Shown here: positions 1 through 64,000 of the stretch, piece after piece | Layout: every line of letters begins with the position of its first letter | Position numbering within the stretch: position 1 is the stretch's first letter | Assembly: GCF_018449475.1 (NCBI RefSeq) | Contig: NZ_JAHCQH010000012.1 | Span: forward strand, 62,001-126,000 | Origin: Ancylobacter radicis | GTDB taxonomy: Bacteria > Pseudomonadota > Alphaproteobacteria > Rhizobiales > Xanthobacteraceae | DNA: 64,000 nucleotides | Direction: 5' to 3' | Translations under genes and position numbers: made by a program | Notes under the pieces: generated by a model | What the model saw: the letters and a program-made list of their open reading frames with translations, nothing else | Database searches by the model: none | What the model was told of the DNA's origin: nothing

Positions 1-575
1 GCAATGCCGCCGGTCAGGCCCTCGATGGTGTCGACGATGGTGTTGGTCGCGCCGTCGATGATCCAGATGGCGCTCGGCGTGTCGCGCATGCCGAGCACGG
101 TGACATAGGCGCGGTTGGCCGCCTCGTCGACCGCGACCTCGCGCACATGGGCCTTTTCGCCCCTGGCGAGCTTGGCCACGACCTTGCCGGTGGCGAGGTC
201 GATCACGCCGACCGAGCCGTCGCGGGTCTGGGTGCCGTAGAGCGTCTTGGTCTTGTTGTTGATGCCGAGCCCGAACATCGGGTCGTCGCCCAGCGAGATG
301 GCCTCCCTGGTTTCCAGCGTCGCCGGGTCCAGCGCCAGCACATGGGTGTCGGTCGCCCCGCGCGTGCCGGCGGCGGCGACATAGACGCGGCCCATCGCCG
401 GGCTGAACACGACCTCGTAGAGGCCCGCGCCCGGCTTCACCTGCTTGACGAATTCAGGGTCCGCCAGCGCCGTGCCGCCAAGCGCGACCAGCGCGGTGGC
501 GCACAGCATGGCGGAGCGCAGGAAGCGCGAACGGGACGGCAAATGGGACCGGGAAGGCGTCGCGTCGATGGGCAT
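1..575 (-). CDS. YncE-like periplasmic beta-propeller protein (3' end cut off)
   Basis: The frame starts with ATG at 575 and runs off the window at base 1, giving 191 visible codons. The N-terminus has a basic stretch followed by a hydrophobic alanine/leucine segment ending near ALA at about residue 40, which looks like a Sec signal peptide. The mature part shows repeated blades of the YVTN/YncE type: VYVAAAG, then LDPATLE, then GVIDLATGKV, then AYVTVLG and WIIDGATNTIVDTI. Such proteins are periplasmic and have no known enzymatic activity; in E. coli yncE responds to iron. The gene lies directly downstream of the binding-protein gene at 634-1803 on the same strand, 58 bases away, so the two are probably co-transcribed and may both belong to metal acquisition. 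The family is clear; the exact role is not. Confidence 0.75.
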   Translation of the reverse strand, partial: MPIDATPSRSHLPSRSRFLRSAMLCATALVALGGTALADPEFVKQVKPGAGLYEVVFSPAMGRVYVAAAGTRGATDTHVLALDPATLETREAISLGDDPMFGLGINNKTKTLYGTQTRDGSVGVIDLATGKVVAKLARGEKAHVREVAVDEAANRAYVTVLGMRDTPSAIWIIDGATNTIVDTIEGLTGGI

Positions 576-633
576 GGCGTAACTCCGTTGGGGATGTCGT
601 TGGCGGCACGGCGCTCCCGGCGAGCGGCGCGGT

Positions 634-1803
634 TCAATCGAGGTCGATCCAGTTCGGCCCCTCCACGGGGACCGCGAGGAAGCGGGCGTTGACCTCGGCG
701 ACGGTGGCGTCGACATCGAGGTCGCGGAAACGCTCGGGATGGATCCACTTGGCGAGAATCTCGACGGTGAAGAGGTCGAGCGCGGAATTGAGCATCTGGT
801 GCGACAGGCCGTGGACCCGCTTGTCGCGCACCGCCGCCAGCCCCGCGAAGCCCGGCCGGGCGATGACGCGGGCCAGCGTCTCGCGGGCGCGCTCAGGCGT
901 GTATTCCGGCCCGATCAGCAGGCCGCCGGTGCCTTCCATATGGCTGCCGCCGGTGGCGATATAGACCTGCGGGTCCTGGGCGATGACATATTCGAGGTTG
1001 AGCTTGCCGAAGGCGCGCGGGATGACCGCCGCGCCGATATTGTCGCCGCCGACCCTCTCGATGATCTCGCCGACATTGCCGCGGCCGGGCGAATTGCAGC
1101 AATCCGCCGTCATGCCGGCATGCGGCTCCAGGAAGACGCGCGGGCGCTGCGTGGGCGGAAGGTCGGCCAGCTTGTCCGTCACCGCGGCGAACCGGGCGCG
1201 CCGGAAGGCCAGGAACGCTTCGGCTTTGTCGGACGCGCCGGTCGCCGCCCCGAGCAGGCGCAGACTCGGCTCGGTATTGGTCAGCGGGTGGGTGAAGAAG
1301 TCGATCACCACCACCGGGATGCCGGCGGCCTCGATACGCGCGCGCTCCTCCCCGCTCGGCTGGGAACCCAGCGAGAACACGGCGAGGTCCGGCCGCGCCG
1401 CCACCACCTGCTCGACCGACATCGACCCGGCCGAACTCGCCACCTTGGCGAGGGCGTCGATGGCGGGGAATTTCGCGCGATAGGCGTCATAGGTGCTCTT
1501 GCCGAGCCGGTTGATGTCGCGCGGCCAGGCGGCGAGCACGCCGACCGGATCGGGCTGGATCAGGGCGAGCGCGACGAGGAAGCGGCCATCGTCGATCAGC
1601 AGGCGATGGGCGGGCGCTGCGAGCGTCACCTGCCGGCCGGTCAGATCGGTCAGCACGATCTCGGCCCGCGACGGCACGGCCATCCCCGCCCACAGAGCGA
1701 GCACGGCGAGCGCCAGCCAGGCGCGCGCACCCCATCCGGGCGCCGGGCGGACGGAGGCGGGGCGGGCACTGGCGCGGCCACGGGGCGGGAGAAGCAAATT
1801 CAT
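634..1803 (-). CDS. ABC transporter periplasmic substrate-binding protein, iron/siderophore/cobalamin (FecB/BtuF) type
   Basis: The 389-residue protein has an N-terminal membrane-spanning signal (hydrophobic residues about 28-44, cleavage likely after SRA at 47). The mature part matches the class III periplasmic binding fold used for Fe-siderophores, heme and cobalamin: DLTGRQVTL near the start, ARPDLAVF and a C-terminal lobe with LNSALDLFTVEILAKWIHPE. It would capture a metal chelate in the periplasm for an inner-membrane ABC importer. No permease or ATPase gene is visible next to it; partners may lie beyond base 1, past the YncE-like gene. An AT-rich upstream stretch (1860-1945) could carry an iron-responsive operator. 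The specific ligand cannot be told from sequence. The long Arg/Pro-rich leader before the hydrophobic core suggests the true start might be slightly further in. Confidence 0.75.
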   Translation of the reverse strand: MNLLLPPRGRASARPASVRPAPGWGARAWLALAVLALWAGMAVPSRAEIVLTDLTGRQVTLAAPAHRLLIDDGRFLVALALIQPDPVGVLAAWPRDINRLGKSTYDAYRAKFPAIDALAKVASSAGSMSVEQVVAARPDLAVFSLGSQPSGEERARIEAAGIPVVVIDFFTHPLTNTEPSLRLLGAATGASDKAEAFLAFRRARFAAVTDKLADLPPTQRPRVFLEPHAGMTADCCNSPGRGNVGEIIERVGGDNIGAAVIPRAFGKLNLEYVIAQDPQVYIATGGSHMEGTGGLLIGPEYTPERARETLARVIARPGFAGLAAVRDKRVHGLSHQMLNSALDLFTVEILAKWIHPERFRDLDVDATVAEVNARFLAVPVEGPNWIDLD

Positions 1804-1859
1804 CGAAACAATTTTCGCAGTGCTGCGGCGTGAACGTCGCGGTCATCCGCCCACGCGAC

Positions 1860-1945
1860 AGAAGTGTCAACTAAACATTTCGTAACGACTTCTTTTGAAT
1901 TGGTCTAAATAAGAATAGTTCAAACAAGATTATCCTCATTTCCGA
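1860..1945. promoter_or_regulatory. AT-rich divergent regulatory region between the binding-protein gene and ugd
   Basis: The 372-base gap 1804-2175 separates two divergent genes. Its middle is conspicuously AT-rich against a high-GC background. On the minus strand a TTGACA hexamer lies at 1870-1865 with a weak -10 candidate about 17 bases downstream, well placed for the binding-protein gene. The segment TCTAAATAAGAATAG (1904-1918) and a GATAAT-type element near 1928 resemble halves of Irr/Fur-type iron operators, but neither is a full palindrome. The ugd-proximal part (1950-2175) shows no clear promoter or other feature to me. Confidence 0.35.
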
Positions 1946-2175
1946 TTTATACCGCCTGTTTCTGCCGGAAGGTCAGCAGTCCACCTTGACGTAACGCGAC
2001 ATTTTGCCGGCAGCGCGCCGCTTTCCCAAATGCCGCACGGCGCCACGAAATGGTAACGGGAGACGCGCCACCCCTCGCCGTTCGGCAGCGAATTTGCTAG
2101 GTCCGTAGCGCGTCTCGACATGCCGCCTGCGGGGGGCGGCCGGCGCTTCGGCTTTCTGGGGGATGGGATCACTTC

Positions 2176-3504
2176 ATGCGCGTTGCAATGATCGGTACCG
2201 GCTATGTCGGCCTTGTTTCCGGTACGTGCTTTTCGGACTTCGGCCATCACGTGACCTGCATCGACAAGGATGTCGGCAAGATCGAGCGGCTGAACCGCGG
2301 GGAGATCCCGATCTATGAGCCGGGGCTCGACGATCTCGTGCGCCGCAATGTCGAGGCCGGGCGGCTCGACTTCGCCACCGACCTCACCCAGGCGGTGAAG
2401 GAAGCCGAAGTGGTGTTCATCGCCGTCGGCACGCCCTCGCGCCGTGGCGACGGCCATGCCGACCTGTCCTATGTCCACGCCGCCGCGCGCGAGATCGCGC
2501 AGGTCGCGGAAGGCTTCACCGTCGTCGTCACCAAGTCGACCGTGCCGGTCGGCACCGGCACCGACCTCGAGCACATCATCCGCGAGGCGGCGCCGGAGGC
2601 GGACATCGCCGTGGTCTCGAACCCGGAATTCCTTCGCGAGGGCGCGGCGATCGAGGATTTCAAGCGCCCCGACCGCGTGGTGATCGGCACCACCGATCCG
2701 CGCGCCCGCGAGGTGATGGCCGCGCTCTACCGCCCGCTCTCGCTCAACGCCGCACCGATCCTGTTCACCGAGCGCAACACCTCGGAGCTGATCAAATATG
2801 CCAGCAACGCCTTCCTGGCGATGAAGATCACCTTCATCAACGAGATGGCGGATCTGTGCGAGAAGGTCGGCGGCAATGTCCAGGAAGTCGCACGCGGCAT
2901 CGGCCTCGACGGCCGCATCGGCTCGAAGTTCCTGCATGCCGGCCCCGGCTATGGCGGCTCCTGCTTCCCCAAAGACACGCTGGCGCTGATGCGCACGGCG
3001 CAGGAGGCCGGCTCGCCGGTGCGCCTGATCGAGACCGTCACCACGGTCAACGAGACCCGCAAGGCCGCCATGGGCCGCAAGGTGCTGGAGGCGCTCGACG
3101 TGCCGCCGCGCGGGGCCACCGTCGCCGTGCTCGGCCTCACCTTCAAGCCGAACACCGACGACATGCGCGACAGCCCGGCGATCAACATCGTGCAGTCGCT
3201 GGTCGATCGCGGCGTCACCGTGCGCGCCTATGACCCGGAGGGGATGCACGAGGCCCGCAAGGTGCTGCCGCCCAGCGTGATCTACACCTCCGGCGCCTAT
3301 GAATGCGCCGAAGGGGCGGATTGCCTGGTCATCGTCACCGAATGGGATGCCTTCCGCGCGCTGGATCTCGACCGGCTGAAAAGCGTGCTCAAGAGCCCGA
3401 CCGTGGTCGACCTGCGCAACATCTACCCCCCCGTCGACCTCATCAGCCGCGGCTTCAAATATACCGGCATCGGCCGGGGCCATCCGTCGTCCCCCGGCGA
3501 GTAA
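2176..3504 (+). CDS. ugd: UDP-glucose 6-dehydrogenase
   Basis: The enzyme oxidises UDP-glucose to UDP-glucuronate with two NAD+ in the cytoplasm, supplying uronic acid for surface polysaccharides. The 442-residue length is normal for the family. The N-terminal Rossmann motif GTGYVGLVSG begins at residue 7. The central helical domain carries the active-site signature GPGYGGSCFPKD with the catalytic cysteine at residue 263. The C-terminal domain contains LGLTFKPNTDDMRDSP. It stands alone, with the tRNA-Ala gene beyond it on the opposite strand. The start is the first ATG, with the family-typical sequence MRVAMIGTGYVG following at once. No unusual features. Confidence 0.95.
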   Translation: MRVAMIGTGYVGLVSGTCFSDFGHHVTCIDKDVGKIERLNRGEIPIYEPGLDDLVRRNVEAGRLDFATDLTQAVKEAEVVFIAVGTPSRRGDGHADLSYVHAAAREIAQVAEGFTVVVTKSTVPVGTGTDLEHIIREAAPEADIAVVSNPEFLREGAAIEDFKRPDRVVIGTTDPRAREVMAALYRPLSLNAAPILFTERNTSELIKYASNAFLAMKITFINEMADLCEKVGGNVQEVARGIGLDGRIGSKFLHAGPGYGGSCFPKDTLALMRTAQEAGSPVRLIETVTTVNETRKAAMGRKVLEALDVPPRGATVAVLGLTFKPNTDDMRDSPAINIVQSLVDRGVTVRAYDPEGMHEARKVLPPSVIYTSGAYECAEGADCLVIVTEWDAFRALDLDRLKSVLKSPTVVDLRNIYPPVDLISRGFKYTGIGRGHPSSPGE

Positions 3505-3703
3505 GCCGGCTTAGGGGGCCTGCACAGGCCAGCGGCCGGCAGCGCCAGTCTGCCACCAGATCCTGCACCCTGCCCGACCTGCCCTCAATCAGACCGGCCT
3601 CAGTGAGACCTGCCCTCAGGCGGCTGGCGACACGACGCGCGGATGCGCGCCGTGGGGCGTCGTCGATAATCGGATCGGGATGGGGTTCTGCCTGACGGTG
3701 GGA

Positions 3704-3779
3704 TGGTGGAGCCGAGGGGATTTGAACCCCTGACCTCTGCAGTGCGATTGCAGCGCTCTCCCAACTGAGCTACGGCCCC
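3704..3779 (-). tRNA. tRNA-Ala, anticodon CGC
   Basis: The reverse complement folds into a standard 76-nucleotide cloverleaf with the CCA end encoded. The acceptor arm is GGGGCCG paired with CGGCTCC and includes the G3-U70 wobble pair that identifies alanine tRNAs. The D arm is GCTC/GAGC. The anticodon stem is CTGCA/TGCAG around the loop ATCGCAC, giving anticodon CGC for codon GCG. The T arm is AGGGG-TTCAAAT-CCCCT. The flanks (3505-3703 and 3780-4027) hold no recognisable gene, and no integrase or attachment-site duplication was seen next to it. Confidence 0.96.
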
Positions 3780-4027
3780 ACGCGTCAGGCCGCGCCTTGT
3801 ACGGTTGCCGCCGCCCCGCTGTCAAGGCGCCCGCGCCGCTATCGCGCACAAGCGCGAAAGCCTCGGGGCAGCCTGTTGAAAAGCCGCCCGCGCGCGCTCC
3901 TCAGGTAATGACATAGCCCGCGGCGCGCCGCGGATGCCCGCGTCAATCGACGGGGTTGCCGCCGGGCGGCCGCGCCTTTAAGCATCTTGCGACACTCCCG
4001 CCCCTGCGCCCCGCTTCGAGGCTCGCG

Positions 4028-4306
4028 ATGTACTCGCTTCTCTGGCTTTTCGACACGATCATCACCCTCTACGTCTGGATTCTCATCGCCTCGGCCATCC
4101 TGTCCTGGCTGGTGGCGTTCAATGTCGTCAACGCGCATAACCCGATCGTGCGCAGCATTGGCGAGTTCCTCTGGCGCGTGACCGAGCCGGTGCTGGCGCC
4201 GCTGCGCCGCATCCTGCCCAATCTCGGCGGCATCGACATTTCGCCGGTGGTGCTGATCATCGGCCTGTATTTCATCCGCAACCTGGTCTTTGAACTGTTC
4301 GTCTGA
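4028..4306 (+). CDS. YggT family inner-membrane protein
   Basis: The 92-residue protein is almost entirely two hydrophobic helices (about residues 8-30 and 68-90) around a short hydrophilic loop with the family-typical segment RVTEPVLAPLRRILPNLGGID. YggT proteins are small inner-membrane proteins of uncertain function, often linked to the division/DUF167 neighbourhood or osmotic tolerance. The ATG at 4028 follows a GAGG sequence and gives the family start MYSLLWLFDT; an upstream in-frame start at 3956 would add an unrelated, proline-rich stretch. The gene is followed after 16 bases by a DUF167 gene, the usual pairing. Confidence 0.85.
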   Translation: MYSLLWLFDTIITLYVWILIASAILSWLVAFNVVNAHNPIVRSIGEFLWRVTEPVLAPLRRILPNLGGIDISPVVLIIGLYFIRNLVFELFV

Positions 4307-4322
4307 ACGGCCGGGGACGCCC

Positions 4323-4649
4323 GTGAGCGGGGAAGCGCCGCACGCCTGGACGCCGGCGGCGGACGGGCTCACCGTGACCGTGCGCGCCACCCCGCGCGGC
4401 GGGCGCGACGCGATAGACGGGCTGGTCGATCTCGCCGACGGGCGCCGGGCGCTGAAGCTGCGCGTGTCGGTCGCGCCGGAGGATGGCAAGGCCAACGCCG
4501 CCATCGCCCGGCTGCTGGCCAAGGCGGCCGGTGTCGCGCCCTCCAGCGTGGAACTGGTTTCCGGCGCCACCGCACGGCTCAAGACCTTCCGGCTAAAGGG
4601 GGAGCCGGCAGCCCTCGCGGCGCGATTTGAGGCGATGGTGGGCGGCTGA
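4323..4649 (+). CDS. DUF167/YggU family protein (UPF0235)
   Basis: The protein is about 108 residues from a GTG start at 4323, preceded by a GGGGA sequence. An ATG at 4290 inside the yggT 3' end is an alternative that would add 11 residues. It contains the conserved DUF167 signatures: VTVRATPRGGRDAI near the N-terminus, LKLRVSVAPEDGKANAAI in the middle and SGATARLKTFRLKG near the C-terminus. The family is small, soluble and of unknown biochemical function. The tight arrangement behind the YggT gene is widely conserved and suggests co-transcription. Confidence 0.85.
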   Translation: MSGEAPHAWTPAADGLTVTVRATPRGGRDAIDGLVDLADGRRALKLRVSVAPEDGKANAAIARLLAKAAGVAPSSVELVSGATARLKTFRLKGEPAALAARFEAMVGG

Positions 4650-4698
4650 GGGGGCGCGGTAGCGGCGACCCGACCCCGCAAAGCCTCATTCGAGAACA

Positions 4699-4789
4699 CC
4701 GTCATCCCCGGGCCTGGCCCGGGGATCCACGTCTTGGCCGAGTGCGCGTGGGAAGGCGTGGATGGCCGGGTCAAGCCCGGCCATGACGG
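4699..4789. repeat. Intergenic inverted repeat, family A copy 1
   Basis: The element starts with CCGTCAT and ends with ATGACGG. Inside are two GC-rich hairpins, one with CCCCGGG/CCCGGGG arms and one with GGCCGGG/CCCGGCC arms, and an inner GGATCCACG...CGTGGAT pairing. The same architecture recurs at 10232, 21687, 23483, 45045, 45171 and 47763. The rest of the 4650-4922 gap holds no gene that I can see. Confidence 0.9.
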
Positions 4790-4922
4790 CGTATGGGATG
4801 ACGTGAGCGGCGGTCGGGATAACGGCGCATGGGGATGGCGTACCGCGTTCGCGACGCTGCCGCCGGGACGATGTCAGTGGCGGGCTGCCATAAGGCCCGT
4901 CGTAAGGCGAGGAAATGAAGGC

Positions 4923-5432
4923 TCAGCCGTTCCAGCCGAAGGCCAGCTTTTCCAGCGCGCGGCCGCCGAAGGTCTCGGAGGAGCGGGCGACGCCCATGCC
5001 GCCGAGCGCGCGGTAGAAGCCGAGCGCCGGCTCGTTCTCCGCCAGCGCCCAGACGGCGAGGCCGTCAAAGCCCGCGCCGGCGAGTTCCTTGCGCGCATCC
5101 TCGAACAGCCGCCGGCCGAAGCCGAGGCCCTGATATTCCGGCCGCAGATAAAGCTCGTAGATCTCGCCCTCATAGGGCAGGCCGCGCGCGCGGTTGCGCC
5201 CGAGATTGGCATAGCCGGCGACCGCGTCGCCGAAGGTCAGCACCAGCACGCGGGAGCCACGGCGCAGCGCCGTCTCCCACCAGCCGGGACCACGGCGCTG
5301 GATCATCTTTTCGAGTTCGGCGCCGGGGATCAGGCCGCGATAGGTCGCGCGCCAAGCCGAATCATGGATTTCGGCGACGTTCGCGGCATCAGCCGGGCGA
5401 GCCCGGCGCGTCTCGACAAGAAGCGTGCTCAT
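4923..5432 (-). CDS. GNAT family N-acetyltransferase
   Basis: The 169-residue protein has the GCN5-related acetyltransferase layout: an N-terminal RRARPADAANVAEIH strand-helix, the acceptor-side segment around TYRGLIPG, and the acetyl-CoA binding motif A LRPEYQGLGFGRRLFEDA at about residues 110-127, followed by NEPALGFYRALGG. It would transfer an acetyl group from acetyl-CoA to an unidentified amine. The ATG at 5432 was chosen because the family N-terminus begins just after it; the longer frame to 5588 would run through the palindromic repeats at 5508-5588. It lies downstream of typA on the same strand, beyond a terminator, so is probably expressed separately. Confidence 0.85.
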   Translation of the reverse strand: MSTLLVETRRARPADAANVAEIHDSAWRATYRGLIPGAELEKMIQRRGPGWWETALRRGSRVLVLTFGDAVAGYANLGRNRARGLPYEGEIYELYLRPEYQGLGFGRRLFEDARKELAGAGFDGLAVWALAENEPALGFYRALGGMGVARSSETFGGRALEKLAFGWNG

Positions 5433-5507
5433 TGCCCTGATGGGAGCAAAACCGCTCGACCGGATCAAGAGGCTTGATGGACGAATGCACGAAGCATTTG
5501 CGTGAGC

Positions 5508-5588
5508 GTGGCGCGGGCGCCACTTCTGGCTTCGAAAGGCGTGGCGCGGGCGCCACGTCTGGCTCTCAAAGCATGGCGCGGGCGCCAC
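5508..5588. repeat. Three tandemly spaced copies of a 16-bp palindrome
   Basis: GTGGCGCGGGCGCCAC occurs at 5508-5523 and 5541-5556, and with one change (ATGGCGCGGGCGCCAC) at 5573-5588. The copies start 32-33 bases apart, with the CTGGCTTC/CTGGCTCTC-like spacers partly similar. Each can fold as a 7-bp hairpin. The array lies between the GNAT gene and the typA terminator. Confidence 0.85.
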
Positions 5589-5594
5589 GCGAAA

Positions 5595-5627
5595 ACCCTT
5601 CCCCCACGCAAGGCGCGGGGGAAGGGG
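5595..5627 (-). terminator. Rho-independent terminator of typA
   Basis: On the minus strand CCCTTCCCCC and GGGGGAAGGG form a 10-bp perfect stem around an 11-nucleotide loop, followed by TTTTC. It lies 16 bases after the typA stop codon. Confidence 0.8.
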
Positions 5628-5642
5628 ATTTGCAGGGGCGTG

Positions 5643-7472
<1,830 letters not shown>

Positions 7473-7596
7473 GAATAACACCAAAAAGCGGGCCCGAAGG
7501 CTGTTCGGACCCGCGCCAGAATTTTGCGGCGCACTATACCCAGAACGCCCGCAATATCAACGCCGCGCGGCCGGTACGGCGTCGAAGCGGCGATAA

Positions 7597-8361
<765 letters not shown>

Positions 8362-8373
8362 GCGGCGGCCCGC

Positions 8374-9489
8374 TCACGCTGTCGGCTTTCGCGCCCACGG
8401 CCCGAAGCGCGCCTCCGGCTGGGCCGCGCGCAGCATCATCATCTCGCCGACATTCTCCGGCGAGAGCAGTCCGACCAGCCGCCCGTCCGCCCCGACCACG
8501 CCGACCAGCGGCGCGCCGCTGAGGGTGATGAGCTTCAGCGCCCGGTCGAGCGGGGTGCGCATCGGCACGGTCGGCACGTCGGCCTGCATCGCCTCCAGCA
8601 CCGAGGAGGCCGGCCCCTTGGCCTGAAGCGCGCGGATCATCGCGTCGCGCGTGAGCACGCCGCGCAGATGGCCGGCGCCGTCGACGATGGGGAATTCCTT
8701 CTGCGTGGTGCGGATCAGCGCGTCGGCCGCGTCCCCGACGCTGGATTGCGGGCCGAGCGTCTCGAACTGGGTGATCATCGCGTCCTGCACCAGCAGGCCC
8801 TGCGCCGCCTGCTTCATCTGCACCTGGCCGGCTTCGCCCGAGGCGGCGAGGAAGACGAAGACGGCGATGATGATCAGCATCGGGTTGCCGAAAATGCCGA
8901 GCAGGCCGAGGCCGATGGCGAGGCCCTGGCCGATCGAGGCCGCCGTCTGCGTCGCCTGCGCATGGCCCATCTTCATGGCCAGCAGCGCCCGCAGCACCCG
9001 CCCGCCATCCATCGGGAAGGCCGGGATGAGGTTGAACACGACGAGGAAGATGTTGGCGGCGGCGAGCTTGGCCAGCAGGCTCGATTGCGGGTTCTCGATC
9101 TGCTCGATGTGCTCCATCCCGACATCGCCGCCGAGCAGGATCAGCAGGCCGAGCGCGATCACCACATTGACCGCCGGGCCGGCGAGCGCCACCACCAGTT
9201 CCTCGGACGGCTTTTCCGGGATCCGCTCCAGCCGGGCAATGCCGCCGAACGGCCAGAGCGTGACCTCCGGCGTCTTCACCCCATAGCGCCGGGCCGCGAA
9301 GATGTGGCCGAACTCGTGCAGCAGCACGCACAGGAACAGCAGCGCGACGAAGGCGACGCCGTTCCAGGCCGCGCCCACGCCGCCCTGCTGGTAATAGGCC
9401 GCCCAGATCCAGATCAGGAACAGCAGGAAGGTGACGTGGATACGCACGGCCGTGCCATAGACATAGCCGACGGTAAGCGACCAGGGCAT
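8374..9489 (-). CDS. Site-2 protease family (M50) zinc metalloprotease with CBS pair
   Basis: The 371-residue integral membrane protein has about six hydrophobic segments in the first 225 residues, followed by a cytoplasmic CBS-domain pair (about 235-355). The catalytic zinc site is HEFGH at residues 58-62 in a membrane helix, and the third ligand is in NLIPAFPMDGGR with Asp161. This matches the SpoIVFB-like group 3 site-2 proteases, which cleave substrates within the membrane and sense nucleotides through the CBS domains. The natural substrate is unknown. It is not next to an anti-sigma factor gene; the convergent neighbour is the acidic [10 protein letters not shown] protein. All key catalytic residues are present. 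Confidence 0.9.
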   Translation of the reverse strand: MPWSLTVGYVYGTAVRIHVTFLLFLIWIWAAYYQQGGVGAAWNGVAFVALLFLCVLLHEFGHIFAARRYGVKTPEVTLWPFGGIARLERIPEKPSEELVVALAGPAVNVVIALGLLILLGGDVGMEHIEQIENPQSSLLAKLAAANIFLVVFNLIPAFPMDGGRVLRALLAMKMGHAQATQTAASIGQGLAIGLGLLGIFGNPMLIIIAVFVFLAASGEAGQVQMKQAAQGLLVQDAMITQFETLGPQSSVGDAADALIRTTQKEFPIVDGAGHLRGVLTRDAMIRALQAKGPASSVLEAMQADVPTVPMRTPLDRALKLITLSGAPLVGVVGADGRLVGLLSPENVGEMMMLRAAQPEARFGPWARKPTA

Positions 9490-9634
9490 GCAGCAACTCC
9501 TCTAGCGGTGCCCCACCATAGCGCCCGCGCGCCATAAGGCCATGACGAAGCGGGAAGCCGCGCGAGGCGTTTTGCCCATCCGCCGGAACCGCCCGCCGCG
9601 CCCGCGTGTTGCCCCCGTGAAACAGGAGATGTTC

Positions 9635-10138
9635 ATGGATCACAGCGACACGACGACCAATGAGGCGATCGACAAGGTGTGGGCGATGATGGCCGACATT
9701 CGCACCTGCATGCTGGTGACCAAGCAGGGCATCACCCTGCGTGGGCGCCCCATGCACGCCTTCCCGGCGCGCGAGGAAGGCTGCATCTGGTTCCTCACCG
9801 ACCGGCGCGGCCATACCGATGACGAACTCGCCCGCGACCCGCAGGGCGCGCTCACCTTCGCCAAGCCGTCGAGCAACGATTTTCTCTCGGTCTCCGGCGA
9901 ATGCGAGGTGCTGGAGGACCGCGCCAAGCTGGACGACTTGTGGAACGAGGCCGCCCGCGCCTATTGGCCGGACGGCAAGGGCGACCCGAACATCCGCGTG
10001 CTGCGCTTCCTGCCGTCCGACGCCGAATATTGGGACGGCACGGGATCGTCCGTCGTGATCGCGGTGAAGATGATGGCGGCCCGCCTCGCGGGCGAACGCC
10101 CGGACCTCGGCGAGAATCGCAAGGTCCCGCTGGACTGA
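9635..10138 (+). CDS. Pyridoxamine 5'-phosphate oxidase-like FMN-binding general stress protein
   Basis: The 167-residue protein belongs to the split-barrel flavin-binding fold, in the group of general stress proteins of the GSP26 type. Typical segments are KVWAMMADIRTCMLVT, LRGRPMHAF, GCIWFLTD and RVLRFLPSDAEYWDG. Such proteins bind FMN or FAD and are induced by stress; their reaction is not established. The ATG at 9635 has CAGGAG at a good distance; another ATG two codons upstream (9629) lies too close to it. It diverges from the site-2 protease gene. The neighbouring small proteins suggest a loose stress-response neighbourhood, but no shared promoter is visible. Confidence 0.8.
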   Translation: MDHSDTTTNEAIDKVWAMMADIRTCMLVTKQGITLRGRPMHAFPAREEGCIWFLTDRRGHTDDELARDPQGALTFAKPSSNDFLSVSGECEVLEDRAKLDDLWNEAARAYWPDGKGDPNIRVLRFLPSDAEYWDGTGSSVVIAVKMMAARLAGERPDLGENRKVPLD

Positions 10139-10231
10139 GGACGGCAGGGAGGGTCCCTCCCCGGCCCCCCCTGTCACACGGCGAGATGGAGTTGTACGGT
10201 AGCCGGAACGGCAGCGTACCCAGCCCTTACG

Positions 10232-10323
10232 CCGTCATGGCCGGGCTTGACCCGGCCATCCACGCCTTCCCTCACGCCCCGCGCCCAAAGTCGTGGATCC
10301 CCGGGTCAAGCCCGGGGATGACG
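10232..10323. repeat. Intergenic inverted repeat, family A copy 2 (reverse orientation)
   Basis: The element starts CCGTCATGGCCGGG and ends CCCGGGGATGACG; it is the reverse orientation of the copy at 4699. It lies in the 449-base gene-free stretch 10139-10587. Confidence 0.88.
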
Positions 10324-10358
10324 TGGTTTGGAGGAGGTAACGGCACCCCATGCCCCTC

Positions 10359-10508
10359 GCGTCATCCCGGCCCCTCGGGTCTTGCCTTTGGCAAGCCCAA
10401 GGGCAGGCTCCGCGCAGCGAAGAGCCGGGATCGTCGGCAGGTTCGGCCGAGGCACGACGCAGGACGGGACACGATCCCGGATCGGCCTCTGGCCGTCCGG
10501 GATGACGC
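10359..10508. repeat. 150-bp intergenic element with 12-bp terminal inverted repeats
   Basis: The ends GCGTCATCCCGG (10359-10370) and CCGGGATGACGC (10497-10508) are exact reverse complements. Inside are further short inverted repeats, including TTGCCTTTGGCAA and GGCCTCTGGCC. No open frame and no flanking direct repeat are evident. It looks like a non-autonomous repeat related in its TCATCCCGG ends to family A. Confidence 0.75.
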
Positions 10509-10549
10509 CCTCGCCCAAACGCGAACACCTCCCACACCAAAAGTCGCAG

Positions 10550-10587
10550 TTGATCATAAGCTTACCTTACTATATGTCCGACTGATC
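10550..10587 (+). promoter_or_regulatory. Putative promoter/operator of the MarR-MFS operon
   Basis: A short AT-rich stretch directly upstream of the MarR start contains TGATCA at 10551-10556 and again at 10583-10588, overlapping the start codon, with CTTACTATATG between them. The paired TGATCA sites and their position suggest an autoregulatory operator, and TATATG a -10 element; the -35 is unclear. Confidence 0.4.
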
Positions 10588-11034
10588 ATGACGGATATTC
10601 CTCTCGGCTTTCTCCTCGTCGACGCCGCCCGCCTCTACCGCGCCCGCATGGACCACGCCTTCAATGAGGCGGGGCTCGGCCTCACCGCGGGCGAGGCGCG
10701 CACGCTCATTCACCTCAACATCAATCCGGGCCTGCGCCAGGGCGTGCTGGCCGAGCGGATGAGCATCGAGCCCATGACCATGGTCGGCTATCTCGACCGG
10801 CTGGAAGCGCAGGGCTTCATTGCCCGCGAGCCGGACCCGAGCGACCGCCGCGCCAAGATCGTGCGCCTCACGCCCGAGGCCTCGCCCTTGCTGGAGCGTG
10901 TCATGGCCGCCGCCTCAACCGCCCGCGAGGAGGCGCTCACCGGGCTCGACCAGCCCGCGCGCGACGCGCTGCGCCACGCGCTGGAGGCAATCCGCGCCAA
11001 TCTGTGCGCACCTGGCCGGGGAGAGAGCGCATGA
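10588..11034 (+). CDS. MarR family transcriptional regulator
   Basis: The 148-residue protein has a winged helix-turn-helix: GLTAGEARTLIHL, then RQGVLAERMSIEPMTMVGYL, then the wing EPDPSDRRAKIVRLT. This is the standard MarR arrangement, with the DPSDRRAK wing motif. Members act as dimeric repressors that release DNA on binding phenolic or other small ligands. The last codon overlaps the ATG of the downstream efflux gene in an ATGA junction, so the two are translationally coupled, and the regulator most likely controls this exporter. The ATG at 10588 was chosen because the regulator N-terminus begins here; the open frame further upstream runs through repeats. Confidence 0.88.
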   Translation: MTDIPLGFLLVDAARLYRARMDHAFNEAGLGLTAGEARTLIHLNINPGLRQGVLAERMSIEPMTMVGYLDRLEAQGFIAREPDPSDRRAKIVRLTPEASPLLERVMAAASTAREEALTGLDQPARDALRHALEAIRANLCAPGRGESA

Positions 11035-12359
11035 GCGCGCCCCTCGCCGCCCGCCCCGACGCCGTGCCGGTGATGACCGAGCGGCGCACCGCCATCATCG
11101 GCGCGCTCATCATCGTCATCGGCCCCTTGAGCATGTCGCTCTACACCCCGGCCATGCCGGAGCTGGTGACCGCCTTCGGCAGCACCGCCTCGACGATGAA
11201 GCTCACGCTCTCGGTCTATTTCGGCGCCTTCGCCTTGGCCCAGCTGCTGTGCGGGCCGCTGTCCGACGCCTATGGGCGGCGCCCCGCCGCCATCGGCTTC
11301 TTCACCCTCTATGTCGCCGGCAGCCTGATCGCCGCCACGGCGCCGAGCGTCGGCTGGCTGATCGCCGGGCGCGTCTTGCAGGGCATCGGCGTCGCGGCCG
11401 GGCCCGCCATCGCCCGCGCCATCGTGCGCGACCAGTTCATCGGCCAGCCCTCGGCGCGCATCCTCAACCTTATCGGCACCATGCTGGCGGTCGGCCCCGC
11501 CGTGGCGCCGACCTTGGGCGGGGCGATCCTCATGGCGTTCGGCTGGCAGCCCATCTTCTACGTGATGGTGCTCTATGGCCTCGCCGCGCTCGGCCTGATC
11601 GTGCTCGCCGTGCCCGAGACCAACCCGAAGCCCGACCCGGCGCAGGCGCGCCCGGCGCGCATTGTCGGCAATTACAGCCGGCTCCTGCGCGACAGCGGCT
11701 TCATGCGGGCGAGCCTGACCATCGGCTTCTCGGTCGGCGGCATCTACGCGCTGGGCGCGATCCTGCCCTTCGTGCTGATCGACGCGGTCGGCCTCACGCC
11801 GACCCAGTTCGGCCTCGCCATGATCTGCCAGACCGGCGCCTATATGGGCGGCACCATCATTGCCGGCCGCGCCATGAAACGGATGGACGCCAACCGGCTG
11901 ATCCCCATCGGCCTGGCCATGGTGGCGCTCGCTGGCGCGGCAATGGCCGTGCTGCCGGCGCTGCTGCCGCTGTCCTTCGCCACCGTCATGGGGCCGGTCG
12001 CGGTCTGGGCCTGCGGCATGGCGCTGGTGATGCCGGGCGCGACCACGGCCGCGCTCTCCGGCTCGCCGGCCATTGCCGGCTCGGCGGCGGCGCTGATGGG
12101 CTGCCTGCAGATCGGCGGCGGCTTCGCCGGCTCGGCGGCCGCGAGCCTCTTTCCGTCGCCGACGCTGGCGATGAGCGTGGTGATGCCCGGCATGGCGGTG
12201 ATCGCGCTGGCCGCGCATGGGCTGCTGAAGCCGGGCGTGCCGGTTGCTGCGCCCACAGCCATCGACGAGAACGACCTCGAACTCGCCAATGACCCCGCCG
12301 GCATGATCGGCGCGGCGGGCGACGAGATCGAGGTCGGAGTGTTCAAGAAGTCGGCGTGA
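11031..12359 (+). CDS. MFS drug-resistance transporter of the Bcr/CflA type
   Basis: The 442-residue protein has 12 predicted membrane helices. The first loop carries the MFS motif A-like segment GPLSDAYGRRPAA, and the N-terminal helix has the Bcr/CflA-type sequence LSMSLYTPAMPEL. GRVLQGIGVAAGPAIARAIVRD matches the motif C/B region of the proton-driven drug exporters. It would export an unidentified toxic compound in exchange for protons. The gene overlaps the MarR stop codon by four bases. The C-terminus has an extra acidic tail after the last helix (about residues 408-442) with unknown role. Confidence 0.88.
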   Translation: MSAPLAARPDAVPVMTERRTAIIGALIIVIGPLSMSLYTPAMPELVTAFGSTASTMKLTLSVYFGAFALAQLLCGPLSDAYGRRPAAIGFFTLYVAGSLIAATAPSVGWLIAGRVLQGIGVAAGPAIARAIVRDQFIGQPSARILNLIGTMLAVGPAVAPTLGGAILMAFGWQPIFYVMVLYGLAALGLIVLAVPETNPKPDPAQARPARIVGNYSRLLRDSGFMRASLTIGFSVGGIYALGAILPFVLIDAVGLTPTQFGLAMICQTGAYMGGTIIAGRAMKRMDANRLIPIGLAMVALAGAAMAVLPALLPLSFATVMGPVAVWACGMALVMPGATTAALSGSPAIAGSAAALMGCLQIGGGFAGSAAASLFPSPTLAMSVVMPGMAVIALAAHGLLKPGVPVAAPTAIDENDLELANDPAGMIGAAGDEIEVGVFKKSA

Positions 12360-12365
12360 AAGACT

Positions 12366-12537
12366 TCATCCTTCGAGGCGCGCGGACGCGCGCACCTCAG
12401 GATGACGGCGCATTCAACCCCACGCCTTCACAATCCGCGTCATGCTGAGGTGCCGGCCAGAGGCCGGCCTCGAAGCACGCTGGCCCCGCAGGTAGGTGTC
12501 CCAAAGCTGGATCCCCGGGTCACGCCCGGGGATGAGG
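12366..12537. repeat. Composite intergenic repeats (family B hairpins plus half of a family A element)
   Basis: A first hairpin, TCATCCTTCGAGG...CCTCAGGATGA (12366-12405), is followed by a second with GCCGGCC/GGCCGGC arms (about 12440-12478). A family A half-element, GGATCCCCGGGTCACGCCCGGGGATGA (about 12510-12535), comes last. Together they fill the gap between the exporter and argG, which converge here, and could work as bidirectional 3' hairpins. Confidence 0.75.
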
Positions 12538-12557
12538 GCACTTCGGGATCAAGCCGC

Positions 12558-13784
<1,227 letters not shown>

Positions 13785-13889
13785 GTCGAAAGTTTCCGCA
13801 CGAGAGAGGCATAAGCTTGAAAGCGCGCGGACTATAGGCATGGCGCGCCCGCGCGCAAGTACCGGCAACGCCGGGGCTGGCCGCAGGCC

Positions 13890-14405
13890 TCAGCCGTGCG
13901 GGGGAATGCGCGGCGGCGCGGAGCCGGAAACGTCATGCGGCGAGACGGCGGCAAGCGGACGGCCGAGCGGCTTCCAGAAGCCGGCATTCCAGCCGGCCAC
14001 CGCCCAATAGGCGAGCCCGCCGGCCAGCCCCGCGCCGAGCACATAGAGCATGCCGTCAAACGGCACGGGCGTGTCGGGATAGGGCGGGAATATCTGGGTC
14101 GCGATCCAGGCCGAGACCGCGCCATTGAGCGTGTGGAAGATCCAGGAGCGGACCGCGAAGGCCTCGGCGAACAGGATGCCGATCGCCGCCACCGCCCACA
14201 TCACCAGCACCACCGCCGTCATCACGAAGGCCGCCGCCGACAGCGCATCGGCCAGCGCGAAGAACTCGACCTCCGGCACCCCGGCCAGCAGGTCGCCGAG
14301 CTGCCAGTAGCCGACCATGATGACGATCAGCGCGGCGACCATCCCCACCGCGATCCCGAAGGGCACGACGAGCAGACGCAGCAGAAGGCGCAGCAGTGAA
14401 TCCAT
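13890..14405 (-). CDS. Hypothetical inner-membrane protein
   Basis: A 171-residue protein with an N-terminal hydrophobic helix preceded by arginines (about 5-35), two further hydrophobic helices around residues 52-95 (FVMTAVVLVMWAVAAIGIL) and another at about 125-145. It has a proline-rich loop (IFPPYPDTPVPFDG) and a short polar tail. I do not recognise a named family with certainty. The ATG at 14405 begins eight bases after the rlmN stop codon, so it is almost certainly co-transcribed with rlmN; this pairing may be conserved in Hyphomicrobiales. Confidence 0.7.
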   Translation of the reverse strand: MDSLLRLLLRLLVVPFGIAVGMVAALIVIMVGYWQLGDLLAGVPEVEFFALADALSAAAFVMTAVVLVMWAVAAIGILFAEAFAVRSWIFHTLNGAVSAWIATQIFPPYPDTPVPFDGMLYVLGAGLAGGLAYWAVAGWNAGFWKPLGRPLAAVSPHDVSGSAPPRIPPHG

Positions 14406-14413
14406 GATCCCGC

Positions 14414-15646
14414 CTATTCCGCCGCGGCCGCCATCGCCCGCAGGGCGAGGCGCTCGCGGGCCGAGAGCTTCTCGGTCTCGCTCTTGAGCTGGCCGCAGGC
14501 GGCGAGAATGTCGCGCCCGCGCGGCGTGCGCACCGGGCTGGAATAGCCGGCGCGGAACACGATGTCGGAGAAGGTCTCGATCGTTTCCCAGTCCGAGCAC
14601 TCATATTTGGTGCCGGGCCACGGGTTGAACGGGATCAGGTTGATCTTGGCGGGAATGCCGGCGAGCAGCTTGACCAGCGCCTTGGCATCGGCCGGTGAAT
14701 CGTTCACGCCCTTGAGCATGACGTACTCAAACGTGATGCGCTTGGCGTTGGAGGCCGGCGGGTAGGTGCGGCAGGCCTCCAGCAGTTCCTTCAGCGGGTA
14801 CTTCTTGTTGATCGGCACCAGCACGTCGCGCAGCTCGTCGCGCACCGCGTGCAGCGAGATGGCGAGCATCGGGCCGACCTCGCGACCGAGCTTTTCGATT
14901 TCCGGCACCACGCCCGAGGTGGAGACGGTGATGCGTCTCTTGCCGATGCCGAGGCCCTCGCCATCGGCCAGCACCTCGATCGACTTGGCCACCGAGTCAT
15001 AGGCATAGAGCGGCTCGCCCATGCCCATGAAGACGATGTTGGTTACCAGCCGGTCGCCTTCGGTCGGCAGGCCCGGCCCGACCGCGCGGTCCATGCCGGG
15101 ATAGTCGCCCAGCCGGTCGCGCGCCACCATCACCTGGGCGATGATCTCGGCCGCCGTCAGGTTACGCACCAGGCGCTGCGTGCCGGTGTGGCAGAAGGAG
15201 CAGTTGAGCGTGCAGCCGACCTGCGAGGAGACGCACAGCGTGCCGCGGTCGCTCTCGGGGATATAGACCATCTCGACATCATGCGGCTTGTCGCCGGCAA
15301 TGTCGGGCGGCAGACGCAGCAGCCATTTGCGGGTGCCGTCATTCGACACCTGCTCGACCACCACCTCCGGCCGGTCGAGGCTGAAAGCGTCGGCGAGCTT
15401 CATCCGCAGACCCTTGCCGACATTGGTCATGTCGTCGAAGGAGGTGGCGCCGCGCAGATAGATCCAGTGCCAGAGCTGGGCGACGCGCATGCGGCTTTCG
15501 CGCTCGCTGATGCCGATCTCGGCCAGCGCGGCGCCAAGGCCAGCGCGGTCGAGCCCGACAAGCGAGGGCTTGCCCGGCGCGCGCGGCGTCTCGACGGGGC
15601 TCTGCGCCCCGGCGGCCGGAGCCGCTGTGGTATCGATCAGATTCAT
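14414..15646 (-). CDS. rlmN: Dual-specificity 23S rRNA/tRNA adenine-C2 methyltransferase RlmN
   Basis: A radical-SAM enzyme that methylates C2 of A2503 in 23S rRNA and A37 in some tRNAs. The 410-residue protein carries the CX3CX2C cluster motif [12 protein letters not shown] with cysteines 145, 149 and 152. The family features [35 protein letters not shown] and [11 protein letters not shown]-like [15 protein letters not shown] follow. The resolving-cysteine segment near the C-terminus is [12 protein letters not shown]. The ATG at 15646 gives an N-terminus with an alanine-rich leader before the conserved LGLDRAGL-like region. The downstream membrane protein gene follows after eight bases. Confidence 0.96.
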
Positions 15647-15773
15647 CGCTTTATCGAAGGTGTCCGTTTGCGCGGCTCATAGCACGAAGCGGCGGGCATG
15701 GCGAATGCCGCCCGCGCAGGGTGGATGTGCGGGAGGATGGGGACGGGGCGGCGCGCACGCCCATACCCGAACG

Positions 15774-15793
15774 CCGTCATGCCCGGGCTTGAC
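15774..15793. repeat. Half-copy of intergenic repeat family A
   Basis: CCGTCATGCCCGGGCTTGAC matches one arm of the family A element; the second arm is missing. It lies in the 171-base gap between rlmN and the exported GyrI-like protein gene. Confidence 0.6.
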
Positions 15794-15817
15794 GTTGTGA
15801 GCGACGGCTCCTGCCCT

Positions 15818-16594
15818 TCACTTCAGCGGCACCCAGATGTCGATCACCAGATCGTCCGGCGCCGTGGTGCGGGGGTCGGAGCGGTATTCCTCGATATAGA
15901 TGTCCTGCGCCTCCAGATCCTTGGCGTCGAGCAGGTTGGCGATCTGCTCATAGGTCGGGTCCATCGCGTCATAGGGGCCGCGATGGGTGAAGCGCAGCGC
16001 CCGGCCGGCAGGCGAGGCGGAGAAGACGATCCCGTTACCCGGCTTTTCCGTCGTTGCGCCCGCGAAGGGCACCATCGCCTCGAACTCGAAGCCGGCATCG
16101 TCGGTGCCGGTATAGAGAATGAAGGGCGCGCCATGCGGCGTCAGCTTCAGCCGCGCCATCTCCGCGTCGATCTCCTTGAGCGTCGCCACGATGCTGGCGA
16201 AGGCATCGTCCCAGCCGCTCTTGGCCTGCTTCATCATCACCGGCACCGGCTTCAGCTCCGCCGGGTCGCCGAAACCGTCGGGGCGCGTCAGCGGATCGTC
16301 GGCCGGGGCGAGCGGCTGCGTGTCGACCGATTTCGGGTCGATCACCGGCGGGGCCACCATGTCGTCCTCGTCGAGCGGCGCAGCGTCGGGGGTGGGCGCC
16401 GCATCGGGCGCGGGAGTGGCGGGCGGGGCCGCCTCAGGCACGGTCGGTTGGGGCGCGGTGCTCTGCGGCGGGGCGCTCTCCGGCGCCGTCTGCGCGTGCA
16501 GGAAACCCGCGCCGGGCAGCAGCGCCAGCATCACGGCGAACGCAAGGACAAGCCGGCGCGCCAGGGCGCGGGCGGGCAGGATCAGGAACATCAT
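15818..16594 (-). CDS. Exported protein with GyrI-like (effector-binding) domain
   Basis: The 258-residue protein has an N-terminal signal peptide (hydrophobic residues about 10-31, cleavage near LHAQ). A long proline/alanine/aspartate-rich, probably disordered linker follows (about 36-105), then a C-terminal domain of about 150 residues. That domain contains [62 protein letters not shown] and [11 protein letters not shown], the pattern of the GyrI/AraC-effector-binding fold. This fold normally binds small molecules in the cytoplasm; here export to the periplasm is predicted, which is unusual. The gene diverges from dapF. A 15647-15817 gap downstream holds only a half repeat. Confidence 0.75.
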
Positions 16595-16805
16595 CGGCTC
16601 ACCGGGGACAGCGCGGACGCGGCCTCCTGTCTATCATCCCGCCCGCGCCTTCGCGACGGCGCGATGCGCACGGGCGCAAGGTCTCGCGCAAACGTGGCCG
16701 TTTCGCCGCACTCGCGCCCGCAGCCTTTGCCGCTGGTCAATTCCGCGCGCTTCGCCATATAAGGACGGCGTCCGACGATGGACGCAGGCACACCCGGTTC
16801 CAGCC

Positions 16806-17675
16806 ATGGCAACGCTCGAAAACCGCCCCTTCGTGAAGATGAACGGCCTCGGCAACGAGATCGTCGTGCTCGATCTGCGCGACGCGCCGGTCGCGGTGCC
16901 GCCGGAAGAGGCGCGCGCCATCGCCCGGCCCGGCGTGGTGCCGTTCGACCAGATCATGGCGCTCTACCCGCCGACGAGCGAGGGCACGAGCGCCTTCGTG
17001 CGCATCATCAATTCCGACGGCTCGGAATCGGGCGCCTGCGGCAATGGCACGCGCTGCATCGCGCTCTATGAAGCCGGCCGCACCGGCGCCGATCATCTGG
17101 TGTTCGAGAGCATCGCCGGCCGGCTCGACTGCCGTGTCACCGGCACGATGGTGACGGCCGACATGGGCGTGCCGCGCTTCGGCTGGCACGACATTCCGCT
17201 GGCCGGCCCGGTGGACGACACCCGCGCCATCGAGCTTCAGGCCGGCCCGCATGAGGCACCGGTGCTGCGCGGCCCGTCCGTCGTCAATGTCGGCAACCCG
17301 CACGCCATCTTCTGGGTCGAGGACATCGACGCGGTGGACCTCGCCCAGTACGGCCCGGAACTGGAACATCACCCGATCTTCCCCGAGCGGGCCAATATCT
17401 CGGTGGCCCAGCTGGTGGGGCCCGATCACATCCGCCTCAAGGTGTGGGAGCGTGGCGTCGGCCTCACCCGCGCCTGCGGCTCGGGGGCCTGCGCCACCGC
17501 CGTTGCCGCCGCCCGCAACGGGCTGACCGGCCGGCGCGTCACCATCACCCTGCCGGGCGGCGATCTCGTCATCGACTGGCGCGCGAGCGACGACCACATG
17601 CTGATGACCGGCCCGGCCGAAGTCGAATTCGACGGCCGGCTCGATGCCGCCATGCTGGGCGAGACCACGGCGTGA
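16806..17675 (+). CDS. dapF: Diaminopimelate epimerase
   Basis: The enzyme interconverts LL- and meso-diaminopimelate in lysine and peptidoglycan biosynthesis, using two cysteines as acid and base. The 289-residue protein contains both: Cys78 in [11 protein letters not shown] and Cys224 in [15 protein letters not shown]. The N-terminal [13 protein letters not shown] and the [11 protein letters not shown] segment are typical. The ATG at 16806 was chosen because the family begins with this FVKMNGLGN sequence; the open frame far upstream is not coding. It starts a run dapF-mtaB-ftsY with gaps of 16 and -4 bases, indicating an operon, an arrangement common in alphaproteobacteria. Confidence 0.96.
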
Positions 17676-17691
17676 GGGCGAAGGCGAGGAC

Positions 17692-18966
17692 ATGACGGTC
17701 GACGTCGTCACCTTTGGCTGCCGCCTCAACGCGCTGGATTCCGCGACCGTCAAGGCGCTCGCCGCCGGCGCCGGGCTGGAACGCGCCGTGGTGGTCAACA
17801 CCTGCGCCGTCACGGCGGAGGCGGTGAGCCAGGCGCGCCAGACCATCCGCCGGCTGAAGCGCGAGGACCCCGCCCGGCGCATCCTCGTCACCGGCTGCGC
17901 GGCGCAGACCGAGACGGCCGGCTTTGCCGCCATGGCGGAAGTCGACCGCGTGCTCGGCAATGAGGAAAAGCTCTCCCCGGCGCACTGGGCCGCGACCCGC
18001 GCCGCGCTGGATTTCGGGATCGGCGCCGAGGCCAAGGCGCTGGTCGGCGACATCATGTCGGTGCGCGAGACGGCGCCGCATCTTCTGGACGCCGCCGCCG
18101 AGACCGTGGACGGCCATACGCGGGCCTTCGTGCAGGTGCAGACCGGCTGTGACCATCGCTGCACCTTCTGCATCATCCCCTATGGGCGCGGCAATTCCCG
18201 CTCCGTGCCGATGGGCGCGGTGGTGGAGCGCGTGCGGGGTCTGGTGGAACAGGGCTTCGCCGAAGTCGTGCTGACCGGCGTCGATCTCACCTCCTATGGC
18301 GCGGACCTGCCCGGCGCGCCGCGCCTCGGGGCTCTGGTGCGCGCGCTGCTCCGGCACATTCCGGACCTGCCCCGGCTGCGGCTGTCCTCCATCGACTCCA
18401 TCGAGGCCGATGACGACCTGATCCGGGCCTTCGCCGAGGAAGCGCGGCTGATGCCGCATCTGCACCTCTCGCTTCAGGCCGGCGACGACCTGATCCTCAA
18501 GCGGATGAAGCGCCGCCATCTGCGCGCCGACGCCATCCGCTTCTGCCGGGAGATGCGCCTTCTGCGCCCGGACATGGTGTTCGGCGCCGATCTCATTGCC
18601 GGCTTCCCGACCGAGACCGAGACGCAGTTCCGCGCCTCGCTCGATCTGGTCGATGCATGCGGGCTGACGCATCTGCACGTCTTCCCCTATTCCGCCCGCG
18701 CCGGCACGCCCGCCGCGCGGATGCCGCAGGTGCCGGGCGACATCGTGCGCGAACGCGCCGCACGGCTGCGCGCCAAGGGCGCGGACGCGCTCCAGCGCCA
18801 CCTCGCCGGCGAGATCGGGGCGACCCGCGACGTGCTGGCCGAGCGCGGCGGCCTCGCCCGCACGCCCGGCTTCACCCAGGTGCGGCTCGCCCGCCCCCTC
18901 GCCCCCGGCACGCGCGCCATGGTGCGCATCGCCGGCCATGACGGAACAAGGCTGCTCGCCGCATGA
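17692..18966 (+). CDS. mtaB: tRNA t6A37 methylthiotransferase MtaB
   Basis: A radical-SAM methylthiotransferase that converts N6-threonylcarbamoyladenosine at tRNA position 37 to its 2-methylthio form. The 424-residue protein has the N-terminal UPF0004 cluster cysteines at 10, 38 and 69, and the radical-SAM CX3CX2C motif GCDHRCTFC with cysteines 153, 157 and 160. SLQAGDDLILKRMKRRH and DLIAGFPTETE are conserved family segments. A short C-terminal TRAM-like tail follows. It is the middle gene of the dapF-mtaB-ftsY operon; its stop overlaps the ftsY start by four bases. Confidence 0.93.
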   Translation: MTVDVVTFGCRLNALDSATVKALAAGAGLERAVVVNTCAVTAEAVSQARQTIRRLKREDPARRILVTGCAAQTETAGFAAMAEVDRVLGNEEKLSPAHWAATRAALDFGIGAEAKALVGDIMSVRETAPHLLDAAAETVDGHTRAFVQVQTGCDHRCTFCIIPYGRGNSRSVPMGAVVERVRGLVEQGFAEVVLTGVDLTSYGADLPGAPRLGALVRALLRHIPDLPRLRLSSIDSIEADDDLIRAFAEEARLMPHLHLSLQAGDDLILKRMKRRHLRADAIRFCREMRLLRPDMVFGADLIAGFPTETETQFRASLDLVDACGLTHLHVFPYSARAGTPAARMPQVPGDIVRERAARLRAKGADALQRHLAGEIGATRDVLAERGGLARTPGFTQVRLARPLAPGTRAMVRIAGHDGTRLLAA

Positions 18967-19913
18967 ACGACATTCCCGCCGATGACGCCCCCCGCCCCGG
19001 CTTCTGGAAGCGGCTGACGCAGGGCCTCACCCGCACCGCCTCCAGCCTGTCGACCGGCATCACCGACCTGTTCACCAAGCGCAAGCTGGATGCCGGCACG
19101 CTGGAGGATCTGGAAGACATCCTGATCCGCGCCGATCTCGGCGTGGAGACCAGCGCCCGCATCGCCGAAGCCGTCGGCAAGGGGCGCTACGAGAAGGATA
19201 TCGACCCGGAGGAGGTGCGCAGCCTCGTCGCCGCCGAGATCGAGGCGGTGCTGAAACCGATCGCCACCCCGCTGGTCTTCACTACCGACACCAAGCCTTT
19301 CGTGCTGCTGATGGTCGGCGTCAACGGCTCGGGCAAGACCACCACCATCGGCAAGCTGGCCGCGACGCTGCGCGACGAGGGCAAGAAGGTGGTGCTGGCG
19401 GCCGGCGACACCTTCCGCGCCGCCGCCATCGAGCAGTTGAAAGTGTGGGCCGACCGCACCGGCGCCACCATCGTCTCGCGCGAGCCGGGCGCGGACGCCG
19501 CCGGCGTCGCCTTTGACGGCCTCGCCAAGGCGCGCGCCGACGGGGCGGACGTGCTCATTATCGACACCGCCGGGCGCCTGCAGAACCGCGCCGAGTTGAT
19601 GGCGGAACTGGAAAAAGTCGTGCGGGTCATCAAGAAGCAGGATCCCGCCGCGCCGCACGCGGTGGTGTTGACGCTCGACGCCACGGTCGGCCAGAACGCG
19701 CTGTCGCAGGTCGAGGCGTTCCGCCGCGTGGCCGGCGTCACCGGCCTCGTCATGACCAAGCTCGACGGCACGGCGCGGGGCGGCATCCTGGTCGCCATCG
19801 CCGCCAAGCACGGGCTGCCGGTCCACCTCATCGGCGTCGGCGAGGGGATCGACGATCTCCAGCCCTTCGCCGCGCGCGATTTTGCCCGCGCCATCGTCGG
19901 GCTCGACAGCTAG
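18963..19913 (+). CDS. ftsY: Signal recognition particle receptor FtsY
   Basis: FtsY docks SRP-ribosome complexes at the inner membrane for co-translational insertion. The 316-residue protein has a short N-terminal region with an amphipathic [10 protein letters not shown] segment for membrane binding and no long acidic A domain, as usual in alphaproteobacteria. The NG domain follows: [15 protein letters not shown] from residue 119, [40 protein letters not shown] and [14 protein letters not shown]. The ATG overlaps the mtaB stop in an ATGA junction. It is the last gene of the operon; an ACGCCGG/CCGGCGT hairpin without a U-tract follows the stop. Confidence 0.96.
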
Positions 19914-19958
19914 GGCCGGACGCCGGACAATCGGCCGGCGTGGCCTTCGGAGTGAAGC

Positions 19959-20945
19959 ATGGACAAGCGCGAACCCTCGCTGGATGATTCCCGCCCGGCC
20001 GCCGAGACCCCGGAACCGGCGGCCGTAGCACCGGCTCAGGCGTCGGCTCCGGCCGCGGCCCGCGCCAAGGGCCCGCCGCAGGACCCGCAGGAGTTCCAAC
20101 GCTGGCTCGGCATCGAGCAGCTCAAGGTGGATATGCGCCGGCTCGATATCGAGAGCCGCCGGCTGGAGCTGGAATCGCGCCGCCCCGCCGCCTCGTCCGC
20201 TGCGCCATCCGAACAGGCTTCCCCGGCCCGCACCGGCGCCAACCGGGCGATGCTGCTGGTGGCCGGCATCCTCGTGCTGATCGCCGTGGTGCTGGCCGGC
20301 ATCAGCGCCCAGCAGAGCGCCGCGCTGCGCGGGGAACTCGCCACGCTGCGCACCGCACTGGTGGGAATGGAGAACCGTCTGGCGGAAGCCACCGCATCGC
20401 TTGCGGAGAACGCCCCGCCGGCGGCCGCGACCCCCGCGCCGGTCGCGATGGCGCCGCAGGCCGCGCCCCCGGTTCAGCCCCCGGCCCCGGCGCAGTCTTC
20501 AGCCCCCGCCGCCGAGCCGCTGGCCGGCACGGCAGGCGAACCTCTCGCCGCCCCGCCGGCGACGGGAGCCCCGGCGAACGGGGCCGCTGTGGCCGAGGCG
20601 CCGGTCGTGCCCGAACCGCCGCCCAGGCCCGCCGCGCTCGGCGACGGCTACACGGTGCGGCTGTTCGCCCCGGTCGCCAGCGTGCCGGCGGCGCGGGTGG
20701 AGGCCTTCACCAATATCCTCAAGGCGGCCGGTTTCGAGGTCGTGGTCTCCGACACCGGCGTCGCCGCGCCGAGTTCCAACACCCTGTCCTATCACCCGTC
20801 CAGCGGCGATGTGGCGAACAAGATGGCGACGCTGGTGCAGTCGAAGCGGCCCTCGCTCGATATCGAGGTGCGCGCCTCGCCCTCCATCCCCGCCGCCGCC
20901 CGGCAGGTGCTGATCCTCAGCCTGACCGAGGACGCGCTGCGCTGA
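19959..20945 (+). CDS. Hypothetical single-pass membrane protein with Ala/Pro-rich linker
   Basis: The 328-residue protein has a cytoplasmic N-terminal part with a charged helix (QLKVDMRRLDIESRRLELESRR), one membrane helix at about residues 92-112 (LLVAGILVLIAVVLAGI) and a short coiled region. A long alanine/proline-rich linker (about 140-220) leads to a C-terminal domain of about 100 residues (YTVRLFAPVASVPAARVEAF to the end). The C-terminal pattern resembles SPOR/LytR_C-like domains, but I cannot assign it firmly. It follows ftsY by 45 bases and converges with rpe, leaving 19 bases between. An envelope role is plausible from the layout only. Confidence 0.65.
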   Translation: MDKREPSLDDSRPAAETPEPAAVAPAQASAPAAARAKGPPQDPQEFQRWLGIEQLKVDMRRLDIESRRLELESRRPAASSAAPSEQASPARTGANRAMLLVAGILVLIAVVLAGISAQQSAALRGELATLRTALVGMENRLAEATASLAENAPPAAATPAPVAMAPQAAPPVQPPAPAQSSAPAAEPLAGTAGEPLAAPPATGAPANGAAVAEAPVVPEPPPRPAALGDGYTVRLFAPVASVPAARVEAFTNILKAAGFEVVVSDTGVAAPSSNTLSYHPSSGDVANKMATLVQSKRPSLDIEVRASPSIPAAARQVLILSLTEDALR

Positions 20946-20964
20946 GCCCGGCAACGCCGCTGAA

Positions 20965-21636
20965 CTACGCCGCCGCGCGAACCTGAGCACAGGCGCTGCG
21001 GATGGCGCTGATATTGGCGCGGTAGCCTTCCACGCCGCCCTTGAACACGGCGGAGCCGGCAACCAGCACATTGGCGCCGACCGCGACGCATTGCGCGCCG
21101 GTCTGCGGGTTCACCCCGCCGTCGATCTCGAGATGGATCGGCCGCTCGCCGATCATCGCCCGCAGCCGCGCCACCTTGGGCAGCACGTCGGGGATGAAGC
21201 TCTGCCCGCCAAAGCCGGGATTGACCGTCATGGCGCAGATGAGGTCGCATTTGTCGAGCACATAGGCGACCGTGCTCTCCGGCGTCGCCGGGTTCAGCGC
21301 CACGCCCGCCTTCTTGCCGAGCGAGCGGATCAGCTGGAGGCAGCGGTCGAGATGGCGGGTCGCCTCCGCCTGCACGGTGATGACATCGGCGCCGGCCTTG
21401 GCGAAGGCCTCGATATAGGGCTCCACCGGCTCGATCATCAGATGCACGTCGAACACCTTGTCGGTGTGCGGGCGCATCGCCTTGATGACATCCGGACCGA
21501 AGGTGATGTTCGGCACGAAATGCCCGTCCATCACGTCGAGATGGATCCAGTCGGCACCGGCGCTCACCACGTCGCGCACCTCCTCGCCGAGACGGGCGAA
21601 GTCCGAGGCCAGCATGGAGGGGGCGATGAGGGGCAT
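20965..21636 (-). CDS. rpe: Ribulose-phosphate 3-epimerase (cbbE), last gene of the Calvin operon
   Basis: The enzyme interconverts xylulose 5-phosphate and ribulose 5-phosphate, feeding phosphoribulokinase. The 223-residue TIM barrel starts [13 protein letters not shown] and contains the metal-binding [15 protein letters not shown], then [32 protein letters not shown] and [11 protein letters not shown]. The ATG at 21636 gives the typical start; the frame upstream passes through a family A repeat. It lies 151 bases downstream of cbbX on the same strand, with the repeat in the gap, so its transcript may be partly uncoupled from cbbX. As the only rpe in the window it may also serve the pentose-phosphate pathway. 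Confidence 0.95.
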
Positions 21637-21686
21637 GGGGGTCTCCTTAGGAAAGATCGGTGGGTCCGGGCAGGCCGCTTGGCGCG

Positions 21687-21774
21687 CCGTCATCCCCGGG
21701 CTTGGCCCGGGGATCCACGACTTGTTGTCCACCCGCCAAGACGTGGATGGCCGGGCCAAGCCCGGCCATGACGG
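21687..21774. repeat. Intergenic inverted repeat, family A copy 3, between cbbX and rpe
   Basis: CCGTCATCCCCGGG ... CCCGGCCATGACGG with two internal hairpins. It lies inside the cbb operon just downstream of cbbX, and would fold in the operon mRNA. Confidence 0.9.
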
Positions 21775-21787
21775 GGGCTTCGTCCTG

Positions 21788-22735
21788 TCACCGCCCCGGC
21801 AGCGGCGGGTAGCTGTCGATGCCGCCGGAAAACACCCGGCTGGCCAGAATGTCCTCGGCCTCAAGGGTGCTGAGATCATCGGCCGTCACCGGCTTGTCCC
21901 CGGCGAACAGGCGGTTGGCCTGGCGCAGCCGGGCGCGGTCGAGCGCGTTGCGGACCGAGCGCCCATTGGCGAAATGCGGCTGCGCCATGCGCAGCTCGAC
22001 ATAGCGATGGAACGCCTCCTGCGCGGCAGGGCTGAGCCGGTAATTCATCTGGCCGAGAATGCGCCCGCCGATCGCCTCCAGCTCCCCGCCGGAATAGTCG
22101 GGGAAGTCGATGTGATGCGCGACGCGCGAGCGGAAGCCGGGATTGGCGGTGAAGAAACGCTCCATCCGGTCGGCATAGCCGGCGAGGATGACGACCAGAT
22201 CGTCGCGCTGGTTCTCCATCACCTGCAGGAGGATCTCGATCGCCTCCTGCCCGTAATCGCGCTCGTTTTCCGGCCGGTAGAGGTAATAGGCCTCGTCGAT
22301 GAACAGCACGCCGCCCATCGCCTTTTTGAGGATTTCCTTGGTCTTGGGCGCGGTGTGGCCGATGTACTGGCCGACCAGATCGTCGCGCGTCACGGTGACG
22401 AGATGGCCTTTGCGGACATAACCGAGCCGGTGGAGGATCTGCGCCATGCGCAGCGCCACCGTGGTCTTGCCGGTACCGGGATTGCCGGTGAAACTCATAT
22501 GCAGCGTCGGGCTCACCGCCTGCAGGCCGAAACGGGCGCGGGCGCGGTCGACCAGCAGCAGCGCGCCGATTTCGCGCAGCCGGCTTTTCACCGGGCCGAG
22601 GCCGACCAGATCGCGGTCCAGCTCATCGAGAACCTCGGCGAGGCCGCTGGAGACGAATTCGGCGCGCAGGTCGATGGCCTCGGGCACCTGCGGGGGGGCA
22701 GTGGTGACGGCAGGATCGTCGATCACGGCATCCAT
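21788..22735 (-). CDS. cbbX: Red-type RuBisCO activase CbbX (AAA+ ATPase)
   Basis: CbbX uses ATP to pull the C-terminus of the red-type RuBisCO large subunit through its hexameric pore, removing inhibitory sugar phosphates; it is activated by ribulose bisphosphate. The 315-residue protein has Walker [10 protein letters not shown] at residues 84-92, the pore loop YIGHT at 124-128, Walker B VLFIDEA at 143-149, and sensor regions around [13 protein letters not shown] and [17 protein letters not shown]. The ATG at 22735 follows a GGAGG-type site. It comes after cbbS, separated by 228 bases containing four strong hairpins, the last with a U-tract, which probably lowers cbbX expression relative to cbbLS. 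Confidence 0.96.
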
Positions 22736-22807
22736 GGGAGGCTCCTTGGACGGAGGGCGGCGGCGCGCCGGGGGCGCGTGGGGGCGCATGCCCGGCAAAA
22801 AGAAAGG

Positions 22808-22954
22808 GGGACCGATTCCGGGCGCGGCATTCCGGAATCGGTCCCTCGCGGTCGGGGAGGAAACCGAGGCGACCGCGATAGTTCCGTCGGGGGAGTAGAG
22901 GGAGACCGACGGATCGGGAGGCTGACCCGGCGCAGCTGGGCGCGCCGGGTCAGC
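22808..22954 (-). terminator. Array of four hairpins between cbbS and cbbX, ending in a terminator/attenuator
   Basis: Reading away from cbbS there are four perfect inverted repeats in a row. Hairpin 1 has a 13-bp stem (22954-22942 with 22933-22921, 8-nt loop). Hairpin 2 has an 8-bp stem (22913-22906 with 22890-22883). Hairpin 3 has a 9-bp stem (22878-22870 with 22854-22846). Hairpin 4 has a 14-bp stem (22845-22832 with 22821-22808, 10-nt loop) and is followed on the minus strand by CCTTTCTTTTT. The last fits a rho-independent terminator or attenuator; the first three could protect the cbbLS message from 3' decay. Confidence 0.85.
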
Positions 22955-22963
22955 GATAGGGGA

Positions 22964-23383
22964 TCAGTAGCGCGAGCCCTCGGGCTGGTTCGCCGCATAG
23001 GAGCGCGTGGTGTAGCGCATCGCCCGGCCATCGACTTCCTGACGCTCCAGCGCGAAGCCGGGCTCGTCGGCAGGACGGTCGGTGATGAAGGACAGGCGCA
23101 GCGATTCCCACGTATGGGTGGCGTCGAAGGCGCTGATGCGGATGTACTGCCGGCCGCCATAGGTCTTGCGGCACTCGTTCAGCTCGAACATGACGCCGGC
23201 GGCGTCCTTCACGTCGAACATCGGCATGGCCCACATCTCCCAATAGGTGTTGCGGGGATGCGGGTCGTCGGTGAACTCGACATTCACCGCCCAGCCCTTG
23301 TCGATGCAGTACTGCACCTGCTTGGCGATCTGCTCGTCGGTGAGGTCCGGCAGGAAGGAGAAGGCTCCCTGGGTGATGCGCAT
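22964..23383 (-). CDS. cbbS: RuBisCO small subunit, form IC (red type)
   Basis: CbbS caps the L8S8 RuBisCO hexadecamer. The 139 residues, with the long C-terminal extension after residue 110 that forms the beta-hairpin lining the central solvent channel in red-type enzymes, identify form IC. Typical segments are MRITQGAFSFLPDLTDEQI, PRNTYWEMWAMPMFD and ECRKTYGGRQYIRISAFD. The ATG at 23383 gives the canonical N-terminus. It follows cbbL after a 222-base gap that contains a family A repeat; such a long spacer between cbbL and cbbS is larger than usual. Four hairpins follow its stop codon. Confidence 0.97.
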   Translation of the reverse strand: MRITQGAFSFLPDLTDEQIAKQVQYCIDKGWAVNVEFTDDPHPRNTYWEMWAMPMFDVKDAAGVMFELNECRKTYGGRQYIRISAFDATHTWESLRLSFITDRPADEPGFALERQEVDGRAMRYTTRSYAANQPEGSRY

Positions 23384-23482
23384 GGTGGTGTCCTCGTTTG
23401 TCGTGCCCCGGACAAGCGGCGCGCAGCGCCGTGCAGATCAGGAGCCCAGGAGAAAAGTCGCGAAGCGGCGAGTGCCCCTTTG

Positions 23483-23574
23483 CCGTCATCCCCGGGCTTG
23501 GCCCGGGGATCCACGCCTTGTCGTCGTCCCGAAAGGGAAGTCGTGGATGGCCGGGACAAGCCCGGCCATGACGG
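23483..23574. repeat. Intergenic inverted repeat, family A copy 4, between cbbL and cbbS
   Basis: CCGTCATCCCCGGG ... CCCGGCCATGACGG, nearly identical to the copy between cbbX and rpe. It is inserted in the cbbL-cbbS spacer, 31 bases after the cbbL stop. Confidence 0.92.
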
Positions 23575-23605
23575 CGGAGAGAAGCGCGAACCCGCCGCGA
23601 GGGGG

Positions 23606-26264
<2,659 letters not shown>

Positions 26265-26278
26265 GATCGGTCTCCGGC

Positions 26279-28300
26279 TCAGGCGCAGGTCAGAAGCTCG
26301 CAGGTCGCATCGACCACGGCTTCCGGTGTGATGTTGAACTGCTCGTAGAGGGCGGGCGCCGGCGCCGAGGCGCCGAAGCCGGTCATGCCGACGAAGCGGC
26401 CGCGTTCGCCGATCCAGCGGTCCCAGCCGAGCCGGGCGGCGGCCTCGATGCCGACGCGCGGGGCGGTGCCGAGCACGGCGCGGCGGTAATCCGGGCTCTG
26501 CTTCTCGAACAGCTCCCAGCAGGGCATGGAGACGATGGCGGCATCGACCCCGCGCGCCTCCAGAAGCTCGGCCGCCTTGAAGGCGATCTCGACCTCCGAG
26601 CCGGTGGCCAGCAGCGTCACGTCGCGCCGGCGCTTCGGCTTCTTCGCCACATAGGCGCCGTAGCCGGTGAGGTTCTCCTCCGCATGCTTGGTGCGGAAGG
26701 TCGGCAGGTTCTGCCGCGAGAGCGCCAGCACCGAGGGCGTGCCCTCCGCATGGAGCGCGAGCTGCCAGGCCTCCAGCGTCTCCACCGCGTCGGCGGGGCG
26801 GAACACGTTGAGGTTCGGCGTCGCCCGGAGCATGGCGAGATGCTCGACCGGCTGGTGCGTCGGCCCGTCCTCGCCGAGGCCGATGGAATCGTGGGTCAGC
26901 ACATAGACCACACGCTGGCCCATCAGCGCCGAGAGCCGCATCGCCCCGCGGGCATAGTCCGAGAACACCATGAAGGTGCCGCCATAGGGGATGAAGCCGC
27001 GATGCAGGGCGAGACCGTTCATCACCGCGGCCATGGCGTGCTCGCGGATGCCGTAATGCAGGTAACGGCCGGCATAGTTGCCCGGCGTCACCGGGACCAG
27101 ACCCTTGGTGTGGGTCAGGTTCGAGTGGGTCAGGTCGGCCGAGCCGCCGAGGGTGAGGTCGGTCGCGGCATTGACCACGCCCAGCACCATTTCGGAGGCC
27201 TTGCGGCTGGCGACGCTCGGGGCGGTCGCGCTCAGTTCCTTCTTGTAGGCGACCAGCTTCTCGTCGAAATCGGCCGGCAATTCGCCGTCCATCGCCACGG
27301 TGAAGGCGGTGCGCGCGGGCGAGGCGGCGAGCCGTCCCTCCCAGGCCTCGCGGGCGGCGCGGCCACGCTGGGCGATGCCGGCCCAGGCGGCGCGCACATG
27401 ATCGGGCACCTCGAAGGGCGGATAGTTCCAGCCGAGCCGGGCGCGGGCGCCCTCGATCTCGGCGGCGCCGAGCGGGGCGCCGTGAACCGCTTCCGTTCCC
27501 GCCTTGGTCGGCGCGCCGAAGCCGATCGTGGTGCGGCAGGCGATCAGCGTCGGCCGGTCGCTGTCGCGCGCCTCGGCGAGGGCGTCGATCACCGCATGGG
27601 GCGCGTGGCCGTCCACGGAGAGCGCGTCCCAGCCGGCGGCGGCGAAGCGGGCGAGCTGGTCGGTCGAGGTCGAGAGCGAGGTCCGCCCGTCGATCGAGAT
27701 GCCGTTATCGTCCCACAGCACGATGAGCTTCGACAGCTTCAGATGCCCGGCGAGGTCGATCGCTTCCTGCGAGATGCCTTCCATCAGGCAGCCATCGCCG
27801 GCGATCACATAGGTGTGGTGATCGACCAGATCGTCGCCGAAGCGGGCATTGAGCATGCGCTCGGCGAGCGCCATGCCGACCGCCGTGGTCAGGCCCTGGC
27901 CGAGCGGGCCGGTGGTGGTCTCCACGCCCAGCGTGTGGCCATGCTCGGGATGGCCGGCGGTGATGGCGCCGGGCTGGCGGAAGCTGCGGATCTGGTCCAT
28001 CCCCATATCGGCATAGCCGAGCAGATGATGGATCGAATAAAGCAGCATCGAGCCATGGCCGGCCGACAGGACGAAGCGGTCGCGATCGGCCCAATCGGGC
28101 CGGCTCGGATCGATCTTCATGAAGCGGCTGAACAGGGCGGTCGCCACATCCGCCATGCCCATGGGCATGCCGGGATGCCCGGACTTGGCCTTTTCGACCG
28201 CGTCCATGGACAGCGCGCGCAGCGCGTTGGCCATATCGTTGAGCGGGGTCTCGCCGAGGGCGTCGGCAGATTGGCTGGTGGTGGAATTGCTGGTCAACAT
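26279..28300 (-). CDS. cbbT: Transketolase
   Basis: The thiamine-diphosphate enzyme moves two-carbon units between sugar phosphates in the regenerative Calvin cycle. The 673 residues are normal length. [39 protein letters not shown] and the ThDP motif [15 protein letters not shown] followed by VLWDDN are present, as are [14 protein letters not shown] and [20 protein letters not shown] in the later domains. The ATG at 28300 has GGGAGGACAGC in front of it. Another ATG at 28318 overlaps the cbbP stop in an ATGA junction and would add six residues; the ribosome-binding site favours 28300. The operon order is cbbF-P-T-A-L-S-X-E. Confidence 0.96.
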
Positions 28301-28314
28301 GCTGTCCTCCCGGC

Positions 28315-29190
28315 TCATGCAGCCCGCCGCTTCTTCTCGACGAGGTTGAGGATCATCGGGGTGAGAATGAGCTGCATCGCGATGTCGAGCTTGCCGCCGG
28401 GGATCACGATGGAATTGGCACGGCTCATCCATGAGCCCTCGATCATCGAGAGCAGATAGGGGAAGTCGATGCCGCGCGGATTCTTGAAGCGGATGACGAC
28501 GATCGATTCGTCGGCCGTCGGGATCCAGCGGGCGATGAACGGGTTCGAGGTGTCGACCGTCGGTACGCGCTGGAAGTTGATGTCGGTCTGCGCGAATTGC
28601 GGGCAGATGTAATTCACATAGTCCGGCATGCGCCGCAGGATGGTGTCGGTCACCGCCTCGGTGGAATAGCCGCGATGCGAGCGGTCGCGGTGGATCTTCT
28701 GGATCCATTCGAGATTGATCACCGGCACGACGCCGATCTTCAGGTCGGCATAACGGGCGACATCGACATTGCCGCTGATCACCGCGCCGTGCAGGCCCTC
28801 ATAGAACAGCAGGTCGGTCGGCGTCGGGATCTGTTCCCACGCGGTGAAGGTGCCGGGCGCGCCGCCATATTCCTCCGCTTCCTTGTCGTCATGGACATAG
28901 TGGCGGGACTTGCCGGTGCCGGTCTTGGAATAGGAGCGGAAGGTCTCTTCCAGTTCCTCGAACAGGTTCGAATCGGGCCCGAAATGGCTGTAGTGGTGGT
29001 TGCCGCGCCCGGCCTCCTCGGCCATCACGCGCTTCATCTCGGAGCGGTCATAGCGGTGGAAGGCGTCGCCCTCGATATAGGCGGCGGTCACGTTCTCCCG
29101 GCGGAAGATCTGCTCGAAGATCCGGCGGACCGAGGTGGTCCCGGCGCCTGACGAACCGGTGACGGAAATGATCGGGTAATGGATCGACAT
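28315..29190 (-). CDS. cbbP: Phosphoribulokinase
   Basis: The kinase phosphorylates ribulose 5-phosphate to ribulose 1,5-bisphosphate and is diagnostic for the Calvin cycle. The 291-residue length and sequence are of the proteobacterial, non-redox-regulated class I type. The P-loop is GSSGAGTTS at residues 12-20. [44 protein letters not shown] and [15 protein letters not shown] are the characteristic segments. The ATG at 29190 follows the cbbF stop by 13 bases. The stop overlaps a possible cbbT start codon. Confidence 0.97.
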
Positions 29191-29203
29191 GGTACCGGCC
29201 CCT

Positions 29204-30229
29204 TCAGGCGCGCAGCAGGCCGCGCCGGCCAAAGAGCGGCGAACGCTCCGGCATGGCGGCGGAATCCAGGTGATAGCGGGCGATGCGTTCGACTTCGCAG
29301 CGTGAGCCGAAGACCAGCGGCACGCGCTGGTGCAGATGCGTCGGCTGGAGTTCGAGGATCGACACGCGCCCATCGGTGGCCGCGCCATGCGCCTGTTGCA
29401 TCAGGAAGGCGACCGGGTTGGCCTCATAGACCAGCCGCAGCCGGCCGGTGTGGTAGCCCTGGCGCGCGTCGCCCGGATAGAGATAGACCCCGCCCCGCAC
29501 CAGGATGCGGTAGACATCGGCCACCATGGAGGCGACCCAGCGGGTGTTGAAATCCTTGGCGCGCGGGCCATCGGCGCCGGCCCGGCAGTCATCCACATAG
29601 CAGCGTATGGCGTGGTCCCAGTGCCGCTCATTGGAGCCGTTGACCGCGTATTCGGCGGTTTCCAGGGCGACCGCGGCCGCCGCCTCGGCGAGCACGAAGG
29701 CGCCGCTGGCGCGGTCCAGCACGAAGATCTGCGTGCCCTCGCCCACGGTCAGCACCAGCGAGGTCTGCGGCCCGTACACCAGAAAGCCGGCGGCGAGCTG
29801 CGCCGAGCCCGGCTGGAGCAGGGAATCAGGCCCGACATGGGGCAGGATCGAGAAGATCGTGCCGACGCTCATATTGCTGTCGATGTTGGACGAACCATCC
29901 AGCGGATCGACGGCGACGGCGAGCGTGCCGGTGGCGCTGAGCGCCTCGGCCTGTTCGGCCTCCTCGGAGCCGTAGAGCGCGACCGGGGTGGCGCGCAGGG
30001 CGTCACGCACCAGATCGTCGGCGAGGACGTCCAGCTCCTTCTGGCTGTCGCCGTCCTCATGATAGCCGCGTACCGTGGCCAGGGCTCCCGCGAGCGGGCC
30101 GGCGGCAAGCAGCTCGGAAATCCGGATACCGGCGCCGGCAAGGGCGCGGATGGCGGCCGCGACGTCGCGGCGCAGCTCATTGGTCTGCGACCACCCCGAA
30201 AGGTGATCGTCCAAGGTCGGGCGTGTCAT
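29204..30229 (-). CDS. cbbF: Fructose-1,6-bisphosphatase class I (first gene of the cbb operon)
   Basis: The enzyme hydrolyses fructose 1,6-bisphosphate, and in many autotrophs also sedoheptulose 1,7-bisphosphate, in the regenerative phase. The 341-residue protein has the metal-binding GSEE at residues 88-91 and VDPLDGSSNID at 107-117, then GTIFSILP, the phosphate-binding NTRWVASMVADVYRIL and GGVYLYPGD, and RLVYEANPVAFLMQQAHG. The ATG at 30229 faces cbbR across a 183-base regulatory gap; cbbF is therefore the promoter-proximal gene of the operon. Confidence 0.96.
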   Translation of the reverse strand: MTRPTLDDHLSGWSQTNELRRDVAAAIRALAGAGIRISELLAAGPLAGALATVRGYHEDGDSQKELDVLADDLVRDALRATPVALYGSEEAEQAEALSATGTLAVAVDPLDGSSNIDSNMSVGTIFSILPHVGPDSLLQPGSAQLAAGFLVYGPQTSLVLTVGEGTQIFVLDRASGAFVLAEAAAAVALETAEYAVNGSNERHWDHAIRCYVDDCRAGADGPRAKDFNTRWVASMVADVYRILVRGGVYLYPGDARQGYHTGRLRLVYEANPVAFLMQQAHGAATDGRVSILELQPTHLHQRVPLVFGSRCEVERIARYHLDSAAMPERSPLFGRRGLLRA

Positions 30230-30412
30230 TGGCGTTTCCCCGGTTATGTGAGGGCTTTTTGCCCTTTGGCGTGTCGTTTCCGTTGAGCCTTCGAGTGGGG
30301 GACCCGAAGCGGCGGACGCCTCTTGTTGCTGACAACACTGCCCGACTTGTTGAACTAAGGAAATTCGAATATTCTTTGATACCTTTTCAATTTAGCTGAA
30401 GCGTAATGGTGC
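30230..30412. promoter_or_regulatory. cbbR-cbbF intergenic control region with LysR-type sites
   Basis: This gap drives the divergent cbbR gene and cbb operon and is AT-rich near cbbR. TCA-ATTTAGC-TGA at 30387-30399 fits the TNA-N7-TNA pattern described for CbbR sites, and it sits inside the larger dyad TTCA-N7-TGAA. Two more dyads lie in the gap: TGTTG-CTGA-CAACA at 30324-30337 and GAATATTC at 30367-30374. CbbR with metabolite ligands is known to activate such operons. The exact promoters cannot be fixed by eye. Confidence 0.6.
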
Positions 30413-31327
30413 ATGCGTAATGCCACGCTCAAGCAGCTTCGGGCCCTCGCCGCCGTCGTCGATACCGGCACGGTTACCGGCGCGGCCCGCAAGCTGAACG
30501 TCACGCCGCCGGCGGTGACGATGCAGGTGCAGTTGCTCGAGGAGCATCTCGGCCTGCCGCTGCTCGACCGCGCGGGCGACCGGTTCCAGCCGAGCGCGGC
30601 CGGGCGCGAGGTGCTCGCCGCCGTCTCCCGCGTCGAGGCGGCCATTGCCGATTGCGCCGCCGCGCTCGACGCGATGAAGGGGCTGAAATCCGGGCGGGTG
30701 GCGGTCGGGCTGGTGTCCACCGCGAAATATTTCGTGCCCAGCGCGCTCGGCGCCTTCGCCCGGCTGCATCCCGGCATCGACGTGGTGCTGAGCGTCGGCA
30801 ATCGCGAGGAGATCATCGCCGCGCTGCGCGGCGACGCCATCGATCTTGCCATCACCGGCCGCCCGCCGGTCGACATGGAGGTCGACAAATACCCGATCGG
30901 CGAGCACCCCCATGTCATCATCGCCCCCACCGACCACCCGCTGCTCGGAAGGCGGATCGCCCCCGCGGCGCTGGCCAGCGCGAGCTTTCTGGTGCGCGAG
31001 CCGGGCTCGGGCACGCGCGGGCTGATGGAGCGGTTCTTTCAGGATGCCGGGATCGAGCCGCGCATCGCCATGGAGATCGGCTCCAACGAGACCATCAAGC
31101 AGGCGGTGATGGCGGGCCTCGGCCTCGCCTTCCTCTCCGCCCACACCATCGCCGCCGAAATCGCCGACCACCGGCTGGCGACGCTCGATGTCGAGGGGCT
31201 GCCGGTGGTGCGGCAATGGTTCGTGGTCAAGCGCACCGCCAAGCGCCAGACCCCGCCCGCCGCCGCGCTCACCGAGTTCCTGTCACGGCGCGGCGCCGAA
31301 TTCCTGCCGGAGATCCGGCCCGCCTGA
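30413..31327 (+). CDS. cbbR: LysR-type Calvin-cycle regulator CbbR
   Basis: The 304-residue protein has the LysR helix-turn-helix at its N-terminus: LKQLRALAAVVDTGTVTGAARKL, then VTPPAVTMQVQLLEEHLGLPLLDR. A periplasmic-binding-type effector domain follows from about residue 90, with GLVSTAKYFVP, SVGNREEIIAAL and the conserved PGSGTRGLMERFF. Its place directly divergent from cbbF identifies it as CbbR, activator of CO2-fixation genes in response to metabolites such as RuBP, PEP or NADPH. The ATG at 30413 has only a weak ribosome-binding site, consistent with low expression. Its 3' end overlaps the convergent epimerase gene by 45 bases. Confidence 0.92.
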   Translation: MRNATLKQLRALAAVVDTGTVTGAARKLNVTPPAVTMQVQLLEEHLGLPLLDRAGDRFQPSAAGREVLAAVSRVEAAIADCAAALDAMKGLKSGRVAVGLVSTAKYFVPSALGAFARLHPGIDVVLSVGNREEIIAALRGDAIDLAITGRPPVDMEVDKYPIGEHPHVIIAPTDHPLLGRRIAPAALASASFLVREPGSGTRGLMERFFQDAGIEPRIAMEIGSNETIKQAVMAGLGLAFLSAHTIAAEIADHRLATLDVEGLPVVRQWFVVKRTAKRQTPPAAALTEFLSRRGAEFLPEIRPA

Positions 31328-32302
31328 GGTCTGCGGCGCAGCTCTGAGGCATCCAAGGCCGATCAGGCTCGCCCGCACCGCTTCGTCGAGCGGCGTGTGC
31401 GGCTCCGCCCCCAGCGTGGCGCGCAGCCGGCCATTGTCCAGCCGCACCGGCTCTTGCCAGAGATAGCGCATCTCCATCAGCTCCCGGAACAGCGGCACCA
31501 CCGGCGAGGCAAGGCGGGCCAGTGTCCAGGGGAACGCCTTGACCGGCAGATCCGGCGCGCCAAGCACCCGGCGGATGGCCCCGATCATCCGCGTGCCGTC
31601 GTCGTCCCAGTGCCCGTCCATGTGGAAGCGGGCGAAGGCGGGCAGGTCGTCGCGCTCGACCAGCCGCGCCATGGTCTCCGCGACATCCGGCAGATAGGCC
31701 CATTGGTGCCCGACCCCGGCGCGGCCGGGATACTGGATCGAACGTGGCGCGGTCCCGGCTTTCACCAGCACCTGACCGAACCAGTTATTGGCGGCCTGCG
31801 GCCCGAAATAGTCGCCGGCGCGCACGATCAGCACCGGGCTGTCGCCGCGCGCCGCGGCGGCTTCCAGCTCCCGCTCCATCGCCACGCGGATCGCCCCCTT
31901 GCGGGTGAGCGGCGCCTGCGGCGCGTCCTCAGTGATGAGCGGCGCGCCGGGGGCGAAGACGTCCGGGCCGTAATTATACACCGTGCCCGGCAGCAACAGG
32001 CGCGCCCCGCCCGCGCGGGCGGCGGCGAGCGTGTTGGCCAGCATCGGCAGCACCAGCCGGTCCCAGTCGCGATAGCCGGGCGGGTTCACCGCATGGACGA
32101 TGAGCGACGCGCCCTCCGCCGCGCGCGCCACATCCGCCGCCGCCAGCGCATCGCCGCGCTGCCAGAGGATGCCGTCCCTCAGGCCGGGCGTGCCGCTGCG
32201 GGTGAGCGCGCGCACCTGCCAGCCGCGAGCGAGCAGCGTGTGCGCCATCGCGCCGCCAATCCCGCCCGTCGCCCCCAGCACCAGAACCGTCTTCGTCGTC
32301 AT
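31283..32302 (-). CDS. NAD(P)-dependent epimerase/dehydratase-like extended SDR
   Basis: The 339-residue protein has the N-terminal NAD(P) motif VLGATGGIGGAMAHTLL at about residues 8-24 and a Rossmann fold of the extended or atypical SDR class. HAVNPPGYRDWDRLVLPMLANTL, the active-site region GTVYNYGPDVF and VRAGDYFGPQAANNWFG follow. Members act as epimerases or reductases of sugars, or as ketone or quinone reductases; the substrate here is not evident. The ATG at 32302 is the natural start. The gene is divergent from a LysR regulator 90 bases away, which probably controls it. The last 45 bases overlap cbbR in opposite orientation. Confidence 0.75.
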   Translation of the reverse strand: MTTKTVLVLGATGGIGGAMAHTLLARGWQVRALTRSGTPGLRDGILWQRGDALAAADVARAAEGASLIVHAVNPPGYRDWDRLVLPMLANTLAAARAGGARLLLPGTVYNYGPDVFAPGAPLITEDAPQAPLTRKGAIRVAMERELEAAAARGDSPVLIVRAGDYFGPQAANNWFGQVLVKAGTAPRSIQYPGRAGVGHQWAYLPDVAETMARLVERDDLPAFARFHMDGHWDDDGTRMIGAIRRVLGAPDLPVKAFPWTLARLASPVVPLFRELMEMRYLWQEPVRLDNGRLRATLGAEPHTPLDEAVRASLIGLGCLRAAPQTSGGPDLRQEFGAAP

Positions 32303-32380
32303 CGCGACCTCCCGTGGTTGATGGCGCGATGATCGGCCTGCAAAGAGTGCAACGGAATTGTCGAAATCCGTGGCATTGCT

Positions 32381-32394
32381 ATACATAAACGTAT
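32381..32394. promoter_or_regulatory. Inverted repeat ATAC-N6-GTAT at the LysR gene start
   Basis: ATAC ATAAAC GTAT overlaps the start codon of the LysR gene by two bases, in the 90-base divergent gap. A weaker dyad, CGGAAT...ATCCG, lies at about 32353-32370. These are candidate autoregulatory sites. Confidence 0.4.
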
Positions 32395-33283
32395 GACTGA
32401 CGAACCGGGCTGGGACCTGTACCGCTCCTTCCTCGCCGTGCTGAAGGAGCGTTCGCTCTCCGGCGCCGCGCGCCGGCTCGGCCTGACGCAGCCGACCATC
32501 GCCCGCCATCTCGACGCGCTGGAACAGGCGCTCGGGGCGCAGCTTTTCCTGCGCTCGCCGCGCGGGCTCGCGCCCACCGACCTCGCCATCGACCTTGGCC
32601 CCTATGCCCGCGCGCTGGCCGCCAATGCCGCGGCGCTGCGGCGCGCCGCCTCGGGCGCCACAGGCGAGGTGCGCGGCACGGTACGGGTCAGCGCCTCCGA
32701 GGTGGTCGGCGCCATCCATTTGCCGCCGGTACTGGCGGATTTGCGGGCGAGCCATCCCCGTCTCGTCATCGAGCTGGTACTGACCAATGCGGTGGAGAAC
32801 GTGCTGGAGCGCGCCGCCGACATCGCCGTGCGCATGGCCCCGCCGGCGCAGCAGGCGCTGCTCGCCCGGCACCTGCCGCCGCTGCGCATCGGGCTGCATG
32901 CCCACCGCGCCTATGTCGCGCGCAAGGGCCTGCCGGAAAGCCTCGACGATCTCGTCGGCCACGATCTGATCGGCTTCGACAGCGAGACCCCGGCGATCCG
33001 CGCGGTGATGGCGCGCTATCCGATGCTGGGGCGCGCGGCCTATGCGCTGCGCAGCGACAGCGACCTCGCGCAGCTCGCGGCCATCCGCGCCGGCTTCGGC
33101 ATCGGCTTCTGCCAGGCGGCGATCGCCCGGCGCGAGCCGGACCTCGTGCCCGTGCTGCCGGACGCTTTCGCGCTCGACCTGCCGGTGGCCATCGTCATGC
33201 ATGAAGATCTGAAGGCCAGCGCGCGCCACCGCGTGGTGTTCGACGCGCTGGTCCACACGATGGGAACCATCGCCTCGCTTTGA
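32393..33283 (+). CDS. LysR family transcriptional regulator
   Basis: The 296-residue protein has an N-terminal winged helix (YRSFLAVLKERSLSGAARRLGL, TQPTIARHLDALEQALGAQLF) and an effector domain from about residue 90 (GTVRVSASEVVGAIHLPPVL). Its C-terminal half includes LAAIRAGFGIGFCQ. The DNA-binding part is standard for the family. It is transcribed divergently from the epimerase-like gene, which is its likely target. No effector can be suggested from the sequence. The gene ends shortly before a hairpin shared with the convergent molybdenum hydroxylase operon. Confidence 0.88.
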   Translation: MTDEPGWDLYRSFLAVLKERSLSGAARRLGLTQPTIARHLDALEQALGAQLFLRSPRGLAPTDLAIDLGPYARALAANAAALRRAASGATGEVRGTVRVSASEVVGAIHLPPVLADLRASHPRLVIELVLTNAVENVLERAADIAVRMAPPAQQALLARHLPPLRIGLHAHRAYVARKGLPESLDDLVGHDLIGFDSETPAIRAVMARYPMLGRAAYALRSDSDLAQLAAIRAGFGIGFCQAAIARREPDLVPVLPDAFALDLPVAIVMHEDLKASARHRVVFDALVHTMGTIASL

Positions 33284-33318
33284 AAGGCCGCGATGCGGGC
33301 GGTGGCGACCTCATGAAA

Positions 33319-33340
33319 AAGGCCGGCTCACGCCGGCCTT
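33319..33340 (-). terminator. Rho-independent terminator of the molybdenum hydroxylase operon
   Basis: AAGGCCGGC-GTGA-GCCGGCCTT on the minus strand forms a 9-bp stem, followed by TTTTTCATG in total. It lies 22 bases after the stop of the 33363 gene. The same hairpin can also serve the LysR gene on the plus strand, though there the U-tract is poorer. Confidence 0.8.
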
Positions 33341-33362
33341 CTCCTGTCGATCTAAGGCGTGC

Positions 33363-35582
33363 CTAAGCCTTGAAGTCTTCGAGCCGGAACGGCAGCGAAC
33401 GCAGCCGCTGGCCGGTGGCGTCGAAGATGGCGTTGGACAGCGCCGGGGCGACGCCCGGCACGCCCGGCTCGCCAATGCCGGTGGGGGCGTTGGCGGAGGG
33501 CAGGATATGCACCTCGACCTTGGGCATTTCCGACATCCGCAGCGGGATATAGGTGTCGAAATTGGCCTGCTCGACCACGCCCTTGTCGAGCGTGATCTCG
33601 TCATGCAGCGCCGCGCCGAGGCCGAAGCCGACGCCGCCCTCGATCTGCGCCGCCACCACGTCCGGGTTGATGGCGATGCCGCAATCGACCGCGCAGATCA
33701 CGCGTTCGACCTTGATCTGGCCGTTCACCACCGACACGTCGATGACGCTGCCGACCACCGAGTTGAAGCTCTCATGCAGGGCGATGCCGCGCCCCTTGCC
33801 CGGCCCGGCCTTCGGCCCCCACTTCGCCTTCTCGGCGAGGAGTTTCAGCACGGCGGTGTGGCGCGGCTTGTCGGTCAGCAGCTCCAGCCGGAACTCGACG
33901 GGATCGCGTCCGGCGGCATGGGCCAGCTCGTCGATCATCACCTCCACCACATGGGCGGTGTGGGTGTGGCCGACCGAGCGCCACCACAGCGTCGGCACCT
34001 TCACCTTCGGCGTGTGCAGATCGACCGCGAAATTGCCGATGGCGTAATTGGTGTCGGAGGCGCCCTCCACCGAGGTGCCGTCCACCCCTTCCTTCACCAT
34101 GAACGCCTCGAACGGCGTGTCGATGATGAAGGACTGGCCGACGATCCGCTGCTCCCAGCCGGCGATCTTGCCGTCGGCGGTCACCCCGGCGCGCACCGTG
34201 TGCAGGAACATCGGCCGGTAGAAACCGCCCTTTATGTCGTCCTCGCGGGTCCAGACGAGATGCACCGGGGCGCGCCCGTCCGTCGCCTTGAGGATGGTCG
34301 CGGCCTCGGCGATGTAGTCGGCGGGGATGTTGGCGCGCCGGCCGAAGGAGCCGCCGGCCCACACCGTCTCGATTTTCACCTGTTCGGGCTTGAGGCCGAG
34401 AATGGACGCCGTCACGCCCTGCTCGATGGTCTGGAACTGCGAGCCGGTGGTGATGGTCACACCCTCCGCCGTCTTCTCGATGACGCAGTTGAGCGGCTCC
34501 ATCGGCGCATGGGCGAGATAGGGGAAGGCGAACTCGGCCTCAACGGTCTTGGCCGCACCGGCCAGCCCCTTCACCGCGTCGCCCCGGCGCGCCGCCGGCT
34601 TGCCGGGCGTTTTGGCAAGAGCGCGGTATTCCTCCGTCAGCTCGGCCGTGCCGCGCATTTCCGCGCCGCTCTCGTCCCAGACGATGTCGGTGAGCGCCTC
34701 GCGGCCCTGCATCGCCGCCCAGGTGTTGGTGGCGAGCACGGCGACGCCGCTCGGCACCGCCACCACCTCGACCACGCCCGGCACCTTCTTCGCCGCGCTG
34801 GCGTCGAAGCTCTTGAGCGTCGCGCCGAAGCGGTCGGGCCGGCGCACCACGGCGGTGAGCATGCCCGGCCGGCGGATGTCGAGCGCATAGATCGCGGTGC
34901 CGTCGGTCTTGGCGGCGGAATCGAGGCGCGGCAGCTTGGTGCCGATGAGCGTGAAGTCCTTGGGGTCCTTCAGCGTCACCTCGGCCGGCACCGGCAGCTT
35001 GGCGGCGGCTTCCGCGAACGCGCCGAAGGAGCCGGTACGGGTGCCGCTCGTCAGCACGCCCTTCGCGATGGTGATGCTGGAGGCCGGCACGCCCCATTCT
35101 TGAGCGGCGGCGGCGATCAGCATCTGCCGCGCGGCGGCGCCGGCCTTGCGCAGCTGCTCCCAGCTATTGGCGGTCGAGGTCGAGCCGCCCGTGCCCTGGA
35201 TCGGGCCGAAGGCGAGGTTGTTGTAGAGCTGCGGGTTGGCCGGGGCGAAGGCCGCGCGCATCTGGCTCCAGTCGGCGTCGAGTTCCTCGGCGACGATGGT
35301 GGCGAGGCCGGTGGTGACGCCCTGGCCCATGTCGAGATGCTTGATCAGCACCGTCACCGTGCTGTCGGGCGCGATGCGCACGAAGGCGTTGGGCATCGGC
35401 GCGGCGGCCGGGCCGCCGGCGGCGGTCGCGGCGAAGGCCTTGCCGGCCTGGAAATGCACGCCGATGACGAGCGCGCCACCGGCGGCGGCGAGGCCCTTGA
35501 TGAAGTTGCGACGGGAAGGAACCGTCGCCGGCGCGAGGCTCGCCAGCATCTGGCGGTAGTGATCCGGTGTGATGAGGTGCAT
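33363..35582 (-). CDS. Tat-exported molybdopterin-binding hydroxylase subunit (IorB/xanthine dehydrogenase family)
   Basis: The 739-residue protein carries a twin-arginine signal [17 protein letters not shown] at about residues 23-39, so it is exported folded to the periplasm. The rest is the molybdenum-cytosine-dinucleotide-binding subunit of the isoquinoline 1-oxidoreductase/aldehyde dehydrogenase type: [50 protein letters not shown] and the catalytic-glutamate region [19 protein letters not shown]. It hydroxylates an aldehyde or N-heterocycle; the substrate is unknown. It forms a two-gene operon with the [2Fe-2S] subunit five bases upstream. No cytochrome or MoCo-insertion gene is adjacent. 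Confidence 0.88.
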
Positions 35583-35587
35583 GGCGC

Positions 35588-36040
35588 TCACGCGAGGTTG
35601 GAGGCGGCGTCGTGGATGGCGGCCCGGATGCGCTGATAGGTGGCGCAGCGGCACACATTGCCATCCATCGCGGCGTCGATGTCTTCATCTGTGGGCTTGC
35701 GGTTCTCGCTGAGCAGGCCGATGGCGGACATGATCTGGCCGGACTGGCAGTAGCCGCACTGCACGACGTCGAGCTTGCGCCAGGCGGCGACCACCGCCGT
35801 GCCGACCTCGCCGCCCACGCCCTCGATGGTGGTGACGCTCTTGCCTTCGACATCCGCCAGCGAGGTCTGGCAGGAGCGGACGGGGGCCCCGTCCACATGC
35901 ACGGTGCAGGCGCCGCACAGCGCCGCGCCGCAGCCGAATTTGGTGCCGGTGAGCCCGACAATGTCGCGGACCGCCCAGAGCAGCGGCATGTCGCCATCCG
36001 CCTCGATCGTCCGCTCGGTTCCGTTGAGTGTAAATTTCAT
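35588..36040 (-). CDS. [2Fe-2S] subunit of the periplasmic molybdenum hydroxylase (IorA-like)
   Basis: The 150-residue ferredoxin-like subunit binds two [2Fe-2S] clusters. The first set is Cys37, Cys42, Cys45 and Cys57 ([14 protein letters not shown]). The second is Cys95, Cys98, Cys130 and Cys132 ([10 protein letters not shown] and NVCRCATY). It passes electrons from the molybdenum site to an external acceptor. It has no signal peptide and would be carried across the membrane with its Tat-signal partner. The ATG at 36040 gives the typical MKFTLNG start. A gap of 121 bases to the TetR gene carries ACGGT-N12-ACCGT at about 36144-36165, a possible operator. Confidence 0.9.
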
Positions 36041-36161
36041 GTCGCCCTCTCCATCGGGGATGAGGGCGCACCGACGGGAACCGCCGGGCATCCCGGCCGG
36101 CGACGATTCCGATGTGCGCTCCTGCCGGGGAAGCTAGGAGATCATGACGGTTATCATCTAA

Positions 36162-36839
36162 TCACCGTTCAGTGATCTGTATCGGCGCGTTTACAAGACT
36201 TTGCGCATTCGCACGGACGCCCATGCCCGCCGGCGCGACGCCGAGCATGACCGGCACGAAATCGGCGAGGTCGCGCACATCCTCGACGATGCGGTCGTCG
36301 CCCCGGCTCGCCGCGGCGAAGAAGATGCCGTCGAGCACAAGGCCGATGCGCCGCGCCATCCGGGCGGTGTCGAGCGGGGGAAAGACGCCGCTCGACACGC
36401 CGCGCTGCAGCGCATCCTCCAGCAGAATCTTCTCGCGCGAATAGAAGCCGGCGATCAGCGCATCGAGTTCGCCGTCGCGCATCCCGGAGGTCGCGTAATC
36501 GGCCATCAGCTTGACCATGCGGGTGATGGTCGGGGTGATCGCGGCATGGGTCTCGACCCAGGCGAGGATTTGCGCCAGCGGATCGGCGGAGGCCACGCGG
36601 CGTGCCTCATAGCCCGCCACCAGTTCGTCGATGGCATGGGCAAGGGCGCGGCGGACGAGGTCCTCCTTATTGTCGAAATAGTGGTAGAGCAGCCCGACAT
36701 TGATCTCGCAGACCATGGCGATGTCGCGCACCGTGACCGTGGAGAAATGGCGCTCCGCGAACAGCCGCAAGGCTTCGTCGAGGATCATCGCCCGCCGTTC
36801 GGTCGGTTGAAGGCGCTTGCGGGCGGCCTTGGCGGTCAT
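36162..36839 (-). CDS. TetR family transcriptional regulator
   Basis: The 225-residue protein has an N-terminal TetR helix-turn-helix: RRAMILDEALRLFAERHFSTVTVRDIAMVCEINVG (in part), then LLYHYFDNKEDLVRRAL. A variable ligand domain follows. It is placed between the molybdenum hydroxylase operon (same strand, downstream) and the first NitT/TauT transporter (divergent, 139 bases away), and could control either or both. A 6-bp perfect inverted repeat, TCCGTA-N4-TACGGA, lies ten bases upstream of its start and is a good candidate operator. The inducing ligand is unknown. Confidence 0.88.
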   Translation of the reverse strand: MTAKAARKRLQPTERRAMILDEALRLFAERHFSTVTVRDIAMVCEINVGLLYHYFDNKEDLVRRALAHAIDELVAGYEARRVASADPLAQILAWVETHAAITPTITRMVKLMADYATSGMRDGELDALIAGFYSREKILLEDALQRGVSSGVFPPLDTARMARRIGLVLDGIFFAAASRGDDRIVEDVRDLADFVPVMLGVAPAGMGVRANAQSLVNAPIQITER

Positions 36840-36848
36840 GTCGTCCCC

Positions 36849-36864
36849 TCCGTAAATCTACGGA
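36849..36864. promoter_or_regulatory. Candidate TetR operator
   Basis: TCCGTA-AATC-TACGGA is a perfect inverted repeat immediately upstream of the TetR gene, in the gap shared with the divergent transporter operon. The length and symmetry fit TetR-type operators. Confidence 0.55.
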
Positions 36865-36978
36865 ATTTTTTGCCTCGCCCATATGCTAGGCGTGCTCATT
36901 TGTTAGGCTTGCAGCCGGTATTAAGTCAACGTTTAATAACCTGGTCCCGCCCGTTCAAGCGACCAGGAGCCGTCCCCC

Positions 36979-38064
36979 ATGAAGCGCATCGTCAGGGCCG
37001 CCGTTCTTCTTGCCGGAATCACTGCCGCCTCCCTCGTCGGCGCCGCCCAGAACGCAGCCGAAGCCGCTCCCAAGAAGAGCTTCAAGGTCGCCTACACCGT
37101 CTATATCGGCTTCATGCCGTTCGCCTATATGAAGCAGTCCGGCATCATGAAGAAGTGGGCCGACAAATACGGCATCGAGGTCGACCTGCTGCAGACCAAT
37201 GATTATGTCGGCGGCGTCAACCAGTTCATCGCCGGCGATATCGACGCGGTCGGCGTCGCCTCGATGGACGGCCTGACCATGCCGGCCGCCGGCGGGGTGG
37301 ACACCTCGGTCTTCCTCATCACCGACTATTCCGACGGCAACGACCTCATCGTCTCCAAGACCGCCAAGGACGTGAAGGAACTGGCCGGGCAGGACGTCTA
37401 CCTGCTGCAATATTCCGTCTCGCACTACCTCTTGAACCGCGCGCTGCAGAAGGCCGGCATCAACGATCCGACCGCCGCCAAGGCGATCAACATCTCCGAC
37501 GCCGAGATCGCCGCCGCCTTCATCTCGCAGGATGCGATGAAGCACGCCGTCTCGTGGAAGCCGCTCACCGAGGACATGCTGAAGGTGAAGGGCGCCACCA
37601 AGCTGTTCGACAGCGCGCAGATCCCCGGCGAGATCATGGACGTGTTCATCGGCAAGACCGATGTGCTGAAGGACAACCCGGACTTCGCCAAGGCGGTGAT
37701 CGGCGCCTGGTACGAGGCGCTCGGCATCCTCAAGGCCGGCGGCGCCAAGGGCGAGGAAATGCGCGCGGTGATGACCAGCGCCATGGGCACCGATGCCGGC
37801 GGCCTGCAGGCGCAGATCGACACCACGCACTTCTTCTACACCCCGGCGGAAGCCTATGACTTCCTGACCGCGGCCGAGAACGCCAAGATCTGGGACAGCA
37901 TCCGCACCTTCTGCTTCGAGCAGGGCCTGTTCGGTCAGGGCGCGACCAGCGTCGACTCGATCGGCATCGAGGTCGCCAGCGGCGCCGTGCTCGGCGACAA
38001 GGGCAACATCAAGATGCGCATCAACCCGAGCTTCACCAAGCTGGCGGTCGACGGGAAGCTGTGA
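36979..38064 (+). CDS. NitT/TauT-type ABC transporter substrate-binding protein (urea-carboxylase-associated subtype)
   Basis: The 361-residue protein has a signal peptide (residues 1 to about 30, ending NAAEAA). The mature sequence resembles the binding proteins found beside urea carboxylase genes, with YTVYIGFMPFAYMKQSGI, MKKWADKYGIEVDLLQTNDYV, QFIAGDIDAVGVASMDGL, PAAGGVDTS and DYSDGNDLIVSK. No urea carboxylase gene is present in the window. It would deliver a small nitrogen- or sulfur-containing compound to the permease and ATPase encoded next. It starts a plus-strand operon divergent from the TetR gene. The ligand is inferred only at the level of the family. Confidence 0.82.
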   Translation: MKRIVRAAVLLAGITAASLVGAAQNAAEAAPKKSFKVAYTVYIGFMPFAYMKQSGIMKKWADKYGIEVDLLQTNDYVGGVNQFIAGDIDAVGVASMDGLTMPAAGGVDTSVFLITDYSDGNDLIVSKTAKDVKELAGQDVYLLQYSVSHYLLNRALQKAGINDPTAAKAINISDAEIAAAFISQDAMKHAVSWKPLTEDMLKVKGATKLFDSAQIPGEIMDVFIGKTDVLKDNPDFAKAVIGAWYEALGILKAGGAKGEEMRAVMTSAMGTDAGGLQAQIDTTHFFYTPAEAYDFLTAAENAKIWDSIRTFCFEQGLFGQGATSVDSIGIEVASGAVLGDKGNIKMRINPSFTKLAVDGKL

Positions 38065-38111
38065 GCGGGCTCACAGGAGCCAACAGCGCGCGCCAAAAAG
38101 CCGGGCGCAGC

Positions 38112-38226
38112 TCCCTCTCCCCGAGGGGGAGCGGGGTGGGGTGAGGGGCTTGTCTCCCGCCCCGCAGCCAAGCAGCTCCCTCACCGACCCGCTTCGCGGG
38201 CCACCTCTCCCCGTCGGGGAGAGGGA
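38112..38226. repeat. Intergenic inverted repeat, family C, between binding-protein and permease genes
   Basis: The ends TCCCTCTCCCCGA and TCGGGGAGAGGGA are near-perfect reverse complements. Inside lie GGGGTGAGGGGCT, CCGCTTCGCGGG-like hairpin CCCGCTTCGCGGG and other GC-rich arms. This class of element is widespread in Hyphomicrobiales intergenic regions. Confidence 0.8.
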
Positions 38227-38241
38227 AGCAGAGGCCAAACC

Positions 38242-39060
38242 ATGCGTCGCATCATCAATTACGCGCCCCGCCCCGGCGTGAAGGTGATCCTGGCCGCCCT
38301 GCCCTTCGTGGCGGTGATCGCGATCTATCTTCTCGCCTCGAATGCTCGGCTCGCCATCGAGCCGAACGACAAGCTGATGCCGGCCTTCTCCACCTTCTAT
38401 GCCGCGATGGCCCGGCTGGCGACGACGCTCGACATCGCCACCAAGCAGTATCTCCTGTGGTGGGACACCTGGCTCTCGCTCTGGCGGCTGTTCGTCGGGC
38501 TCGGCATCGCCGCCGCGCTCGGGCTGGTGCTGGGCATAACCGTCGGCTTCATCCCCTACCTCAGGGCGATGTTCGAGCCGTTCTTCGCCGCCTTCTCGCT
38601 CATTCCCCCGCTCGCCGTGCTGCCGATCCTGTTCATCCTGTTCGGGCTGGGCGAGGCCTCGAAGATCGTGCTGATCGTGTTCGGCATCGCCCCCTTCATC
38701 ATCCGCGACGTGATGCTGCGCGTCGCCGCCATCCCGGCCGAGCAGATCATCAAGGCGCAGACGCTGGGCGCCTCGACCTGGCAGATGGTGACCGGCGTGG
38801 TGCTGCCGCAGGTGATGCCGCGCCTCATCGATTCCGTGCGCCTCTCGCTCGGCGCGGCCTGGCTGTTCGTCATCGCCGCCGAGGCGATCACGGCGGAGGG
38901 CGGGCTCGGCTACCGCATCTTCCTGGTGCGCCGCTATCTCGCGATGGACGTGATCCTGCCCTATGTCGCCTGGATCACGCTGCTTGCCTTCCTGATGGAT
39001 TACGGTCTGCGCAAGCTCGCCGCCGCCGCCTATCCCTGGGACCGGATCAAGGCGGCCTGA
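38242..39060 (+). CDS. ABC transporter permease, NitT/TauT (SsuC/TauC-like)
   Basis: The 272-residue inner-membrane protein has six predicted helices and the inner-membrane-component signature that docks to the ATPase, visible as AQTLGASTWQMVTGVVLPQVMPR. The N-terminus LPFVAVIAIYLLASNARLAI followed by NDKLMPAF matches the urea-carboxylase-associated permease subtype. It forms the channel for the substrate captured by the 36979 protein. It is directly followed by the ATPase gene with no gap. The family C repeat upstream may separate expression of the binding protein from that of the membrane parts. Confidence 0.88.
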   Translation: MRRIINYAPRPGVKVILAALPFVAVIAIYLLASNARLAIEPNDKLMPAFSTFYAAMARLATTLDIATKQYLLWWDTWLSLWRLFVGLGIAAALGLVLGITVGFIPYLRAMFEPFFAAFSLIPPLAVLPILFILFGLGEASKIVLIVFGIAPFIIRDVMLRVAAIPAEQIIKAQTLGASTWQMVTGVVLPQVMPRLIDSVRLSLGAAWLFVIAAEAITAEGGLGYRIFLVRRYLAMDVILPYVAWITLLAFLMDYGLRKLAAAAYPWDRIKAA

Positions 39061-39915
39061 ATGACCACGATCCTCATCGACAATGTCTGGAAGGAATATG
39101 ACGAGCGGATCGTGCTCGAACAGGTCAACCTGTCGCTCGACGATCACGAATTCCTCGTCATCATTGGCCCCTCGGGCGTCGGCAAGACCACGCTGCTGCG
39201 CCTTCTGCTCTCCCAGGAAGTGCCCACGCGCGGACGAATCCTGATCGACGGCGAGCCGATCGCCGCCGAGCCGACCGCCGATCGCGGCGTGGTGTTCCAG
39301 CGTTACTCCGTGTTCCCGCACAAGACCGTGCTGGAAAACGTGATGCTCGGCCCGCAATGGGCCGGCGCGCCGATCCTCGGCCGGTTCTTCGGCGCCCGTC
39401 GCCGGGCGCTGGAGGCGCGGGCCATGACGCTGCTCACCCGCGTCGGCCTTGCCGAGCACGCCGGCAAGTACCCCGCCCAGCTGTCCGGCGGCATGCAGCA
39501 GCGCCTCGCTTTGGCGCAGGCGCTGATCATGAAGCCGAAGGTGCTGCTGCTCGACGAGCCGTTCGGCGCGCTCGACCCCGGCACCCGCAAATCCATGCAC
39601 GAGCTGGTGCGCGAATTGTGGGAAGAGAACCGCATGACCATCGTCATGGTCACGCATGATCTGCCCGAGGCCTTCCTGCTCGGCACCCGCGTCATCGCCG
39701 TGGACCGCCCGCGCAAGGACCCGCAGGCGCCCGAACGCTTCGGCGCCACCATCGTCTCGGATTTCGAGGCGAAGTGCCGGGTGATGCGCGAATCGCGCGC
39801 CTTCGAGGCCGAGCGCGAGAAGGTCCGCCTCACCCTCGTTTCATCCACCCCTACTCCCGCATCAGCGATCCCGCCCGGCACCCCCGCGCCGGCGCGGCTT
39901 CTCGTGAAGGACTGA
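39061..39915 (+). CDS. ABC transporter ATPase, NitT/TauT (SsuB/TauB-like)
   Basis: The 284-residue ATPase has Walker A GPSGVGKTT at about residues 38-46, the Q-loop VVFQRYSVFPHKTVLENV, the signature LSGGMQQRLALAQAL, Walker [12 protein letters not shown] and the switch histidine in MVTHDLPEAF. It powers the adjacent permease. Its ATG begins immediately after the permease TGA, and its own stop is followed by the monooxygenase ATG after three bases, so the three genes form one tight operon. The C-terminal extension of about 45 residues is rich in proline and threonine and varies in this family. Confidence 0.92.
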   Translation: MTTILIDNVWKEYDERIVLEQVNLSLDDHEFLVIIGPSGVGKTTLLRLLLSQEVPTRGRILIDGEPIAAEPTADRGVVFQRYSVFPHKTVLENVMLGPQWAGAPILGRFFGARRRALEARAMTLLTRVGLAEHAGKYPAQLSGGMQQRLALAQALIMKPKVLLLDEPFGALDPGTRKSMHELVRELWEENRMTIVMVTHDLPEAFLLGTRVIAVDRPRKDPQAPERFGATIVSDFEAKCRVMRESRAFEAEREKVRLTLVSSTPTPASAIPPGTPAPARLLVKD

Positions 39916-39918
39916 ACG

Positions 39919-41262
39919 ATGTCTGCCTCTGACACGGCCGCCCCCAATGCCGCCCCCAAGCCCTTCCACCTCGCCTGGTTCATGAACTTCACCCCCGACG
40001 AGTGGCGCGAGCCGTTCGGCCAGGGCGGCAATCCGTGGGACGGGCAGTTCTATATCGAGATGGCCCAGGCGATGGAGCGCGCCTGCTTCGATCTGATCAT
40101 GATCGAGGACAAGCTGATGGTGCCGGAAACCTATGGCGGCTCGCGCGACATCTCGCTCAAGCACGCCATGATGGTGCCGAAGGCCGATCCCGCCCCGCTG
40201 GCGGTGGCCATGGGCATGGCCACCAAGCATCTCGGCGTGGTCGCCACCATGTCGACCATGGCCTACCCGCCCTTCATGCTGGCACGCCTGTCCTCGACCA
40301 TCGACAGCCTGACCAAGGGCCGCTTCGGCTGGAACGTCGTCACCTCGGCCGAGGACCTGATGGCGAAGAATTTCGGCATGGACAAGCTGCCTCCGCGCGA
40401 GGACCGCTACGCCATGGCCGAGGAATACATGGAAGTCTGCGACAAGCTGTTCAACAGCTGGGAGCCGGACGCCGTGGTGCTCGACCGCAAGAACGGCATC
40501 TATGCCGACGGCTCCAAGGTCCACACCATCGACCACAAGGGCACCTATTATCAGGTGCGCGGCCCGCTCAATACCGTGCCCTCGCCGCAGCGCCGCCCGG
40601 TCTATCTGCAGGCCGGCGCCTCGCCGCGCGGGCGCGATTTCGCCGCGCGCTATGCCGACGCCATCGTCTCGGTGGCCAATGGCGTCGAGGGCATGAAGGC
40701 GTTCCGCGCCGACATCCGCGCCCGCGCCGAGGCGATGGGCCGCAACCCCGACGACATCAAGGTGTTCTTCTGCGTCTGCCCGAGCCTCGGCGAGACCGAA
40801 GCGGAAGCCCGCGCCCGCTATGAGCACGTCACCATGTCCGACAATTTCGTCACCGACGTGCTGATCTCGATCTCCGCCATCACCGAGATCGACTTCGCCA
40901 AATATGATCTCGACAAGCCGCTGCCCGAGAAGCTGGTGACCAACGGCGAATCCGGCACGCTCGACAAGTTCCAGCAGTGGGGTTCGGGCAAGACGCTGCG
41001 CGAGCTGGCGGCGGCCGGCGGCGGCGGTCTCGTCTCCTCGATGGAGCTGATCGGCACCCCCGCCCAGGTCGCCGAGAAGATGGGCGAGGCGATGGCCGAG
41101 ATCGGCGGCGACGGCTTCCTCATCACCACCCCGGTGCTGCGCGTCTCGCGCCGCTACATCGCCGAAATCTGCGACGGGCTGGTGCCGGAGCTTCAGGCCC
41201 GCGGCCTGACCCGCAAGGAATACAAGCACCAGCTGCTGCGCGACAATCTGCGCGAGTTCTGA
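39919..41262 (+). CDS. LLM-class FMN-dependent monooxygenase (NtaA/SnaA/DszA type)
   Basis: The 447-residue protein belongs to the bacterial-luciferase-like TIM-barrel flavoenzymes that use reduced FMN and O2. Segments such as [97 protein letters not shown] and [10 protein letters not shown] fit the nitrilotriacetate/dibenzothiophene-sulfone group. It would cleave a C-N or C-S bond or oxygenate a heterocycle brought in by the preceding transporter. The reductase partner is encoded 79 bases downstream. The exact substrate cannot be read from the sequence. It differs from RutA, and no other rut genes are present. Confidence 0.85.
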
Positions 41263-41278
41263 GCATCGCGACCCCGGT

Positions 41279-41305
41279 GGGCGGCCCCGGCCGTCCGCTA
41301 TTTTT
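41279..41305 (+). terminator. Weak terminator or attenuator after the monooxygenase gene
   Basis: GGGCGG (41279-41284) can pair with CCGTCC (41291-41296) around a CCCCGG loop, with one G-U pair, followed at once by GCTATTTTTAG. The stem is short, so partial termination before the reductase gene is the most I infer. Confidence 0.4.
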
Positions 41306-41341
41306 AGCCGACTTAACATCCTCGCAGCGAGGGAGATCGTC

Positions 41342-41914
41342 ATGGGACAGTGCCAGCAGGCCGAGAGCGCGGAGCGCGCCGACAGCGTCGCGGGACCGGC
41401 GGTGACACGGCAGGACTATCGCGATGCCATGGCCCGCCTCGGCGCGGCCGTGAACATCGTCACCACCGACGGGCCGGGTGGGCGGCACGGCTTCACCGCC
41501 TCGGCGGTGTGCTCGGTCACCGACCAGCCGCCGACGCTGCTGGTCTGCCTCAACAAGGGCTCCTCGGCCAGCGCCGCCGTCCATGCCAATGGCGTCGTCT
41601 GCATCAACACGCTGGCCTCCGGCCACGAGACGCTGTCCAACCTGTTCGGCGGCGGCAAACCGGTCGAGGAACGCTTCGCCGGCGGCGAATGGCGCGTCTC
41701 GCAGACCGGGGCGCCGATGCTGGTGGGCGCGCTCACCGCCTTCGACTGCCGCATCGTCCGCACGGTCGAGGTCGGCACGCATGACGTGCTGTTCTGCGAG
41801 GTGGTGGGCCTGGCCAGCGGCGACGGCGCGGAAGGGCTGATCTATTTCAGCCGCCGCTACCACGCGCTTCAGGGCGCGACCCACGCTCCCACCGAGCGCG
41901 CGGCCGGCGCGTGA
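41342..41914 (+). CDS. RutF-like flavin reductase (NADH:FMN oxidoreductase)
   Basis: The 190-residue protein belongs to the split-barrel flavin reductases that supply FMNH2 to two-component monooxygenases. From residue 22 it closely follows the RutF pattern: [55 protein letters not shown] and [15 protein letters not shown]. It is placed directly behind the LLM-type monooxygenase and is its likely reductant source. The 20-residue N-terminal lead is not conserved. The start ATG at 41342 has GAGGGAGA in front. Although RutF-like, no pyrimidine-degradation genes are nearby. Confidence 0.88.
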
Positions 41915-42294
41915 TCCGCCGCTCGCTTTGCGAGCAGTCGGCAAAGCCGCGCGGCTGACGCGCCAGCGCCGGCACGGGCGCAAAACGGCCCGGAGTCACG
42001 GGCCGCGCGCTTACCTGCCGGACGCGCGGAGCGGGCCACCGCTGACACAAGAAAGGGCGCGCGGCGCCCAAAACATAGGCGTGCCTAAGAAGCGGTTTCG
42101 GCATAGCGTTTTTCGGCTTTCAAAGGCTGGCACGCGCCGCATCCCTGAAAGCTAACTGTTTGCCGCTAGGCCGGTTTCGCGGTGCTAAGAATAGACACTC
42201 CCGATCCCGCGCCGAGCGATCTTCATCACGGGTTCCACCGGCCTTCGGGTGAGGTGCCGGGTCCCCGAGTGCCGGATCCACAGGGAGACCATCC
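41915..42294. other. 380-base intergenic region upstream of the second transporter
   Basis: No coding frame with credible start or codon use was seen. It contains the perfect dyad TAGGC-GT-GCCTA at 42076-42087. A less GC-rich stretch follows at about 42090-42195 that could carry the promoter of the 42295 operon. A TTTGCCG...TGCTAAGAAT pair at 42159-42192 is a weak promoter candidate. Confidence 0.5.
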
Positions 42295-43278
42295 ATGCTG
42301 ACCACCACCTTCCGCCGGTGCCTTGCCGGCGCCTTCACCGGGGCCGTGCTCGCCGCGTCGGTTGCCCAGCCGGCCGCCGCCGGCAAGATCTCCATCGGCC
42401 ACACGGTGTGGGTCGGCTACGGCCCGCTCTACCTCGCCAAGGAGCTCGGCTACTTCAAGGAAAACGGCGTCGACGCCGAGTTCCAGGTGGTCGATGATTC
42501 CGCGCTGGCGATGGCCGCGCAGGCCGCCGGCAAGCTGGACGGCACCGCCACCACGCTGGACGAGATCCTGAAGTACCGCTCGGACAATTTCTGCTTCAAG
42601 GCGGTCGCCCTGTTCGACGAGAGCCATGGCGGCGACGGCATGGTCTCGCTCAAGGAGATCAACTCGCTGGCCGATCTCAAGGGCAAGACGGTGGCGCTGA
42701 ACGAGGGCTCGACCTCGCAGTTCTGGTTCTCCTACCTGATGAAGAAGCAGGGCCTGCCGCTCAAGGATGTCGAAGTGCTCAACATGAGCGCCGACGCCGC
42801 CGCCGCCGCCTTCATCGCCGGCCAGGTGCCCGCAGCCGTCACCTGGGAGCCGAACCTGACGCTGGTGAAGACCAAGAATGTCGGCAAGGTGCTGACCGAC
42901 AGCGCCGCCACCCCCGGCGTCATCGTCGACGTGCTGGAATTCTCCTGCTCGGTCATCAAGGACCGTCCGCAGGACGTGAAGGGCTTCGTCGCCGCGCTGC
43001 AGAAGGCGGTCGACTACATCAAGACCAACCCCGAAAAGGCCTATGCCATCATGGCCAAGGGCGTCGGCGGCTATCTCTCCGAGCCGAAGGACTTCGCCGA
43101 CGCCGCCTCGGGCGTGAAGTTCTACGACAAGGCGATGACCATTGATTACCTCGGCACGCCCGCCAAGCCCGGCAAGGTCACCGAGGTGATCGCCCTCGGC
43201 AATGAGATCTGGACCGACCTCGGCAAGATCAAGAAGCCGATCACCTATGCCGAGATCATCGACCCGTCCTTCCAGTAA
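42295..43278 (+). CDS. NitT/TauT-type ABC transporter substrate-binding protein
   Basis: The 327-residue protein has a signal peptide (about residues 1-29, ending PAAAG). The mature protein has the NitT/TauT pattern: ISIGHTVWVGYGPLYLAKEL, GYFKENGVDAEFQVVDD, LKGKTVALNEGSTSQFWFSYL, AAFIAGQVPAAVTWEPNL. Such proteins bind nitrate, taurine, sulfonates, thiamine precursors or aromatic acids; the ligand is unknown. It starts the second transporter of the region and may be the uptake system for the oxidative genes that follow at 45368-51392. It is clearly diverged from the 36979 protein, so the two systems are unlikely to have the same substrate. Confidence 0.88.
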   Translation: MLTTTFRRCLAGAFTGAVLAASVAQPAAAGKISIGHTVWVGYGPLYLAKELGYFKENGVDAEFQVVDDSALAMAAQAAGKLDGTATTLDEILKYRSDNFCFKAVALFDESHGGDGMVSLKEINSLADLKGKTVALNEGSTSQFWFSYLMKKQGLPLKDVEVLNMSADAAAAAFIAGQVPAAVTWEPNLTLVKTKNVGKVLTDSAATPGVIVDVLEFSCSVIKDRPQDVKGFVAALQKAVDYIKTNPEKAYAIMAKGVGGYLSEPKDFADAASGVKFYDKAMTIDYLGTPAKPGKVTEVIALGNEIWTDLGKIKKPITYAEIIDPSFQ

Positions 43279-43343
43279 GCCGCGCGGGGGCGCCCGGCAG
43301 CGGGCGCTCCCTCCCCTTTTGCCTTTTCGTTCCGAGACAGCCC

Positions 43344-44147
43344 ATGGCCCGCAAGCGTTCCGTCGTCGACCTCTGCCTCACCCCGAAGGAGGAGGTGCCC
43401 GGCGCGCTGCGCTATCTCGTCTCGACGCTGGTCTGGCTGCTGGTCATCGGCGCCTGGTCGTTCGCCACCTATGGCGGCTTCATGCAGGACATCTTCCTGC
43501 CCTCGCCGACCGCCGTGATCGGCGCCTTCTTCCGCCTGCTGGATGACGGCACGCTCGCCCAGCACATCTGGGCCAGCCTTCAGGTCGTCGTCATCGGCTT
43601 CCTCATCTCCTCGCTGCTCGCCGTGCCGCTCGGCCTGCTGATGGGCACCTTCCGCGTGGTGCAGGCCGGCCTCGAACCGCTGGTCAATTTCATCCGCTAT
43701 TTGCCGGTGACCTCCTTCGTGCCGCTGTTCATCCTGTGGATCGGCATCGGCATCGAGCAGCGCATCATGGTCATCTTCTTCGGCACCTTCTTCCAGCAGC
43801 TGGTGATGATCGCCGACGTCTCGCGCGGCGTCTCCAAGGACCTGCTCAACGCCTCCTACACGCTCGGCGCGTCGCGCCGCGACGCGCTGCTGCATGTGCT
43901 CACCCCGGCCTCGCTGCCCGGCATCGTCGATACGCTGCGCATCACTATGGGCTGGGCCTGGACCTATCTCGTGGTCGCCGAGCTCGTCGCCGCCTCCTCG
44001 GGCCTCGGCTACATCTCGATGAAGGCGATGCGCGGCTTTCAGGTCGACGTGATCTTCCTCGCCATCGCCGTGATCGGCCTGCTCGGCCTGTTCACCGACA
44101 CGATCTTCCGGCTGGTCCGCCTGCGCCTCGTGCCGTGGGCGAACTGA
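43344..44147 (+). CDS. ABC transporter permease, NitT/TauT (SsuC/TauC-like)
   Basis: The 267-residue protein has six predicted membrane helices and the coupling-helix signature in NASYTLGASRRDALLHVLTPASLPG. FLPSPTAVIGAFFRLLDDG and GMGWAWTYLVVAELVAASSGLGY-like segments are typical of TauC/SsuC permeases. It acts with the 42295 binding protein and the 44183 ATPase. It is 65 bases from the binding-protein gene and 35 from the ATPase gene, so the three form an operon. Confidence 0.9.
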   Translation: MARKRSVVDLCLTPKEEVPGALRYLVSTLVWLLVIGAWSFATYGGFMQDIFLPSPTAVIGAFFRLLDDGTLAQHIWASLQVVVIGFLISSLLAVPLGLLMGTFRVVQAGLEPLVNFIRYLPVTSFVPLFILWIGIGIEQRIMVIFFGTFFQQLVMIADVSRGVSKDLLNASYTLGASRRDALLHVLTPASLPGIVDTLRITMGWAWTYLVVAELVAASSGLGYISMKAMRGFQVDVIFLAIAVIGLLGLFTDTIFRLVRLRLVPWAN

Positions 44148-44182
44148 ACACCCCGGCCAACCGAGAACGAAAGGGCCTCGCC

Positions 44183-45022
44183 ATGAGCGCCGCTGAAATC
44201 CTGCGGGCTGCCGCCCCCGTCGAGACCTCCGCCCCTGTTGCCGGCGAGACGCCGCGCCTGCGCATCCAGGATGTGCGGCTGGAATATGCGACCCGCGGCA
44301 AGACCGTGGTGGCGATCGACAACATCTCGATCGACGTGCCGGACAACCAGTTCGCCGTCATCGTCGGTCCGTCCGGCTGCGGCAAGTCGAGCCTGCTCTA
44401 TCTCGTCGCCGGCCTCGCCCAGCCGACCTCCGGCGAGATCCTGCTGGGTGACGAGGAAGTCGACGGCCCCGGCCCGGATCGCGGCATGGTGTTCCAGTCC
44501 TACACGCTGTTTCCCTGGCTCACCGTGCGCGAGAATGTCGAATTCGGCCTCAAGCGCCGCAAGATGCCGGCCGCCGAGCGCGAGGCGATCGTCAACCGCT
44601 ACCTCAACGAAACGGGCCTCGCCGCCTTCCACGACGCCTACCCCAAGCAGCTCTCCGGCGGCATGATGCAGCGCGTGGCGATCGCCCGCGCGCTCGCCAA
44701 CGACCCGAAGATCCTCTTGATGGACGAGCCCTTCGGTGCGCTCGACAGCCAGACCCGCAACACCATGCAGAAGCTGCTGCTGCGGGTGTGGGAGGAGAAC
44801 CGCAAGACCGTCCTCTTCGTCACCCACGACATTGACGAGGCGATCCTGCTCGGCGACCGCATCTATGTGATGACCGCCCGCCCCGGCCGGCTGAAGGAGG
44901 AGATCATCGTCCCGATCGCCCGCCCGCGCACCATGGACATGGTTATGGATCCCGAATTCATCGCCGTGAAGCGCCGGATTCTCGAATTGCTGAAGAACGA
45001 GATCAAGGACGACGAGCACTGA
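44183..45022 (+). CDS. ABC transporter ATPase, NitT/TauT (SsuB/TauB-like)
   Basis: The 279-residue ATPase has Walker [10 protein letters not shown], the Q-loop [18 protein letters not shown], the signature [15 protein letters not shown], Walker [16 protein letters not shown] and [19 protein letters not shown]. An N-terminal alanine-rich lead of about 30 residues precedes the domain. The ATG at 44183 gives [10 protein letters not shown]; the frame is open further upstream within the permease gene but not coding. Its end is followed by a tandem pair of 126-base repeats, which separates it from the SDR gene by 345 bases. Confidence 0.93.
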
Positions 45023-45044
45023 GGGCGGTGGGCGCCTCTCACAC

Positions 45045-45335
45045 CGTCATGGCCGGACTTGATCCGGCCATCCACGCCTTCCACCACGTGCCCGGCCCAA
45101 GTCGTGGATCCCCGGGCCAAGCCCGGGGATGATGGCGCTTGGGAGGACGACGACCGATGAAACAGAACACCGTCATGGCCGGGCTTGACCCGGTCCTCCA
45201 CGCCTTCCACCACGTGCCCGGCCCAAGTCGTGGATCCCCGGGTCAAGCCCGGGGATGACGGCGCTTGGGAGGACGACGACCGATGAAACAGAACACCGTC
45301 ATGGCCGGGCTTGATCCGGCCATCCACGACGTCCC
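45045..45335. repeat. 126-bp tandem repeat built from family A elements (2.3 copies)
   Basis: Copies lie at 45045-45170 and 45171-45296, differing at six positions, and a third copy is cut off after about 38 bases. Each unit holds a reverse-oriented family A element plus the tail GCGCTTGGGAGGACGACGAC and CGATGAAACAGAACAC. The tandem arrangement fills most of the 345-base gap 45023-45367; no gene is present there. Confidence 0.95.
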
Positions 45336-45367
45336 GGCGTGACAACGCCGACCCGAGTGAACCACCC

Positions 45368-46138
45368 ATGACCCACCCCGCCTTCGACCTCACCGGCCGC
45401 ACCGCCCTCGTCACCGGCGCGAGCCGGGGTATCGGCGCGGCGCTGGCCACCGCGCTGGCCTCCGCCGGGGCGGATGTGGCGATCACCGCGCGCGACACGG
45501 CCTCCCTCGCGGAGACGCAAGCCGCCATCCAAGCCCTCGGCCGGCGCGCCATCCCCCTCGCCCTCGACGTCACCGATGTCGCCGGCATCCGCGCCACCAT
45601 CGACACAGCGGCCACCGCGCTGGGCGGGCTCGACATCCTCATCAACAATGCCGGCATGGAGCAGGTCTGCCCGGCGCTGGAGGTCGAGGAGGCGCTGTGG
45701 GACGCCATTCTCGACACCAATCTCAAGGGCGCCTTCTTCTGCGCGCAGGCGGCCGCAAAGGCGATGCGCGCCGGCGGCAGAACGGGCGCCATCGTCAATC
45801 TGTGCTCGCTCACCTCCGAGGTCGGCATCCCCACCGCCGTGCCCTATGGCTCGTCCAAGACCGGCCTGCTCGGCATGACGCGGGCGCTGGCCACGGAATG
45901 GGCGCCGCTCGGCATCCGCGTCAACGCCATCGCGCCCGGCTATTTCCGCACGGCGATGACGGAAGTGTTCTACGCCGATCCCGCCTGGCAGGCGGCCATG
46001 CTGCCGAAAATCCCGCTCGGCCGTTTCGGCGAATTGGACGACCTCGCCGGCATCGTCATCTTCCTCGCCAGCGATGCCTCCGGCTACATTACCGGCCAGT
46101 GCTTCCCGGTCGATGGCGGCTTCCTCGCCTCGGTGTGA
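45368..46138 (+). CDS. SDR family oxidoreductase
   Basis: The 256-residue classical short-chain dehydrogenase has the cofactor motif TGASRGIGAALA, NNAG in ILINNAGMEQVCPA, the catalytic serine in LCSLTSEVG, YGSSK as the YxxxK pair, and APGYFRTAMTE. Loop residues after the second strand (TARDT) suggest NADP(H) preference. It would oxidise or reduce a secondary alcohol. It is the first of five plus-strand genes (SDR, HisD-like, zinc alcohol dehydrogenase, kinase, hydroxyacid oxidase) that look like one catabolic unit. The ATG at 45368 lies after the 126-bp repeats. Confidence 0.88.
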   Translation: MTHPAFDLTGRTALVTGASRGIGAALATALASAGADVAITARDTASLAETQAAIQALGRRAIPLALDVTDVAGIRATIDTAATALGGLDILINNAGMEQVCPALEVEEALWDAILDTNLKGAFFCAQAAAKAMRAGGRTGAIVNLCSLTSEVGIPTAVPYGSSKTGLLGMTRALATEWAPLGIRVNAIAPGYFRTAMTEVFYADPAWQAAMLPKIPLGRFGELDDLAGIVIFLASDASGYITGQCFPVDGGFLASV

Positions 46139-46198
46139 CCCCACACCGCCCGCGAATTGGGCAGGCGGCGCGACAATTTTGGTCTCACAGACGGGCTG

Positions 46199-46214
46199 AT
46201 ATGTATGTACATAT
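46199..46214. promoter_or_regulatory. Perfect 7-bp inverted repeat upstream of the HisD-like gene
   Basis: ATATGTA-TG-TACATAT lies 32 bases before the start codon at 46247, in an otherwise GC-rich 108-base gap. Its TGTATGTACA core resembles GntR-family operators. No GntR gene is visible in the window. Confidence 0.55.
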
Positions 46215-46246
46215 TCACCCAGACCGAGACGTTGAGGGCCTGAACC

Positions 46247-47575
46247 ATGTCGGAATCGATCTGCAATCTCCATGAGCTGGCACATCTGGACGCGGAAGGC
46301 CGCGCCGCCCTGCTGAGGCGCTCGGAAACCGATCTCTCCGGCTTCATCGAGAAGGTCCGCCCGATCATCGAGGCGGTGCGGACCGAAGGCGACGCGGCGC
46401 TGGCCCGCTTCGCCCGCGATTTCGACAAGGCCAATCTCTCGCCCGACCGCATCAAGGCGACCGAGGCGGAGTTCGACGAGGCCTTCACCAAGGTCGCCCC
46501 GGAGGTGATCGACAGCATCCGCTTCGGCATTTCCAACATCCGCAGCTTCCATGAGGAGCAGGCCCCTGAGCCGATGTGGCTGAAGGAAGTGCGCCCCGGC
46601 GCCTTCGCCGGCGACCGCTGGACGCCGATTTCCTCCGTCGCGCTCTATGTGCCGCGCGGCAAGGGAGCCTTTCCCTCCGTCACCATGATGACCGCCGTGC
46701 CGGCCACCGTCGCCAAGGTGCCGAACATCGCCATTGTCACGCCCCCGACCGAGGATGGCGGCGTGGACGCGGCCACGCTGGTCGCCGCCCGCCTCGCCGG
46801 CGTCGAGACCGTTTATAAATGCGGCGGCGCCCAAGCCGTGGCGGCGGTCGCCCATGGCACGCAGACCGTCGGCAAGGCGATCAAGATCGTCGGCCCCGGC
46901 TCGCCCTGGCTGGTGGCGGCCAAGCGGCTTCTGTCCGACATCATCGACACCGGCCTGCCCGCCGGGCCGTCCGAAGCCATCATCTTCGCCGATGGCACGG
47001 TGAATGGCGCGGTCGCCGCGCTCGACCTGCTGATCGAGGCCGAGCATGGGCCGGACAGCTCCGCCTATCTCGTCACCCATTCGCGCGAGGTGGCCGAGGC
47101 CGCGCTGAAAGCCCTGCCGGGCCTCTGGGCCCGCATGAGCGAGCAGCGCGTCGCGTTCTCCAAAGCCGTGCTCACCGGCAAAAGCGGCGGCATCGTGCTG
47201 ACCTCGTCGGTCGAGGAGAGCATCGACTTCATCAACGCCTATGCCCCCGAGCATCTGGAAATCCTTTCCACCGACCCCTTCGCCCATCTCGGCCGCATCA
47301 CCGAGGCGGCGGAGGTGCTGATGGGCCCGCACACGCCCGTCACCATCGCCAATTTCGTGCTGGGGCCGAACGCCGTGCTGCCGACCAGCCGCTGGGCCCG
47401 TACCTATGGCCCGCTCTCGGTGACGGATTTCCTCAAGCGGTCGTCCATCGGCTATGTCACCGGCAGCGCCTACCCGGAATTCGCCGCCCACGCCCGCCGC
47501 CTCGCCCGCTATGAGGGCTTTTCCAGCCACGAGAACGCGGTCTCGGAACTGCGCGACGAGTTGCTGAAGGGGTAG
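46247..47575 (+). CDS. Histidinol-dehydrogenase-like alcohol dehydrogenase with altered zinc ligands
   Basis: The 442-residue protein has the HisD fold throughout: YVPRGKGAFPSVTMMTAVPA, KCGGAQAVAAVAHGTQTVGK, VGPGSPWLVAAKRLL, GLPAGPSEAIIFAD and YAPEHLEIL with the catalytic pair Glu335-His336. Compared with E. coli HisD the four zinc ligands Gln-His-Asp-His become Glu264, His267, Asn369 and His428, a reciprocal Q-to-E and D-to-N change. Paralogues of HisD act on other primary alcohols, for example sulfopropanediol dehydrogenase HpsN, oxidising them in four electrons to the carboxylate. No his genes are nearby and the context is catabolic, so a biosynthetic HisD is unlikely. A dyad operator candidate lies upstream. 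Confidence 0.82.
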   Translation: MSESICNLHELAHLDAEGRAALLRRSETDLSGFIEKVRPIIEAVRTEGDAALARFARDFDKANLSPDRIKATEAEFDEAFTKVAPEVIDSIRFGISNIRSFHEEQAPEPMWLKEVRPGAFAGDRWTPISSVALYVPRGKGAFPSVTMMTAVPATVAKVPNIAIVTPPTEDGGVDAATLVAARLAGVETVYKCGGAQAVAAVAHGTQTVGKAIKIVGPGSPWLVAAKRLLSDIIDTGLPAGPSEAIIFADGTVNGAVAALDLLIEAEHGPDSSAYLVTHSREVAEAALKALPGLWARMSEQRVAFSKAVLTGKSGGIVLTSSVEESIDFINAYAPEHLEILSTDPFAHLGRITEAAEVLMGPHTPVTIANFVLGPNAVLPTSRWARTYGPLSVTDFLKRSSIGYVTGSAYPEFAAHARRLARYEGFSSHENAVSELRDELLKG

Positions 47576-47612
47576 GGAAGGGAATGCCGCTCCGCGTTCT
47601 CTCCCAGGCGCA

Positions 47613-47734
47613 CCGTCATCCTGAGGTGCGCGCGCAGCGCGCCTTGAAGGATATCGCCGGCCGACCGGCCACCAAATGGCCGTCGCCTGCGGGCTTCGAC
47701 ACGCGGGGCCGAGCCCCGCGGCTCAGCATGACGG
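47613..47734. repeat. Intergenic inverted repeat, family B
   Basis: CCGTCATCCTGAGGTGCGCGCGCAG ... GGCTCAGCATGACGG (inner bases omitted), with internal GCCGG/CCGGC and GGGGC/GCCCC arms. It resembles the hairpins at 12366-12480 and occupies the first half of the 319-base gap 47576-47894. Confidence 0.75.
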
Positions 47735-47762
47735 ATGGCAAGGGGGTGTCCCACCTGATCGA

Positions 47763-47878
47763 CCGTCATCCCCGGGCTTGGCCCGGGGATCCACGACTTG
47801 CCCCGTCCCGCCCCGTGCACGCGAAGACGTGGAGGACCGGGATGATCCCCGGATCACGTCCGGGGACGGCCATGACGG
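47763..47878. repeat. Intergenic inverted repeat, family A copy 7 (diverged right half)
   Basis: The left half is the usual CCGTCATCCCCGGGCTTGG, while the right half is diverged (GATGATCCCCGGATCACG, then GGCCATGACGG). It ends 16 bases before the alcohol dehydrogenase start, so the 47895 gene has almost no other leader sequence. Confidence 0.8.
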
Positions 47879-47894
47879 ACTGCGGAGTGACACG

Positions 47895-48914
47895 ATGAAA
47901 GCCGTCCGTCTGCATGCCGCCGGTGATCTACGCGTGGAAGACATCCCCGCCCCCGGCACGCCCGCGCCCGGCTGGGTGCGGCTGGCCGTGACGGCGGCCG
48001 GCATTTGCGGCTCGGACCTGCATAATTTCCGCACCGGGCAATGGATCACCCGCGCCCCCTCCGTCGCCGGCCATGAGCTGACCGGCATCGTCGCGGAGCT
48101 GGGCGAGGGGGTGAGCGGCCTCACGGTGGGGCAAAGCGTGGTGGCGGATTCCCGCTTCTGGTGCGGGGCGTGCCCGGCCTGCCGCGCGGGTCGCCATCAT
48201 CTGTGCGAAAAACTCGGCTTTGTCGGCGAGGCCTGCGATGGCGGCTTCGCCGAACAGGTCAACCTGCCCGCGCGCCTCCTCTTCCCCGTCGACCCCGCCA
48301 TCGACCCGGCGGTCGCCGCCATGGCCGAGCCGCTGGCGGTGGCGCTGCACACGCTGCGGCGCCTCGCCCTCCAGCCCGGCGAGCCGGTGCTCGTGCTCGG
48401 CTGCGGCACCATTGGCGGGCTCTGCGCGCTGCTGCTCACTCATGACCATGACGGCCCGGTGCTGGTGGTCGACCGCAACGCCGCCCGCGCCCAAAGCGTG
48501 GCTGAGGTGACCGGGGCGACCATCGTCCCGCTGGAACCGCAAGCGATCCGCGCCGCGCTCAAGGGAGCACTGCCCATGGCCGCCATCGAGGCGACCGGCA
48601 GCACCGCCGCGCTCGCCCATCTGCTCGGGGGCATTGAGGGCGGCGGGCGGATCGGCCTCGTCGGCATCTTCCATGGCCGGCTCGACATCGACCCCAATCT
48701 GCTGGTCGAGCGCGAGGTGAGCCTCATCGGCTGCCACGCCTTCACCGACGAGCTCGCCCTTGCACTCACTGCACTGACCGTCCACCACACTGCACTCCTT
48801 GACCTCGTGGATCAGCAGGTGGAACTCGGCGCCGTGCCATCCGCCTATGCGCGCCTGCTGGCGGGCGAAGCGACGGGTTTGAAGACCATTATCCGCCCGC
48901 AAGGGGTATCATGA
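47895..48914 (+). CDS. Zinc-dependent medium-chain alcohol dehydrogenase (sorbitol/threonine dehydrogenase-like)
   Basis: The 339-residue protein has the catalytic zinc residues Cys38 (GICGSDLHN) and His60-Glu61 (GHELTG). The four structural-zinc cysteines are 90, 93, 96 and 104 (CGACPACRAGRHHLC), followed by the cofactor motif VLGCGTIGGLCALLL and VDRNAARA, whose Asp suggests NAD. It would oxidise a secondary alcohol of a polyol-like substrate. Its stop overlaps the kinase start by four bases. Together with the SDR at 45368 it could interconvert the stereoisomers of the substrate of the HisD-like enzyme via the ketone; that is inference. Confidence 0.88.
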   Translation: MKAVRLHAAGDLRVEDIPAPGTPAPGWVRLAVTAAGICGSDLHNFRTGQWITRAPSVAGHELTGIVAELGEGVSGLTVGQSVVADSRFWCGACPACRAGRHHLCEKLGFVGEACDGGFAEQVNLPARLLFPVDPAIDPAVAAMAEPLAVALHTLRRLALQPGEPVLVLGCGTIGGLCALLLTHDHDGPVLVVDRNAARAQSVAEVTGATIVPLEPQAIRAALKGALPMAAIEATGSTAALAHLLGGIEGGGRIGLVGIFHGRLDIDPNLLVEREVSLIGCHAFTDELALALTALTVHHTALLDLVDQQVELGAVPSAYARLLAGEATGLKTIIRPQGVS

Positions 48915-50221
48915 CACCTGATCGCACGCCCCCAAGCCGCACCGCCCATATCCGCGCTTTGGCGCTGCGCGATCCGGCGGCGGCGGAGGCACCGCTGGCT
49001 GCCCTGCTGGCCGACCTGTTCGCCGTCAAGCCATTGAAGCTGAAGATCAATCTCGACCAGTACAGCCTCAACTCGCTGAACGGTTTCTTTAATACCGAGG
49101 ACGGCGCCTTCTTCTTCAAGTTCCATCAGGAGGAAGGCGAGGAGGCGATGGCCGGAGAATATTACCGCGCCGACATCCTCGCCAAGGCCGGCCTGCCGGT
49201 CGATCAGCCGGTGCTGATGTCGACCCTGCCGGGCGAGCAGATCCTGATCTATCGCCGCCGCGACGAGCCGCGCTTTTCCGACGTGCTGCGCACCCTCGAC
49301 CTGGCCGACGAACCCGCCCTGCGCGCCCTCGCCGTGGAGGCGGAACGCCAGCTTTCTCAAAGCCTTAGCGCCACCTATCGCGACACGCTGCACCCGATCT
49401 CACCGGCTGAGGCGAGCGCCGAGCCGATCCACCGGCTGTTCCATGAGCGGCTGATCGACCGCGCCCCCTACGCCTTCCCCGGCGGGCGCTACCGCGACTT
49501 CTATGTCGGCCAGAGCTTCCCCCTGCCCGGCCAAACCCTTGACTGGGAAGACATTTCCACCCGTCGCTTCACCGTGAACGGCGTCACCTATGCCAGCACG
49601 CTGGGCGACCTCTTCACCGCCGCCGAGGCCCGGCTTCGCCCGGAACGCCTCGCCGATGCCGGCGGCGTGGTCGCCCATGGCGATGCGCACAACGCCAATG
49701 TCTGGTTCAGCCAGCAGGGCGAGCAAGCCCACCTCTCCTTCTTCGATCCGGCCTTTGCCGGAGCCCATGTGCCGACCCTGCTCGCGGAAATAAAAGCGAG
49801 CTTTCACAACATATTCGCCCACCCGTTCTGGCTCTATGAGCCCAGGCTGGCGAGCGACTGGTTCACCGCGCAGATGGCGCTGGACGAGGGGCGGATCGTC
49901 GTCGAGACCGACTGGCGGCTCTCGCCCATCCGCGCCGAGTTGCTGGCCGTGAAGGCACGCGAGGTCTGGCGCCCGCTGCTGGCCGAGCTCAAAAATCGCA
50001 ACATGTTACCGCAGGACTGGCGGCAGGTGATCCGCCTCGGCCTGTTCCTGTGCCCCACTCTCGTCATGAATCTGCGCGCCCATGCCCGCTCGCACACGGA
50101 AATCTCTTCCCTGATAGGGCTTTGCGTGGCGGTGATGGTTGGCTCCGCGCCGGTGGAGGGCGAGGATATCGTCACCCGCTTCCTCGATTCCATCGACCCC
50201 GACCGCCCTTCGCGTCTATAG
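48911..50221 (+). CDS. APH/choline-kinase-fold phosphotransferase, substrate unknown
   Basis: The 436-residue protein has the kinase catalytic loop VVAHGDAHNANVWF with the catalytic Asp258, and the metal-binding DPA at Asp279 in LSFFDPAFAGAHVP. A candidate nucleotide-binding lysine is Lys70 in FFFKFHQEEGEEAM. This is the aminoglycoside phosphotransferase/choline kinase arrangement. It is longer than typical APH enzymes, with an additional C-terminal helical part. It is translationally coupled to the alcohol dehydrogenase (ATGA overlap), so it most likely phosphorylates a metabolite of this pathway rather than an antibiotic. Confidence 0.75.
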   Translation: MTPDRTPPSRTAHIRALALRDPAAAEAPLAALLADLFAVKPLKLKINLDQYSLNSLNGFFNTEDGAFFFKFHQEEGEEAMAGEYYRADILAKAGLPVDQPVLMSTLPGEQILIYRRRDEPRFSDVLRTLDLADEPALRALAVEAERQLSQSLSATYRDTLHPISPAEASAEPIHRLFHERLIDRAPYAFPGGRYRDFYVGQSFPLPGQTLDWEDISTRRFTVNGVTYASTLGDLFTAAEARLRPERLADAGGVVAHGDAHNANVWFSQQGEQAHLSFFDPAFAGAHVPTLLAEIKASFHNIFAHPFWLYEPRLASDWFTAQMALDEGRIVVETDWRLSPIRAELLAVKAREVWRPLLAELKNRNMLPQDWRQVIRLGLFLCPTLVMNLRAHARSHTEISSLIGLCVAVMVGSAPVEGEDIVTRFLDSIDPDRPSRL

Positions 50222-50249
50222 GGTGCCATTTTACCGGGAGACGCCGCCC

Positions 50250-51392
50250 ATGATTGTCAATGTCGAGGATGCCCGCGCCGCCGCCAAGGCCCGCCTGCCG
50301 CGCATCTTCTTCGATTATGTCGATGGCGGTGCCTTTGGCGAGGAGACGCTGGCCGCCAACCGCGCCGATTTCGCCCGCTGGACGCTGGTGCAGCGCGTGC
50401 TCAACGACATCTCCACGCGCGACCTCACCACGCACTATCTGGGCACCTCTCATCCCCTGCCCTTCATGCTCGGACCCGTTGGATTCCTTGGGCTTTATGC
50501 CGGAAACGGGGAGATCGCGGCGGCCCGCGCGGCCCATGCGGCGGGGGTACCCTTATGCCTCTCGACCTTCTCCATCGCCTCGATCGGTCAGCTGCGCGCC
50601 GCCACCTCCGGCCCGCTGGCGTTCCAGCTCTATGTGCTGTCCGATCGGGCGATCGGCGATGAATTGCTGGCCCAGGCGGAGGAGGCGGGCGTCGAGACGC
50701 TGTTCCTCACCGTCGACACCGCCATCACCTCGGTGCGCGAGCGCGACCTGCGCAACGGCTTCCGCGCGCTCACCCGCATCTCCCCCGCGCTCGGCCTGCG
50801 CCTGCTCGCGCGGCCGCGCTGGTGCCTCGACATGCTGCGCGCGGGAATGCCGGAAGTGGGCGCCATCGCGCATCGCCCGGAATTTGGAAAAGGCGTGTTG
50901 GAACAGGCGAGTAACCTCTCCCGGCGGATCGACATGGGGCTTTCCTGGGCCGATGTCGAGCGCCTGCGCGCGCGCTGGAAGGGCCGACTGGTGCTCAAGG
51001 GAATCCTGTCGCCGGAGGATGCGCGCCTTGCCCGCGCGGCCGGAGCGGATGCCATCGTCGTCTCCAACCATGGCGGGCGCCAGCTTGATGGCGCGCCCTC
51101 GACCATAGCCGCCCTGCCGGGCATCGCGGAAGCGGTCGATGGAGGTATAGAAATACTGTTCGACGGCGGCATTCGGCGCGGCGCCGATATCATCAAGGCG
51201 CTGGCGCTCGGCGCCTCCGGCGTGCTGCTCGGCCGCGCCTATGTCTATGGTCTGGCGGCGGCCGGCGAGGCCGGCGTCGCCCGCATCCTCGCCCATCTCA
51301 CCGAGGAGGTGAGCCTCACTCTGGGCCTGATGGGCCTCACCTCGATCGAACAACTGAAAAAGCTCGGCACGGCAGCCCTAAAACCCCGCTAG
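50250..51392 (+). CDS. FMN-dependent 2-hydroxyacid oxidase/dehydrogenase (LldD-like)
   Basis: The 380-residue TIM-barrel flavoprotein oxidises 2-hydroxyacids such as lactate, glycolate or mandelate to the 2-oxoacid. Tyr24 in FFDYVDGGAFGE, Lys250 in LVLKGI, and the catalytic His274 and Arg277 in VSNHGGRQLDGAPS are all present, followed by LFDGGIRRGADIIKALALGA. It is the last gene of the SDR-HisD-like-ADH-kinase unit, 28 bases after the kinase. It fits as the enzyme oxidising the 2-hydroxyacid made by the HisD-like dehydrogenase. Its TAG stop and that of the convergent purine operon share the tetranucleotide CTAG. Confidence 0.9.
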   Translation: MIVNVEDARAAAKARLPRIFFDYVDGGAFGEETLAANRADFARWTLVQRVLNDISTRDLTTHYLGTSHPLPFMLGPVGFLGLYAGNGEIAAARAAHAAGVPLCLSTFSIASIGQLRAATSGPLAFQLYVLSDRAIGDELLAQAEEAGVETLFLTVDTAITSVRERDLRNGFRALTRISPALGLRLLARPRWCLDMLRAGMPEVGAIAHRPEFGKGVLEQASNLSRRIDMGLSWADVERLRARWKGRLVLKGILSPEDARLARAAGADAIVVSNHGGRQLDGAPSTIAALPGIAEAVDGGIEILFDGGIRRGADIIKALALGASGVLLGRAYVYGLAAAGEAGVARILAHLTEEVSLTLGLMGLTSIEQLKKLGTAALKPR

Positions 51393-52276
51393 CTTCCTCT
51401 GTAAGTCGAGTAACTCCAGGGAGTTGCCACCAGAGGCACATGGTAGTGCCCCTCCGGCTCACTGATGGAAAAGCGGATCGGCACCTCCCCGAGGAACGGC
51501 TTTTCCGGCAGATCGAGCCCGCGCGCGGCGAAATAGGCGCCGATGGCGAAGACGATCTCATAGGTGCCAATGCGCAGCGGCACGTCGCCGATCAGCGGCG
51601 CAGCGGTGCGCCCATCCGCATTGGTGACGGCCTGCGCCAACAGCGCCCGCCCGGAGGCGCCGACCTCGAACAGCTCGACCTTAACCCCTTGCGCCGGCGC
51701 GCCTTTATGGGTGTCCAGCACATGGGTGGAGAGCCGCCCGGTGGTCTTCGGCAGACCCGCGCCGGTCACCCGCTCGACCAGCCGCAGCCTTGTGATATGA
51801 CCGATCTCATCGAGCGCGGTGGCGAGTTCCTGCGCCCGCTCATGGGCCAGCCGCGCCTCGAAGGCGTCGAGAATGGCGTCGCGGGTCTGGCGCCGCACGC
51901 AGATGACGAAGGGAAAGCCGAAGCGAGCGCGATAGGCCGCGTTCAGCCGCTCGAAACGCTCATACTCGGTGTCCGACAGCCGGTCGAGCCCGAGCCCGGC
52001 CTGTTCGGAGACCGACGCCGGTGCGATGGCACCCGCACGCGCCGCCTTACCGGCCAGATCGGGATGAGCGGCGACGAAGGCGACGCGCTCCTCCTCCGGG
52101 CGCTCCATCACCGCCTGCATCAAGCCGCCATGCAGCGCCGTCACGGTCGCGAACGGACGCCGGGCATAGGCGCCCGCCGCCACCCAGGGCGCGTGCTCGA
52201 AAATGCCATCCAGCGCGGCGATGAAGCCCGCCTCGTCCAGCTCGTTAAGCTGTTGCAGCGAAAGGGTTTCGGTCAC
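51389..52276 (-). CDS. Fused OHCU decarboxylase / 5-hydroxyisourate hydrolase
   Basis: The 295-residue protein combines two consecutive steps after uricase. The N-terminal domain (about 1-165) is 2-oxo-4-hydroxy-4-carboxy-5-ureidoimidazoline decarboxylase with catalytic His71 in HPDLAGKAA. The C-terminal domain (about 180-295) is the transthyretin-related hydroxyisourate hydrolase with His185 in LSTHVLDTHKGAPA, and it ends in the family-defining tetrapeptide YRGS. It converts hydroxyisourate via OHCU to S-allantoin. The start is GTG at 52276 with GAGGAGG in front. It is the last gene of the purine operon, nine bases after the xanthine dehydrogenase gene. Confidence 0.95.
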   Translation of the reverse strand: MTETLSLQQLNELDEAGFIAALDGIFEHAPWVAAGAYARRPFATVTALHGGLMQAVMERPEEERVAFVAAHPDLAGKAARAGAIAPASVSEQAGLGLDRLSDTEYERFERLNAAYRARFGFPFVICVRRQTRDAILDAFEARLAHERAQELATALDEIGHITRLRLVERVTGAGLPKTTGRLSTHVLDTHKGAPAQGVKVELFEVGASGRALLAQAVTNADGRTAAPLIGDVPLRIGTYEIVFAIGAYFAARGLDLPEKPFLGEVPIRFSISEPEGHYHVPLVATPWSYSTYRGS

Positions 52277-52285
52277 GCGGCCTCC

Positions 52286-55051
52286 TCACGTCCCGGCGAC
52301 AGCACGCGACGGATCGCCCGTCCGCATGTCGCTCTCCTGCTGGTCCGGCAGCAGCTTGTAGAGCCTATCCGCCGTGAACGGCGTCTGCCGCAGCCTTACG
52401 CCGGTGGCGTTGAAGATCGCGTTGGCCAGCGCCGGCGCCACCGGGTTGAACGGGCTCTCGCTCATCGACTTGGCGCCGAGCGGGCCGATACGGTCATGGG
52501 TGGCGGCAAATGATACCTCCGTCACCGGCACATCGGCGAAAGCAGGAATGTGGTAGCCGCGAAAGCTCGGATTGCTCACCCCACCCACATCATCCATGCG
52601 CAGCTCCTCATACAGCGCCGCCCCGATCGCCTGCGCCACCCCGCCCTCCACCTGCCCCCGGCACTGCATCGGGTTGATCACCGTGCCGGCATCCGCCCCA
52701 TGCACCGAACGGAGAATGCGGACTTCACCGGAATGGCGGTGCACGGCCACCTCGAAACCCTGCACATTGAAGGCGATGGAGCGGGGCGAACCATTTGATT
52801 GGCCTAGGCTTTCAAGCGGCGCGAGGTCGCCGATCGCGATCCGGCGCTCCCCCGCCAGCACCATGTCGCCCTCGATGCGGCAGGCCTCCGGCGCCACACA
52901 CAGACGCGCTCCGGCGGCCTCCCGGATCATCGCCGCGAGCGCCTCCGCCGCGCGCCGGGTCGCCTCGCCCGCTACCACCGTACCAGTGGAGCCATAGGCG
53001 CCGGTGTCGTGCGTCACATGATCGGTGTCGGACTGGCGGATGGTGATCTGGGCGATGGCGGCGCCAAGGATGGTGGCGGCAATCTGGGTGTGCACCGTCG
53101 TGGTGCCATTGCCGAATTCCGCGGTGCCGGTGGCAATATCGTACCGCCCTTCCGGCGTCAGGCGCAGGCGGGTCTCGCCGACATGGCCGCGCGGGGGAAT
53201 GGTGTCGATCATCGCCGCCGCCATGCCCCGCCCGACCAGCCAGTCCGGCCCCGGCGCGAGGCTGGGCTGGGACAGGGATGTCTCAACAAAATCAAGGCAT
53301 TGATCAAGGCCATAGCTGCCCAGTTCGACGTCGCTATGGCCCGCATCGGCTCCATGCAGCGGCGTGTCGGGGGTGATGACGTTGAGCCGGCGCAGGGTGA
53401 AGGGGTCGATGCCGAGCTTGTCCGCCAGTTCGTCCAGAGCGGATTCGACGGCGAAGATGGTCTGGCTCAGGCCATAGCCGCGAAAGGCGCCGCTCGGCAG
53501 GCTGTTGGTGTAGACGCTGTAGCCGTCGACCTTCTTGTTCGGGCAGGCATAGAGCGCCACGCACTCGCCCGCGCCATGGAACAGCACGCCGCCCGCATGA
53601 TTGCCGTAAGCCCCTGTATTCAGGAGCATTTCGAGCTGGATCGCGGTGAGTTTTCCCGCGCGCGTCGCCCCCAGCTTCACCCTCACGCGCATGGGATGGC
53701 GGCTGGTGGAGGCGGCGAACTGCTCGGCGCGGCTATATTCCAGCTTCACCGGACGGCCGGTCTTCAGCACGGCCAGGGCCACGATGTCCTCGACCAGCAT
53801 TTCCTGCTTGCCGCCGAAACCACCGCCGACACGCGCCGCGAAAACCCGTATCCTGTTGGCAGGCAAGGAGAAAAGCGTCGCCAGCGCATCGCGGGTGAGG
53901 AACGGGGTCTGGGTCGAGCTGCGGATGTTGAGCCGCCCATCACCGTCCAGCCAGCCGATCGCGCCATGGGTTTCCAGATGCGCGTGCTGCACTCTCTGGC
54001 TGCTATAGCTCGCCTCATGCACGATATCGGCGGCGGCAAAGCCGGCCGCGACGTCGCCGGTTGCGGTGTGAATCTGCGCGACGATGTTACGCAAAGGGTT
54101 GGAAATGCGTGATTCCGCCCCCTTGTCGCCATGGATCGCCGGCGCCCCCTCGGCCATTGCCGCCTCGGGATCGAACACCGCCGGCAGCATCTCATACTCC
54201 ACCCGGATGAGCGCGCAGGCGGCCTCCGCGATGGCCTCGCTCTGCGCCACCACAGCGCCTATTCGCTGACCGATGTGGCGGACGATCAGGCCGATCAGGC
54301 TTGTGTCATCAACATCATCGCTCATGTGATGATGCCGCGCGGTGGAGAACAGCCGGGTCGGCGCGTCCTCATGGGTCAGCACGGCGACGACGCCCGGCAG
54401 GGCGCGGGCGGCGGCGGTGTCGATCGACACAATCCGCGCATGCGGCACCTCGGCGCGCCGGATCTTCATATAGAGCAGCCCGGCGAGCTCCCCCTCCGGC
54501 GCGACATCCATGGTGTAGCGCGCCGCGCCGGTGACGACGTCCGGCCCCGCCGGGGCGGGCACGTTGCGCCCGACCGCGCCCCCCGCTACGCCCGCCGCCA
54601 CATCGGGGGCGGCATAGGCGATGCCCTCGATCGCGTCGGCAATGGCGCGGTAGCCGGTGCAGCGGCACAGATTACCTTTCAGCGCCGCCGGCAAATCGCG
54701 CTTCTGCCCCTGATCGAGCGCGGCGGCGGTCATCAGCATGCCCGCCGTGCAGAAGCCGCACTGAAAACCCTGCGCCTTGAGGAAGGCCTCCTGCATCGGA
54801 TGCAGGCCCGGCCCCTCGGCAAGAGCGGCAAGGCCCTCCACCGTCGTGACCGCGCAGCCCTCGGCGCGAAAGGCGGGGAAGAGGCAACTATGTACCGCCC
54901 GCCCCTCGACATGCACGGTGCAGGCGCCGCAATCGCCGGCATCGCAGCCCTTCTTCACCCCGAACCAGCCGAGCTCGCGCAGCAGGGTGCGCAGGCACTG
55001 GCCGGGACGGGGATCGACGCTGACGGATTGACCGTTGACGGTGAGATTCAC
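52286..55051 (-). CDS. Xanthine dehydrogenase, fused [2Fe-2S] and molybdopterin-binding subunit
   Basis: The 921-residue protein begins with a ferredoxin-like module with eight cysteines in two sets (36, 41, 44, 56 and 98, 101, 129, 131). The molybdenum-cofactor domains follow from about residue 165: [46 protein letters not shown] and the active-site glutamate region [17 protein letters not shown]. The FAD is on the separate protein encoded upstream. The setting between uricase and OHCU decarboxylase supports xanthine/hypoxanthine as substrates. Fusing the iron-sulfur module to the molybdenum subunit while leaving FAD separate is less common than three subunits or XdhA/B. No XdhC-type maturation gene is nearby. 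Confidence 0.88.
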
Positions 55052-55908
55052 GCCGCCCCCTCCGCCAGTTCCGCGCGGATTTCCCGCGCATAAAGCCGCG
55101 TCATGTGGCGGCGCCAGTCGGGGCGGCCATGCACGTCGTCATAATAGAGCGCGTCCGGCACCATAGAGGTAATATATTGCTCCAGCGCCGCGGCATCGGG
55201 GAGCGCGTCGAAGGCGAGCACCACCGGATGCCGCGTCGCGGCGGTAATGGTGAGGCGCACATCGCCCGCCGCGCCCCGCGTGCCGATCAGCAGCACGCCC
55301 GAGCGCCCGAGCGGGGTCAGCGAGGCCCGGCGGAAGGCGGCGCGGCGGCGCAACGCGGCCACGGGAATTTCCACCGCGCGCAGCACCTCACCCGGCCCCA
55401 GCGCAACATCGAGCGGCCCGCGCACGAAGGAAGCGACCGGCATGCGCCGCTCCGTCCCGTCCGGCGCCCAGATCAGCGCCTCGCCCTCCAGCGCGCTCAC
55501 CAGCGAGATCATCGGCCCGGCCGGCAGGCCAAGGCAGATATTGCCGCCCACGGTCGCCATGTTCCAGACCTTGAAGGAGGCGAGGAAGGCGCGGCAGCAC
55601 GCGCGGATCAACCCGCCGCCGCGCCAGTCCGGCGGCGGCTCGAAGGCGTTGAGGTCGGCGATGGTGCAGGTCGCGGCGATCGACAGCACGTCGTCGCGGA
55701 TCGCCAGCGGCGTCCAGCCCAGCGCGGTGAGATCGACAAGGCGGTGCGCGCCCGGCTGCGGCTCGGAAAACAGCCAGGTGCCACCGGCGAGAAAGGTGCC
55801 ACCGGCGAGACCGGCGCTGACCGCCGTCGCGGTCTCTCCCGTCCCGAGGGCGGCGAGGTCGCTGCGCGTGCGTGGGCGCAGCACGGCGGTCACGGCGTTG
55901 AGGTCCAT
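55048..55908 (-). CDS. Xanthine dehydrogenase FAD-binding subunit (CoxM family)
   Basis: The 286-residue protein has the CoxM/XDH FAD-domain motifs: [19 protein letters not shown] near the N-terminus and [20 protein letters not shown] for the second FAD-binding loop. A C-terminal CO_deh_flav_C domain follows. It passes electrons from the iron-sulfur clusters of the fused subunit to NAD+ or another acceptor. The ATG at 55908 follows the uricase stop by 14 bases. Its stop overlaps the next start (ATGA), so the two subunits are translationally coupled, as expected for a complex. Confidence 0.9.
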
Positions 55909-55922
55909 CCCGCCCCCGCCGC

Positions 55923-56765
55923 TCAACCGCGCCCGATGGTGCACTCGATCTGCCCGTGCGGCTCGTCGGTCGGCGTGAAGACCTGCCCGTCAAAGGCGCG
56001 CCCGAAGGGCGAGAGGTCGATCGGCAGATAATGCTTGTTCGGGCAGGCCAGCGAGATTTCCGCGATCTCCGGCACGGCGGCGAGCGCGGCCTCGCCCATG
56101 AGATACATCGTGTTCTGCACGCCGGGGCTGTAGGTGGTGGCGAAGACCTTGAGCCCCGCATCGAGAATGGCGGCATTGGCCTTCTCATAGGAAGCGGGCA
56201 CCCCGGACCACACCCAGGAGGCATCCATGGCGGTCGCGAACAGCCGGTCGGCGGTCGGCTTCAGCGTCGTCGCCTCGTCGAACCAGTAATTCTCCCAGCC
56301 CGATTCGGTGGTCTTGAGGAAGGTGAAGCCGGTGATGCCGGAGGCGAGGGTCCGGCTCTCCCGCGTTGCCGCGAGCTTGACGAAGGGGCGGCCATTGCCG
56401 TCCAGCGTGAAGGCGTGGTCATGCGGCGCGCCATCGACCCCGATGCGGCTCCACTTCGTCTCGCTGGCAAGGATGTCGACCCCGGCGACATGCGGGTAAC
56501 GATCGAGGAAATGGCTGGCGATGATGCCGACGAACACCTCGTTCTCCGCCCCGACATGATCGCGGGCGAGGAAGTTGACGATGTTCTTCACCGAATCGGT
56601 GGCGATGACGGAGCTGTTGTCGCCTTCCGTATAGGCGGCATCAAAGGCACCGGAGAGCATGACCTGCACGTTCAGTTCGCGCACCTCGTGGCAGGCGCTG
56701 TCGCGCGCCACGCGCATCACGCGCACGCGGCCCTTGCCATAGCTGTTTCGGATCAGCGCCATCAT
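55923..56765 (-). CDS. Urate oxidase (uricase)
   Basis: The cofactor-free enzyme oxidises urate to 5-hydroxyisourate. The 280-residue protein has the tunnelling-fold uricase motifs: NSYGKGRVRVMRV with the catalytic lysine, NSSVIATDSVKNIVNFLARD with the catalytic threonine and Asp, SGITGFTFLKTTESGW, and CPNKHYLPIDLSPFG near the C-terminus. It is the first gene of the purine operon uricase-FAD-FeS/Mo-OHCU/HIU. Two adjacent ATGs (56765 and 56762) are equally possible starts. It diverges from an SDR gene 202 bases away, and the gap must hold the operon promoter, although no obvious site was seen. Confidence 0.94.
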   Translation of the reverse strand: MMALIRNSYGKGRVRVMRVARDSACHEVRELNVQVMLSGAFDAAYTEGDNSSVIATDSVKNIVNFLARDHVGAENEVFVGIIASHFLDRYPHVAGVDILASETKWSRIGVDGAPHDHAFTLDGNGRPFVKLAATRESRTLASGITGFTFLKTTESGWENYWFDEATTLKPTADRLFATAMDASWVWSGVPASYEKANAAILDAGLKVFATTYSPGVQNTMYLMGEAALAAVPEIAEISLACPNKHYLPIDLSPFGRAFDGQVFTPTDEPHGQIECTIGRG

Positions 56766-56967
56766 CGTCTCCCTCACGCCCTCTTCCGCCCTTCCGCTGC
56801 CATGCGAAAGCAATGCCAGAGCGGGAACAGGCTGGCGCGCCGGCGCGCCTTCCGCCATTAGGCATGATCCGCCCTTGCGAGAAAAGCGATGCCTCAGCGA
56901 AAGCGGGTGTCGCGGGAGCGCGTGCCGATGAAAGATCGCGCGCCCCCCTGAGAGGAGAGCCGTGCCG

Positions 56968-57753
56968 ATGACCGAGGCCGCCCATATCCGCCGCCCGTTT
57001 TCCCTGGAGGGCCGCGTCGCCCTCGTCACCGGCGCCGGCCGGGGGCTCGGCTTCGAGATGGCGCGGGCGCTCGCCTTGTCAGGCGCCACGGTGATCATCA
57101 ATGGTCGCGACGAGGCGCGGCTGCGCGGCCCCGCCGAGGCCATCGCGGCTGAGGCAGGCCGGCATGTGGAGACCGCCGCCTTCGATGTCGCCGACACGGC
57201 CGCGGCCAGCGCGGCGATCACCGACATCGACCGGCGTTTCGGCCGGCTCGACATTCTCGTCAACAATGTCGGCATGCGCGACCGGCGCCCGCTGAAGGAC
57301 TTCACCGCGACCGAGATGCAGGCCCTGCTCGGCGCCGATCTCATTGCCCCCGCTTTGCTCGCGCGGGACGCCGCCGAGCTGATGGCGCGCCATCGCCACG
57401 GCCGGATCATCAACATCTCCTCGATCGCCGCCGCCGTCATCTATGGCCATGACGCGGTCTACAGCGCCGCCAAGGCCGGGCTGAACGGCCTGACACGGGC
57501 GCTGGCGGTGGACTATGCGCGGGCCGGCATCACCGCCAACGCCATCGCGCCCGGCATGTTCGCCACCGAGACCAACCAGGCCATGGTGCAGAACCCTGAT
57601 CTGGCCGCCTTCGTCGACCTGCGCGTGCCGGTCGGCCGCTGGGGCCGCCCGGCGGAGATCGGCGCGGCGGCGGTGTTCCTCGCCTCGGACGAGGCCTCCT
57701 TCGTCAATGGCCACATCCTCGTCGTCGATGGCGGGCAGACCGTGCGGATGTGA
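56968..57753 (+). CDS. SDR family oxidoreductase (gluconate 5-dehydrogenase-like)
   Basis: The 261-residue classical SDR has TGAGRGLGFEMA, NNVG in ILVNNVGMRDRRPL, the catalytic serine in IINISSIAA and YSAAK as the YxxxK pair, followed by APGMFATETN and VDGGQTV at the C-terminus. It resembles gluconate 5-dehydrogenase-type enzymes, but the substrate is not certain. The ATG at 56968 is preferred over the GTG at 56962, with AGAGGAGAG upstream. It is divergent from the purine operon and followed after 68 bases by a TenA-like gene. Confidence 0.85.
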   Translation: MTEAAHIRRPFSLEGRVALVTGAGRGLGFEMARALALSGATVIINGRDEARLRGPAEAIAAEAGRHVETAAFDVADTAAASAAITDIDRRFGRLDILVNNVGMRDRRPLKDFTATEMQALLGADLIAPALLARDAAELMARHRHGRIINISSIAAAVIYGHDAVYSAAKAGLNGLTRALAVDYARAGITANAIAPGMFATETNQAMVQNPDLAAFVDLRVPVGRWGRPAEIGAAAVFLASDEASFVNGHILVVDGGQTVRM

Positions 57754-57821
57754 GCCGGGCGCCTCTCGACGCGCGCCGGCTCCCACTCTAGAGCGGGGGC
57801 CGGCAAGCCAGGGAGGACCGG

Positions 57822-58466
57822 ATGAGCTTCAGCGAGGAACTGCGCCAGGCCAATGCAGGCCATTGGGAAGCGGCTACCAAGCATCGTTTCGTAGAGGAAA
57901 TATTCGCCGGCACCGTGCCGGATGATGTGATGCGTCGCTATCTGACGCAGGACTACCAGTTCATCGACCGCTTCGTCGCCCTGCTCGGCATGGCGATCGC
58001 CACCGCCGACCGCTTCGATTCGCGCGTGCGCTTCGCCCAGTTCGCCGCCATGATCACCAGCGACGAGAACACCTATTTCCTGCGCGCCTTCGACGCGCTC
58101 AGCGTTGCCGAGGCCGAGCGGCACCATCCCGTCCTCAGCGCGCCCACCGCCGCTTTCCTCGCCCTGATGCAGGAGGCCGCGGCGACCAACGACTATGCGA
58201 ACTGTCTTGCCGTGCTCACGGTCGCGGAAGGACTATATCTCGACTGGGCCGACCGGCCGGACACCACGCTCCCGCCCGCCTTCATCCATGCCGAATGGAT
58301 CACGCTGCACAATAATGACGGTTTTCGCAGCTTCGTGACCTGGCTGCGCGGCGAACTCGACCGCATTGGCGCGGTGAGCGAGGCATCACGGCGCGAATCA
58401 GCGGCGTATTTTTTTGGCCGGGCCGTCGCGCTGGAGCGCGATTTCTTCGATCACATATATGCCTGA
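57822..58466 (+). CDS. tenA: TenA family protein (aminopyrimidine aminohydrolase-like)
   Basis: The 214-residue all-helical protein has the TENA/THI-4 signatures: DVMRRYLTQDYQFIDRFVAL in the first third, NDYANCLAVLTVAEGLYLDW in the middle and a final helix with FFGRAVALERDFFDHIY carrying the conserved late glutamate. TenA enzymes hydrolyse thiamin or its aminopyrimidine breakdown products for salvage. The position of the only cysteine (in YANCLAV) does not clearly match the classic catalytic cysteine, so it may belong to the glutamate-dependent TenA_E group. Its neighbours are purine genes and an SDR, not thi genes. A strong hairpin follows the stop codon. Confidence 0.85.
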   Translation: MSFSEELRQANAGHWEAATKHRFVEEIFAGTVPDDVMRRYLTQDYQFIDRFVALLGMAIATADRFDSRVRFAQFAAMITSDENTYFLRAFDALSVAEAERHHPVLSAPTAAFLALMQEAAATNDYANCLAVLTVAEGLYLDWADRPDTTLPPAFIHAEWITLHNNDGFRSFVTWLRGELDRIGAVSEASRRESAAYFFGRAVALERDFFDHIYA

Positions 58467-58481
58467 ACGGTATCTCCCGCC

Positions 58482-58510
58482 GCCTGCCGCCGCCATTTCT
58501 GGCGGCAGGC
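58482..58510 (+). terminator. 10-bp hairpin after tenA
   Basis: GCCTGCCGCC and GGCGGCAGGC form a perfect stem around a nine-base loop, 16 bases after the tenA stop codon. No U-tract follows, so this is a terminator-like or 3'-protective hairpin. Confidence 0.6.
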
Positions 58511-58819
58511 CTATTCGCGAATGTCACGCCCGAATACACAAGTTCATATTTGGACATATTTTGAATCTGCATTCGTTTTTTTGATGCTTGGCATACAAAC
58601 ACCGGCGCGAAGCCTTTGAAATCAAGGCGCCGCGCGTCTTCGCCCCCAACCAGTGATGCAGGACAACCAGCAGGCGCGCCCGCAACCACAATAGCTCGCG
58701 ACTCTACGGGCTGAGGTGAAGCGATTTTTATCTTGATGCTCACGTCATATTGGCTTGATTACTTGTTGACCTTCATGCAGACGGTGCTACACAGATCACG
58801 TTCGCGATGGAGGAAATAG
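58511..58819 (+). promoter_or_regulatory. AT-rich upstream region and promoter of the MucR gene
   Basis: This stretch is the least GC-rich part of the window and holds no credible gene. A promoter candidate TTGACC at 58766-58771 with TACACA at 58788-58793 (16-base spacing) leads to the start at 58820. MucR-type regulators bind AT-rich DNA and repress themselves, so the AT-rich block 58540-58600 could be an autoregulatory target. Confidence 0.5.
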
Positions 58820-59278
58820 ATGTCCGAACAGGAAGCTTCGCCGGTCGATTATCTCGGCCTTACGGCCGATGTTGTTGCCGCCTTTGTGGGAAACAACAGC
58901 GTACCTGCGACCGAGCTGCCCGATCTCATCGCCAAGGTTCATGGCGCTCTGCTTCGTCTCTCGACGCCGGCCCCGGCGGCGGTAGAAGAAGTGCTGAAGC
59001 CCGCGATCCCGGTGAAGAAGTCCGTGACGCCGGAATATATCATCTGCCTTGAAGATGGCCTGAAGTTCAAATCGCTGAAGCGCCATCTGCGGACGAAGTA
59101 CAACATGACGCCCGAGGAATACCGGGCGAAGTGGGGTCTTCCCAATGATTACCCGATGGTGGCGCCGAGCTATGCGGAAGCCCGCTCGAACCTCGCCAAG
59201 AAGATGGGCCTCGGCCAGCAGCGCAAGAAGCCCGTCGTCCCGGCGCCGAAGCCGCGCACCCGCAAGAAGGCCGCCTGA
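58820..59278 (+). CDS. mucR: MucR/Ros family transcriptional regulator
   Basis: The 152-residue protein has the Ros/MucR DNA-binding domain in its C-terminal half: [20 protein letters not shown] then [21 protein letters not shown]. The N-terminal half contains the oligomerisation helix [13 protein letters not shown]. In Rhizobiales these regulators control exopolysaccharide synthesis and cell-surface properties. Of the four zinc ligands of Ros, only Cys76 and His89 are kept; the second cysteine is Asp79 and the last histidine position is Tyr94, as in zinc-free Ros homologues. The gene has its own promoter and terminator. The glycan genes that follow make a regulatory link plausible. Confidence 0.93.
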
Positions 59279-59300
59279 TCTTCAGGCATCGCGTTTTACA

Positions 59301-59337
59301 AAGCCCCGGCGGGTTCTCCTGCCGGGGCTTTCTTTTT
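59301..59337 (+). terminator. Rho-independent terminator of mucR
   Basis: AAGCCCCGGC and GCCGGGGCTT form a perfect 10-bp stem around a ten-base loop, followed by TCTTTTT. It starts 22 bases after the mucR stop codon. Confidence 0.95.
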
Positions 59338-59529
59338 GCACCCATGCTGCAGTTGCTCTGTTCCCAAACAGCCCATTCGCCGCTAACAGTGCGAAAGCTT
59401 CGACCCACTCAGGTACCAAGCTGAAGAACAACCGATCGTCGCGCCTGCCGGTCCGATCGGCCCTATCAGGTTGGCTCCCCGCCAACGGGCAGGCACGGGC
59501 CGACCAGCCGCCAGACGGACGAGCGCACG

Positions 59530-60723
59530 ATGAAGATCCTGATGGTATCCCCAATAACGGCGTGCCCGCCGACGGCGGGCAACCGGGCGCGCGTAGTCGC
59601 GCTGGCGCGGGCCGTCCGCGATCTCGGCCACGAACTGCATTTCGCGTTTCTCGCCCCCATTCATACGGACGACGCAACAGCCCATGCCGACAACGAGCCC
59701 GAATTCGGCCGGGGGCGCTTTCATCTCGTTTCGCTCAGCGACAAGGACACGCTGCACAGCAGAATTCGCGCGCGCTGGCGCCGGGCTCGGCGTGAATACA
59801 ACATATTCAACCCACACATCTACCGTCTGGATGAATTTTACTATCCAAGCTACGATCGCAGTCTAAGATTTTTGCAAGATACGCATCGGTTTGATGCGGT
59901 GATCTGCGAATATGTTTTCATGTCCCGCGCGCTCGAAAACTTCGATGCCGCGACGCTCAAGATTCTCGACACGCATGATGCGTTCGGCGACCGGCACCTC
60001 GAATTCCTCAAGGTCGGGCGGACGCCGCAATGGTTCTCCACCCCCAAGGCGCAGGAACTGCGCGGGTTCCGGCGCGCCGATGCGGTGATCGCCATCCAGC
60101 CGAGCGAGGCCGAGCGTTTTTCCCGTGATCTGGGCAGCACGCCGCCGCAGATGCACACGATCAGCCATTTTCTCGACCTGTCGCGCCGCGCGACGCTGAG
60201 CGATGCGCCGGCGGCGGTGTTCGTCGGCTCGCGCAACGACATCAACATCAGTGCCGTCGATCATCTGCAAAAGGCGATCCTGCCGCGCATTCTCGCGCGT
60301 CGGCCGGATTTCCGCCTCGTGGTGGCCGGGGCGATCTGCGAGCGGGTTCCCGACCAGCCCGGCGTGGTCAAGCTCGGACAGGTCAATCACGTCTCGGACG
60401 CCTTCGCCCACGCCCCGATCTCGCTCAACCCGACGATCTTCGGCACCGGCATCAACATCAAGCAGCTCGACGCCATGGCGGCGGGCGTGCCCAGCGTGAG
60501 CACGCAGACCGGCAGCCGCGGCTTCGAGGCCCCGGAACGCGACGCCTATATCGCCACCGTCCCGGATGATGACCCCGACGGCTTCGCCGAAGCGGTGGTC
60601 GCGCTGCTGGCGGACCCGGATCGCTGCCGGCTCATGGCGGACAGCGCATTCGCCGCCGCACAGGCATGGAACCAGCGGCAGATGGATGCGCTGGCGACAC
60701 TCCTTGTGTCGAAAACGGTATGA
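59530..60723 (+). CDS. Glycosyltransferase family 4-like protein
   Basis: The 397-residue protein has the GT-B layout. The N-terminus MKILMVSPITACPPTAGNRA carries the glycine/asparagine loop typical of family 4 acceptor domains. The C-terminal domain has AAVFVGSRNDINISAVDHL, FRLVVAGAICERVP, and the nucleotide-sugar part SLNPTIFGTGINIKQLDAMAAG followed by PSVSTQTG. It would add a sugar to a surface polysaccharide or glycoprotein. It is the first gene after mucR and begins the glycan locus. The 59338-59529 gap upstream shows no clear promoter. Confidence 0.85.
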   Translation: MKILMVSPITACPPTAGNRARVVALARAVRDLGHELHFAFLAPIHTDDATAHADNEPEFGRGRFHLVSLSDKDTLHSRIRARWRRARREYNIFNPHIYRLDEFYYPSYDRSLRFLQDTHRFDAVICEYVFMSRALENFDAATLKILDTHDAFGDRHLEFLKVGRTPQWFSTPKAQELRGFRRADAVIAIQPSEAERFSRDLGSTPPQMHTISHFLDLSRRATLSDAPAAVFVGSRNDINISAVDHLQKAILPRILARRPDFRLVVAGAICERVPDQPGVVKLGQVNHVSDAFAHAPISLNPTIFGTGINIKQLDAMAAGVPSVSTQTGSRGFEAPERDAYIATVPDDDPDGFAEAVVALLADPDRCRLMADSAFAAAQAWNQRQMDALATLLVSKTV

Positions 60724-60793
60724 AACTGACATCATATCGCGTGAAAAATCCGCTTTCGTGTAAGCTCGCCATGTTGCAGTGCGGTGGAATGGA

Positions 60794-61504
60794 ATGACCG
60801 ACGTTCGAGCGTTGCTGACGGGCGTGTATGAGATGGTCCGGCAGGATCTGCCGACCCTGCTGTCCATGCGCCGCAACATCACCTGGAAGGACGACGGCAG
60901 CCCGGTGACGGATGCCGACCTGCGGGTCGAGAAGCACGTACATGCCTATCTGCGCGCGCATCTGCCGGACCTCACCTTCGTCTGCGAGGAGAGCTACGCG
61001 CCGGGCGGGGATGAAAGCCCCACAGCCTGGACCGCCGTGCTCGACCCGATCGACGGCACGGAGAATTTCTGCTCCGGCTTCAAGGAATGGGGCGTCTCGC
61101 TCTCGCTCTGGCACGAGGGCGCCCATGCGGGTAGCGCGCTGCTGCTGCCGGAGCTCGGCGACAGCCTGATGAGCGGCGACAAAATCGAGTATCAGCGTTC
61201 GCGCATCATCGGTTTCTCGTCGTCGATCACAGATGAACTGGCGGCACGAGTGGCCCGCGCGGGGGAAGCGCGGATCATGGGCTGCGCGGTCTATAATCTG
61301 TTCAACGTCACGCGCGGGGCGCTGGCGGGGTTCTCAAATCCGGCCGGCGCCAAAAGCTGGGACATTCTTGCGGGTCTCATGCTGGCGCGTGAACACGGCT
61401 GCGACATCGACGTGGAGGGGGCACTCTATGGCGGACACTATCTCCGACCTGATCGCAAATATCGCTTCGACATACGCCACCGATACGATCTTCATCCTGG
61501 GTAA
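60794..61504 (+). CDS. Inositol-monophosphatase-family phosphatase
   Basis: The 236-residue protein has the metal-dependent phosphatase signatures: EES at residues 65-67, DPIDGTENF at 84-92 and the second metal motif KSWDILAGLMLA near residue 195. It is a little shorter than typical family members (about 260). Related enzymes hydrolyse inositol phosphates, PAP or sugar phosphates. Here, between a glycosyltransferase and a NeuB-type synthase, dephosphorylation of a nonulosonic-acid intermediate is plausible but unproven. The ATG at 60794 has GGTGGAATGGA upstream. Its last 77 bases overlap the following gene. Confidence 0.83.
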   Translation: MTDVRALLTGVYEMVRQDLPTLLSMRRNITWKDDGSPVTDADLRVEKHVHAYLRAHLPDLTFVCEESYAPGGDESPTAWTAVLDPIDGTENFCSGFKEWGVSLSLWHEGAHAGSALLLPELGDSLMSGDKIEYQRSRIIGFSSSITDELAARVARAGEARIMGCAVYNLFNVTRGALAGFSNPAGAKSWDILAGLMLAREHGCDIDVEGALYGGHYLRPDRKYRFDIRHRYDLHPG

Positions 61505-62966
61505 GGGGCCTTCGGCGGATCTCATCGACCCGCAGGTCTTCTCCTCCGCCATGGTGATCGCGCTCAACGATGCCGAGCAGATCGCCCCGGCCGACATCTC
61601 CATCTTCCACGCCGACTGGGCGAAGGCGAGCATCGCCGCGAACGGCTATCGCTCGCGCGCCTATCTCACCTCGACCGACTTCACCGCGCCGCTGCGCCAG
61701 GTCGTGCATGTCGAGCATACGCCGCTGACCCAGGAATCCACCGATCTGATGATGCAGCGCTTCCAGGCGGGCGTGCTGGTGATCGAGGACATCCTGTTCA
61801 TCACGGCGCTGCAGGTCGCGCGCAAGGTGGCGGCGCTGCGCGGCCGGCCGCAGACCATCTACATGGTCGGCTTCGACTTCAACTTCGAGGCCGGCCACAC
61901 CTATAGCGAACGCGTCGAGCGCGACTTCGCCGCCGGCAGCGAGGCGGACCGCCGGCTGGTCTTCACCATGCAGGAATTCTTCTTCATCAACGCGCTCTAC
62001 ATCCTCAAGGGATCCGAGCTGGAGGTGAAGCATGTCGGCGCCAAGCCGTTCAGCGTGCTCTCGCCGACCGAGCTGAACCACATGTTCGGCCGGCGGCTCG
62101 ATGCCCCGGAAGACGGGCACCCGCGCAAGGTCTCGGTGGTCGCCGAGCTCACCACCAATCATTTCGGCGACCGGCTGCGGCTGGAGCGCATGATCCGCTC
62201 GGCCAAGGCCTCGGGCGCCGACCATATCAAGCTGCAGAAGCGCGACGTCGACAGCTTCTACGCGCCCGAGCAGCTCACCGCGCCCTATGTCTCGCCCTTC
62301 GGCAAGACCTTTGCCGACTATCGGCATCAGCTCGAACTCTCGCGCGACGATTTCGCCTTTGTCGACAAGCTGTGCCGCGACCTCAATATCGGCTGGTTCG
62401 TCTCGGTGCTGGACGAACCCTCCTTCCGCTTCCTCCAGGAATTCGACCCGCCGATCATCAAGCTGCCCTCGACCATTTCCGAGCACCGCGACTATCTCGA
62501 TTATGTCTCGAAGAACTACACGCGCAGCGTCGTGCTCTCGACCGGCATGACCGACGATGCCTATGAACGCTGGGTTCTGGAGACCTTCACCTCCTGCGAG
62601 CAGCTCATCCTGATGCAGGCCAATTCGGCCTACCCGACCCCGCTGGAGGATTGCGGCGTCGGCATCGTCCGGCACTATCACGAACTGTCCAAGGTCCACC
62701 CGCACATCGTGCCGGCCTATTCGAGCCATGATTTCGGCTGGCTCGGCTCGGCGCTGGCCGTGGCGGCGGGTGCCCGCATGGTCGAGAAGCACGTCAAGCT
62801 CGGCAATACCGAATGGGCGCATTTCGACGCGGTCGCGGTCGACCTCACCACGCCGGCCTTCAAGGACTATGTCGACCACATCCGCGAAGCCGAGCGGATC
62901 GTCGGCGAGGAAGAAAAGAAGGTCAATTCGAGCGAACACCACAAATACCGCCGCAAGGCGAGCTGA
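61428..62966 (+). CDS. Fusion of a sialyltransferase/DUF115-like domain with a NeuB-type nonulosonic acid synthase
   Basis: The 512-residue protein has two parts. Residues about 18-215 show a Rossmann-like fold with FILGKGPSADLID, IYMVGFDFNFEAGHTY and NALYILKGSELEVKHVG, a pattern shared by DUF115 and GT42 (Cst-type) sialyltransferases. Residues about 234-505 are a NeuB TIM barrel: VSVVAELTTNHFGDRLRLE, GADHIKLQKRDVDSFY, PIIKLPSTISEH, VVLSTGMTDDA, ANSAYPTPLEDCGVG and YSSHDFGWLGSALAVAAGA. The barrel would condense phosphoenolpyruvate with a hexose derivative. The usual C-terminal SAF domain is absent, as the protein ends just after the barrel. The ATG at 61428 has GGAGGGGG in front and lies inside the preceding gene. 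Confidence 0.85.
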   Translation: MADTISDLIANIASTYATDTIFILGKGPSADLIDPQVFSSAMVIALNDAEQIAPADISIFHADWAKASIAANGYRSRAYLTSTDFTAPLRQVVHVEHTPLTQESTDLMMQRFQAGVLVIEDILFITALQVARKVAALRGRPQTIYMVGFDFNFEAGHTYSERVERDFAAGSEADRRLVFTMQEFFFINALYILKGSELEVKHVGAKPFSVLSPTELNHMFGRRLDAPEDGHPRKVSVVAELTTNHFGDRLRLERMIRSAKASGADHIKLQKRDVDSFYAPEQLTAPYVSPFGKTFADYRHQLELSRDDFAFVDKLCRDLNIGWFVSVLDEPSFRFLQEFDPPIIKLPSTISEHRDYLDYVSKNYTRSVVLSTGMTDDAYERWVLETFTSCEQLILMQANSAYPTPLEDCGVGIVRHYHELSKVHPHIVPAYSSHDFGWLGSALAVAAGARMVEKHVKLGNTEWAHFDAVAVDLTTPAFKDYVDHIREAERIVGEEEKKVNSSEHHKYRRKAS

Positions 62967-62981
62967 TCCAGGACCGATCTC

Positions 62982-63704
62982 ATGCGCGTTGTCTCCCTCA
63001 TCATCGGCCGTGGCGGCAGCTCCCTCAAGGACAAGAACATCCTGCCCGTCTTCGGCATTCCGCTCCTTCTCTGGTCGGCATCGGCTGCCGTGCGCAGCAC
63101 CTATGTGAACGACTATTACGTCAGCAGCGACGACGAGAAGATACTGAGCACGGCCAGCCAGGCGGGCTACAAGCCGATCGTGCGGCCGGAGGCGCTGTCG
63201 TCAGCCACCGCCCAGAGCTGCGATGCCGTACGCCACGCGCTGGAGATCATCGAGGCGGATGGCGGCCCGGCCGACATCGTCGTCGTCCAGCATGCCAATG
63301 TCGGCACGATCACCGCGCAGATGATCGACGAGTGCATCGAATTGCTGCTCGCCACTCCCCATGCCTCCTCCGTCGTGCCCTCGCATGACAAGGCCGAATA
63401 TCACCCGATGCGGGCCAAGCGCGTGACCGCCGACGGCATGCTGGTGCCCTTCGTGGAAACGGCGGGGCCGGTCTCCGCCAACCGGCAGGACCTGCCCAAG
63501 GCGCTGTTCTTCGACCATTCCTTCTGGGTACTGCGCGGACGCTCCGCCATCTTCGCCCCCGACGGCCAGCTTCCCTGGAACTGCATGGGCCCGGTCATCC
63601 TGCCCTACGAGACCCATGGCTGCCTCGACATCCACTCGCTGGAAGACCTGAAGCTGACCGAGGAGTGGATCACCGAGAACAAGGTTCCGACACCCGAGTT
63701 CTGA
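62982..63704 (+). CDS. Acylneuraminate cytidylyltransferase (NeuA-like CMP-sugar synthetase)
   Basis: The 240-residue protein activates a nonulosonic acid with CTP to the CMP-sugar. The N-terminal nucleotide-binding signature IIGRGGSSLKDKNI (residues 7-20) is present, followed by YYVSSDDEKIL, where neuA proteins have the substrate-strand SSDD, and VVQHANVGTITAQMID in place of the usual LQPTSPLR. The change from LQPTSPLR to VQHANVG suggests altered substrate recognition. It follows the NeuB fusion by 15 bases, giving a NeuB-NeuA pair that indicates a sialic/legionaminic-type acid on the cell surface. Confidence 0.88.
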   Translation: MRVVSLIIGRGGSSLKDKNILPVFGIPLLLWSASAAVRSTYVNDYYVSSDDEKILSTASQAGYKPIVRPEALSSATAQSCDAVRHALEIIEADGGPADIVVVQHANVGTITAQMIDECIELLLATPHASSVVPSHDKAEYHPMRAKRVTADGMLVPFVETAGPVSANRQDLPKALFFDHSFWVLRGRSAIFAPDGQLPWNCMGPVILPYETHGCLDIHSLEDLKLTEEWITENKVPTPEF

Positions 63705-63801
63705 GACCTCCCTCGTAAATAAACGCCTTGCGATCTATTCAATGAGATATTCTGAAGCCTTGATACTCAAGACATAGCTCTCTTTTCAAAGAGGACGCCA
63801 G

Positions 63802-64000
63802 GTGACCAATTTTCACTGCATCATCTGCCATGATTCTGCTTCGCCGACCGAAGTCATTGACCATATCAAGGGCGACGCATCCGGCACGTTGACGGCGGTT
63901 CGTTGCCGCGCCTGCGGCCACATCCAGCTCAATCCCCCGGAATACAGTCTGGATTTCTACGAAGAGAACGGGCAGGTGAACAACGTTCTTCGGATGTACG
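63802..64000 (+). CDS. N-terminal part of a zinc-ribbon protein, probably a SAM methyltransferase (cut off)
   Basis: A GTG start at 63802, preceded by AGAGGA, opens a frame that runs off the window after 66 codons. The visible sequence has two CxxC pairs (CIIC at residues 6-9 and CRAC at 35-38), as in the zinc-binding N-terminal domain of sugar C-methyltransferases and related SAM enzymes, followed by GHIQLNPPEY and FYEEN. The methyltransferase domain itself would lie beyond base 64000. The position in the glycan locus suits a sugar- or glycan-modifying enzyme. Codon use in the first 60 bases is less GC-rich than in the genes before it. Confidence 0.6.
   Translation, partial: MTNFHCIICHDSASPTEVIDHIKGDASGTLTAVRCRACGHIQLNPPEYSLDFYEENGQVNNVLRMY

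Follow-up and report, generated by a model that had tools for sequence, protein, structure and literature searches.

What does a NeuB-type synthase do when it lacks the SAF domain and carries an additional domain at its N-terminus? In the window, by which we mean the whole stretch of 64,000 nucleotides analysed here, an ATG-initiated open reading frame on the forward strand (61428–62966) encodes such a fusion, a 512-residue protein composed of an N-terminal Rossmann-like domain and a SAF-less NeuB barrel. The Shine-Dalgarno-like GGAGGGGG (61414–61421, + strand) lies 5' of the ATG with a spacing of 6 nt, and the in-frame third-position GC of the gene is 0.88. Since we found 43 relatives in the genome contig collection and the fusion also occurs in three further genomes of the host's genus, it is not a product of chance. 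Full-length relatives are present in Proteobacteria, Actinobacteria, a Deinococcales MAG, a cyanobacterial MAG, and capsule loci of E. coli and Enterobacter. The search of viral contigs gave 11 pattern matches and no relatives, and phage records two NeuB-only matches, neither with at least 80% query coverage. In a tree with 17 fusion rows, a single long-branched clade (100/100) unites the fusions. The fusion gene is real and common across bacteria, and its product probably makes an unusual acidic sugar for surface coats.

The comparisons below use an alignment of 51 rows, 50 of them distinct, with the identical L008 and L029 both counted. The frameshifted fusion L063 was a fragment in the first alignment and was excluded from later ones and from the 51-row count. 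L006–L008 were left out of both structure predictions, and the copies of L009/L011 in L095/L096 were excluded as duplicates from the tree and the NeuB residue comparison.

Residues 235–506 of the fusion (62130–62945, + strand) form the NeuB barrel. Pfam NeuB (PF03102) matches residues 255–497 with E 8e-40 and 137 bits against a cut-off of 22.1, and the NCBIfam profiles NeuB_NnaB and PseI both cover the entire segment, each with a score under its equivalog cut-off. The core residues E240, N244/H245, K268/Q270, K345/S348, Y402/P403, S432/H434, and E453/H455 are all present. Twelve of them (all except P403) are invariant in the 51 fusion rows and in six SAF-less NeuBs, and they also occur in 15 of 15 SAF-bearing NeuBs, with the exception of S348 (14 of 15). 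The fusion was likewise aligned to PDB entries 1xuu, 8h2c, and 1vli. These NeuB/NnaB, PseI, and SpsE synthases, which carry a C-terminal SAF domain, share the barrel fold and the core residues with the fusion but have no N-domain and a different acceptor loop after EKH.

Descriptions of NeuB usually credit the SAF domain with completing the active site. As the earlier note had proposed, it is missing from the fusion, in which neither Pfam nor NCBIfam models detected SAF at E ≤ 1; all complete aligned members likewise lack SAF and possess the N-domain. Profile searches of the host genome returned a single NeuB match and a single SAF match, the latter on another contig in a 456-residue protein with DRL-oxidoreductase and NAD-binding domains. 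Since this SAF domain is part of a DRL-type oxidoreductase chain, it is not the separately encoded SAF partner that the earlier note had considered. At the expected start of SAF, all 51 fusion rows have the motif EHHKY (residues 503–507; 62934–62948, + strand), 0–19 residues from the C-terminal end, whose HH and Y are not conserved among the other NeuBs compared. A similar ASEHYKFK at the C-terminus of a neighbour protein (L093 12151–13176) was dropped as a counterpart because the L089 homologue does not contain it. The acceptor-side loop of the fusions is distinct as well: K457, H465, and F466 are found in all 51 rows and N460 in 49 of them, whereas the corresponding residues of the other NeuBs are T, usually T or P, D, and R.

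Fusions and SAF-less NeuBs have a QKR signature in common (residues 270–272; 62235–62243, + strand). K271 and R272 are present in 51/51 fusion rows and 6/6 SAF-less NeuBs but in only 1 and 2, respectively, of the 15 SAF-bearing NeuBs, all of which had SAF confirmed by Pfam. The six SAF-less proteins (L009, L011, L092, L097, L098, and L099), out of 21 non-fusion NeuBs examined, also lack the N-domain. Such standalone NeuBs, e.g., on Sinorhizobium meliloti pSymB, resemble the fusion in the absence of SAF, in QKR, and in an R or K at position 299, and differ from it in having no N-domain, no EHHKY, and a HAD instead of an IMPase phosphatase. A HAD phosphatase is encoded in the examined flanks of four of the six SAF-less NeuBs, in three cases in one chain with a cytidylyltransferase, compared to one of 14 loci with SAF-bearing NeuBs, and this sole locus (L010/L100) also has QKR. 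No phosphatase was found for L098 and L099, the former of which lies beside pseB/pseC. Near L104, one of the controls with SAF, there is a weak IMPase match (E 3e-7), and a HAD gene lies some 6.5 kb from another SAF-bearing NeuB, on the same stretch (L095 1631, which does not belong to the 14 control loci).

The genes surrounding the fusion resemble a biosynthetic cassette. Upstream, and overlapping the fusion start by 77 nt, lies a gene for a 241-residue inositol-monophosphatase-family (IMPase) phosphatase (60779–61504, + strand; Pfam Inositol_P, E 7e-25), whose motifs EE, DPIDGT, and WD are invariant in 27 aligned homologues. Downstream follows a 240-residue acylneuraminate/KDO-type cytidylyltransferase (62982–63704, + strand; Pfam CTP_transf_3, E 1e-11; PseF, E 2e-18, below cut-off). 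The window therefore holds synthase, phosphatase, and cytidylyltransferase genes together, the set of a phosphorylated Kdn/Kdo-type pathway. The cassette is flanked by a GT4-type glycosyltransferase gene (59530–60723, + strand; Glyco_trans_1_4, E 1.5e-19) and by the start of a class I methyltransferase gene that continues past the window (63802–64000, + strand; Methyltransf_23, E 2e-26, read in L004). An IMPase homologue adjoins the fusion in 36 of 47 loci; in the remaining 11, it is found elsewhere in the examined flank in two, and none was found in nine, all from Nesterenkonia or Garicola, of which one carries a frameshift and two have upstream sequences shorter than 430 nt. The flanks of 36 of the 47 loci encode a cytidylyltransferase homologue, and none was found in 11. 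These counts are profile-based, as the gene caller took antisense frames in some loci. In ABC-type capsule loci of E. coli and Enterobacter, the order is cytidylyltransferase-IMPase-fusion, and the stretches shown name no NeuC, Pse, or Leg precursor enzyme. The host genome has no match to PF02350 (UDP-GlcNAc-2-epimerase/NeuC), PseG, or NanE, profiles that were positive in 11, 5, and 8 of 14 control genomes, respectively.

The N-terminal domain comprises residues 1–220 (61428–62087, + strand). Its AF2 model is confident (pLDDT 92.6, pTM 0.91), while the full-length model reached a pTM of 0.59, with domain packing and the tail beyond its resolution. A Foldseek search of viral models (BFVD) gave 15 matches at E ≤ 1e-3. 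Two of these proteins bear the name MptE-like, with E-values of 7.7e-5 and 1.9e-4 and a TMq of ~0.5, in a comparison of predicted models on both sides. In hhalign, the N-domain aligned to nine pooled DUF115 domains with 86% probability, compared to 0.1% for two unrelated controls and 94% for CST-I against the same pool as positive control. The likeness to DUF115 that the earlier note had suggested is thus borne out by the fold. The hhalign probability was 24% and 7% with two DUF115 subsets and 5% with the MptE-like domain of L045, and PF01973 (DUF115/MptE-like, a family said to include Maf flagellin glycosyltransferases), with which the N-domain shares the GxGPS loop, matched only one of 32 N-domains scanned (out of 43 aligned), at E 0.15.

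Twenty-one N-domain residues are invariant in 51 of 51 rows, although identity to the window protein falls to 25–29% in the five most divergent copies. Thirteen of the 21 are among the 42 of 220 positions that lie up to six residues past a strand end (hypergeometric P 5e-6, calculated without phylogenetic correction). The 21 invariant residues include G25, K26, G27, and S29 of the GKGPS loop (residues 25–29; 61500–61514, + strand), which follows the β-strand formed by residues 20–24, as well as D150 and F151 within FDFNFEAGHTYS (residues 149–160). The GHTYS segment that the earlier note highlighted along with the GKGPS loop is not conserved, and its H157 sits in an insertion found in 3 of 51 rows.

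From these observations we propose that the fusion acts as the synthase in a cassette of three genes for a CMP-ulosonic acid and that its N-domain serves as a ligand-binding sensor or hand-off module, an explanation to which, taken as a whole, we give about an even chance. The C-terminal barrel would condense PEP with an aldose, as expected from its family and core residues. Central metabolism probably supplies this aldose in the form of a phosphorylated neutral sugar, e.g., mannose-6-phosphate, rather than of ManNAc or an amino-deoxy sugar. Condensation would yield an ulosonate phosphate, from which the phosphatase encoded by the overlapping gene may strip the phosphate; the cytidylyltransferase, judging from its family, would then form the CMP-sugar, and separate transferases would place it in a capsule or another surface glycan. 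The phosphatase could also act on the aldose before condensation. The EHHKY tail stands in SAF's place, with K271, R272, and R299 as candidate substrate contacts. For the N-domain, a DUF115/GT42-type Rossmann domain with its invariant residues clustered at the ligand-binding edge, the likeliest ligand is a nucleotide sugar, for example the CMP end product. That it acts as a feedback sensor or hand-off module rather than as a transferase is the weakest step of the scheme. We suggest more tentatively, at somewhat below even odds, that the locus represents a CMP-ulosonic-acid pathway that is undescribed and has spread horizontally. Its SAF-less NeuB would use a neutral sugar in phosphorylated form, an IMPase would stand in for the HAD phosphatase, and the sialyltransferase-like domain fused to the synthase, by now degenerate, would sense the CMP-sugar or pass it on.

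A phosphorylated route has a precedent in bacteria. For Leptospira interrogans, the excerpt of PMC3438082 consulted proposes a phosphorylated pathway for a NulO synthase that, like the fusion, is a NeuB-type enzyme joined to another domain; in that excerpt, the joined domain is a C-terminal phosphatase, no N-terminal Rossmann domain is described, and SAF is not mentioned, whereas the Ancylobacter phosphatase is a separate gene product. At the QKR site, the Leptospira PDB entry 6ncs reads Q-A-Y; should this be the phosphatase-fused enzyme, QKR would not mark phosphorylated substrates in general. In humans, the ManNAc-6-P enzyme possesses SAF, so that loss of SAF and a phosphate need not coincide. 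Among the open-licence PMC articles listed on NeuB with DUF115/MptE, on Maf and fused proteins, and on the lack of SAF, none names this architecture in its title or abstract start. No article on IMPase with synthase and cytidylyltransferase or on polysialyltransferase with IMPase and NeuB was found, and the literature on Kdn pathways and teichulosonic acids offered nothing decisive. Work on E. coli capsules (PMC10433991, PMC13171606, and PMC13171598) was consulted as well.

How do other readings of the fusion compare? The earlier note had suggested that one chain both makes and transfers the sugar, with the C-terminal half producing the ulosonic acid and a GT42/DUF115-like N-terminal half transferring it after CMP activation by the neighbouring gene product. 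The DUF115-type fold and the invariant residues retained at low identity agree with this, as do GxGPS, an Asn after strand 2, and a hydrophobic-G-x-D motif shared, by eye, with two proteins of the GT42 family CST-I (PF06002; L070 and L097). However, all 51 rows have K in place of the N of GNGPS, and where both CST-I proteins have KHSL, whose His we take to be catalytic, the fusions have no conserved His between F151 and Q182: columns 152–185 contain His in at most 8 of 51 rows each, and the only invariant His of the domain is H202 in the last strand. Identity as a Cst-type sialyltransferase found no backing elsewhere, either: PF06002 matched none of the 32 N-domains at E ≤ 1, the PDB fold search gave nothing at E ≤ 1e-3 and generic Rossmann enzymes alone, without GT42, among the best 50 of 1083 matches, and a PDB sequence search with the N-domain profile returned two matches, both with E above 1. 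In hhalign, the N-domain gave 0.1% against a GT29 domain. Since CMP activation falls to a separate gene, and three of the scanned copies have sialyltransferase-type genes nearby (polysialyltransferase-type for L025 and L034, GT29 for L041), the makes-and-transfers claim is weakened rather than supported. A transferase that stays the same in phyla whose surface-glycan loci differ greatly would, moreover, need a constant acceptor. We therefore consider a bifunctional enzyme unlikely. A little less probable still is a catalytic role of the N-domain in an earlier step, e.g., aldose supply or phosphorylation. DUF115 includes MptE (Pfam's name), a pterin pyrophosphokinase; charged invariants (K26, D48, E50, E120, and D150) lie at or near strand ends, and in the stretches shown of the cassette-bearing capsule loci, no further enzyme is named that would provide a precursor of this sugar. 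Against such a role, family models identified no kinase or isomerase, and the one MptE-like Pfam match is the marginal one mentioned above.

The constant pairing of SAF absence with N-domain presence would fit the idea, akin to one raised earlier, that the N-domain serves structurally in place of SAF and completes the active site of the neighbouring subunit. Since 6 of the 21 non-fusion NeuBs dispense with SAF and have no N-domain, however, the N-domain is probably not a SAF substitute; the EHHKY tail and K271, R272, and R299 are nearer candidates for compensating contacts, and we regard this idea as improbable. The reading we find hardest to credit is the automatic annotation, an ordinary N-acetylneuraminate synthase using ManNAc. 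RefSeq names homologues "N-acetylneuraminate synthase family protein", and the NeuB_NnaB profile matches with E 1e-32. Nonetheless, the scores for TIGR03569 and TIGR03586 are 113 and 103 bits against equivalog cut-offs of 400 and 340, the acceptor-side loop differs in every row, and the host lacks the PF02350 and NanE matches.

Where automatic annotation reads N-acetylneuraminate synthase, in environmental bacteria as well as in E. coli capsule loci, the gene may in fact serve the synthesis of another ulosonic acid. If the undescribed pathway exists as sketched above, capsule loci annotated for sialic acid, including plasmid-borne ones of E. coli, would make a different acidic sugar. The absence of SAF in 51 of 51 rows, linked with the basic QKR...R residues and nearby phosphatases, makes the role of SAF testable. 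Should the N-domain bind a CMP-sugar but not transfer it, the family would have a pseudo-glycosyltransferase employed in regulation, much as some DAH7P synthases, which belong to the same barrel superfamily as NeuB, carry regulatory domains fused to them. Distant structural matches of the fusion's barrel include DAH7P synthases, one of them fused to chorismate mutase.

The open reading frame at 61428-62966 on the forward strand is a real gene, with an ATG start, a Shine-Dalgarno-like GGAGGGGG, strong third-position GC and a product of 512 amino acids. The earlier note had proposed a NeuB-type synthase lacking the SAF domain, and this part holds: the PF03102 (NeuB) match spans residues 255-497, and profile search of the 512-residue protein detected no SAF. 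Residues 235-506 are matched by the NCBIfam NeuB and PseI models, both under the equivalog cut-offs, and the C-terminal half of the full-length model (pLDDT 84, pTM 0.59) resembles PseI, NeuB and SpsE structures; domain packing and the tail are not fixed by this model. The reading as a synthase is firm. In the organism's own genome, this is the single NeuB match obtained by profile search, and the single SAF match lies within a DRL-type oxidoreductase on a different contig.

We aligned 51 fusion proteins (50 distinct), omitting the frameshifted copy from Nesterenkonia pannonica (L063, 8001-9539), where tblastn recovers the gene in four separate pieces. The N-terminal domains share between 25% and 88% identity with the window protein. 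The five most divergent copies reach 25-29% in this domain, as against 55-58% in the NeuB half. Despite this low overall identity, 21 N-domain residues are invariant. The motif EHHKY (residues 503-507), where SAF would begin, is present in all 51 rows, 0-19 residues from the C-terminal end. The fusion is a real, conserved domain architecture inside a known enzyme family; among the papers listed by literature searches, none was found to describe it. In a confident AF2 model of the N-domain (32 sequences; pLDDT 92.6, pTM 0.91), the zone extending up to six residues beyond strand ends makes up 42 of the 220 positions and holds 13 of the 21 invariant residues, with turn glycines contributing. Rossmann sheets usually bind their ligands at this edge.

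The N-domain had been likened to Cst-type sialyltransferases or DUF115 proteins, and the data favor the second comparison, at the level of fold. A BFVD fold search gave 15 matches at E ≤ 1e-3, mostly to uncharacterised proteins but including two named MptE-like, and hhalign against nine pooled DUF115 domains reached 86% probability; two DUF115 subsets gave 24% and 7%, the MptE-like domain of locus L045 5%, and the Pfam MptE-like model matched one N-domain out of 32 (E 0.15). One CST-I protein scored 27% in hhalign, and a GT29 domain and two unrelated proteins 0.1%. Foldseek against the PDB gave no match at E ≤ 1e-3, with GT42 absent among the 50 matches listed. By eye, two CST-I proteins have GxGPS, an Asn after strand 2 and a G-x-D motif in common with the N-domain. 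However, the N of CST-I GNGPS is replaced by K in all 51 fusion rows, and the two CST-I proteins carry KHSL whereas the N-domain has no conserved His there. The GKGPS and FDF...GHTYS motifs lie where the earlier note had put them, but the GHTYS insertion is common to just 3 of the 51 rows. We file the N-domain as DUF115-like in fold and as a member of neither the DUF115/MptE-like nor the CST-I family.

The fusion gene is rare, patchy and probably transferred; the N-domain profile has matches in just 2 of 398 phylum genomes, both times within the fusion. A relatives search of 101 genomes found it full-length in four, namely the own genome and three congeners, while the remaining matches are limited to the NeuB half; the proteins of one congener (G024) and Ancylobacter sp. 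Lp-2 are identical. A scan of genome contigs yielded 43 relatives. According to record titles, carriers include Asticcacaulis, Sphingomonas, Devosia, a Roseomonas-type organism, Aquabacterium, Pectobacterium and Halomonas, as well as Nesterenkonia, Demequina, and MAGs of Deinococcales and of a cyanobacterium. Three of 58 plasmid-collection records with any match covered at least 80% of the query, one of them 4.9 Mb long. A near-identity DNA search starting from one E. coli copy, which would miss more distant copies, matched 4 of 5426 E. coli genomes, with query coverage of at least 80% in 3. One contig with a complete fusion (L056) carries a second, NeuB-half-only match at 8150-9019 on the reverse strand (query 207-506), and a genome from the same family as the own genome (G032) has five NeuB-half matches, at least one of them SAF-less.

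The suggestion that the N-domain replaces SAF is weakened by the existence of SAF-less NeuBs without it. The non-fusion NeuBs scoring best against the C-terminal half are mostly SAF-less (L092, L009, L099, L011, L097, L098), with SAF-bearing L010 and L012 ranking among them; Pfam confirms SAF in all 15 other non-fusion NeuBs compared (L010 and 14/14 others). The resulting 6 of 21 should not be read as a frequency, the SAF-less ones being partly hand-picked from annotated plasmid matches. The fusions make up a single clade (support 100/100) in a tree of 38 NeuB domains, and 14 of 15 SAF-bearing NeuBs group together (95/97). The SAF-less NeuBs fall outside the SAF-bearing group in two places, their exact position weakly supported. 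SAF can therefore be lost without acquisition of this N-domain. All 51 fusions have K271, R272 and R299; the SAF-less NeuBs have K (6/6), R (6/6) and R (4/6) or K (2/6) at these sites, and fusion-type residues occur in 1, 2 and 1 of 15 SAF-bearing NeuBs. Four of the 6 SAF-less NeuBs have a HAD phosphatase in the examined flanks, forming one chain with a cytidylyltransferase in three cases (L095, L096, L097). Among 14 SAF-bearing control loci one has it (L010, which bears QKR), and a further control shows a weak IMPase match; this comparison is indicative only because flanks were about 5 kb per side for most controls (three ended by contig ends) and 6-8 kb or more for SAF-less loci. In Sinorhizobium meliloti pSymB (L097, 5989-11087) and L070, a SAF-less NeuB adjoins a cytidylyltransferase-HAD phosphatase fusion, and both loci carry a CST-I domain fused to a GT8 domain. 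An open frame of 652 residues (L018, 1408-3363) combines NeuB and SAF and probably a xylose-isomerase-like barrel (PF01261), matched by one of 14 controls.

The fusion itself mostly neighbours an IMPase-type phosphatase gene: of 47 loci, 36 have this gene abutting or overlapping the fusion start, the extent being 56-104 nt in 35 loci and 4 nt in the remaining one, with script-chosen start codons. The phosphatase motifs are intact in 27 aligned homologues. A cytidylyltransferase lies within the examined flanks of 36 of the 47. Four annotated enterobacterial stretches (one Enterobacter and three E. coli, two of the latter being the same 100% identical DNA) have the order cytidylyltransferase-IMPase-fusion; all four include rml genes and genes for ABC-type capsule export. 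Within these stretches the annotation names no further gene for an ulosonate precursor, leaving some hypothetical proteins. PMC10433991 concerns plasmid-borne group 3B capsule clusters, which may or may not correspond to these loci; the potential precursors it gives include CMP-sialic acid, myo-inositol and CMP-Neu5Ac. PF02350, PseG and NanE, each present in some of 14 control genomes, are all unmatched in the own genome, so that ManNAc, ManNAc-6-P and Pse precursors made by these enzymes are unlikely there; the simplest remaining substrate would be a neutral phosphorylated aldose. A phosphorylated route for the cassette is likely, and the Leptospira NulO synthase-phosphatase fusion (PMC3438082) is a bacterial precedent for phosphorylated synthesis.

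Of the proposal that one polypeptide both makes and transfers a nonulosonic acid, the synthase half stands, but separate sialyltransferase-type genes near some fusion copies make it less likely that the N-domain must act as a transferase. Among ten neighbour proteins chosen from other fusion loci, two are polysialyltransferase-type (L025, L034), one is GT29 (L041), two have GT2 domains and four matched no transferase family. The tenth, a TPR protein directly upstream of the L045 cassette (4470-7334), bears a sub-threshold MptE-like domain; members of its cluster also occur in L060 and L066. No sialyltransferase-type gene was identified at the window's own locus, where the genes downstream of the cassette encode a methyltransferase, a 923-residue protein whose HAD match falls slightly short of the cut-off, an ABC transporter and a product with weak GT4 similarity. 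Elsewhere in the window, 51389-57440 resembles by eye a purine-degradation gene group, with xanthine-dehydrogenase-like, uricase-like and possible OHCU-decarboxylase/HIU-hydrolase fusion frames.
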